In this document: piece by piece, positions 1 to 31,853 of the stretch
Numbering within the stretch: position 1 is the stretch's first letter
Layout of the letters: each line of letters begins with the position of its first letter
Origin: a virus
Direction: 5' to 3' (one strand)
IMG/VR virus record: IMGVR_UViG_3300030103_004637
Location: 1 to 31,853 of that record
DNA length: 31,853 bases
Position numbers and translations under genes: made by a program
Notes under the pieces: generated by a model
Told to the model about the DNA's origin: nothing
What the model saw: only the letters and a program-made list of their open reading frames with translations
Database searches by the model: none

Positions 1-2429
1 ATACCTGATTTTGCCAAACTAACACCTGCTCGAAGTTTTTGATGTTCATCACTCTGTTCTAACTTATCTTCAGCAAGTTGTCTATTGGAAATTAATCTTA
101 ATCTATCTAATTCAGATTTTTCTTCTCCTTCTCTTTCTTTTCTAGCTTCTTCTTTTGCTTTTAAATCTACTTCTCTAGCTTTTAGTTTGATAAGAGGGTC
201 TTTGTTCATGTCATCTGCAATTTTCTTTTCTTCTTGCATAAAATCTTTAGTCATATCTGCAATTAATACTGCTTTTCTAGCTTCAATAGTCACTTGTATA
301 CGTTGTAATTCAGGATTTTGCGCCATTTGTTGTGCCATTTGTGGATTTTGTTGCATTTGCATCTGCATTTGTTGTAATTTCATTAAATCTTCTGCGAATT
401 CTATCTGAATCTGTTCTTGCGCCATCAAACTTATGTGTTCAAGTACATTTTTAAACACCAAAGAAGAAATTAACGGATTATTTTTAACCATATTTGTTGC
501 CATAAAGTTTAAATGAGCGTCAATATGAGATCTATGGTCTTGTTTTGGAAATGCTTGAAAACTTTTTTGACTCATTGCTTGTATGTGTTCCATACTTGGA
601 TCCATTGGTGTAGGTTTTGCAGGTGGTGGTAGAATAGAATTTATATCTTTAACACCCAATGCGGAATACATGTTGTAATAAGCGTTATATAAATTGTGTA
701 ATTTAGGATTAGACATTGCCATTTGCAGTTCCGTTTGAGCTATAGATATACGCTGCGTTTGGGAGAAAATATTCGGATCCGCAATTGGCAAGATGTCTAC
801 TCTATCATCAAAGTCAGTTTGTTTAATGCTGCGTTGTCCACCGACAACATCGTAAGGGTACTCAGGAGGAAGGTACAAACTAAAGACTTTAGATAATAAA
901 CTGAATTCTTGTTTTAAACTTGCATAAAGTCTCTTGTGAATAGCTGACATCACACGAGATCCACGCTCTAATAATGCAACTGTAGTACCTACAGCAGCAC
1001 CTTGATTACCGTCACCTACTTGCATGTCTGCAATACTAGCGAAACGCTGACCTGCAGAGACAACTGTACTCATTAAAGCAAGCAAAGTTTGTGAAGGTTC
1101 TTTGAATGGTAACGGCATAAAAGAATCTCTTAGGTTTCCTCCGGGTGCATCAACGTCTCTAAACTCACCTGGTTGTAGAGGCTGTGCATCATCTCTCACT
1201 CGAATACCACGCATCTTAAATCCTGCAGGTAAGTTCGATAAAGTTCCAGCGTCTAGTAATTGTCTGAGTGCTGCTGTAGCAGTTCTAGATAATCCACCGA
1301 TCATGTGAATCAAACCAAAGCCATAAAAACCTAGACCCGGTAAAAATTTAAAATGTACAAAATAATCAACTTTCTTTTTTAAAGGATCACCTTGTGCAAA
1401 ATTTCTTCTAATAGATAAAACTTCATTTGTACCCTCTTCGATTGTGACGATGTAAGGTAACTTAATTCCTGTAGGTTCATTGCTTTGAGGATTCATATCT
1501 TCAAAACCCTCTAGATCTAAATTTACATGACACTCTAAAAGAGTATACATGTCTTCATCTTGACCACTTGCCTTAACTCCTTCAAGTTCTCTCTCTTTAC
1601 TTTTTACATCAGTATCACTTGAATCATAACTTGTAGATAATTCTATATCTCTGTAAAAGCCATTAACTTGCTGCTTGCGTAAATCATTTTCAGAAATTCT
1701 AATAACGTGAATAACTGTATCCGCTTCATCTAAACTTGTTGCTGAGTAAGGTACGACTAAATCATCTGCAGGAATAAATTTTGATACAGCTCTGTTTAAT
1801 AGTTGATCATAGTAAACTTTTTTAAAAGTAGATCCTGCAAGAGGTAAGTAAAATAACATTTGATCAAAGTCTGCTTCATACTCTTTCATGACATGCATGA
1901 TTTGATAGTTCATAAATTCTTTTACACGATTGGCTTGATCTTTTCTTGCCATGTCATCTTTACCGACAACTTGTGTTCTTACAGGTCCTCCTGCTGGTAA
2001 TAATTCTTTATAAGCAAGTGATTGAAATTGTGTCACGGCTTCTGATAAAACAGGATGAGTCGCACCACTTGCACCTCGAAACGGTTCACTCTTGTCTTCG
2101 TATTTAAATCCTAATAATTCTAAACCATCGGTATAAGCTTTCTCCCACTCTGACCTTGATGACTTGTAATCTTCAAACTTAGAAGAAAGATCCGATCCAA
2201 TCGGATCTAAAATTGTATCAGGTAATAGCTCTGCTAAATTAGAAAAATGTTCTTTAGGATCCATTGGCTCCATAGCATTAGGATTAAAATTAATTTCTGC
2301 TCCACCATCTTCCATTTCTGTGATGTCAACAGGGCCTGTATCTTTTTTTGTTTCTTCTACAAAAACTTCTTGTTCTTCTTCCTCAAGGTTTAAATTTTCA
2401 TTTGGTAATGCTTTATCTATTTCAGCCAT
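1..2429 (-). CDS. Portal protein, 3' end cut by window edge
   Basis: Portal ring protein through which DNA is packaged and ejected. The frame is open from the ATG at 2429 to base 1, at least 809 residues, with no stop inside the window. Visible in order: an acidic N-terminus; GASGATHP and LLPAGGPVRTQVVG; EYEADFDQMLFYLPLAGST; HFKFLPGLGFYGFGLIHMIG; GAAVGTTVALLERGSRVMSA; then a Gln/Met-rich stretch (LQQMQMQMQQNPQMAQ) and a charged Lys/Glu-rich, probably coiled-coil C-terminus. I recognise this from portal proteins of marine phages, where it follows TerL. Its ATG overlaps the TerL stop by one base (TAATG), which suggests translational coupling. Small plus-strand ORFs inside are shadows. The family call is from memory; the context is strong. 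Confidence 0.87.
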   Translation of the reverse strand, partial: MAEIDKALPNENLNLEEEEQEVFVEETKKDTGPVDITEMEDGGAEINFNPNAMEPMDPKEHFSNLAELLPDTILDPIGSDLSSKFEDYKSSRSEWEKAYTDGLELLGFKYEDKSEPFRGASGATHPVLSEAVTQFQSLAYKELLPAGGPVRTQVVGKDDMARKDQANRVKEFMNYQIMHVMKEYEADFDQMLFYLPLAGSTFKKVYYDQLLNRAVSKFIPADDLVVPYSATSLDEADTVIHVIRISENDLRKQQVNGFYRDIELSTSYDSSDTDVKSKERELEGVKASGQDEDMYTLLECHVNLDLEGFEDMNPQSNEPTGIKLPYIVTIEEGTNEVLSIRRNFAQGDPLKKKVDYFVHFKFLPGLGFYGFGLIHMIGGLSRTATAALRQLLDAGTLSNLPAGFKMRGIRVRDDAQPLQPGEFRDVDAPGGNLRDSFMPLPFKEPSQTLLALMSTVVSAGQRFASIADMQVGDGNQGAAVGTTVALLERGSRVMSAIHKRLYASLKQEFSLLSKVFSLYLPPEYPYDVVGGQRSIKQTDFDDRVDILPIADPNIFSQTQRISIAQTELQMAMSNPKLHNLYNAYYNMYSALGVKDINSILPPPAKPTPMDPSMEHIQAMSQKSFQAFPKQDHRSHIDAHLNFMATNMVKNNPLISSLVFKNVLEHISLMAQEQIQIEFAEDLMKLQQMQMQMQQNPQMAQQMAQNPELQRIQVTIEARKAVLIADMTKDFMQEEKKIADDMNKDPLIKLKAREVDLKAKEEARKEREGEEKSELDRLRLISNRQLAEDKLEQSDEHQKLRAGVSLAKSG

Positions 2430-3895
2430 TAATAATACGTCCTTTGTTGGTGAGGTAAGGGTTCATCTTCTTGGTCGTCTGGGTGTTCAATAAATCCTCC
2501 CTGTCTAAATCTCATGACAGCTTGTGTTGTGCTATCTACTAAATCGTCATGGTCGCCATATGGAAACGAAGCACATTCCTCTATAACTTCCTCTGCAAAT
2601 TTTTTATCTGGTGCCCACACTTGTCCTGCTTCAAAGATAGGAGCTACAGAATTCACCCTTGTATGTTTATCATTTCCTTTACTAGGTGTAAAGTTTAAAA
2701 CCGGTATTCCCATTTTGCGTAATTCATATGTCAAAGGTAGTCCTGATGCTTTTGCTTCCACGATCACCGTTTCAGGTTTCCAATAATCATATTGATCTTT
2801 AGCTACTCTTCTTAGTTCCGGGAACTCAAATCTATCTTTCACACAATCTAATAACAACAAGTTCGGTCCGCTGTCCTCGGTCGGATAAAAGACTCCCCAC
2901 GTAGTAATAGCCGAGTAGTCTGCTGTTTGTTTTTTCATAAAAGCTGTATCATAACTTTGTATCACATGATGTAGAGCAGGAAGTTCTTCGCTTTCATACA
3001 CCCTCCACCATTCTCGTTTAATGATAGACCCCTCTTCCGCCGTGGGGTTTTGTTGGTACTGAGCATTCCATTTGCTCACGGACAGCGAAGCTTTGACCGT
3101 TTGTAATTCGTCCAACTTCCAATATTCTGGCCATACAGGTTTATTGCTTGGTAGGATTGCTGGAAATTCTATGATCTCCCATTGATCTGCTTTAGGATCA
3201 CTTTGAGCTTTGAGCAGCATTCCTGTTAAATCTTTTGTGTTCCACCTCGTCATCACCAAAATAATTCTACCACCAGGTTGTAAACGCTGACGAGGACCGG
3301 AGGTATACCACTCCCAAGTTCTCTCAAAGGAATTCATGTTCATCGCATCTTGCTCCGAGTGGGGGTCATCAATAATAAATAGATCCGCACCACGACCTGT
3401 CACAGCACCACCCACACCTGTTGCAAAATACTCACCACCTTGATTAGTTTCCCAACGACCTGCAGCTTTAGAATCTTCTTGTAATTTTGTAGGAAAAATT
3501 TTTCTATACTCGTCTGTATCAATTAAATGTTTTGCTTTACGACCAAAGCGAACAGCGAGTTCTGAATTAAAAGTTGCTTGAATAATTTTTAACTTAGGGT
3601 CCCTACCGATCATCCAAGCGGGGAGCAGGAACGATGCAAATTCTGATTTTGTATGTCGAGGTGCCATATTGATAATCAATCTTTTAATCTTGCCCTCGGC
3701 CACTTGATTAAACTTATCAGCCATGATTTTGTGGTGGGACCCCTCTATGAAATCAGGCCAAACATATTTTACGAAAGACATAAAATCAGTAGAGACAGCT
3801 TTTTCTTTTTTCTTCTCTTCCAATCTTATTGCATACTTCATGAAGTCTTTCTTAGCATCAATAGGTAGCTTTCTTAGATCTATATCTTTTAACAT
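2429..3895 (-). CDS. terL: Terminase large subunit (ATPase and nuclease)
   Basis: DNA-packaging motor of 488 aa. The ATPase domain shows a Walker A-like loop APRHTKSE (residues 78-85, with K83 and S84), a Walker B strand LFIIDDP (172-178), and a coupling motif MTRW (215-218). The C-terminal RNase H-like nuclease shows the expected acidic residues: D316 in SYDTA, E380 in VIVEAK, and the cluster GDHDDLVDS near 447-455. The Walker A lacks the classic GxxGxGK pattern, as is common in this terminase group. The leader upstream of the ATG is AT-rich without a clear Shine-Dalgarno. TerL is followed directly by the portal but is separated from TerS by about 4.5 kb and lies on the opposite strand, which is unusual. 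Confidence 0.95.
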   Translation of the reverse strand: MLKDIDLRKLPIDAKKDFMKYAIRLEEKKKEKAVSTDFMSFVKYVWPDFIEGSHHKIMADKFNQVAEGKIKRLIINMAPRHTKSEFASFLLPAWMIGRDPKLKIIQATFNSELAVRFGRKAKHLIDTDEYRKIFPTKLQEDSKAAGRWETNQGGEYFATGVGGAVTGRGADLFIIDDPHSEQDAMNMNSFERTWEWYTSGPRQRLQPGGRIILVMTRWNTKDLTGMLLKAQSDPKADQWEIIEFPAILPSNKPVWPEYWKLDELQTVKASLSVSKWNAQYQQNPTAEEGSIIKREWWRVYESEELPALHHVIQSYDTAFMKKQTADYSAITTWGVFYPTEDSGPNLLLLDCVKDRFEFPELRRVAKDQYDYWKPETVIVEAKASGLPLTYELRKMGIPVLNFTPSKGNDKHTRVNSVAPIFEAGQVWAPDKKFAEEVIEECASFPYGDHDDLVDSTTQAVMRFRQGGFIEHPDDQEDEPLPHQQRTYY

Positions 3896-4065
3896 TTAAA
3901 AACGAAAAAAAAATTTAAAAAATTTTTTCAATAAGTATTTTAGGTGATGTTATCTCTAAAATCGACTATATACAAGTACATTAGGATCCCTACATATACA
4001 AAAGGGGGGATGGGGGTGCCAATAAACAAATGTAGTTTGAAACATGGTTTGGTACCTCTATCCGA

Positions 4066-4086
4066 TCTCGCCCCAGCGGGGCGAGA
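4066..4086. repeat. GC-rich hairpin, 9-bp stem
   Basis: TCTCGCCCC and GGGGCGAGA form a perfect 9-bp stem around the loop AGC. No T-tract follows on either strand, so it is not a canonical intrinsic terminator. It sits next to the G-rich repeat and stands out sharply from the surrounding AT-rich DNA. Confidence 0.8.
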
Positions 4087-4092
4087 AGCAGA

Positions 4093-4124
4093 GGGCGGTG
4101 GTGGGGGTGGGTGGGCCCGTAGGG
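4093..4124 (+). repeat. G-tract repeat, copy A (possible G-quadruplex)
   Basis: Five G-tracts occur at 4093-4095, 4103-4107, 4109-4111, 4113-4115 and 4122-4124, separated by loops of 1 to 7 bases, which satisfies the usual G3+N1-7 quadruplex pattern. The core at 4097-4118 recurs at 6380-6401 with a single T to C difference over 22 bases, and both copies run into GGGCCC and then an AGGC/GGGC plus CAAGC tail. Quadruplex formation is inferred; the repeat is directly visible. Confidence 0.8.
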
Positions 4125-4140
4125 CTCAAGCCACTATATC

Positions 4141-4182
4141 CAGTAGGTGTTGCATTTTTGCAACACAAGATGCAGTAGGTGT
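4141..4182. repeat. Hairpin between two CAGTAGGTGT direct repeats
   Basis: CAGTAGGTGT occurs at 4141-4150 and 4173-4182. Between and overlapping them, GTGTTGCA (4147-4154) and TGCAACAC (4159-4166) form a perfect 8-bp stem around TTTT. No T-tract follows. It could be a binding site, a structured leader element or a remnant of the nearby repeat family. Confidence 0.7.
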
Positions 4183-4346
4183 CCAGATTTCTAGGATTTC
4201 TATCTATAATATATTATCCCATAAAAACCCATTATAAAGCCCATACAGATACATCGGAGCATGAAGCGTTATAGATTGTTAAACTAAAATAATGCATTTT
4301 TTTTGATTATTTATCCCATAAATTGTGATAGATTTAATTATTAATT

Positions 4347-4745
4347 ATGGAGAAAAAAGAAATGATTATTAAAAACGCTGAAACAAATGGTACTAATGGG
4401 ACTCATCTTCAAGGATATGTTCAATGTTCTTATGATGATTTAGTTAATACTTTTGGAAAGCCTACCATTGAAGGTGGTATGGAAACTAAAATAGAAGTTG
4501 AGTGGGAATTAACCTTTTACGATCCAACTATACATTTTGATGAAGTTCAAATTGCTACCGTTTACAATTGGAAAAATGGTAAGAGATATTGTGGTGAAGA
4601 AGAAGGTTTAGAAGTTCAAGATATTAAAGAATGGAATGTTGGTGGTCATAGTAAATATGCCATTCAACTTGTTGAAAAAGCCCTTAAAGAATATAAGGAA
4701 AAAAAATATATTTATTACTATAAAAATTATAAGGATAAAAAATAA
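4347..4745 (+). CDS. Conserved phage protein of unknown function
   Basis: 132 aa, no recognised domain. The middle reads CSYDDLVNTFGKPTIEGG, ATVYNWKNGKRYCGEEE and EWNVGGHSKYA, a pattern I associate with small soluble phage proteins of unknown function. The C-terminus is very Lys/Tyr-rich. No membrane segment or signal peptide is visible. There is no clear Shine-Dalgarno before the ATG. It is the first gene of a short plus-strand operon: its stop overlaps the start of a 31-aa membrane peptide by one base (TAATG), and the methyltransferase follows. Being first in this operon suggests co-expression with the methyltransferase, not a shared function. Confidence 0.75.
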   Translation: MEKKEMIIKNAETNGTNGTHLQGYVQCSYDDLVNTFGKPTIEGGMETKIEVEWELTFYDPTIHFDEVQIATVYNWKNGKRYCGEEEGLEVQDIKEWNVGGHSKYAIQLVEKALKEYKEKKYIYYYKNYKDKK

Positions 4746-4840
4746 TGGAGGACTTAAATACAATTTGCATTGTGATCACTTCGGTGGTCACATTGCTTGT
4801 CGTTTGGGTTATTCTTGACGAACATTTCGGAGGTAAATAA
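4745..4840 (+). CDS. Small single-pass membrane peptide (31 aa)
   Basis: ATG at 4745 overlaps the preceding stop as TAATG, and the frame ends at TAA 4838-4840. The peptide is mostly one hydrophobic helix, ICIVITSVVTLLVVWVIL, followed by DEHFGGK. The Shine-Dalgarno GGAGG of the next gene lies inside its last codons (4829-4833), so translation of the two is probably linked. No family is recognised. Its reality rests on tight packing between two coding genes and the clear helix. Confidence 0.55.
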   Translation: MEDLNTICIVITSVVTLLVVWVILDEHFGGK

Positions 4841-4841
4841 C

Positions 4842-5771
4842 ATGAATGTATTCTCAGCATTTGACGGGATGTCTTGTGGTCGTATTGCATTAGATAAAGT
4901 AGGGCTGACCGTGGATAATTATTTTAGTTCCGAAATAAAAAAATACGCAATTGATATTGCAAATAAAAATTATCCTCAAGATAAAAAAAATAGATTAGGT
5001 GATATCACTACCATTAAAGGTAGTGATCTCCCTACAATAGATTTGTTTATAGGTGGTTCACCTTGCCAAGATTTTAGTGGTGCTAATAAAAATAGATTAG
5101 GTGTTGAAGGTTCTAAAAGTGGTTTATTTTATGAGTGGTTAAGATTAAAGAATGAAGTTAAACCAAAATATTTCTTATTAGAAAATGTGAGAATGAAATC
5201 GGAGCATGAAGAAATTATTTCTAGAGAATTAAATTGCAAGCCTATCAAAATTAATTCTATGCATTTTGCTCCACAACTAAGACATAGATTATATTGGACT
5301 AACATTCCTTTATATTATATTTACCCAAGGCCAAAACACTTAATTGAAGTTTTAGAAAATGGTTGGACGGAAAGAACACACGCAAGATGTTTGCTTGAGA
5401 GTGATAGTCGTCCACTATCAACACCAATTAAAATGTTTCATAGATATTATTCAACAGGATTTACAACTTTGATTTTTAAATCTCAAAAACATTTTGGAGA
5501 ATGTGTTTTTCATTATAATGAAAATTTTAAACACATGAACGCAAAACAAATAGATGAACATATTAAAAATAGTAATATCGATTTATCTATTTATGAAGGT
5601 GTTAGATATTTAACACCACAAGAAAGAGAAGATTGCCAAACAGTTCCAAGAGGATATACAAAAGGTTTGACCGAAAATCAGATTGCTTGTATACTTGGAG
5701 ACGGTTGGACAATAGATGTGATTGCTCACATCTTCAACGGACTAAAAGAAAGAGAGAAAGCAAATGACTAA
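4842..5771 (+). CDS. DNA cytosine-5 methyltransferase, DNMT3-like
   Basis: 309 aa. Transfers a methyl group from S-adenosylmethionine to cytosine C5. Motif I is FSAFDGMSCGRIALDKVG at the N-terminus; motif IV is GGSPCQDFSGA with the catalytic Cys; motif VI is ENV; the motif VIII-like segment is QLRHRLYW; the C-terminal motif X-like segment is LGDGWTIDVIAHIF. The GSPCQ context and short recognition region resemble phage and DNMT3-type enzymes more than restriction-modification enzymes. I start it at ATG 4842 because GGAGG lies 8 bases upstream and motif I begins at residue 3; an upstream TTG would add 15 unrelated residues. No restriction endonuclease lies beside it, so it may protect phage DNA or act on its regulation. 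It overlaps the next gene by 8 bases. Confidence 0.9.
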   Translation: MNVFSAFDGMSCGRIALDKVGLTVDNYFSSEIKKYAIDIANKNYPQDKKNRLGDITTIKGSDLPTIDLFIGGSPCQDFSGANKNRLGVEGSKSGLFYEWLRLKNEVKPKYFLLENVRMKSEHEEIISRELNCKPIKINSMHFAPQLRHRLYWTNIPLYYIYPRPKHLIEVLENGWTERTHARCLLESDSRPLSTPIKMFHRYYSTGFTTLIFKSQKHFGECVFHYNENFKHMNAKQIDEHIKNSNIDLSIYEGVRYLTPQEREDCQTVPRGYTKGLTENQIACILGDGWTIDVIAHIFNGLKEREKAND

Positions 5772-6168
5772 ACTAAAATTAGTTAATGACTATCAAAAGA
5801 GGATTGAAAAAAATCCTAATGGAGGAGGGGAATACCAATTTTATGGTATTCCTAACGATGAAGAGGGTAATTTATTTATTAAGTTAGCAAGAAAATATCT
5901 TAATAGAAAACTTTATAGAACTGTAAAATATGGAAGATCAAACGGTTCTTATTATCACAATGCTGATAGAGACAAGGTGGACTCTTTTGTGCTTTACATA
6001 AAAGATAAACCTAAGAAATTTCAAATTACTTATAAAGCAAAACCTTCCTTTGTTACTCAAATCATGGAATTTGAAAGCATGGAAGATGCCACAAAGTGGG
6101 TCGAGAGGGTATCTTATAAGGATGAGGACCCCAAAGAAAACGCATACAGGATCACAGAAATTGAATAA
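5764..6168 (+). CDS. Unknown protein, last gene of the methyltransferase operon
   Basis: 134 aa, soluble and charged, no domain recognised. The ATG lies inside the methyltransferase 3' end (8-base overlap), so it is probably translationally coupled. Visible segments are YQFYGIPNDEEGNLFIKLAR and VTQIMEFESMEDATKWVERV; the latter looks like a small alpha/beta element. It ends just before the hairpin at 6177. A partner or specificity role for the methyltransferase is possible from position only. Confidence 0.75.
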   Translation: MTKLKLVNDYQKRIEKNPNGGGEYQFYGIPNDEEGNLFIKLARKYLNRKLYRTVKYGRSNGSYYHNADRDKVDSFVLYIKDKPKKFQITYKAKPSFVTQIMEFESMEDATKWVERVSYKDEDPKENAYRITEIE

Positions 6169-6170
6169 GA

Positions 6171-6202
6171 ATAAAAAGCAAGCGCCCGTTAGGGCGCTTG
6201 CT
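6171..6202 (-). terminator. Intrinsic terminator, minus strand (distal)
   Basis: AGCAAGCGCCC (6177-6187) and GGGCGCTTGCT (6192-6202) form a perfect 11-bp stem around GTTA. Read on the minus strand the stem is followed by TTTTTATTCTTATT, a good T-tract. It would stop transcripts coming leftward from the nuclease gene at 6503-6862 before they enter the opposing operon. On the plus strand the hairpin directly follows the last gene but lacks a T-tract. Confidence 0.8.
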
Positions 6203-6227
6203 GCATTCTGGATTTCAGATCAACAAG

Positions 6228-6239
6228 CCCAGATCTGGG
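6228..6239. repeat. 12-bp perfect palindrome CCCAGATCTGGG
   Basis: A perfect palindrome between the two minus-strand terminators in the convergent intergenic region 6169-6502. It could be a protein site or part of the repeat element; nothing decides between them. Confidence 0.6.
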
Positions 6240-6241
6240 TT

Positions 6242-6276
6242 AAAAAAAATAATAAATTCCGGTCCTGGAATTTATT
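6242..6276 (-). terminator. Intrinsic terminator, minus strand (proximal)
   Basis: AATAAATTCC (6251-6260) and GGAATTTATT (6267-6276) form a perfect 10-bp stem around GGTCCT. On the minus strand it is followed by ATTTTTTTT (6250-6242). The stem is AT-rich but perfect. With the hairpin at 6177-6202 it makes a tandem terminator downstream of the minus-strand nuclease gene. Confidence 0.7.
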
Positions 6277-6368
6277 GCTTAGGCACAGGCCACGAGCTGC
6301 AAGAGTTCGAGGCTGAAAAAAAAATAAAAAATAATCCACAAGCCACAAGCAGCAAGCTGCACGAACCA

Positions 6369-6401
6369 GGGAAACCGGGGGTGGTGGGGGCGGGTGGGCC
6401 C
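6369..6401 (+). repeat. G-tract repeat, copy B core (possible G-quadruplex)
   Basis: G-tracts at 6369-6371, 6377-6381, 6386-6390, 6392-6394 and 6396-6398 have loops of 1-5 bases. Positions 6380-6401 match 4097-4118 at 21 of 22 bases, in the same orientation. The pair brackets the three-gene methyltransferase operon as direct repeats about 2.3 kb apart. Confidence 0.8.
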
Positions 6402-6502
6402 AGAAGGCGCAAGCACCAGGAATCTTTTAGCCCTCCCTCCCAACCCTTACTATTATAACATATATTATGGGAAAGTAAAGTATAAAATGGGATAATATAA
6501 AA

Positions 6503-6862
6503 TTAACTGTGGATAAGTTTTTCTTGAATATCTAACCAATTGGCAGCTAGTTCCCGGACCGGTTCACCTTGTGATAAAGCAAGGACCGAGGCCCCTGGAT
6601 AAAGTTTATAGCTCAAAGGGTCGAGGGTCTTGGCTATGATGTAAGAATTTTTAAAGTGTTTAATATGGAACGCTATTTGATGAGGTGAAAATCGTATTTT
6701 CTTACTATTGATTACTTTTAATTCAACAGTAAAAAAACCTTTATTGTCAGTATAACCAAGAAGATCAGGAACACCCAAAGACGCCCAACTTTCTAACCTA
6801 GTCCAAGAAATTAAAGGCGTTTTTTTCTTCAATTCTTGCCACAATTTAGTTTCAGATTTCAA
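6503..6862 (-). CDS. Small PD-(D/E)XK nuclease (VRR-NUC-like)
   Basis: 119 aa. Predicted metal-dependent nuclease that would cut branched or recombination-intermediate DNA. The core is GVPDLLGYTDNKGFFTVELK, giving D33 and E47-x-K49, with SPHQ (59-62) after it; this E-x-K then SPHQ layout is typical of VRR-NUC/Hjc-like phage nucleases. An N-terminal Glu (E4) may complete the site. It is monocistronic, points against the island's plus-strand genes and is followed by two intrinsic terminators. A TAGACA-17-TATATA promoter candidate lies upstream. The fold call is confident; the exact substrate is not. Confidence 0.82.
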   Translation of the reverse strand: MKSETKLWQELKKKTPLISWTRLESWASLGVPDLLGYTDNKGFFTVELKVINSKKIRFSPHQIAFHIKHFKNSYIIAKTLDPLSYKLYPGASVLALSQGEPVRELAANWLDIQEKLIHS

Positions 6863-6885
6863 AGTAAATCAACCATACAAATATA

Positions 6886-6914
6886 TATATATTTTATTAT
6901 TATTTATTTGTCTA
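6886..6914 (-). promoter_or_regulatory. Candidate sigma70 promoter for the nuclease gene
   Basis: On the minus strand, TAGACA (6914-6909), a 17-base spacer, then TATATA (6891-6886), about 24 bases before the ATG at 6862. Its -35 box overlaps the -35 box of the plus-strand promoter at 6908-6936, so the two may compete. Confidence 0.5.
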
Positions 6915-6936
6915 TTGTGGGATTTTGTGGTATAAA
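6908..6936 (+). promoter_or_regulatory. Sigma70-type promoter for the GP88 operon
   Basis: TTGTCT (6908-6913), a 17-base spacer and TATAAA (6931-6936), placing the start of transcription near 6943 and the ATG at 6962. The architecture matches the minus-strand promoter at 12847-12875 (TTGTCA-17-TATAAA), including the GG before the -10 box, and both lie by a TGGGATTTT sequence. Confidence 0.75.
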
Positions 6937-6961
6937 ATAAACAGAAAGAGAGAAAGAAAAA

Positions 6962-7678
6962 ATGTATTTAGAGTTTAAAAAATCACCTAAAATTTTAAAC
7001 ATTGATAATAATGCAAAAACTGTTAAAGGCCAAAATTTCGGATATATGACAGCTATTTTTTACGGTGCGTCTGGTTCACAATCTGGTTTTAATGTCTGCC
7101 CCCAAGCTAGTAAAGGCTGTTTAAAATCTTGTTTATATACTGCAGGCCATGGCGCATTTAATAATGTGCAGCAAGGACGAATTAATAAAACAAGGTGGTA
7201 TATTCAAGAGAGAGAAACTTTTTTAAATCAACTTAGAAAAGAAATAAAAGCTTTTTTAATCAGAGCTCAAAAGAAAAACTTAATACCATGTATAAGATTG
7301 AACGGAACTTCAGATATATCCTGGGAAAATACCGGGATTATGGAAGAGTTTTCAAGCGTTCAGTTTTATGATTATACCAAGGTTTACAAAAGAATTTTAA
7401 AATATGTTAATGGCCAAATGCCGTCAAATTATCATCTAACATACAGCCTAACAGAGGATAATAAAGACGAAGCTATGAACGTTTTAAAACTTGGTGGCAA
7501 TATTGCTGCCGTTTTTAGATCTAATCTACCTAAAACTTTTAAAGGATTTAAAGTTATAAATGCGGATGAGAGTGATTTGAGATTTTTAGACGGGAACAAC
7601 GTTATTGCCGGATTAAAAGCAAAAGGAAAAGCAAAAACGGATTATTCTGGATTTGTTTTGGAAAGTGAGGAAAAATGA
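6962..7678 (+). CDS. GP88 family phage protein
   Basis: 238 aa. Matches the phage 'Gene product 88' family, whose biochemical function is not established as far as I know. Visible: an N-terminal KGQNFGYMTAIFYGA segment; a cysteine cluster CPQASKGCLKSCLYTAGHG with C46, C53 and C57, which could bind a metal or Fe-S centre; then IRLNGTSDISWEN and YHLTYSLTEDN. The C-terminal part (GGNIAAVFRSNLP, VINADESDLRFLD) completes the usual family architecture at about the usual length. First gene of a plus-strand operon behind a good promoter; an AG-rich stretch precedes the ATG. Its stop overlaps the next start (ATGA). Confidence 0.82.
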   Translation: MYLEFKKSPKILNIDNNAKTVKGQNFGYMTAIFYGASGSQSGFNVCPQASKGCLKSCLYTAGHGAFNNVQQGRINKTRWYIQERETFLNQLRKEIKAFLIRAQKKNLIPCIRLNGTSDISWENTGIMEEFSSVQFYDYTKVYKRILKYVNGQMPSNYHLTYSLTEDNKDEAMNVLKLGGNIAAVFRSNLPKTFKGFKVINADESDLRFLDGNNVIAGLKAKGKAKTDYSGFVLESEEK

Positions 7679-7844
7679 AAGAATATACATCAAATATTGT
7701 GATTACATTTTCAATTAATAATTTAGAAGCAAATAGCAAATACGATTATATTGAAAAGTTAAAAGAACAATTTAACGAATTACATGGTTTAAAATTAAAA
7801 GACCATGAAATTAAAGATATAGAAGAAAGTGAGGAAAAATGAAA
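7661..7844 (+). repeat. 20-bp repeat at two consecutive gene junctions
   Basis: GAAAGTGAGGAAAAATGAAA occurs at 7661-7680 and again at 7825-7844. Each copy encodes the C-terminal residues ESEEK of one gene, the GAGG ribosome site, the stop and the ATGA start of the next gene. The 55-aa gene between them is thus bounded by identical coupling sequences. Confidence 0.9.
7675..7842 (+). CDS. Small unknown protein (55 aa)
   Basis: Starts in an ATGA overlap with the GP88 gene, with GAGG 6 bases upstream, and ends in an ATGA overlap with the 7839 gene. The product begins MKEYTSNIVITFSINN and ends KDIEESEEK; it looks like a small beta strand followed by a charged helix. No family is recognised. Coupling on both sides and a good RBS support it as real. 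The identical 20-bp junctions suggest it was gained, or could be lost, by recombination. Confidence 0.7.
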   Translation: MKEYTSNIVITFSINNLEANSKYDYIEKLKEQFNELHGLKLKDHEIKDIEESEEK

Positions 7845-8183
7845 AAAGAAAAATATTTAAACTTAAATGATGTTATAAAAATATCTATTGTTTTAAATAA
7901 AGAAAAATTAACTGTTAGGGATTTATTAGAGGTTATGCACATAAAAACAAAAAGAGCTATACCTTGTAATATGAATGATGAGGATTTAAACCCCTGGTGG
8001 TCATCAAGTAAAGGCGTTAATATTCCAATATTGGATATGGATTTAAACCATATGATAAATGCATTTTCAAAATCTTTGAATTGGCGTGAAGTACACAAAG
8101 AGCAAAACAAATTAAGCACAAAAGAAGTTATAGCAAGCGTCAAAAGTTTTGTTGAGCACTTAGAGAGCGTCAATGATAGATAA
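7839..8183 (+). CDS. Unknown protein (114 aa)
   Basis: Soluble, Lys-rich, no domain recognised. Start fixed by GAGG and an ATGA overlap with the previous gene. Segments include LTVRDLLEVMHIKTKRAIPC, DLNPWWSSSKGVNIP and NWREVHKEQNKLSTKEVIA; the first looks like a helical DNA-binding-sized element, but I would not call one. An antisense 120-codon frame on the minus strand is a shadow. Third gene of the GP88 operon. Confidence 0.72.
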   Translation: MKKEKYLNLNDVIKISIVLNKEKLTVRDLLEVMHIKTKRAIPCNMNDEDLNPWWSSSKGVNIPILDMDLNHMINAFSKSLNWREVHKEQNKLSTKEVIASVKSFVEHLESVNDR

Positions 8184-8391
8184 AAAAATAATAGATAAAT
8201 TCCGGGCTGCTAATGTGGCCCGGTATACCCTGGAAATTTTTGAAAATAACAGCAGCATTGAATCTATAACTTATAGGGTACAAGCCACAAGCAACAAGCC
8301 ACAAGCAACAAGCGATACTCACCCGGATTTACTACCCAATCATGGACCTGAGTATTATGCACCAAGGCGCAGGCGTAAAAGAGTGTTGTAA
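8173..8391 (+). CDS. Doubtful small ORF overlapping repeat element C
   Basis: 72 codons, starting 11 bases inside the preceding gene. The first half (MIDKKIIDKFRAANVARYTL) could be protein, but the second half translates the CAAGCCACAAGC repeats and an Arg-rich tail, and the equivalent segment at 6241-6420 is non-coding. It may be a short real gene that ran into the repeat, or a chance frame. No Shine-Dalgarno of note. Confidence 0.3.
   Translation: MIDKKIIDKFRAANVARYTLEIFENNSSIESITYRVQATSNKPQATSDTHPDLLPNHGPEYYAPRRRRKRVL
8181..8375 (+). repeat. Non-coding repeat element, copy C
   Basis: In order: an A-run with AATTCCGG (8198-8205), a hairpin CCGGGC/GCCCGG (8202-8207 and 8218-8223), CAAGCCACAAGCAACAAGC repeated in tandem (8281-8313), and AAGGCGCAGGCG (8364-8375). 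Order and spacing match copy B at 6241-6420, except that the G-tract block is missing. It sits immediately before TerS. Confidence 0.6.
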
Positions 8392-8392
8392 T

Positions 8393-8412
8393 TATAAGTA
8401 AATTTACTTATA
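8393..8412. promoter_or_regulatory. 20-bp perfect palindrome upstream of TerS
   Basis: TATAAGTAAATTTACTTATA is a perfect inverted repeat ending 10 bases before the TerS ATG, with an extra half-site TTTACTT at 8413-8419. Its size and place suit a dimeric repressor operator. As RNA it would make an AT-only hairpin next to the start codon, where no Shine-Dalgarno is visible. Confidence 0.65.
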
Positions 8413-8422
8413 TTTACTTCCC

Positions 8423-8953
8423 ATGGGATTACCAAAAATACTAACAGAACAACAGAAAAAATTTGCTGAGTTATTGGTATTTAATGAAGGTCGTATGTCA
8501 CCTACAGAATGTGCATTAGAGGCCGGATATGCAGAGGGCTCATGCCATGTAAGAGCTTCAGAACTAAGAAACCCAAATAAATTTCCTTTAGTCGTCAAGC
8601 ATATAAATAATCTTAGAGCTGAAATGCAAAAGAAATATGAGATCACTTACGAAAAACACATAACAGAATTAGCAAGGATTAGGCAAGAAGCAATTGAAGC
8701 TAAGTCTTGGTCTGCTGCTGTTAATGCAGAGGTCGCAAGGGGTAAAGCTGCAGGATTATATATAGAACAAAAAATCATCAAGCATGGTAAACTAGAAGAT
8801 TTATCAGAAAAAGAATTAGAAGAAAGAATGAAATCTATTATAGAAGAAAATAAAGTTCTTCTTCAAGAGGAGGATTTTGAAGAAATGAAAGATAAAGTTA
8901 AGAAACCTAGGGTTTTAAAAATAGTTAAACCTATAAAAGAAGATAACGATTAA
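8423..8953 (+). CDS. terS: Terminase small subunit
   Basis: 176 aa. DNA-recognition component that delivers phage DNA to TerL. The N-terminus LTEQQKKFAELLVFNEGRMS followed by PTECALEAGYAEGSCHVRAS and ELRNPNKFP is the helix-turn-helix region of the Terminase_2 family. The middle (ITELARIRQEAIEAKSWSAA and VARGKAAGLYIEQK) is the oligomerisation region, and the C-terminus is a charged Glu/Lys tail. Length is normal. It lies on the plus strand, away from TerL (minus, 3895), with the accessory island between them. The stop overlaps the stop of the convergent 8950 gene by 4 bases. Confidence 0.9.
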   Translation: MGLPKILTEQQKKFAELLVFNEGRMSPTECALEAGYAEGSCHVRASELRNPNKFPLVVKHINNLRAEMQKKYEITYEKHITELARIRQEAIEAKSWSAAVNAEVARGKAAGLYIEQKIIKHGKLEDLSEKELEERMKSIIEENKVLLQEEDFEEMKDKVKKPRVLKIVKPIKEDND

Positions 8954-9198
8954 GTTAATTTTAAGTGTTCTATTCTTAACACCACACCTAAAGGAATTAC
9001 TTGAGATCTACCAAACAAATCATCTTGATCGAAATCATCTTTATCAGCAGATATTGTAATAGTCTTTTCATCTTTTTTAATTAGATACCCTAAAGAAGAT
9101 ATTTGACAAGGCTCACTACCTAATAACTCTTCCCTACTTTGCCAAGTAGATAGACTACATTCATTAGTATCTAACCAAACTACTCTAACTATATCCAT
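8950..9198 (-). CDS. Conserved small phage protein, probably leaderless
   Basis: 82 aa. Pattern VVWLDTNE, WQSREELLG, PCQISSLGYLIKKDEKTITI, GRSQVIPLGVVLRIEHLKL. I recognise the layout (V-W-D, then SLGYLI, then a C-terminal IP..V..I) from small phage proteins of unknown function; it is probably an all-beta fold. A promoter candidate TTGAAG-16-TATAGT ends 7 bases before the ATG, so transcription may start at or next to the start codon. The left arm of the inverted repeat overlaps this promoter. Confidence 0.75.
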   Translation of the reverse strand: MDIVRVVWLDTNECSLSTWQSREELLGSEPCQISSLGYLIKKDEKTITISADKDDFDQDDLFGRSQVIPLGVVLRIEHLKLT

Positions 9199-9204
9199 AT
9201 TTTC

Positions 9205-9232
9205 ACTATAAGGAATATTAGACCCCCTTCAA
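9205..9232 (-). promoter_or_regulatory. Candidate promoter for the 8950-9198 gene
   Basis: On the minus strand, TTGAAG (9232-9227), a 16-base spacer, then TATAGT (9210-9205). Predicted start of transcription is about 9198, the A of the ATG. The spacer and part of both hexamers lie inside the 23-bp inverted-repeat arm. Confidence 0.45.
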
Positions 9233-9286
9233 GTTTAAATATAAAAATAAAAAATTAGATTGCCATACGGCTAATGAGTTTGATAT

Positions 9287-9374
9287 TTACCAGTGCTTAC
9301 CACTACTCTGGTAAGTGTTTTTGACTGTTTTAACCTTATTTATCAACCATTCTAGCCATTTACCACCATTACCA
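9287..9374. repeat. TTACCA iteron-like repeats
   Basis: TTACCA occurs at 9287-9292, 9297-9302, 9360-9365 and 9369-9374, with the inverted copy TGGTAA at 9309-9314. Five sites in 88 bases of gene-free DNA suggest binding sites for one protein, as in iterons or repressor operators. Confidence 0.55.
9296..9322 (+). terminator. Possible intrinsic terminator, plus strand
   Basis: CTTACCA (9296-9302) and TGGTAAG (9309-9315) pair around CTACTC, followed by TGTTTTTGACTGTTTT on the plus strand. It could end the TerS transcript after it passes the antisense 8950-9198 gene. The stem is short, and it is built from the TTACCA repeats, so a protein-site explanation competes. Confidence 0.45.
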
Positions 9375-9425
9375 GACCCTACCCTAGTAAAAATATTTTT
9401 TTACACATAGGGGGCCTAATATTCC

Positions 9426-9632
9426 TTATAGGTAATGCTCTAATAAACCTGCCTCTACACAGCTAAAGTTCATTTTCAAATTCTCTACGTCAGAGAACTC
9501 CTCTCGAAGGACTTGAAAGTATTGATTACAATCTTCATAGCTATCGTGAATAATTGATGATGACATGCGAACACATTTCTGATCAAGACCCGGACCAATG
9601 CAAACCCAACCTACTAAAAAAAATTTTAACAA
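9426..9632 (-). CDS. Small Cys-containing protein with hydrophobic N-terminus
   Basis: 68 aa. MLKFFLVGWVCIGPGLDQKC resembles a short signal peptide or membrane anchor. It is followed by SYEDCNQYFQVLREEF and MNFSCVEAGLL, with four Cys in all that could form disulfides in the periplasm. Small phage proteins with this layout are common, but no function is known to me. Its ATG directly follows the stop of the upstream 9633-9827 gene, so the two are coupled. Its stop lies in the right arm of the inverted repeat. Confidence 0.62.
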   Translation of the reverse strand: MLKFFLVGWVCIGPGLDQKCVRMSSSIIHDSYEDCNQYFQVLREEFSDVENLKMNFSCVEAGLLEHYL

Positions 9633-9827
9633 TTAATTTCTAGGAGGATATAAAATGGCTTTATCTATCATACCACCACCTGCTTTTTTTATACTACTAA
9701 TGGCATTAGTGTAGATAGCCTTAACTTCTTGATCAGTCATAGCCATTAATGCTTTAAGATCTTGTTCAGATAAACCTTGAGCTAATAGATTAATCTCTTT
9801 AATCATATCAGTTTTACTTAATTCCAT
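9633..9827 (-). CDS. Small helical unknown protein (64 aa)
   Basis: MELSKTDMIKEINLLAQGLS, then EQDLKALMAMTDQEVKAIYT: amphipathic helices and no recognised domain. Overlaps the end of the exonuclease gene by 14 bases and is followed without a gap by the 9426 gene. Operon position and codon use like its neighbours support it. Confidence 0.62.
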   Translation of the reverse strand: MELSKTDMIKEINLLAQGLSEQDLKALMAMTDQEVKAIYTNAISSIKKAGGGMIDKAILYPPRN

Positions 9828-10485
9828 GGTATTTATCTAGTCTCCTTAAAAACTCGTGTTTATAATATCTTAATTTTTCACCTTCTACAATGAATTCTTG
9901 GTAGTAGCTATCAACACTACACATCATAATAACACCTTTGTTAATTTGAGTGCCATAAACATAGTCATGAGCCATGGCGTAAGCTGCTAACTGTAGAAAA
10001 TAATCCTCGATCCACTCTTCTCGTTTCGGTTTGTTTGTTTGTTTAAAATCCATAATAGCGTCTTGACCCTCGTGTATTCCTACAAGGTCAGCGGATCCGG
10101 CATAAAGACCAGGGTAATGCATGACAGCCTCAATACCGTAAACAGAATCTACCTTCGATAAACCTTTACTAATAATAATATTAGCCATAACTCCTGCTCG
10201 CTGTCCAATAGAAGTCATGTCTACATGTTTATTACCTTTGATATATTCTTCGATGATGTGGTGCATTACACTACCTCTAGTGGAAGCAGAGTTTTTAATT
10301 CTTTCTGCTTCTTGTTCCCCTACTCTTTTCTTCCATTCTTTTAAAAAAGTTTTATCTTTCGTCTCACCTAGTATGGTTGTAACACTTGGAAGTTTTTCTT
10401 CACCCACGGCATAATGTCTGTGACCAGAGATTGCTTCTCGAATAGTTTTGGGATAAATAAATTTTTCATTAATCGCAATCGACAT
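9814..10485 (-). CDS. PD-(D/E)XK exonuclease, RecB/Cas4-like
   Basis: 223 aa. Predicted DNA exonuclease for recombination or replication-end processing. Motifs: SVTTILG near 34-40; RGSVMHHIIEEY (70-81); GIEA (E119); GLYAGSADLVG with D133; AIMDFKQTNKPK with D146 and K148; YFLQLAAYA (Q165), the usual QxxxY motif IV. D133, D146 and K148 fit the catalytic triad. Many phages place such a nuclease near their replication genes, and the length is typical. It overlaps the resolvase-like gene upstream by 17 bases and the 9633 gene downstream by 14, so it lies in one operon with them. Confidence 0.88.
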   Translation of the reverse strand: MSIAINEKFIYPKTIREAISGHRHYAVGEEKLPSVTTILGETKDKTFLKEWKKRVGEQEAERIKNSASTRGSVMHHIIEEYIKGNKHVDMTSIGQRAGVMANIIISKGLSKVDSVYGIEAVMHYPGLYAGSADLVGIHEGQDAIMDFKQTNKPKREEWIEDYFLQLAAYAMAHDYVYGTQINKGVIMMCSVDSYYQEFIVEGEKLRYYKHEFLRRLDKYHGIK

Positions 10486-10768
10486 ATTTTAATTTAACTC
10501 CCATTTCTTTTTGTTTTTTATTTAAATTTCTATAGATCTTAGTTCCTTTTCTTCCTGTGGCTCTAATAGAAAAACATTTAGAATCTATCAATGTACAATT
10601 ACCGTCATCATCAACAACAATTAAATCAAAAGGAGAGTGAGGATCAACTGCCAAAGCAACCCAATATCCTTTTTTCATGTAGTCAATAGCCACGGTCAAC
10701 TCTCCTATAGATCCCTTTGCAGATTTTTTAACCACGACTTTTTTCTCTTTGTCTAACAGACCAGGCAA
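10469..10768 (-). CDS. Hjc-like PD-(D/E)XK endonuclease
   Basis: 99 aa. KGSIGELTVAIDYMKKGYWV gives E23, PFDLIVVDDDG gives D48, and LIDSKCFSIR gives D62-S-K64; this E...D...D-x-K pattern with a following Lys/Arg-rich tail fits Holliday junction resolvase-like or group I intron-type nucleases. I accept a TTG start at 10768 because GAGGG lies 6 bases upstream; a GTG at 10735 is the alternative and would remove 11 non-motif residues. It overlaps the upstream gene by 41 bases with the TTG start and by 8 with the GTG. Third nuclease of this fold in the window. Confidence 0.75.
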   Translation of the reverse strand: MPGLLDKEKKVVVKKSAKGSIGELTVAIDYMKKGYWVALAVDPHSPFDLIVVDDDGNCTLIDSKCFSIRATGRKGTKIYRNLNKKQKEMGVKLKYVDCD

Positions 10769-10964
10769 TATATTCCCTCAACTCTTTTTTTGCAGCTGGA
10801 GTATATCGTAATGTAGTTAAATTTTCTATCTTCTTCTCTACTTTAATAAGTCTTTGAACGACATTTAAAAACAAAGTATCTTTTTCTTTTTGATTTAACT
10901 TACTCCAATTATTTAATATCTTTTCTTCTTCTGCAGTTAGTTTTTCTTTTTTAAGTTGTGGCAT
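10728..10964 (-). CDS. Unknown small charged protein (78 aa)
   Basis: MPQLKKEKLTAEEEKILNNW, then a helical Lys/Glu-rich middle (VVQRLIKVEKKIENL) and REYIAWSVRQREKSRG. Mostly helical, possibly coiled coil; no family recognised. Good Shine-Dalgarno GGGAGA about 6 bases upstream, formed by the last codons of the 10966 gene. Feeds directly into the Hjc-like nuclease. Confidence 0.7.
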   Translation of the reverse strand: MPQLKKEKLTAEEEKILNNWSKLNQKEKDTLFLNVVQRLIKVEKKIENLTTLRYTPAAKKELREYIAWSVRQREKSRG

Positions 10965-10965
10965 T

Positions 10966-11103
10966 CTATTCTCCCATACTCGGTCCGTGAGGAATTTTTT
11001 CCCACCACTTATCTTCTTCTAGTTTCTTTTCGATAAGAGGTATCTTTGTCCAATTATATCTTTCTTTTAATATCTTAATAATGTGATCGTATTTATATTT
11101 CAT
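10966..11103 (-). CDS. Small basic protein (45 aa)
   Basis: MKYKYDHIIKILKERYNWTK, then EEDKWWEKIPHGPSMGE. The ATG follows the methyltransferase stop by 3 bases, and overlaps the stop of the out-of-frame 11100-11975 ORF as ATGA. Its last codons carry the ribosome site of the next gene. No function recognised; packing supports it as coding. Confidence 0.6.
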   Translation of the reverse strand: MKYKYDHIIKILKERYNWTKIPLIEKKLEEDKWWEKIPHGPSMGE

Positions 11104-11975
11104 TCGTTACTCTCTTTCTGATTGGATGATTGATTGTCCGATGTAGTAGGGGATGTGAGGGATGAGGCTGTTTCCGAGGGACTTAAGTCGGTCCACCCTG
11201 TGGGGTATCCCATGAGCCACTCGACCCACGTTGGGTTCAACGTCCCACCACCCTTCTTCTCTTTCACTGCCATGGTCAAACCAACTTGTTTTCCCATTGC
11301 TATCCGTCTTTGTATTGCTGGGTCCGATAGGTTTCCCCGGTCCCTGTTGTCTGATGCGTTCGGAGTTGGCCACATCTTCACTGCTCCTGCTAACTTTCCC
11401 TTCTTGGCTATCTTCTCGTAGTTCGTATTCTCTCCTGTGTCTTTCCAATCTCTCGCTGCTGGAGTTGGCCATGATCTTCTCGTCACTGTGTTCATGAGAG
11501 TTTCTCCCCTTGTCACGTTCGTACTCGGAGGATAAGCTCCGATTTGATCCTTCCAATCTCTTGATGTTGGAGTTGGCCATGTCTGAATTGCCATTGTCAA
11601 AGGTGTTCCTCCCTGTGCGTACTTCTTCGTTCGATTGTTTGCTGAGTCTGTCGTTGGAGTTGGCCACAATCCAGACTCTTTCTCTTTTGTGGTTGGCACC
11701 GATGCTAGAAGCTGAAATACTAAACGTCCTTGCGGAGTAACCTTCACTCTCCAAGTCCGAGAGTACGGTGTCAAGACCGAGTTTAATGTGTCCACCAACG
11801 TTTTCTCCAATGACCCAAGTCGGTCGACACTCTTGGACAAGTCTAAAATACTCTGGCCAGAGATGTCTCGGATCTTGCTCACCTTTTTTGTTACCTGCAA
11901 CGGAGAAAGGTTGGCAAGGGTATCCTCCTGTGATGATGTCGATGTTATTAATTCCATTTGCTTTGAGTTTTTCAT
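11100..11975 (-). CDS. Overlapping WPTP-repeat ORF inside the methyltransferase gene
   Basis: 291 codons open on the same strand, starting on the second base of methyltransferase codons. From memory it resembles phage proteins, often labelled methylase-associated, with the same order: YSRTWRVKVTPQGRLVFQLL, then SGLWPTP, repeated units WPTPxxxD (W104, W133, W169, W202), then LNPTWVEWLMGYPTGWTDL. Each WPTP unit is the V/M-ANS DNA of the methyltransferase read one base later. Its stop overlaps the 10966 gene's ATG as ATGA. It is about 2.7 times longer than any other shadow frame I see here. The ATG at 11975 has no strong Shine-Dalgarno. It could be a true dual-coded gene or a by-product of the repeats. 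Confidence 0.5.
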   Translation of the reverse strand: MKNSKQMELITSTSSQEDTLANLSPLQVTKKVSKIRDISGQSILDLSKSVDRLGSLEKTLVDTLNSVLTPYSRTWRVKVTPQGRLVFQLLASVPTTKEKESGLWPTPTTDSANNRTKKYAQGGTPLTMAIQTWPTPTSRDWKDQIGAYPPSTNVTRGETLMNTVTRRSWPTPAARDWKDTGENTNYEKIAKKGKLAGAVKMWPTPNASDNRDRGNLSDPAIQRRIAMGKQVGLTMAVKEKKGGGTLNPTWVEWLMGYPTGWTDLSPSETASSLTSPTTSDNQSSNQKESNE

Positions 11976-12147
11976 ATGTAAGCTCCTTTATATCTCCATA
12001 AATGGGAACATTCTCCCAATGTTTTCTTAATACTTTTTGACAAAAGGGATCGTAGTCACAGAAAGCAACAGTTTCAAATTCTCCTGTTGCTTCTAATCCT
12101 AGACTAAACCCACCAATACCACTAAATAAATCTAAGTGTTGATACAT
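11107..12147 (-). CDS. DNA cytosine-5 methyltransferase with ANS-repeat recognition region
   Basis: 346 aa. Motif I DLFSGIGGFSLGLE (6-19), motif IV GGYPCQPFSVAG with catalytic C78, motif VI ENV (115-117), motif VIII IGANHKRERVWIVA (149-162), and C-terminal motifs IX-X GRVAHGIPHRVDRLKSLGNS. Between VIII and IX the target-recognition region is made of four units starting V/M-ANS at residues 161, 190, 226 and 259, hydrophilic and of low complexity. The local GC content is visibly higher than in neighbouring genes. It starts in a TAATG overlap with the 12147 gene. No cognate endonuclease is seen. A second frame over most of this gene is also open (next entry). It is unlike the first methyltransferase, so it is not a duplicate. 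Confidence 0.92.
   Translation of the reverse strand: MYQHLDLFSGIGGFSLGLEATGEFETVAFCDYDPFCQKVLRKHWENVPIYGDIKELTYEKLKANGINNIDIITGGYPCQPFSVAGNKKGEQDPRHLWPEYFRLVQECRPTWVIGENVGGHIKLGLDTVLSDLESEGYSARTFSISASSIGANHKRERVWIVANSNDRLSKQSNEEVRTGRNTFDNGNSDMANSNIKRLEGSNRSLSSEYERDKGRNSHEHSDEKIMANSSSERLERHRREYELREDSQEGKVSRSSEDVANSERIRQQGPGKPIGPSNTKTDSNGKTSWFDHGSEREEGWWDVEPNVGRVAHGIPHRVDRLKSLGNSLIPHIPYYIGQSIIQSERE
11362..11666. repeat. Four in-phase GGAGTTGGCCA repeats
   Basis: GGAGTTGGCCA (plus-strand reading) starts at 11362, 11461, 11569 and 11656. Intervals of 99, 108 and 87 bases are all multiples of three, so every copy keeps both reading frames in phase: V/M-ANS in the methyltransferase and WPTP in the overlapping ORF. 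Confidence 0.9.
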
Positions 12148-12317
12148 TAGTTCATGGTCCTATCGTCAATGTCTTCCTCTTCATAACCATGATCTTTTAG
12201 AAGTTTGAGTAAACGCTTAATCTCTCCAAGACTAGCCATGAGAAGTTCTTCCACTTTATCTCTTGGCATTTTACTTGTTATCTCTTTAAGTTTTTTTAGG
12301 TCTAATAGTTTTTCCAT
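12147..12317 (-). CDS. Small helical protein upstream of the methyltransferase (56 aa)
   Basis: MEKLLDLKKLKEITSKMPRD, then KVEELLMASLGEIKRLLKLL and an acidic C-terminus; Leu-rich and probably two amphipathic helices. The stop overlaps the methyltransferase ATG as TAATG. It overlaps the 12286 gene by 31 bases. No family recognised. Confidence 0.62.
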   Translation of the reverse strand: MEKLLDLKKLKEITSKMPRDKVEELLMASLGEIKRLLKLLKDHGYEEEDIDDRTMN

Positions 12318-12519
12318 TGTTCTTCTTTCTTTGTAATACTGTTATTTCTTTTCCTTCTAAAAGTTCTTTTGTAGCTTTACAAAAGTCTTTATTTTTAATT
12401 TTTAGTTTTGTTTCACCGGGTAATTCTATTTGGTATTGTTCTTCTTGTTTTCTAAACTCTTTAGATTCTACCCAATCAGTAACATAACTTCTAAATGCGT
12501 GTGGTTTCTTTTTCATCAT
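12286..12519 (-). CDS. Small basic unknown protein (77 aa)
   Basis: From the ATGATG at 12519 the product reads MMKKKPHAFRSYVTDWVESK, then an ELPGETKLKIKNKDFCKATK segment and a very Lys-rich tail. AAAGGA lies 5 bases before this start, which I prefer to an ATG 15 bases further upstream. Basic and probably nucleic-acid-associated in charge only; no motif seen. Confidence 0.6.
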   Translation of the reverse strand: MMKKKPHAFRSYVTDWVESKEFRKQEEQYQIELPGETKLKIKNKDFCKATKELLEGKEITVLQRKKNNGKTIRPKKT

Positions 12520-12670
12520 TTTTCCTTTCTTCAAATTTTTCTAAACTTATCTCACCTTGGCTGTCACAAACATCACATTGAAAGAAATTATCCCAAGAAT
12601 CAATAAGAACAAATCCATTACCCATACAGGCAGGACATATTTTTTTATTATTTTGTTGAGAGTTTTCCAT
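12491..12670 (-). CDS. Small DnaJ-type zinc-finger protein (59 aa)
   Basis: ICPACMGNGFVLI and FQCDVCDSQGE give the pairs CxxCxGxG and CxxCxxQG, the DnaJ central-domain zinc module reduced to one unit. Such single modules occur in phage proteins and would bind one Zn. I start it at MENSQQNNKK (12670), overlapping the upstream gene by 23 bases, not 21 bases further upstream where the frame also has an ATG. It might be an adaptor for DNA or protein; nothing shows its partner. Confidence 0.68.
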   Translation of the reverse strand: MENSQQNNKKICPACMGNGFVLIDSWDNFFQCDVCDSQGEISLEKFEERKNDEKETTRI

Positions 12671-12821
12671 TAAGTTTTTTTGCTTTCTCATTGGCTAATA
12701 ATTCTATTGTTTTAGAAATACTAAGTCTTGTATTATCTAACAAAGCACTACTAATTTTATTCAACTTATTGTGAGTATCTATGTGAACTGATACTGATTT
12801 GTATTTATTTGTGTTCGGCAT
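12648..12821 (-). CDS. Ribbon-helix-helix type regulator (57 aa)
   Basis: KYKSVSVHIDTHNKLNKISS is the strand and first helix, and NTRLSISKTIELLANEKAKK the second helix of an RHH (Arc/CopG-like) DNA-binding fold; length fits. The start is MPNTNKYK at 12821: AGGAG lies 8 bases upstream and the promoter at 12847-12875 lies inside the longer open frame, which excludes the upstream ATG. As the first gene of the minus-strand 12.8-9.4 kb operon it is well placed to control its own promoter and perhaps others with the TGGGATTTT motif. Confidence 0.72.
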   Translation of the reverse strand: MPNTNKYKSVSVHIDTHNKLNKISSALLDNTRLSISKTIELLANEKAKKLNGKLSTK

Positions 12822-12846
12822 TTTTATTTCTCCTATTATATGGGAT

Positions 12847-12875
12847 TTTATACCATGCCGAGAAGGTATTGACAA
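12847..12875 (-). promoter_or_regulatory. Sigma70-type promoter of the RHH-led operon
   Basis: TTGTCA (12875-12870), a 17-base spacer and TATAAA (12852-12847) on the minus strand, followed by CCCATATAATAGGAG and the ATG at 12821. Both hexamers are near consensus. The 76-base gap 12876-12951 behind it has no gene; it holds TGTGGATAA (12885-12893), which resembles a DnaA box, and an imperfect dyad around GCTCATCTGAGC. Confidence 0.78.
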
Positions 12876-12951
12876 GAAAATAATTGTGGATAAGATAATA
12901 AATCTTCACCTTTATGCTCATCTGAGCTTTATTCTGAAGCCAGGTGAGCAG

Positions 12952-13203
12952 CTAATCTTCTAGTTCTACGTCTATTTCTAGTTCTTCTTCTTCTTGTTTA
13001 TTAAGTTTATCTATAATTCTTTTACTTTCTTTCTCTAATTCTTCCGGTTGATCTATAAATTGAAATAAAATTTTACCATTAATCATCTGTTCATATTGTG
13101 AATGACAATGAAAACACCTATAAATTAATTTATCTCTGATATCTTGTTTAACTAAGGGTGTATATTCAGAGCATGTGTGGCAAATTCCTAACACTACGAT
13201 CAT
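12952..13203 (-). CDS. Small zinc-ribbon protein (83 aa)
   Basis: ICHTCSEYTPLV and YRCFHCHSQYEQM give two CxxC pairs (C8/C11 and C30/C33) about 19 residues apart, a zinc-ribbon arrangement, followed by an acidic Glu-rich tail. It overlaps the transferase-like gene upstream by 4 bases (ATGA type), so the two proteins are likely made together. It could bind DNA, RNA or a protein partner. It is the last gene of the replication operon before the promoter at 12.86 kb. Confidence 0.72.
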   Translation of the reverse strand: MIVVLGICHTCSEYTPLVKQDIRDKLIYRCFHCHSQYEQMINGKILFQFIDQPEELEKESKRIIDKLNKQEEEELEIDVELED

Positions 13204-13961
13204 TTATCTTTGATATCATAAAAATAATCTCTTTGATATACATTTAAATCTTTAATGGTTTTTATGTTAGAATCATTATCACATAATGTATTATATATAG
13301 ATTTATTGTTTATCCATTCTTTGCCATTCCAAAATTCAAACCCTTTATATTTAGATTTGTATTTACTAGTTGTTTCATAACCATAAGACAAATAATAATT
13401 TTTACATTTGTTTTTAATAGACCAATCAATTTCATATAGTGTTGCATATGTACCTAATCCTAATTTTGGATTTTCGTAATCCCATGCAAACTGTCCTGAT
13501 AATACATGCTTGTTATCAAAAACTTTAAACTCTGTAAAAGCAACAGGAGTATCTTTGTAATAGTAAATAAAATATTTCCAATCTATATAATCTTTCTTTT
13601 CAAATACTTCACTGTCATTTTCAAAACCTTCTTCATAAAAGTTTCTATACTTAATATATTTTTTATATATTGTTGAAAGTAAATCATAATCAAAACTATT
13701 TAATATTTTAACTTTAATATCTTTTTTACGAAGAACATACTTTTGTTTTTTACTAAACTCTACTTTATCTAAAACTAATCTTGTGTTTCTAGCATTTATC
13801 CAAGTTAAGTTTTCTAATTCTGTATAATACCAAGATAAAGGAATCCATCCGTTTTCAAAAGCATAGTCATATTCGTTATCTTCAAACTCTGCTAGGGCTA
13901 GAGAGTAAACTAAATCGTAGTTCGTTAGCTTTCCTGTGATGTGGTCAAAAAATAATTTCAC
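13200..13961 (-). CDS. Aminoacyl-tRNA-protein transferase-like protein (Bpt/ATE family)
   Basis: 253 aa. The C-terminal GNAT-like half matches bacterial leucyl/arginyl-tRNA-protein transferases: LGLGTYATLYEIDWSIKNK, then YYLSYGYETTSKYKSKYKGF and WNGKEWI line up with family LGT..VLYQID, YLGYQI..CP.MNYK..F and .QRW. The middle (ARNTRLVLDKVEFSKKQKYV, TIYKKYIKYR) also fits in order. Family members attach an amino acid to protein N-termini, marking them for ClpS/ClpAP decay. The N-terminal Cys motif of the family (CxYL and CxxC) is absent; the aligned stretch WYYTELENLTWINARN has no Cys. The alignment is from memory. It overlaps both neighbours by 4 bases. Alternatives are a GNAT or FemX-like acyltransferase. 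Activity is unproven. Confidence 0.68.
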   Translation of the reverse strand: MKLFFDHITGKLTNYDLVYSLALAEFEDNEYDYAFENGWIPLSWYYTELENLTWINARNTRLVLDKVEFSKKQKYVLRKKDIKVKILNSFDYDLLSTIYKKYIKYRNFYEEGFENDSEVFEKKDYIDWKYFIYYYKDTPVAFTEFKVFDNKHVLSGQFAWDYENPKLGLGTYATLYEIDWSIKNKCKNYYLSYGYETTSKYKSKYKGFEFWNGKEWINNKSIYNTLCDNDSNIKTIKDLNVYQRDYFYDIKDK

Positions 13962-14596
13962 TCAGGACGTTCAAACTGAGTCATATATGAATCATCAGTT
14001 GTCGTATCTTCTTCTCTAGTATTTTCTACTGTATAAAAATTTTGGTCTATCTTATATCCTGGATTTTTTGTTAATCTTTCTTCCATGAAAGCATCGTCAT
14101 ACCAAATAGTTCTATTGTTGGGGTATGCAAAAAAGTTACCGTCATCCATTCTAAACATGTGGGCACATTTGTGTTCAGGGTCTTCACTAAAGTTTGTATC
14201 TAACATACCTGCTTTATTTTCCCATGCCCAATCTATAGTAAACATATAGGTGCCTTTTCTTTTAACACCTTTATAGTCTACAAGTTCTGCTCTACAGTTT
14301 GCTAATCTATTTCTTCTTTGTACGTCAACATAAGGTGAGAAACAATCCCAGTATTGATGTATATTTAAATTATGTTTGGGTGCATCTTTCTTCCAACAGA
14401 AGGCATGGATAGGTCTTCTTGTCCAATTCACTCCATTTGGTAGTAAACATTCAAATAATAAAGCTCTTCTCTCTAAACTATTTACTGTGTGTACATCAGC
14501 AAACGTATATTCACCATGACCCTTTTCGTGGTCGAATAAATATTCATTTCTAATGTATGCACTAAATGGTGGTAGGTTATGATTTAGATATGACAT
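13958..14596 (-). CDS. Conserved marine-phage protein of unknown function
   Basis: 212 aa. YIRNEYLFDHEKGHGEYTFA, RALLFECLLPNGVNWTRRPI, HAFCWKKD and a Trp/Tyr/Asp-rich remainder (TIDWAWENKAG, FFAYPNNRTIWYDDAFMEE). I recall related sequences in marine phages, with no function assigned. No membrane segment. It begins right after the polymerase stop and overlaps the transferase-like gene by 4 bases, so it is co-translated with both. Confidence 0.75.
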   Translation of the reverse strand: MSYLNHNLPPFSAYIRNEYLFDHEKGHGEYTFADVHTVNSLERRALLFECLLPNGVNWTRRPIHAFCWKKDAPKHNLNIHQYWDCFSPYVDVQRRNRLANCRAELVDYKGVKRKGTYMFTIDWAWENKAGMLDTNFSEDPEHKCAHMFRMDDGNFFAYPNNRTIWYDDAFMEERLTKNPGYKIDQNFYTVENTREEDTTTDDSYMTQFERPE

Positions 14597-16447
14597 TTAT
14601 TTTATTTCGCCCCAATTTTTTCCTTTCTCGTAGTCTACCTTATTGGGTACTTGTAGGTCAACTGCTCCTTCCATAATTTCAATAATTTTTGAAGCTTGCT
14701 TTGGATTTTCTACTGATATATCTAACTCATCATGTATCTGTATGTGTGGTACAATACCCTCTTTATATAAAGCTAACATAGAAGTCTTTGTCATGTCAGC
14801 TGCACTACCTTGAATTAATTTATTTAATGCCTTGTATGTAAAAGCTCTTTTAATCCCCGGTCCGTATTCCCTTAACGCTTGTGCATGTGGTAGAGATTTA
14901 TGTACACCAAACGTTGTAGGTTCCCATAGATCAAAGTGACATACACGACCTCCAATTGTTCTTATGCGTCCACTATCTTGAGCTCTTCTCGATACACTAT
15001 CCATAAGTTGTTTAACAAAAGGAGCGTTCTCATGATATTTTTTTATAAGTTTCTCAGCAGCTTCTACTTGTAATCCAAGTTCAGCCATGAGTTTATTTTT
15101 ACCCATGCCATACATCAAACCTAAGTTAATTGTCTTAGCTTGTTTTCTTTCAATGTTAGCCATATCAGCCACAGCCTGGTGAAAGTCTGCGTCTGCATTC
15201 TTATAACTTTCTATAATAGTATCAACCGATCTGAAATTATCTAAGCTTGCGTAGTGTACTAATATTCTTGGTTCTTGTTGTGAATAATCAAAGCAACCCC
15301 AATCACATTTTTCTTCTGGAATAAAGATAGATCTAATCATCGGTCCAAGATCCTTGTTCCTTGCCGGAACTTGCTGTAAGTTTGGATTACTGTAACTAAA
15401 TCTTCCTGTTACTGTACCACCTTGATCGGAACGTATTTGATTAATGTCAGCATGAATTCTACCTCGATGTTCATATCTAATAATTGTATCTATAAATGTC
15501 GTATGAGCCTTATTAAGTTCTCTTGCTTGTGTAATACTTTTGGCCAAAGGATGAGGATGAGTTGCTAAAAAGTTTTTTGTAAAGCTAGGATTACCTTTAT
15601 CTGTTTTATCGTAAGGTAGTTTTACTTTATCAAATGCTTTCGCACAGCTTGCTGCTGCCCATATTTCTACATCAAATCCTACTTGTTTTTTAATATCTCG
15701 TAGTGCTAGTTTTTCTTTTTTAATTAATTCTTCTTTTATGTCAGATGCTCTTTGCATATCAACACGAACACCTTTAAATTTCATATCAATCAAACAAGGA
15801 AATAAATCTGTTTCTAATGTAAAGACAGTCCAAAGATCTTGTGACGTAAGTTCTTGTTGTAATCGTTGCCAAAGTTTTAAAGTTAGTTCTGCATCTTTCT
15901 CTGCATAAGTTCCTACTTCCATAGCAGGTAATCTCCACATATCTTTCTTAGGATCTATGTTCCAATCTCTAGCTGCATCTTTTAAATTTGTTTCATTCTT
16001 ACCAAACCCTACATACTCTTTACCCATAGAATCTAAGGTATAACTAAATCTATTTTCATTAATTAAGGACCCAGCAATCATTGTATCAATGATACGACCA
16101 TTGATATTTAAACCCATAGCCTTTATCCAAGTCACATCATACATAGCGTTATGAAATATTTTATTAGCACTAGTATTTAAAACATCCTGAAACCAATCTA
16201 AAACTATTCTTTTATCTAAATTACCACCACCCTCATGAGCAATAGGATAATATCCAGACCAACCGTCCACGGCAACGGCAATACCAACAACAAAACCTTT
16301 ACCTGTAATAGCACCGGATCCTAAAACTGTTAAATTAGGATCACATGTTTCTAAATCTATGGCTATTTCTTTTGCATCAGATAAATTTTTTAAGTCTGTT
16401 GGAGGTAACCACTCTGTTTGAGGTTTAAACAATAAAGGTATTTGCAT
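14597..16447 (-). CDS. polA: Family A DNA polymerase with 3'-5' exonuclease, Leu762 type
   Basis: 616 aa. Replicative polymerase. The exonuclease domain shows D31 and E33 (IDLET), D104 (NAMYD) and Y181/D185 (YAEKD). The polymerase shows motif A CFDYSQQEPR with D387, motif B RKQAKTINLGLMYGMG with R434, K438, L442 and Y446, and motif C QIHDEL with D573 and E574. L442 aligns with E. coli Pol I F762, so this is a Leu762 enzyme, a variant the viral polA literature links to slower, more accurate synthesis. In motif A the family's I-E-L-R reads Q-E-P-R. No 5' nuclease domain, as usual for phage. Follows a 59-aa gene after one base and sits mid-operon after primase and helicase. Confidence 0.96.
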   Translation of the reverse strand: MQIPLLFKPQTEWLPPTDLKNLSDAKEIAIDLETCDPNLTVLGSGAITGKGFVVGIAVAVDGWSGYYPIAHEGGGNLDKRIVLDWFQDVLNTSANKIFHNAMYDVTWIKAMGLNINGRIIDTMIAGSLINENRFSYTLDSMGKEYVGFGKNETNLKDAARDWNIDPKKDMWRLPAMEVGTYAEKDAELTLKLWQRLQQELTSQDLWTVFTLETDLFPCLIDMKFKGVRVDMQRASDIKEELIKKEKLALRDIKKQVGFDVEIWAAASCAKAFDKVKLPYDKTDKGNPSFTKNFLATHPHPLAKSITQARELNKAHTTFIDTIIRYEHRGRIHADINQIRSDQGGTVTGRFSYSNPNLQQVPARNKDLGPMIRSIFIPEEKCDWGCFDYSQQEPRILVHYASLDNFRSVDTIIESYKNADADFHQAVADMANIERKQAKTINLGLMYGMGKNKLMAELGLQVEAAEKLIKKYHENAPFVKQLMDSVSRRAQDSGRIRTIGGRVCHFDLWEPTTFGVHKSLPHAQALREYGPGIKRAFTYKALNKLIQGSAADMTKTSMLALYKEGIVPHIQIHDELDISVENPKQASKIIEIMEGAVDLQVPNKVDYEKGKNWGEIK

Positions 16448-16448
16448 A

Positions 16449-16628
16449 TTACTTATTATTTTTTTCTAATTCTTTTTTCCAATGTTGATAGTTAGCTTCT
16501 GATATATCTTTTACCAAATGTGGTAACCACGCAACATCTATCTCGGTCGGTTTTCCAACTTCGATATTCTTATATTCGTCCCTAGTTATACTATAGTATA
16601 ATTTTCCGTCTTGATACACAATTCTCAT
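16449..16628 (-). CDS. Small unknown protein between helicase and polymerase (59 aa)
   Basis: MRIVYQDGKLYYSITRDEYK, then a VGKPTEIDVAWLPHLVKDIS segment and a Lys/Asn-rich tail. Starts as ATGA over the helicase stop and ends one base before the polymerase ATG, which argues strongly that it is coding. A small beta-hairpin protein is plausible; no function recognised. It may be a replisome accessory by position only. Confidence 0.72.
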   Translation of the reverse strand: MRIVYQDGKLYYSITRDEYKNIEVGKPTEIDVAWLPHLVKDISEANYQHWKKELEKNNK

Positions 16629-18133
16629 AATATATATGCCTTTTCATAATTTCTTGGATCTACAATATGTAGTTCTTTTCTTGGTCTAGTCACTGCAACA
16701 TAAAACAATCTATGAAAGTCGTCTGGATTTTTTTCTTTATGTTTTACAGCTTTGATAGTTAAGTCCGACATAATTAAAACATTGTCAGCTTCACCACCTT
16801 TGGCTCCATGTATTGTTGATAATAATATTCTAGGTGTTCTATTTATTTTTTCACCATTAGCTCTCATGTTTCTAATATAGTTTTCTGTGACAGGATCTAA
16901 TTTATCAAAAGCTTCAAACCAAACATTGTTAACTTGTAGGCCATGATCTTTCATACAGTCTTTCAAACTATATTTTTTATCACTCAACAAAGTTTTAGCG
17001 TCTCTATATCCCGGCATAATATTCTCACCTAAATAAGCATACATATTTTTTATCTCTAAGTGATTGAATTCACTACCTTTTCTCCATGCTTCCCAATTAC
17101 TAATCGCAAGTAAAAGTCCTATGTCTACAGAATTTTTATTCTTGTGTTGATAGTACCAACCTTGCAATTCACATAACTCTTTTACATCATTTAAAAAATG
17201 ATGTGCTGTAGATAAAACTAACCACTCACCTTGAGACATATCTACTTGAGTTACATCAGAATAATATTTTAAAATACCTTGTTCTTCTTTTGACTTATAT
17301 GATTTATCAAATCTATTTTCTACATTCTTAATTATTCTTTGTGACAGTTCATGTATAGGTCCACCAGGTATTCTGTAAGATTGTTTTAATGTTTTAATTT
17401 CATCTACTTCATCTTTCAATGCAATAAAATGATCTATGTCAGCACCTGCCCATTTAAATATTGCTTGATCATCATCTCCTGCAATATAAGTTTTCTCTGA
17501 TTTTTGCCATATGCTTTGAACCATTCTCCATTGTAGTCTATTTAAATCTTGAGCCTCATCTATAAACAAAACTTTAAATGGTGGTGTGTTACCTTGTTCA
17601 ATAAAATCTTCTATGAGATCTGTAAAATCTTTCATACCATTTTCTTTTTTATATTTTTTTAATTCTTGATCTAACAAGATCAACGTTCCTCGTTCCACGT
17701 CTGTAAGATGTTGGTTCATGTCGTATTCTTCTTCTAAAGAAATACCTTTAATCCTTGCTCGTTCTATAATTTTTAATTCTTCACAATCAGAATTAAATAT
17801 ACCGTCATCTTCTGAATAAGAAGTACCTTTAATAATCAAACCATTCTTCTTACCAAACTCTAGGTAATCCCTATTACTCATCATTTGTTCTTTACTTGTG
17901 CCTAGTAATCTAAATGCAAAAGAATGAAGAGTTCTAAAAAATTTTAAATCTTCTTTAGCGTCTAAATTAAATTTGTTTGCAGCTCTAGATATTGCTTCAT
18001 TGACAGCCTTTTTTGTAAAAGAAAAATATCCTATTTGTTTTGGTCGAACACCTTGTTGTATAAACTGATCAACTAAATCTAATAAAGTAGTTGTCTTTCC
18101 TGTACCGGGTGGACCAAGAATAATTGTTTTCAT
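16625..18133 (-). CDS. SF1 UvrD/Rep-like DNA helicase
   Basis: 502 aa. ATP-driven helicase of the replication operon. Motif I GPPGTGKT (7-14), Ia GYFSFTKKAV, motif II LFIDEAQD (DEAQD at 192-196), motif III GDDDQAIFKWAG (219-230), motif IV QSYR (251-254), motif V LLSTIHGAKGGEADNV, motif VI FYVAVTRPRKEL. It is shorter than cellular UvrD because the inserted 1B and 2B subdomains are small. TAATG overlap with the primase gene upstream and ATGA overlap with the 16449 gene downstream show coupled translation. Substrate polarity cannot be read from the sequence. Confidence 0.93.
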   Translation of the reverse strand: MKTIILGPPGTGKTTTLLDLVDQFIQQGVRPKQIGYFSFTKKAVNEAISRAANKFNLDAKEDLKFFRTLHSFAFRLLGTSKEQMMSNRDYLEFGKKNGLIIKGTSYSEDDGIFNSDCEELKIIERARIKGISLEEEYDMNQHLTDVERGTLILLDQELKKYKKENGMKDFTDLIEDFIEQGNTPPFKVLFIDEAQDLNRLQWRMVQSIWQKSEKTYIAGDDDQAIFKWAGADIDHFIALKDEVDEIKTLKQSYRIPGGPIHELSQRIIKNVENRFDKSYKSKEEQGILKYYSDVTQVDMSQGEWLVLSTAHHFLNDVKELCELQGWYYQHKNKNSVDIGLLLAISNWEAWRKGSEFNHLEIKNMYAYLGENIMPGYRDAKTLLSDKKYSLKDCMKDHGLQVNNVWFEAFDKLDPVTENYIRNMRANGEKINRTPRILLSTIHGAKGGEADNVLIMSDLTIKAVKHKEKNPDDFHRLFYVAVTRPRKELHIVDPRNYEKAYIL

Positions 18134-19707
18134 TAGTAATTCGTTTCTTTGTAAGGCCTATCACTAACACTTGGTTTAATAATTTTTAAAGATTTTATTT
18201 TAGTTATTCTAGGATTGGTTCCTTTTATTTCTAAACTTCTAATCTCACCTTCATAACAAGATAACTCCATCATTAAATTACCTGTCTTTGTTTTATCAAG
18301 TTCCCAATTGTTTTTCTTTGACCAATTATAAAAATCATCCATTTTAAAATAAGTGTAACCTTCATTTGTCCACGGTGTTTTATTCAGTATGTCTTCTTTT
18401 GTTCTTGCTTGTGCCCTGTTTACTGTAAACTCATACAATAAATTTTCTAATTGATTGACAGCACTTAAAGATTCCATAGGTTCTATTTCTTGAATAGATT
18501 TCATTAATTCTTTTAACAAAGTTCTCCAATCAGTTGACTTAGGTATAGGCACTATTAGACTTGCTTGAGCCATACATGCTATAGAAAACATGTGAGCGCT
18601 ATGCAATTGTTCTGTTGTAAATTTTAGTCTCTTTCCGTCTACATTTAAAAACCATTGTGGAGGATCTGAAGTAATCTTTGTTAAATCATTTAAGGGTGGC
18701 ATCTCTTCCTCATCAAAACCTACGCCAAATTTTTTAAGTCTACATAAACTAGAGTTACAAACAGAATTAATTGGAGCTTGCTTACATCTATATTTATCAT
18801 AACCTTTTTTACCTATTGATTTAAGAAGTTGTTGAACTTCACTAGATCTTAAAGGTGGGTTCATGTAATTAATGTTAGCGTCTTCAACTAAATCCTCCCA
18901 CTTATCTGGTTCAGCCTGTTTGTAAAACATAGCTATGTTAAACAAAGCGTTGTTTCTACCACCCTCACCAAATCCTTCATTGGCTAATTTATTTAAACAG
19001 GGTGGTCCGTCCTTGAAGACTTCTTCTTGTTTTGGTTTTTCAACTTTGATTTCATCAATACCGATTTCTTCTTGAACATAGATATCATAGAGCTTAAAAA
19101 ATTCTTCAAGTGTAGCAGCGGTGCCATTATCGTTAAAAGCATATCTTAATCCTTTCATTTGATTGTGGTAAGGTAAGTTTAAAAAGTTTCCTGTATCACC
19201 ACGTTCTACAAGAACCTCTGTTTGTTTAGGAAAGATTTCACAATCCATATAACCTAGTAATTCAGCTATTTGTTTTAATTTAGATTGCATGAGAGCTGCT
19301 GAAATAAATGTCTTACAAAATAAAAATATATGTGCTCCCCCGGACTTTGATCTAAATAATATTAAAGGTAAGTTATTCTTTCTAATAGTTTCAATTATTT
19401 TTTTATGATCTAGATTGTATTTGTCTACATCAATACAACCCCATTTACATTTGTTCTCTTCATTAATAGGTATAATACCTAAGGCAGGATCTTTACCATC
19501 TAAATGATCTTGCCATAAATCATCTGTTACAGGTTTTCTTTTTATAAAAGCTTTACCGTCTTGTTTGTTGCCGTTAGTAGCTTGCTCACCAATAACATAT
19601 TGTCCGTATGCACCTTGCATACCCTGGAATATTTCTTTAAATTTCATGCTGTCAGCCAAACAATTAGAAGCATCAGAAAAGTTAATAACCAAAAATACAA
19701 ACTCCAA
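18133..19707 (-). CDS. AEP-type primase (TOTE-like) with Cys-rich C-terminal domain
   Basis: Up to 524 aa. Archaeo-eukaryotic primase fold: ALGIIPINEENKCKWGCIDV followed by DKY supplies the metal-binding D93-x-D95, and LFRSKSGGAHIFLF the S122 to H126 motif. The next segment, EIFPKQTEVLVERGDTGNFL followed by NLPY, matches the third motif region. Near residues 307-325, YRCKQAPINSVCNSSLC is a Cys cluster, probably binding zinc or Fe-S in the primase C-terminal region. The frame's first start is a TTG at 19707; ATG 19647 is the alternative, and neither has a clear Shine-Dalgarno. Upstream of the helicase in one operon, so it probably primes phage DNA for the Pol A. Confidence 0.88.
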   Translation of the reverse strand: MEFVFLVINFSDASNCLADSMKFKEIFQGMQGAYGQYVIGEQATNGNKQDGKAFIKRKPVTDDLWQDHLDGKDPALGIIPINEENKCKWGCIDVDKYNLDHKKIIETIRKNNLPLILFRSKSGGAHIFLFCKTFISAALMQSKLKQIAELLGYMDCEIFPKQTEVLVERGDTGNFLNLPYHNQMKGLRYAFNDNGTAATLEEFFKLYDIYVQEEIGIDEIKVEKPKQEEVFKDGPPCLNKLANEGFGEGGRNNALFNIAMFYKQAEPDKWEDLVEDANINYMNPPLRSSEVQQLLKSIGKKGYDKYRCKQAPINSVCNSSLCRLKKFGVGFDEEEMPPLNDLTKITSDPPQWFLNVDGKRLKFTTEQLHSAHMFSIACMAQASLIVPIPKSTDWRTLLKELMKSIQEIEPMESLSAVNQLENLLYEFTVNRAQARTKEDILNKTPWTNEGYTYFKMDDFYNWSKKNNWELDKTKTGNLMMELSCYEGEIRSLEIKGTNPRITKIKSLKIIKPSVSDRPYKETNY

Positions 19708-19743
19708 ATTTCAAATTCGTATTTAATAAATATTTTTTTTAAT

Positions 19744-19950
19744 TTATTTTTCATCCTCAATATTTTCTACTACTATCCTCCAAATGGTTGGTGTGTAAGT
19801 TGCTTCTATTGTTCTACCCTTTTCATCTTTTGTTATATTCCAAGATTGATACTCATCTTTTTTATCTAAATTCATTAATTCTTTTGGATACAATGGTGTT
19901 TTATTTTGTCTAATTAATTGTCCTCTGTAATATCTTTTAACTCTAAACAT
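19744..19950 (-). CDS. Unknown small protein after the operon terminator (68 aa)
   Basis: MFRVKRYYRGQLIRQNKTPL, then an SWNITKDEKGRTIEATYTPT segment and IWRIVVENIEDEK; probably a small beta protein. AAGGA lies about 6 bases before the ATG, just past the terminator at 19964-19987. No family recognised. First gene expressed only by readthrough of that terminator or from an unseen promoter. Confidence 0.68.
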   Translation of the reverse strand: MFRVKRYYRGQLIRQNKTPLYPKELMNLDKKDEYQSWNITKDEKGRTIEATYTPTIWRIVVENIEDEK

Positions 19951-19963
19951 AAATTTTCCTTGT

Positions 19964-19987
19964 AAAAAAGGGGGCCGAAGCCCCCTT
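19964..19987 (-). terminator. Strong intrinsic terminator inside the replication operon
   Basis: On the minus strand AAGGGGGC and GCCCCCTT pair perfectly around the stable tetraloop TTCG and run into TTTTTT (stem 19968-19975 with 19980-19987). It lies 6 bases after the stop of the 19993 gene and 14 bases before the next ATG, so it should lower expression of the primase, helicase and polymerase relative to the three genes before it. Confidence 0.92.
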
Positions 19988-19992
19988 ATAGA

Positions 19993-20781
19993 TTAATAGT
20001 TAGTCGCTTCTGACTTAGTCTTTTCTTCTTCACCATGACTAGTTTGCACATCACCTTTACTTATACTTTCTGCAAAAGCTTTTGCTTGTTCATAGATTTC
20101 TTTATCTTGAACAGGACCCACTTTGGATATGCTCCAACCAAACCAAGTTCCTTTATCGTTTGATTGTGGTACTGTTTTAAGATTGTAGATATGACTAAAA
20201 GGTGGTGGTGTGAAATGTCCGTTAGAACCTTTTATCTTAATACTATTCATCATGGAGTTCCATGTTCTACTAGTTTTAAGTTGTGTAGATTTCATAGTAA
20301 TTAAGGCTGTCTCACCAGATCCGTCATCCTTAATTATAGTTACAAAGTAAGATGCTGTGTTTTCTAAATAGTTACCACTTGGTAATCTATCCTTGAAAGT
20401 TGCATCTCTTTTTGCAGTTCCTATAATAGGACTACTAACAGGATGTATTGCTACAGGTGCAGCAGTTCCTTCACCTCTATCGGTCCACTCAACAAATTCC
20501 CTTTTGTAATAACAAGGTAATAAGTTGATGCCTTTTTCACCATCGTAAAGTTCACTAGTAACAGTATTAAAGATCATACCAGCTTCGGCACCTTCTACAT
20601 ACTTAGCATCACGCTTGTTACATTGTGGTGATAGTTGACCCAATATTCTCAAGAAGGGTAAGGCATAGTCATCTGATGACATATTATCAAACCCACTTTG
20701 AGCATCTTGCTCAAAGAAAGACATTGGTAGTACTTCCGTCTTGCTTTTTTCAGTCATCTTTGTTTTCGTTTCGTCATTCAT
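19993..20781 (-). CDS. Conserved phage protein, candidate ssDNA-binding protein
   Basis: 262 aa. FEQDAQSGFDNMSSDDYALP, FLRILGQLSPQCNKRD, GMIFNTVTSELYDGEKGINL, then a central beta-rich region and PPPFSHIYNLKTVP, ending in an acidic Glu/Lys tail. I recognise it as a family common in marine phages beside replication genes and often labelled ssDNA-binding. An OB-like beta core plus acidic tail and strong expression ahead of a terminator fit that role, but I see no diagnostic motif. AGGAG upstream of the ATG is a good ribosome site. Confidence 0.75.
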   Translation of the reverse strand: MNDETKTKMTEKSKTEVLPMSFFEQDAQSGFDNMSSDDYALPFLRILGQLSPQCNKRDAKYVEGAEAGMIFNTVTSELYDGEKGINLLPCYYKREFVEWTDRGEGTAAPVAIHPVSSPIIGTAKRDATFKDRLPSGNYLENTASYFVTIIKDDGSGETALITMKSTQLKTSRTWNSMMNSIKIKGSNGHFTPPPFSHIYNLKTVPQSNDKGTWFGWSISKVGPVQDKEIYEQAKAFAESISKGDVQTSHGEEEKTKSEATNY

Positions 20782-20795
20782 TTTTCGTTCTCCTA

Positions 20796-21359
20796 TTATT
20801 TCCGACTAATTTTAGTTTGATCTTTTACAAATGTATGAAAAAGATCAGAGGGCATGTCGAGGCCGGCCTCAACACGCTCTCTATATAGTGCTCTCAAAGT
20901 AGAACTCTCAACCTTTGTAGACTGAGTTGGTTCTAAACCTTGATCCACTGCAGAACCAAAAAAATCTTTGGCTCTGTTATCCTCACCTTTACCGAAATCT
21001 ACACTAACACTGTTTTTAACAATGTCACCGAGATCGTTTTGGCGAAGCCATTCATAGCATGCTTCCCTTTTATTCGCATCTTTGGGAATAGTGCAGCTAA
21101 ATACTTTTCTGATTTCAATTGATGATCCGTCAGATAATTTTAATGATGTAATACCTTGCTCAGCAAGTATGTCTGGGATTATTTCAGAACTAATTTTATC
21201 GTGTTCCTGTTTTTTCTTTTTAATTTTATTTTCTAAATCTTCTATATCTTTCTCTATAGATAGAAGTTTGAAACACTGTTCAGATAATATATCTAAATTA
21301 GTTTTTTCAATTATCTTTTGTTGGTCTTCCTCAAAGTTAATTGTATTTTGATCGTTCAT
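20796..21359 (-). CDS. Conserved coiled-coil phage protein
   Basis: 187 aa. An N-terminal coiled coil at about residues 30-58 (LSIEKDIEDLENKIKKKKQE), then DILAEQGITSLKLSDGSSIE, AFCTIPKD-type strand SCTIPKDANKREACYEWLRQ, VDFGKGEDNRAKDF and STLRALYRERVEAGLDMPSD. This matches a widespread phage family of unknown function that travels with recombination and ssDNA-binding genes. AGAGG lies 5 bases before the ATG. Second gene of the replication operon. Confidence 0.78.
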   Translation of the reverse strand: MNDQNTINFEEDQQKIIEKTNLDILSEQCFKLLSIEKDIEDLENKIKKKKQEHDKISSEIIPDILAEQGITSLKLSDGSSIEIRKVFSCTIPKDANKREACYEWLRQNDLGDIVKNSVSVDFGKGEDNRAKDFFGSAVDQGLEPTQSTKVESSTLRALYRERVEAGLDMPSDLFHTFVKDQTKISRK

Positions 21360-21389
21360 TTTTACCTCTTTATTCTTTCTTTTAGGTTA

Positions 21390-21806
21390 TTAATCTACGG
21401 CTATGTTATCATCTTTCTGATACAAATCAATTGATAAAGGATAATATTTATATTCTCTTTTATCCCATTTCAATAGATTAAACATACCGTTGGTTGTTTC
21501 GCTAACTATGGCTGTTGATAATCCAATAATAGCAGGATCACCTAAACATAAAATATAATCTTGTTTTCTAAAGTCTCTTAAATTTTTTCTCATCTTAAAA
21601 ATAAAAGGCGAGGAACTAAAAACTATTTGAGACAACATAGGTAAACAAATAACTAATTGACCAAAATCACTAGCGCTTAATATATTCATGTTAGTCGGTG
21701 GGTGTTGTAAAACATACACAAAATTTTGTTCAGGTTCGTTTTTTAACGTGTCTAAAAACTTACTTAAACTATCTTTTCTGTATAATTCAAATACTTCTTT
21801 TTTCAT
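21390..21806 (-). CDS. Unknown protein, first gene of the replication operon
   Basis: 138 aa. MKKEVFELYRKDSLSKFLDT, FVYVLQHPPTNMNILSASDF, then ICLPMLSQIVFSSSPFIFKM and LGDPAIIGLSTAIVSETTNG. Mixed alpha/beta, no motif recognised and no clear membrane segment. It directly follows the minus-strand promoter candidate at 21827-21854, so it should be made early. Confidence 0.7.
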   Translation of the reverse strand: MKKEVFELYRKDSLSKFLDTLKNEPEQNFVYVLQHPPTNMNILSASDFGQLVICLPMLSQIVFSSSPFIFKMRKNLRDFRKQDYILCLGDPAIIGLSTAIVSETTNGMFNLLKWDKREYKYYPLSIDLYQKDDNIAVD

Positions 21807-21818
21807 TTGTTTTCTTTC

Positions 21819-21848
21819 TTGACATAAATATATACACTCATGTATAAA
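21819..21848 (+). promoter_or_regulatory. Sigma70-type promoter for the SNF2 operon, with palindrome
   Basis: TTGACA (21819-21824, consensus), an 18-base spacer and TATAAA (21843-21848). The palindrome TATACACTCATGTATA (21831-21846) overlaps the -10 box and could be an operator. Because the -10 box covers the ATG at 21840, that codon cannot be the helicase start. Confidence 0.72.
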
Positions 21849-21854
21849 TTACAA
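21827..21854 (-). promoter_or_regulatory. Candidate opposing promoter for the replication operon
   Basis: On the minus strand TTGTAA (21854-21849), a 16-base spacer and TATATT (21832-21827), 20 bases before the ATG at 21806. It almost completely overlaps the plus-strand promoter, so the two divergent operons may be mutually exclusive or share control at the central palindrome. Confidence 0.5.
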
Positions 21855-21875
21855 GTAAGAAAGAAGATAAAAATT

Positions 21876-23321
21876 ATGATTGAACATTATAAGTTTAAGA
21901 CTAAGCCATATAGTCACCAATTAGATGCATTACAAGCATCCTGGAATAAAAAAACATTTGCTCTTTTTATGGAAATGGGCACCGGTAAATCTAAAGTATT
22001 AGTAGATAACATATCTATTTTATACGACAAGGGTGGTATTAAAACTGCTTTGATTGTAGCTCCTAAAGGTGTTTATAAAAATTGGCACGACATAGAAATA
22101 CCAGTTCATTTAGCTGAACATGTTGAATATACAAAAGTTTTATGGGAAGCAAACATTACTAAGAGAAAACAAAATGAACTAGATACTTTATTTGAAAATG
22201 ATGACAAATTAAAAATATTAATTATGAATGTAGAATCTTTTTCTACATTAAAAGGTGTTGCTTTTGCAGAAAAATTTTTGAATAATACTGTAGGACCTAG
22301 CTTAATAGGAATAGATGAGTCTACGACAATCAAAAATCCCACGGCTAAGCGAACAAAAAACATTTTAAAAATAGGGGAGTTAGCGAAATATCGTAGAATC
22401 TTAACAGGGTCTCCAGTTACCAAGTCACCACTTGACTTGTATTCTCAATGTAAATTTCTAGATGAGTATCATCTAGGTTATGGTTCTTATTATTCTTTTA
22501 GAGCTCGATACGCCAATATGATTGAAAGAAATTTTGGTGGACGTAGAGTTCAATTGATATCTAGTTACAGAAGGCTTGATGAGTTAACAGGAATTATAGA
22601 TAAATTTTCTTATAGAGTTCTTAAAAAAGATTGTCTTGATTTACCAGAAAAAACCTACACGAAAAGAATTGTAGATTTGACCGATGAACAAATCAAAATG
22701 TACACAATGATGAAACAAACAGCCTTGGCAGAATCTAAAGGTAAAATTACAAGCACTACAAATGCCATGACACAATTAATGAGGATGCAGCAAATAGTTT
22801 GTGGCCACGTGAAGATGGATGATGGGTCTATGGTTGAAGTAAAAAGTAATCGTATTAATGAATTGATGTCGGTTTTAGAAGAAGTAGACGGAAAAGCGAT
22901 TATTTGGGCAAATTACATCTATGATATAGAAAAGATAGTTGAAGCCTTAAAAAAAACCTACGGAGAGGACTCTACAGTAGCATACTATGGTGCAATTGAT
23001 ACAAACACACGTCAGAAAAACATTGCTCTGTATCAGTCTGAAAACAGCCCTGTAAGGTTTTTTGTTGGAAACACTCAAACCGGGGGGTATGGAATCACAT
23101 TAACTGCTGCAAACACAGTAATTTACTATTCTAACAACTATGACTTAGAAAAAAGACTACAATCAGAAGATAGAGCTCACAGAATTGGTCAAAAGAATGT
23201 TGTCACTTACATAGACTTGATGACAGAAAAAACTGTAGATGAAAAAATAGTAAAAGCTTTACGAAATAAAATTAGTATAGCTAATGAAATTATGGGAGAG
23301 GAGTTAAAAGATTGGATATAG
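21876..23321 (+). CDS. SNF2-family DNA helicase/translocase
   Basis: 481 aa from ATG 21876. SF2 ATPase that translocates on duplex DNA and could remodel replication intermediates. Motif I MEMGTGKS (about 32-39), Ia VAPKGVYKNW, motif II GIDESTTIKN (DEST in place of DEAH), motif III LTGSPVTKSPLDLYSQ, motif V GGYGITLTAANTVIYY, motif VI LQSEDRAHRIGQKN. The start follows the promoter at 21819-21848 and an AAGAAGA ribosome site; the frame's earlier ATG at 21840 overlaps the -10 box. Such compact SNF2 proteins are common in phages. A minus-strand frame inside it is a shadow. Confidence 0.93.
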   Translation: MIEHYKFKTKPYSHQLDALQASWNKKTFALFMEMGTGKSKVLVDNISILYDKGGIKTALIVAPKGVYKNWHDIEIPVHLAEHVEYTKVLWEANITKRKQNELDTLFENDDKLKILIMNVESFSTLKGVAFAEKFLNNTVGPSLIGIDESTTIKNPTAKRTKNILKIGELAKYRRILTGSPVTKSPLDLYSQCKFLDEYHLGYGSYYSFRARYANMIERNFGGRRVQLISSYRRLDELTGIIDKFSYRVLKKDCLDLPEKTYTKRIVDLTDEQIKMYTMMKQTALAESKGKITSTTNAMTQLMRMQQIVCGHVKMDDGSMVEVKSNRINELMSVLEEVDGKAIIWANYIYDIEKIVEALKKTYGEDSTVAYYGAIDTNTRQKNIALYQSENSPVRFFVGNTQTGGYGITLTAANTVIYYSNNYDLEKRLQSEDRAHRIGQKNVVTYIDLMTEKTVDEKIVKALRNKISIANEIMGEELKDWI

Positions 23322-23512
23322 TAAATCAATTTTTTGATTGGTGCTGTCAAGTATTGGTTGTTATAGGAGATTTCACAGGTTGGGGCTACGAATTAGCTAA
23401 TATTATTATATTTGTAATAGTACAACCAGGTTTGATTTTACTCTTTTTTTGTCTTTGGATCCGTGTTAAAATACTTAATGGCCACTATGGACGAAAAACC
23501 AAACGTACTTAA
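23312..23512 (+). CDS. Small membrane protein (66 aa)
   Basis: Begins at TTG 23312, supported by GAGAGGAG ending 8 bases upstream, inside the helicase 3' end. The product has two hydrophobic stretches, CCQVLVVIGDFTGWGYELAN and IIIFVIVQPGLILLFFCLWI, then a basic tail RVKILNGHYGRKTKRT. I recall similar one- or two-pass membrane proteins in cyanophage-like genomes; none has a known role. A holin or envelope-modifying role is possible. Confidence 0.7.
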   Translation: MDIVNQFFDWCCQVLVVIGDFTGWGYELANIIIFVIVQPGLILLFFCLWIRVKILNGHYGRKTKRT

Positions 23513-23993
23513 AACTCTTTTCAACAAGTTACCTCCTAACATGAGATTATTTGTTTCAGATTTAATGGGTAAAGATGAGTTAATAACTAATGAAGATTTT
23601 ACGGAAGAACAATTAAATGTGATGAAAGAAACAGCAGAAAAAGCGATAGGTGAAGGTAAAGATTTTTTGAGCTATGGTGATTATCCTAAAGGTTATATGA
23701 ATTATAACAAAAATTTTATAGAAAAAATGTTTGATCCAGATTTTCAAATGAGAACATCAATAGGTTCAGCTAATATAAAAATAAATGATCAAGGAGAAGT
23801 AATTTTAACTGATCAATTTAATTTTAATGATGCTAAGGATGTTAATAGTTTAAATGATTTATATAAAGCTGCCGTAGATATTTTTGGAACAGACGGAGCA
23901 TATAATAAATTTAGAAAATTAGGGACATACTTTGGATCACCTTCCGGTGAGGGTGCTCCTATAAAACTTAATCTTGGAAAATTAGATACTTAG
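23478..23993 (+). CDS. Conserved phage protein of unknown function
   Basis: About 171 aa from ATG 23478 (MATMDEKPNVLK); a GTG at 23463 and an ATG at 23487 are alternatives and none has a good ribosome site. LPPNMRLFVSDLMGKDELIT, SYGDYPKGYMNYN and a C-terminus LGTYFGSPSGEGAPIKLNLG. I have seen the ending pattern F-N-F-N-D-A-K then G-S-P-G-E-G-A-I-L-G in marine phage proteins near virion genes. It overlaps the small membrane protein gene and ends convergently, 4 bases over the lysin stop, with no terminator between. Confidence 0.65.
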   Translation: MATMDEKPNVLKTLFNKLPPNMRLFVSDLMGKDELITNEDFTEEQLNVMKETAEKAIGEGKDFLSYGDYPKGYMNYNKNFIEKMFDPDFQMRTSIGSANIKINDQGEVILTDQFNFNDAKDVNSLNDLYKAAVDIFGTDGAYNKFRKLGTYFGSPSGEGAPIKLNLGKLDT

Positions 23994-24454
23994 ACAGACC
24001 AGGGAACGTATTGAGTTTGTCCATTATTCTTAATAGCTTTTAAAGTACTCTTCCTCGGTTCACGGTCCTTGACCATTGAACAATGTATCCACCCGGAATT
24101 AGGATCACCATCATTATAAAACTCTAAAATTAATTGATCGTATTCGATGTTATCTTGAATCCACAGGCCAAGTTCTTTATTATCTATTCCACCTATTTCA
24201 AAGTCAGCAGCTTCTCCTTTAGCATGCTGAGATCTAGAAGAAGAACCAATAGCTTCACAAAGATCCACGCTTCGATATCCAGATGACACAGTCACAGGCT
24301 TACCAAAATGATCTCTGATAGGTTGTAATAAGTTATCAGCAACATATTTTAAATTTTCAATATGCTCATCTGTTGGTGTGTTGTCTATATTTTTTCTAAT
24401 AGCTGTTTGAGATTTAGTCATCTCTGATAGTGTAAAGTTTTCTGATAGTTTCAT
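23990..24454 (-). CDS. Peptidase M15 family lysin (D-Ala-D-Ala carboxypeptidase-like)
   Basis: 154 aa. Zinc peptidase that cuts peptidoglycan stem peptides at lysis. FTLSEM near the N-terminus, VTVSSGYRS (55-62), SQHAKGEAADFE with zinc ligands H77 and D84, and GWIHCS with H124 are the M15_3 signature. No signal peptide is present, so export depends on a holin. I start it at ATG 24454, which overlaps the holin-like stop as ATGA with GGGGA upstream; the frame's earlier start would add 22 residues antisense in character. Forms a lysis pair with the next entry. Confidence 0.9.
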   Translation of the reverse strand: MKLSENFTLSEMTKSQTAIRKNIDNTPTDEHIENLKYVADNLLQPIRDHFGKPVTVSSGYRSVDLCEAIGSSSRSQHAKGEAADFEIGGIDNKELGLWIQDNIEYDQLILEFYNDGDPNSGWIHCSMVKDREPRKSTLKAIKNNGQTQYVPWSV

Positions 24455-24675
24455 AACATCCCCAATAAAGTATCTATAAACATTAAACCCACAGCCCCCA
24501 CTGTAGATAATACAACCCAATAGATTTTGTCTATCTTACCACCCAACTTATCAATATCTTCATGCATATGCTTAAGGTGATTATTTTTAATCTCGTTAAT
24601 CTCCTTTTTAACTCCTGTAATATGTCCGTGTAATGAAATAATATGCTCTCTTTGTGTTTTAGGTTCTATGCTCAT
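24451..24675 (-). CDS. Holin-like protein (XhlA type topology)
   Basis: 74 aa. A charged, coiled-coil N-terminal part (HITGVKKEINEIKNNHLKHM, IDKLGGKIDK) followed by one C-terminal membrane helix at 51-73, YWVVLSTVGAVGLMFIDTLL. This is the hemolysin XhlA-like layout, often beside an endolysin. It overlaps the lysin gene by 4 bases and the large virion gene by 4, so it is translated in one row with both. Called by topology and neighbour. Confidence 0.72.
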   Translation of the reverse strand: MSIEPKTQREHIISLHGHITGVKKEINEIKNNHLKHMHEDIDKLGGKIDKIYWVVLSTVGAVGLMFIDTLLGML

Positions 24676-27600
24676 GTTTTGCGTTCTATTTGTAAATTAT
24701 TTGGATTAACTTGTAAACCACCAATAGTTGATGTGCTTAAATTAGGAACAGTTGATCCTGCTACTTGAGTTATTGTTGAAGGATCACTACTAATTCGTTG
24801 AAAGAAAGAAGTATCGTCAGCAGGTAATTCTGTTGCTTCAAAAGGATTAGGAAAGTCAGGTAATGTTGCTAACCCTAAAGGAACATTATTATAGAAATTA
24901 AACATACTGTTTATATAAATAGATGCAGGAAAATAAGGATTTGGTTTTCCTGCTTTTAATGCATTTTCTGCAAAAGTTCTTTTAATGTTATCACTGATCT
25001 TTAAAGGTTTAAACGATCCTAATCTTAAAGCACGCAATTCATTTTTAGCTCCACGATCATCAAAAGATTTATTCAAAGCAAATTGATCAGCACCTAATCT
25101 TATCGCTGCAAAATAATCTTTCATCATTTCTTGTTTAACTTTGTAGGCTTGAGCATTAGCTATCTTATATCTATCAATAATATCACTAGGACTTACATCT
25201 CCACCTTTTAATAACTTAGATGTAAATTCTCTTCTTGAATTACGAATACCTCTTTGAAAGTCAGCGATCTTAAAGTTAATCGCTCTCTCTGGGTCTACTT
25301 TAATTGCTCTGAAACCAACCAATCCTTGTAGTTCATCACCTAATTCATAACTTCTACCGTAATCATCTGTTTCTCCGGATATGGCTAAACCTATTCTATT
25401 GAATTGTGCAATAGAACCGGGAGATTGAGACTTAACTAAATGATTTAAAATTGCACTTACCTTTTCACCCGGAGGGGTTTGATCTGTGTAAAGAACACTA
25501 CCTTCTCTTGTTCTTCCTCCTCTTACTAGTATATCTGTTGCTGCCTCTGTCCAAATAGATTCACTAATAAAAGGACTAGCTATTTCTTTTGTTGATTCAA
25601 ACATACCTGATATAAAATCATTCATGATACCGTCTTCATCTGTTCTACCTTCTTGAACAGAATTAAGAACTGTTTGAATAGGTCGTATTAAAGTGTCATA
25701 AGCATTAGTACGAGAAAAATCTATGTACTTTAATTCGTTTGTTTTTTTATCTCTGATAGGTATAAGAGTAGAATTTTTAGACCAACTAGGTACATATCTT
25801 CTTAAAGCTTCCATTTCTTCATCTGTTACATTATATAAAGCTTTTGCTCCTTCTACAGCAGCAAAAGGAACAGCAGTAGTAGTTGCTCCAAAACCAACTA
25901 ATCTTTGTATACCTATATTTTTTAAAGGATTTACTACTTGACCATTCGCTAGTGTTTCTTGATAATTTATTTCTTTTAATGATCTTCTAACAATATTAGT
26001 TCCTGTTCTCATAATTTCTGCTGGAAAAGATACAAAATTACCTAAAGGAAACTTTCTTAAACCTTTAACAAAATCACTAACATAAGCATAGTTTGGAACG
26101 TTGTTTCGTACAATATCTGCTGCTTCTTCATCTAATTGGTCAGCAGTTCTTTTTATACCAAATCTTTTATAGGCTTTATCTAATCTAGCTCTTTCAGAAA
26201 TATATGTAGTTATCTTCCAAAAATCATCTTCAGCAGTATAAAAGTCTTCACCAACTTTTTTAGCCTTAGAACCTATTTGTTGTATTTTAGCTAAAAAATT
26301 ATTTGGATTTATATTTTCTCCTAAAAAATCTATTTCTTTAAAAAGTTTTCTAAGATCACCCACTTGAACGTTAGAATTAACAACACCTAATTTTAATAGT
26401 TTATTATAAAAATCATTAAACTGCCCTGCTCCTTTTAAAGGTATTTGTAAAGATTTATAGGCATCTACAAAAGCTTTTCTGTTCGGTATAACACCATTAG
26501 CGGCAGCAAAAGCTCCAGCACTAATAAAGTTACGAACGTGTGTTAGAGGTGATAAAATTGTTTTAGCTATTTGAGAAGTTGCTTTTGGAAAAAGAATAAA
26601 ATTATTTAAAGTATAACCAAGTGCTGTATCATTACTTATTAAAGAATTAGTTGCTCCTGTTACTGCATCAGCCATTCCTTTTGTAGTATATAATCCATCC
26701 AAAGGATTTGTTATTCCTGCTAATACAGAATCCGGTGCTTGATCTTGAAAACTTATTTGTTTTAAATTATCACTACCAAAAACATCTAGAGCCTCGTCTT
26801 CATCTTCAAAAAACATTTTATATTTTTTCTTTGCTTGATTTTCTGATAGTCCTTCTCCACCTTCAGCGATAGGTTTCATTGCTTTTTTTACTAATTCATC
26901 TGATTGCAATGCTAATGCTTGATAGTATTGATTGTTTCTTGTTATTAGAGATAGTCTTTCTGTACCCCCTAATATAGTTAAACCCACATTATTTTGTTTA
27001 CCAAAAAGTTCTTCTATAGATTCTTTAAAAGCAGGTGTCAAATCATCTAAAGAAACATAACCTGATTTATATTTACCAAAAGAATCTATATCATTAAGAA
27101 CACTATTGGTTGCAAGAAACTTAGGTAATTTAAAGATAGCAGCAGGTGATCTTTTTTCACCCATTGCCAAAGATTTTTTATTAGGAAGTCTTGCTGATTT
27201 TATTATTTCATTAACATATTTTTCTGCTGTTTCAGAGGTTATTTTATTTCCTCCTAATTCTGCTTGCTTTATTATTTCTGTTTTCATTTTTTCTATTAAT
27301 TGTTTTGTTGGCCTATAATTTAACCAAGGTATTATGGATTTGTTTTGAAAGATCTCATAATTAGAACCTAAAAAACTTTGAAACTTTTCTCCAAAAACTC
27401 CTTTAAATTCTTGAAAAGATTTTTCATCCATGTTTTTTCCTACAAAACTAAACATTTTACCCCAACTACCTCTAACAGTATTCATTTGACCAAATATATT
27501 TTTAATACTATTAGTGTCAGCACCGAGTGATTTTAATTTTTTAAATAATTGTTGCGAAAGTTGTTTATCCATTTTACCAAAAACTATTTGACCTGAATCA

Positions 27601-28553
27601 CTGACACCAGGTTTACCAGACAAAAGAACATCATTTAATTCTTTTAATAATTTTTTTCTTTCGTTCTTTGCTGTTGAATTAAATGCCGTCTTTAAAAAAG
27701 GAAACATCTTATCTATTTCTTTTGTAATTTCTCTTGATGTTTGTTGAGCTATAGCTACATCTTGTGCTCTGATTCCTTCAAATTCTCTTTCTATTCTAAA
27801 AAATTCAGGATCTTTTTGACTTCTTGCTCTAAATTTTCCTGCAAATTTATCTAAAAATCTATCACCCGCTTCATCGCTTCGAGCTAAATTTTTATTTCTC
27901 TTAGCTAATTTTTTAATTGCTAATCCTGTACCACCAATAACACCAGAAAACAAAGCACCTTCTGTTCCAAACTTAATACGATTTAATATTTCCCTACCCG
28001 GATCATAGTCTTTAGTTCTATCTAATTTAGTAGGACCCCCTAGCATATCACCAAAAGTTCCTACTTTATCTACATCTCCTACAAATACACCTTCAGCCAC
28101 ACCTGAACCAAATGCTGCTATACCGTATTTGGCAGCTTTTTCTTTTTTGTTAAATGTCGTGGCAAGCTTTCTAGCTTCTCTTAACTCCACAGGACTTAAT
28201 GCTTTTTTATCTAATGCGAAATATTTTTTTGCTTTCTTTCCTTTAATTGCAGCGTTAGCAAGTTGACTACCTTTTGTAAACGCAACAGCACCAGGAATAC
28301 CAAGATTAACTAACGTTTCTGTTATCTTACCTGCTGTGGTTGCTTCTGCTGCTTCATCAAAAGGATTTATTTGATCAAAGAAAGCTTCTACTTTTGCAGC
28401 GTTATTGGTCCCCGCACCGAGGTCAATGAGACTTGCTCCTAAAGATATAACACCTTCTGGTATCTTAATAAAACCAGATGCAATACCTGCTAGTATAGAT
28501 TGTATAGTTCCAACTTTATTTTCAGGCTCTTGATCGAAATTAAAATCAACCAT
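24672..28553 (-). CDS. Large virion-associated protein (1293 aa)
   Basis: Probably an internal virion or ejection-related protein. GGAGG lies 4 bases before the ATG. The N-terminus has Gly/Ala-rich, membrane-like stretches (AGIASGFIKIPEGVISLGAS, FGTEGALFSGVIGGTGLAIK), then a long helical Lys-rich region. Around residue 668, ILSPLTHVRNFISAGAFAAA resembles an S-P-x-T-H-x-R-N motif in marine phage internal proteins; near 844 KFPLGNFVSFPAEIMRTGTN is similarly conserved. No lytic transglycosylase motif was found. Placed between structural genes and the lysis pair, which supports a structural role. The function is inferred from size, helicity and position. Confidence 0.72.
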   Translation of the reverse strand: MVDFNFDQEPENKVGTIQSILAGIASGFIKIPEGVISLGASLIDLGAGTNNAAKVEAFFDQINPFDEAAEATTAGKITETLVNLGIPGAVAFTKGSQLANAAIKGKKAKKYFALDKKALSPVELREARKLATTFNKKEKAAKYGIAAFGSGVAEGVFVGDVDKVGTFGDMLGGPTKLDRTKDYDPGREILNRIKFGTEGALFSGVIGGTGLAIKKLAKRNKNLARSDEAGDRFLDKFAGKFRARSQKDPEFFRIEREFEGIRAQDVAIAQQTSREITKEIDKMFPFLKTAFNSTAKNERKKLLKELNDVLLSGKPGVSDSGQIVFGKMDKQLSQQLFKKLKSLGADTNSIKNIFGQMNTVRGSWGKMFSFVGKNMDEKSFQEFKGVFGEKFQSFLGSNYEIFQNKSIIPWLNYRPTKQLIEKMKTEIIKQAELGGNKITSETAEKYVNEIIKSARLPNKKSLAMGEKRSPAAIFKLPKFLATNSVLNDIDSFGKYKSGYVSLDDLTPAFKESIEELFGKQNNVGLTILGGTERLSLITRNNQYYQALALQSDELVKKAMKPIAEGGEGLSENQAKKKYKMFFEDEDEALDVFGSDNLKQISFQDQAPDSVLAGITNPLDGLYTTKGMADAVTGATNSLISNDTALGYTLNNFILFPKATSQIAKTILSPLTHVRNFISAGAFAAANGVIPNRKAFVDAYKSLQIPLKGAGQFNDFYNKLLKLGVVNSNVQVGDLRKLFKEIDFLGENINPNNFLAKIQQIGSKAKKVGEDFYTAEDDFWKITTYISERARLDKAYKRFGIKRTADQLDEEAADIVRNNVPNYAYVSDFVKGLRKFPLGNFVSFPAEIMRTGTNIVRRSLKEINYQETLANGQVVNPLKNIGIQRLVGFGATTTAVPFAAVEGAKALYNVTDEEMEALRRYVPSWSKNSTLIPIRDKKTNELKYIDFSRTNAYDTLIRPIQTVLNSVQEGRTDEDGIMNDFISGMFESTKEIASPFISESIWTEAATDILVRGGRTREGSVLYTDQTPPGEKVSAILNHLVKSQSPGSIAQFNRIGLAISGETDDYGRSYELGDELQGLVGFRAIKVDPERAINFKIADFQRGIRNSRREFTSKLLKGGDVSPSDIIDRYKIANAQAYKVKQEMMKDYFAAIRLGADQFALNKSFDDRGAKNELRALRLGSFKPLKISDNIKRTFAENALKAGKPNPYFPASIYINSMFNFYNNVPLGLATLPDFPNPFEATELPADDTSFFQRISSDPSTITQVAGSTVPNLSTSTIGGLQVNPNNLQIERKT

Positions 28554-28562
28554 TTATCCTCC

Positions 28563-29744
28563 TCAAGATTTTAAATAACTGTTAGCACTTTCAAAAGTAT
28601 TGAATTTTTTTGATTGACCTGTTTCTTTATCTGCTACAATGTAATCTTGACTTACAGGATCAAAGTAAATACTAGATTTATCTAAATTTGTTGTAACTAC
28701 TTCAAAACCATCTTCTATTGATTTACCTTTTGATTTATATGGAAGTATTTTAAGATCGGCACCATACCTTGTGTTTAAAGAAAGGTATTCTATGTAACCA
28801 TCTTCATAAGCTTGTTCATGTAGGGTTGATGGTTCAAATTTAGAAGTAATTGTAGCTCTTACTGTAGATAAAGGTAACTCTTTTTGATATTGACTTTGAC
28901 CTCCTGCAAAAGCGATAGCATCTTCTTCAGACATATTAGGATATTTATTTTTAATAAAAGCATAATCTTTTTGTTTATCAGTAGTCGCTGTATCTGAAAT
29001 ATATTTTGAAACGGCAGCTTCTCTTGATTTTGCTTTTATAGCGCTATCGTCTCCTGCCTCACCAGCAGCAGCAATAGCCCCACCATAATCTTCTTCTAAA
29101 ATTTTAGGAGCAGCAGCAGTTAACATCTTAAATATTTTATCTTTAGTAGCACTATCCCCTAACATAATTCTTTCAAAAGTTTTAGCGTCTGCGTCTATCA
29201 GATCTTCCATAGCATCAACATCTATTGCTTTATTATTATCTTGTACTTCAGGAGCATCTTTCTTTTCATCCATGGTTACTGTCTTATCTCCTTGTTGATT
29301 ATCTTCTGATTGATCTATTACAGGAGCTTCAGGAAGTTCTGTTGTCGTTTGTTCTTTTTTATTAGGACCATATCTAAAAGTATCAAAGTCCTCTACTCCT
29401 ACTCCAAAACCACTTCCTTTTGCAAAAGGATCTAAATATTTAAAAGTAGGATCACCACCAAAAAATAATTTTGTAAAATTACCTATGTCTGAACCAACAT
29501 TTACAACAGGAGAAATGGCACTTAAAGTGGGATCTACAATAAGTTTTTTAAAAGGAGATTGAGAAAAACCTGTACCTCCTCCTGTGGGTTGTGTTGTTGG
29601 TGTTGTTTTAGATTCATCACCTGGAAATACAAAACCTGCATTTTGATAATTTTGTCTTGGCATTAATCCAGACGTGATTCCTGTTCCACGACTATCGACT
29701 TTACCACCACGCCTAAACATAGGTCTGTTTAAAGTTCTACTCAT
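28563..29744 (-). CDS. Structural protein with GG-K-V N-terminal motif
   Basis: 393 aa. Starts MSRTLNRPMFRRGGKVDSRG followed by TGITSGL, a sequence I associate with virion genes of SAR11-type phages. The N-terminal third is Gly/Pro/Thr-rich and disordered; an acidic centre (DAMEDLIDADAKTFERIMLG) and an alpha-helical Ala-rich region follow, then a small beta C-terminal domain (SIYFDPVSQDYIVADKETGQ). Its ATG overlaps the stop of the upstream gene as TAATG and 9 bases separate it from the 24672 gene. No enzymatic motif. Probably a tail or minor virion protein. Confidence 0.7.
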   Translation of the reverse strand: MSRTLNRPMFRRGGKVDSRGTGITSGLMPRQNYQNAGFVFPGDESKTTPTTQPTGGGTGFSQSPFKKLIVDPTLSAISPVVNVGSDIGNFTKLFFGGDPTFKYLDPFAKGSGFGVGVEDFDTFRYGPNKKEQTTTELPEAPVIDQSEDNQQGDKTVTMDEKKDAPEVQDNNKAIDVDAMEDLIDADAKTFERIMLGDSATKDKIFKMLTAAAPKILEEDYGGAIAAAGEAGDDSAIKAKSREAAVSKYISDTATTDKQKDYAFIKNKYPNMSEEDAIAFAGGQSQYQKELPLSTVRATITSKFEPSTLHEQAYEDGYIEYLSLNTRYGADLKILPYKSKGKSIEDGFEVVTTNLDKSSIYFDPVSQDYIVADKETGQSKKFNTFESANSYLKS

Positions 29745-30586
29745 TAACCAAACAATCCTAACTGACCACCAATACCCGCAAGACCTGCACCCATTCCAAG
29801 AATTTGAGATAGTGGGCTAGGAGGAGGTGTTGATGTTGTGGAGTAACCTGCTTGTGCCGGATATCCACCTATTAATCCTGTTAATTGTTGACCAACAAAC
29901 CCTAAGTTTTGTTGATCGGCAAACGCTGCTTCTCTATCTGCTGCCGCTCGTGCATCGATAATAGCTTGTGCCTGTGCTTGTTGTTGCTGACCTAATTGAC
30001 CAACACCGGTAATTTGTTGTTGCGCTAATTGTGGAGCTAGTTGTGCTAGTCCTTGTTGTTGTGTAGATAATGCTTGTTGATTAGCAAAAGCTTGTTGTGC
30101 TGCTTGTTGTGCTTGTTGAAATCCTTGTTGTCTTAATTGTGCTTCTAGTTGTGCTTTATTAAAAGCAGTAACGGCATCAAACTCACCTTCTTGAGCACCT
30201 TGTCTACCACCACCAAAGGCACCAAATTGAAACGCTTGATCACCAATTGCTGATCTTTGTGCTGCTCTTTCTCGTTCCAAAGCAGCAAGAGAAGCATCGA
30301 TAACTTCTTGTTGATACGGTGACATAAAATCTTGATAGGCTTGAGGACCTGTTAAAGTTTGAGCAGCAGTAGCATCGGTTGCTGCTTGATTTAAGAACGG
30401 TTCAAAAGAACCTAGGCCACCTGCTAAAGTTCTAGCTTGTTGTTGTAAAGCTGTCTCGTCTGCTACAGTAGGTTGATAAGAACGTGTATCAATAGGTGTT
30501 CCTAATTGTTCTGTTAATTTTTTTACAAGTACCTCACCACCAGCTTCTATAAAGGGGGCAGGTCTAGTTATTGTTGTATCTACCAT
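29744..30586 (-). CDS. Gln/Ala-rich virion protein
   Basis: 280 aa. FMSPYQQEVIDASLAALERE (87-106), RSAIGDQAFQFGAFGGGRQG (111-130), then a Gln-rich helical stretch at 146-210 (QQAQQAAQQAFANQQ and TQQQGLAQLAPQLAQQQI) and a Gly-rich hydrophobic end (ILGMGAGLAGIGGQLGLFG, 262-280). I recognise the FMSPYQQEV to FGGGRQG pair from marine phage virion genes. The C-terminal Gly/Leu stretch could insert into a membrane during ejection. TAATG overlaps on both sides show strict coupling with the 30586 and 28563 genes. Confidence 0.75.
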   Translation of the reverse strand: MVDTTITRPAPFIEAGGEVLVKKLTEQLGTPIDTRSYQPTVADETALQQQARTLAGGLGSFEPFLNQAATDATAAQTLTGPQAYQDFMSPYQQEVIDASLAALERERAAQRSAIGDQAFQFGAFGGGRQGAQEGEFDAVTAFNKAQLEAQLRQQGFQQAQQAAQQAFANQQALSTQQQGLAQLAPQLAQQQITGVGQLGQQQQAQAQAIIDARAAADREAAFADQQNLGFVGQQLTGLIGGYPAQAGYSTTSTPPPSPLSQILGMGAGLAGIGGQLGLFG

Positions 30587-31853
30587 TATACTTTACTCTC
30601 TAAGGCGTTCATTAATTGATACATTCTTTGTGCTCCTTTATTAACACTACCACCACCAGCAGCTCTAACGGCATCAGCCGTCATAACGAATTCATTTTTT
30701 GACAATCTTGCGGGGACATCATCAGCTTTCTCTTTAGACCCCACAGGTATAAAGCCACCGCCTCTATAGTCCATTTCCATAGAAGGCATACCACCCATTT
30801 TTAAAGTTGCAAGTCCACCTTTTTTAGCACCAAAATATTGTCCTGATTCTCCACCCATCATTCTGTTATATATTTCCATAATTTCACTTGGTGACATTTG
30901 AGAAGTATTAACTCCCATTTGTATCAATTGTTGTTGCATTTTACCTAAACCACCACCGGCATTGTCTGCTATCATTTCACTAGGGTCTAATAAACTTTTA
31001 GGTCCACCTGCGAAACTTCTATCGTCCACATCTTCTAACTCACCCGGTAAATCTATTAAGGTATCAGCAGGATTTCCAGACTCAGTAGGTTTAGGATCAG
31101 TCATGGCTACACCATCTTTTAAAATTTGAAGTATTTCTTCTATGCTTAATTCATCGTCTTTTTCTTGTAAGATATATTTGTCGTTATAAGGATCACCGGG
31201 ATCTTGCATAGTGTCAAATATTCCTGTGCCTTCAGCAAATCCTACACGACCACCTTTATTGTAACTTGGTCTATTAGCAACATAATCATCTATTTGTTGT
31301 TGTGAATATCCTGCGTTTGCAAGATAATTTCTTAAATAACCTAAGTACTCAGCCGTATTATATCCATCTTCTGAATTTTGATAAGCGTCTTGTGCAGCTT
31401 TAGCAGCATCGTAAATATCAAATCCTGCTCCTGCCGCTGCTTGTGTTCCTGCAGCTTTACTAACATTAGCTACTGATGAAAGTATTTTACCTTCTTCACC
31501 AGAAATACTTGGATTTAAAAAGTCTCCAACTTTAGCTGTAACTTCTTTACCTTCTGTTCCTAATTTTTGTAAAAATGTTTTATCTGCTGGTGGAGGACCT
31601 TGTTTAATATCTGCAGAAGTTGGAAGAGTTTTAAATATTCCAGATAATGCAGCTTTTCTTAAATCTGTTTTACCTTCATTAACAGCACTGTCTGCTAATA
31701 GATTGGCTAAATATCCTCTACCAAAATTACTCATAATTCCACTAAGACCAAGTGCTGAACTACCAGGAATTAAAACAGATGCTAGGGGTCCTATGAAAGG
31801 TTTAATTTCATTAGGTACAATTCTTGAAATAACTTTGTTAACAGGTTTAAATA
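30586..31853 (-). CDS. Structural protein, 5' end beyond the window
   Basis: The frame remains open from 31734 to the right edge, so the true start may lie outside; the ATG at 31734 is not proven as the start, and the upstream residues FKPVNKVISRIVPNEIKPFI look coding. The product has RGYLANLLADSAVNEGKTDL, YNKGGRVGFAEGTGIF, and ends with KKGGLATLKMGGMPSMEMDY, RGGGFIPVGSKEKADDVPAR and LSKNEFVMTADAVRAAGGGS. The KADDVPARLSKNEFVMTADAVR ending is one I know from many uncultured marine phage virion genes. The function is unknown. At least 422 residues. Confidence 0.75.
   Translation of the reverse strand, partial: FKPVNKVISRIVPNEIKPFIGPLASVLIPGSSALGLSGIMSNFGRGYLANLLADSAVNEGKTDLRKAALSGIFKTLPTSADIKQGPPPADKTFLQKLGTEGKEVTAKVGDFLNPSISGEEGKILSSVANVSKAAGTQAAAGAGFDIYDAAKAAQDAYQNSEDGYNTAEYLGYLRNYLANAGYSQQQIDDYVANRPSYNKGGRVGFAEGTGIFDTMQDPGDPYNDKYILQEKDDELSIEEILQILKDGVAMTDPKPTESGNPADTLIDLPGELEDVDDRSFAGGPKSLLDPSEMIADNAGGGLGKMQQQLIQMGVNTSQMSPSEIMEIYNRMMGGESGQYFGAKKGGLATLKMGGMPSMEMDYRGGGFIPVGSKEKADDVPARLSKNEFVMTADAVRAAGGGSVNKGAQRMYQLMNALESKV

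Follow-up and report, generated by a model that had tools for sequence, protein, structure and literature searches.

A cysteine-less ATE/Bpt-like protein of marine phages, encoded beside the phrog_3704 gene

ATE and Bpt enzymes put an amino acid on protein ends, marking these proteins for destruction. In yeast ATE1, a cluster of four cysteines has been reported to bind zinc (PMC10115844) or to hold an Fe-S cluster (PMC9884297); disrupting it lowers RNA binding, and a basic helix plays a role at the tRNA acceptor arm (PMC10115844). In the openly licensed literature that we searched, nothing was found on viral relatives of arginyl- or leucyl-transferases, and the word arginyl is absent from the report on HTVC023P-type phages (PMC9599517). 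Here, we describe a phage protein that, judged by its sequence, is a real but far-diverged relative of these enzymes and appears to represent a branch of the ATE/Bpt lineage that is specific to phages and without the cysteines, so far unreported for viruses in that literature.

The window is the whole IMG/VR virus record, 31,853 bases in length, with a GC content of 33% and no tRNA gene. The open reading frame of 253 codons that the first-pass annotation had placed at 13200-13961 exists; it lies on the minus strand and runs from a GTG start at 13961 to a stop codon at 13202-13200, and the plus strand across the same interval is full of stops (Table 1). The start codon shares bases with the TGA stop of the upstream gene, phrog_3704 (GTGA), and 4 bases at the 3' end are shared with the next gene. 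The three genes are arranged as in one operon; in other loci, the downstream gene of 83 aa shows no fixed link to the other two. Elsewhere in the window, a C5-cytosine DNA methylase gene (PF00145) was observed at 11107-12147 and a second, methylase-like by eye, at 4797-5771; neither is common to phage HTVC027P or 023Pt_psg01. Short direct repeats of the type ACAAGCCACAAGCAACAAGC occur between genes (6333-6370 and 8275-8326), and two GC-richer stretches, near 4000-4240 and near 6200-6460, seem atypical against the 33% GC of the genome.

Table 1. Coordinates of the ATE/Bpt-like gene, its segments and its neighbours in the window
Feature	Position	Strand	Basis
ATE/Bpt-like gene	13200..13961	-	GTG start, 253 aa; profile matches
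ATE_C-matching region, residues 97-210, GNAT-type core	13332..13673	-	Pfam match and predicted model
Lys/Arg-rich stretch, residues 66-85, candidate tRNA acceptor-arm contact	13707..13766	-	Conserved basic in alignment A3; analogy with ATE1
W54-xxx-R58-xx-R61, at the place of Bpt C-x2-C-x2-C and invariant Arg	13779..13802	-	Alignment
LGT motif, residues 169-171, G170 invariant in Bpt and phage proteins	13449..13457	-	Alignment
Y201-K202, invariant in Bpt and phage proteins	13356..13361	-	Alignment
Partner gene phrog_3704, 212 aa	13958..14596	-	Stop overlaps ATE-like start (GTGA)
83-aa gene, small Cys-rich protein, downstream of the ATE-like gene	12952..13203	-	4-base overlap

The window protein matches Pfam ATE_C (PF04377) over residues 97-210 with 24.4 bits and E=4.7e-5 (26.1 bits in the whole-record search; curated cut-off 25), and the NCBIfam arginyltransferase model NF002342 over residues 61-218 with 41.2 bits and E=1.4e-10 (cut-off 205). 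ATE_C was found in 25 of 25 diverse phage relatives at E<=0.01, with several scores above the cut-off and a best E of 4.8e-10. Using a profile of the diverse alignment of 25 phage members (A3, identity down to 25%) against PDB sequences, we found ATE1 enzymes only at E<=1, namely those of yeast (2.7e-8), K. lactis (2.9e-7) and human (0.002). A single-sequence PDB search with the window protein gave nothing meaningful; the kinship is thus visible through profiles only. Moreover, the phage profile aligned with that of 25 bacterial Bpt (Alphaproteobacteria, Aeromonas and Acinetobacter, all taken from database records) over 158 columns, with a probability of 98 and E=2.6e-13 (hhalign). The likeness to Bpt and arginyltransferases, first drawn by eye, is therefore significant by ATE_C, NF002342 and hhalign alike, and the ATE_C profile search set beforehand as a check on it returned a significant match. 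Chance likeness of motifs was ruled out by these E-values and by the ATE_C match in every member.

No match to the ATE_N domain (PF04376) was obtained for any of the 25 phage members, and the NCBIfam arginyltransferase equivalog cut-offs (170-358 bits) were missed by the window protein (41 bits) as by its divergent relatives (25 bits or less). As it fails these tests and that of the cysteines described below, the protein is not filed as Bpt or ATE1; by sequence, it is better placed as a new variant within the ATE_C superfamily. PHROGs holds no entry matching it. No acetyltransferase Pfam family matched the window protein, nor did the A3 profile find an acetyltransferase among PDB sequences; weak matches to such families occurred in two or three divergent phage members only.

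An AlphaFold2 model built with 33 family sequences (pLDDT 73.6, pTM 0.76; weak at residues 1-23, 44-50 and 108-123) predicts a GNAT fold of the ATE type. Foldseek ranks 1-29 were all ATE1, followed by L-PGS, A-PGS, MprF, L/F-transferase and FemX. When the model was compared by VIA-align, human ATE1 reached Z 15.6 (rmsd 3.4, 216 residues), KlAte1 about 13, MprF about 13 (rmsd 3.0-5.8), FemX about 11 and VipF, the best CoA-dependent GNAT by fold, 10.4; KlAte1 and MprF tie on Z, and human ATE1 alone stands apart. The outcome named beforehand as counter to the ATE/Bpt reading, a GNAT or FemX in first place, did not occur in this search with the predicted model, in which human ATE1 outranks FemX, MprF and plain GNATs. 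A plain GNAT or FemX reading is not preferred, since sequence profile and fold both put ATE1 first.

Residues G38, R61, G170, Y190, Y201, K202 and W216 are invariant in both Bpt and phage proteins, and the two motifs that had been picked out by eye, LGTYATLYEID and YYLSYGYE...KYKSKYKGF, hold four of them (G170, Y190, Y201 and K202). Kept in kind are Y102 (24 of 25 phage proteins) and the Lys/Arg-rich stretch at residues 66-85, which may contact the tRNA acceptor arm, as its analogy to a basic helix found in ATE1 and related enzymes of transfer would suggest. The absence of the cysteine motif, also claimed by the first-pass annotation, extends to the whole sample: the four Cys columns, invariant in 25 of 25 Bpt, are lost in all 25 phage proteins, where they correspond to a gap, a mixture of K, N, D and gap, W (25/25) and A, S, V or L. 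Other Bpt-invariant residues (H of RH, D of LTD and Y of VYSF) are replaced as well, and A34, W54, R58, W160, Y162, E177, Y195, F208, W211, G213 and D230 are invariant in the phage proteins only. Loss of the cysteines is not confined to phages, as a Bernardetia protein is also without them.

The family counts more than 110 distinct viral loci; over 80 close relatives (60-97% identity) came from scans of viral contigs, which then reached distant ones down to 25%. The dN/dS ratio between close pairs of ATE-like genes is 0.07-0.27, which shows that the gene is under purifying selection. In a tree, all phage proteins split from the sampled Bpt with a support of 100/100 and on a long branch. No relative was detected in named phage genomes (50,697 phage records searched by tblastn, using the window protein plus three divergent relatives), and a pattern-based scan of GTDB species genomes gave no tblastn relative in bacteria. 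Recent capture of a host Bpt was rejected on the grounds of the absence of a GTDB relative by that scan, the absence of a Pelagibacteraceae Bpt and the separate long-branch clade. Records of arginyltransferases from 'Acinetobacter phage' were set aside as probably host DNA.

The gene directly upstream, phrog_3704, has relatives in T4-like cyanophages and pelagiphages. Among 117 distinct loci, counting only those found via the ATE-like protein, it is directly adjacent and on the same strand in 99 (85 upstream, 14 downstream); at one further locus it lies no more than 300 nt away, 10 loci are truncated within 200 nt upstream, and in seven the flanking sequence covered contains no phrog_3704. For six such loci it is absent from the whole contig, some of these contigs being short. 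Conversely, 64 phrog_3704 loci are without the ATE-like gene. As each gene is also found alone, neither strictly needs the other.

The pair was found in at least four genome settings: with polA, helicase and primase (window, L002), in the terminase-portal region (L009, L017, L042), between nrdA and nrdB (L407) and beside a SET-domain gene (L420). In the third of these (L407, 963-5860), its insertion separates the large-subunit gene of ribonucleotide reductase from the small-subunit gene. HTVC027P and 023Pt_psg01 match 20 of the 34 window genes, largely in the same order, and at the cassette spot they carry only a phrog_3704 of 38-39% identity, without the ATE-like gene; cassette loci in other settings have a phrog_3704 up to 94-99% identical to that of the window. 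The simplest reading of these comparisons is that a resident phrog_3704 gene was replaced by the two-gene cassette. Cross-family multigene transfer has been reported in HTVC023P-type phages (PMC9599517).

In GenBank and PHROGs, phrog_3704 is labelled PurM (phosphoribosylaminoimidazole synthetase) or ferredoxin, and Pfam matches neither; these names, which concern the window gene and L095 7251-7910, L096 8172-8819 and L308 4001-4645, look wrong from the sequence. A purM gene has been reported in 45% of HTVC023P-type phage genomes (PMC9599517). The phrog_3704 gene is present in hundreds of phage contigs and is nearly frozen in sequence (dN/dS about 0.02-0.03). Its product has no informative Pfam match and no match in a PDB sequence search. 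The predicted model is all-beta, with best fold matches to Tudor/SH3-like proteins at Z 6.5 or less, too weak to use, and no Foldseek E below 0.001. A link to defence was not apparent, as PADLOC gave no match.

This locus seems to attract further enzymes of protein modification. In a Synechococcus phage (L306 3642-4013), phrog_3704 is overlapped by a SET-domain protein, a candidate lysine methyltransferase; in L420 (3625-4017), a SET-domain protein overlaps the ATE-like gene. Just upstream of the ATE-like gene in L422 (2912-3979) and L410 (3069-4004) lies a protein of 311-355 aa that is amidinotransferase-like by eye (NVWxxWDxLKxVM), without a Pfam or NCBIfam match.

The window TerL is 70% identical to that of HTVC027P, a phage of Pelagibacter HTCC1062; its PolA is 67% identical to that of 023Pt_psg01 and 56% to that of HTVC027P, and its 1293-aa protein is covered to at least 80% only in these two phages. 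SAR11 is thus the likely host of this marine phage. We looked at the N-degron pathway in these bacteria: ATE_C exceeds the cut-off in 0 of 147 Pelagibacteraceae genomes, many of them partial, as compared with 114 of 190 Alphaproteobacteria at large, and ClpS, which is patchy in SAR11, was found in 26 of the 147; the ClpP control was found in 134, some of these matches being weak. ATE_C, ClpS and Aat are all missing from twelve named SAR11 genomes. No ClpS was found in 20 phage records, many of them partial, of which 19 carry the ATE-like gene or its close neighbour. Since ClpS is scarce in the likely host family and was not found in the phage records, a ClpS-directed tag would often have no reader, if the host is indeed SAR11. 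These counts give no support to the earlier proposal of a phage that redirects N-degron proteolysis; the other one, in which the fold now serves a different acyl transfer, would fit better. A peptide deformylase, also an enzyme of protein N-termini, is encoded by the related phage 023Pt_psg01 (L424 2991-3512).

Homology, the GNAT/ATE-like predicted fold, cysteine loss, purifying selection and tight phrog_3704 linkage lead us to propose, tentatively and with slightly less than even confidence, that the protein is a cysteine-less aminoacyl-tRNA-dependent transferase of the ATE/Bpt lineage working with the phrog_3704 product. It would take an amino acid from host aminoacyl-tRNA, using its basic segment and the conserved G170/Y190/Y201/K202 core, and transfer it either to phrog_3704 itself or to an acceptor presented by phrog_3704, and what results would not mainly be a ClpS degron. 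The two genes would be translationally coupled and may move between marine phages as a cassette. Binding of tRNA is suggested by analogy with ATE1, and the co-transfer of the pair could reflect linkage without a joint reaction. The replacement of Bpt-invariant H, D and Y outside the Cys cluster and the weak parts of the model count against the proposal, as do the loci in which one of the two genes occurs without the other. Its more specific form, a mobile two-gene system in which the ATE-derived enzyme aminoacylates phrog_3704 or a presented target, unrelated to N-degrons and in hosts largely without that pathway, is possible and on balance unlikely.

We consider it improbable that the protein is a transferase of the same fold with another donor, such as acetyl-CoA, or a non-protein acceptor (small molecule, lipid or nucleic acid). 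The GNAT fold is common to CoA enzymes and the lipid-aminoacylating MprF/L-PGS, and the weak acetyltransferase matches in two or three divergent members point the same way, but the sequence profiles point to ATE/Bpt in particular, enzymes known to use aminoacyl-tRNA as donor, and plain CoA GNATs score lower in fold. A canonical N-degron enzyme, which would deliver selected host or phage proteins to ClpS/ClpAP for degradation by attaching Leu or Arg to their acidic N-termini, is what the closest characterised relatives and the ATE/Bpt kinship would predict, and ClpS does occur in 26 of the 147 genomes of a host family that is only inferred; this is nevertheless a rather poor prospect given a likely host family with no ATE_C over the cut-off (0/147) and mostly no ClpS, twelve named SAR11 genomes without ClpS or Aat, 20 phage records without ClpS, and the loss of the Cys cluster and some Bpt-invariant residues. 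These same replacements would suit a non-catalytic protein that binds tRNA or N-termini, for example a translation inhibitor or a phrog_3704 chaperone; we hold this to be very doubtful, as every member retains the core residues that Bpt and phage proteins share without exception, and purifying selection acts over the protein.

Near-constant adjacency to phrog_3704, together with cysteine loss, suggests that a tagging chemistry was reused for a phage purpose. If the pair performs an aminoacyl-tRNA-dependent modification, phrog_3704 would gain a testable role and viruses would be shown to use tRNA-dependent tagging outside proteolysis.

Among known systems, L/F-transferase (Aat), FemX and MprF/L-PGS belong to the same aminoacyl-tRNA-using GNAT superfamily; they are lower-ranking fold matches, with a lower Foldseek E-value rank than ATE1, and are missing from the phage sequence-profile results. 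The Bernardetia sp. protein WP_338791038, encoded on a plasmid (L104 160-1221), is an ATE-like domain fused to DUF952 that is also without the Bpt Cys cluster and has W39 and E177 in common with the phage proteins. Unlike them, it has a strong ATE_C match (2.4e-18) and a weak ATE_N match (7.6e-4), and it groups with Bpt in the tree, on a long branch that makes its placement unsure; no viral relatives of it were found. With Bpt (PRK01305; PF04376 and PF04377), the phage proteins share the ATE_C domain, the seven invariant residues and the basic stretch before the core, whereas they are without an ATE_N match and the four cysteines, have the Bpt-invariant H, D and Y replaced, score far under the NCBIfam equivalog cut-offs and end in an additional C-terminal tail that contains the motif E(W/F)W-x-G-x-x-W. 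Compared with eukaryotic ATE1, the phage protein is without the CX2C...CC cluster, much shorter and about 17-18% identical in structural alignment, yet among solved structures ATE1 is its best match, with 2.7e-8 in the profile search and, for the human enzyme, Z 15.6 in the fold comparison.
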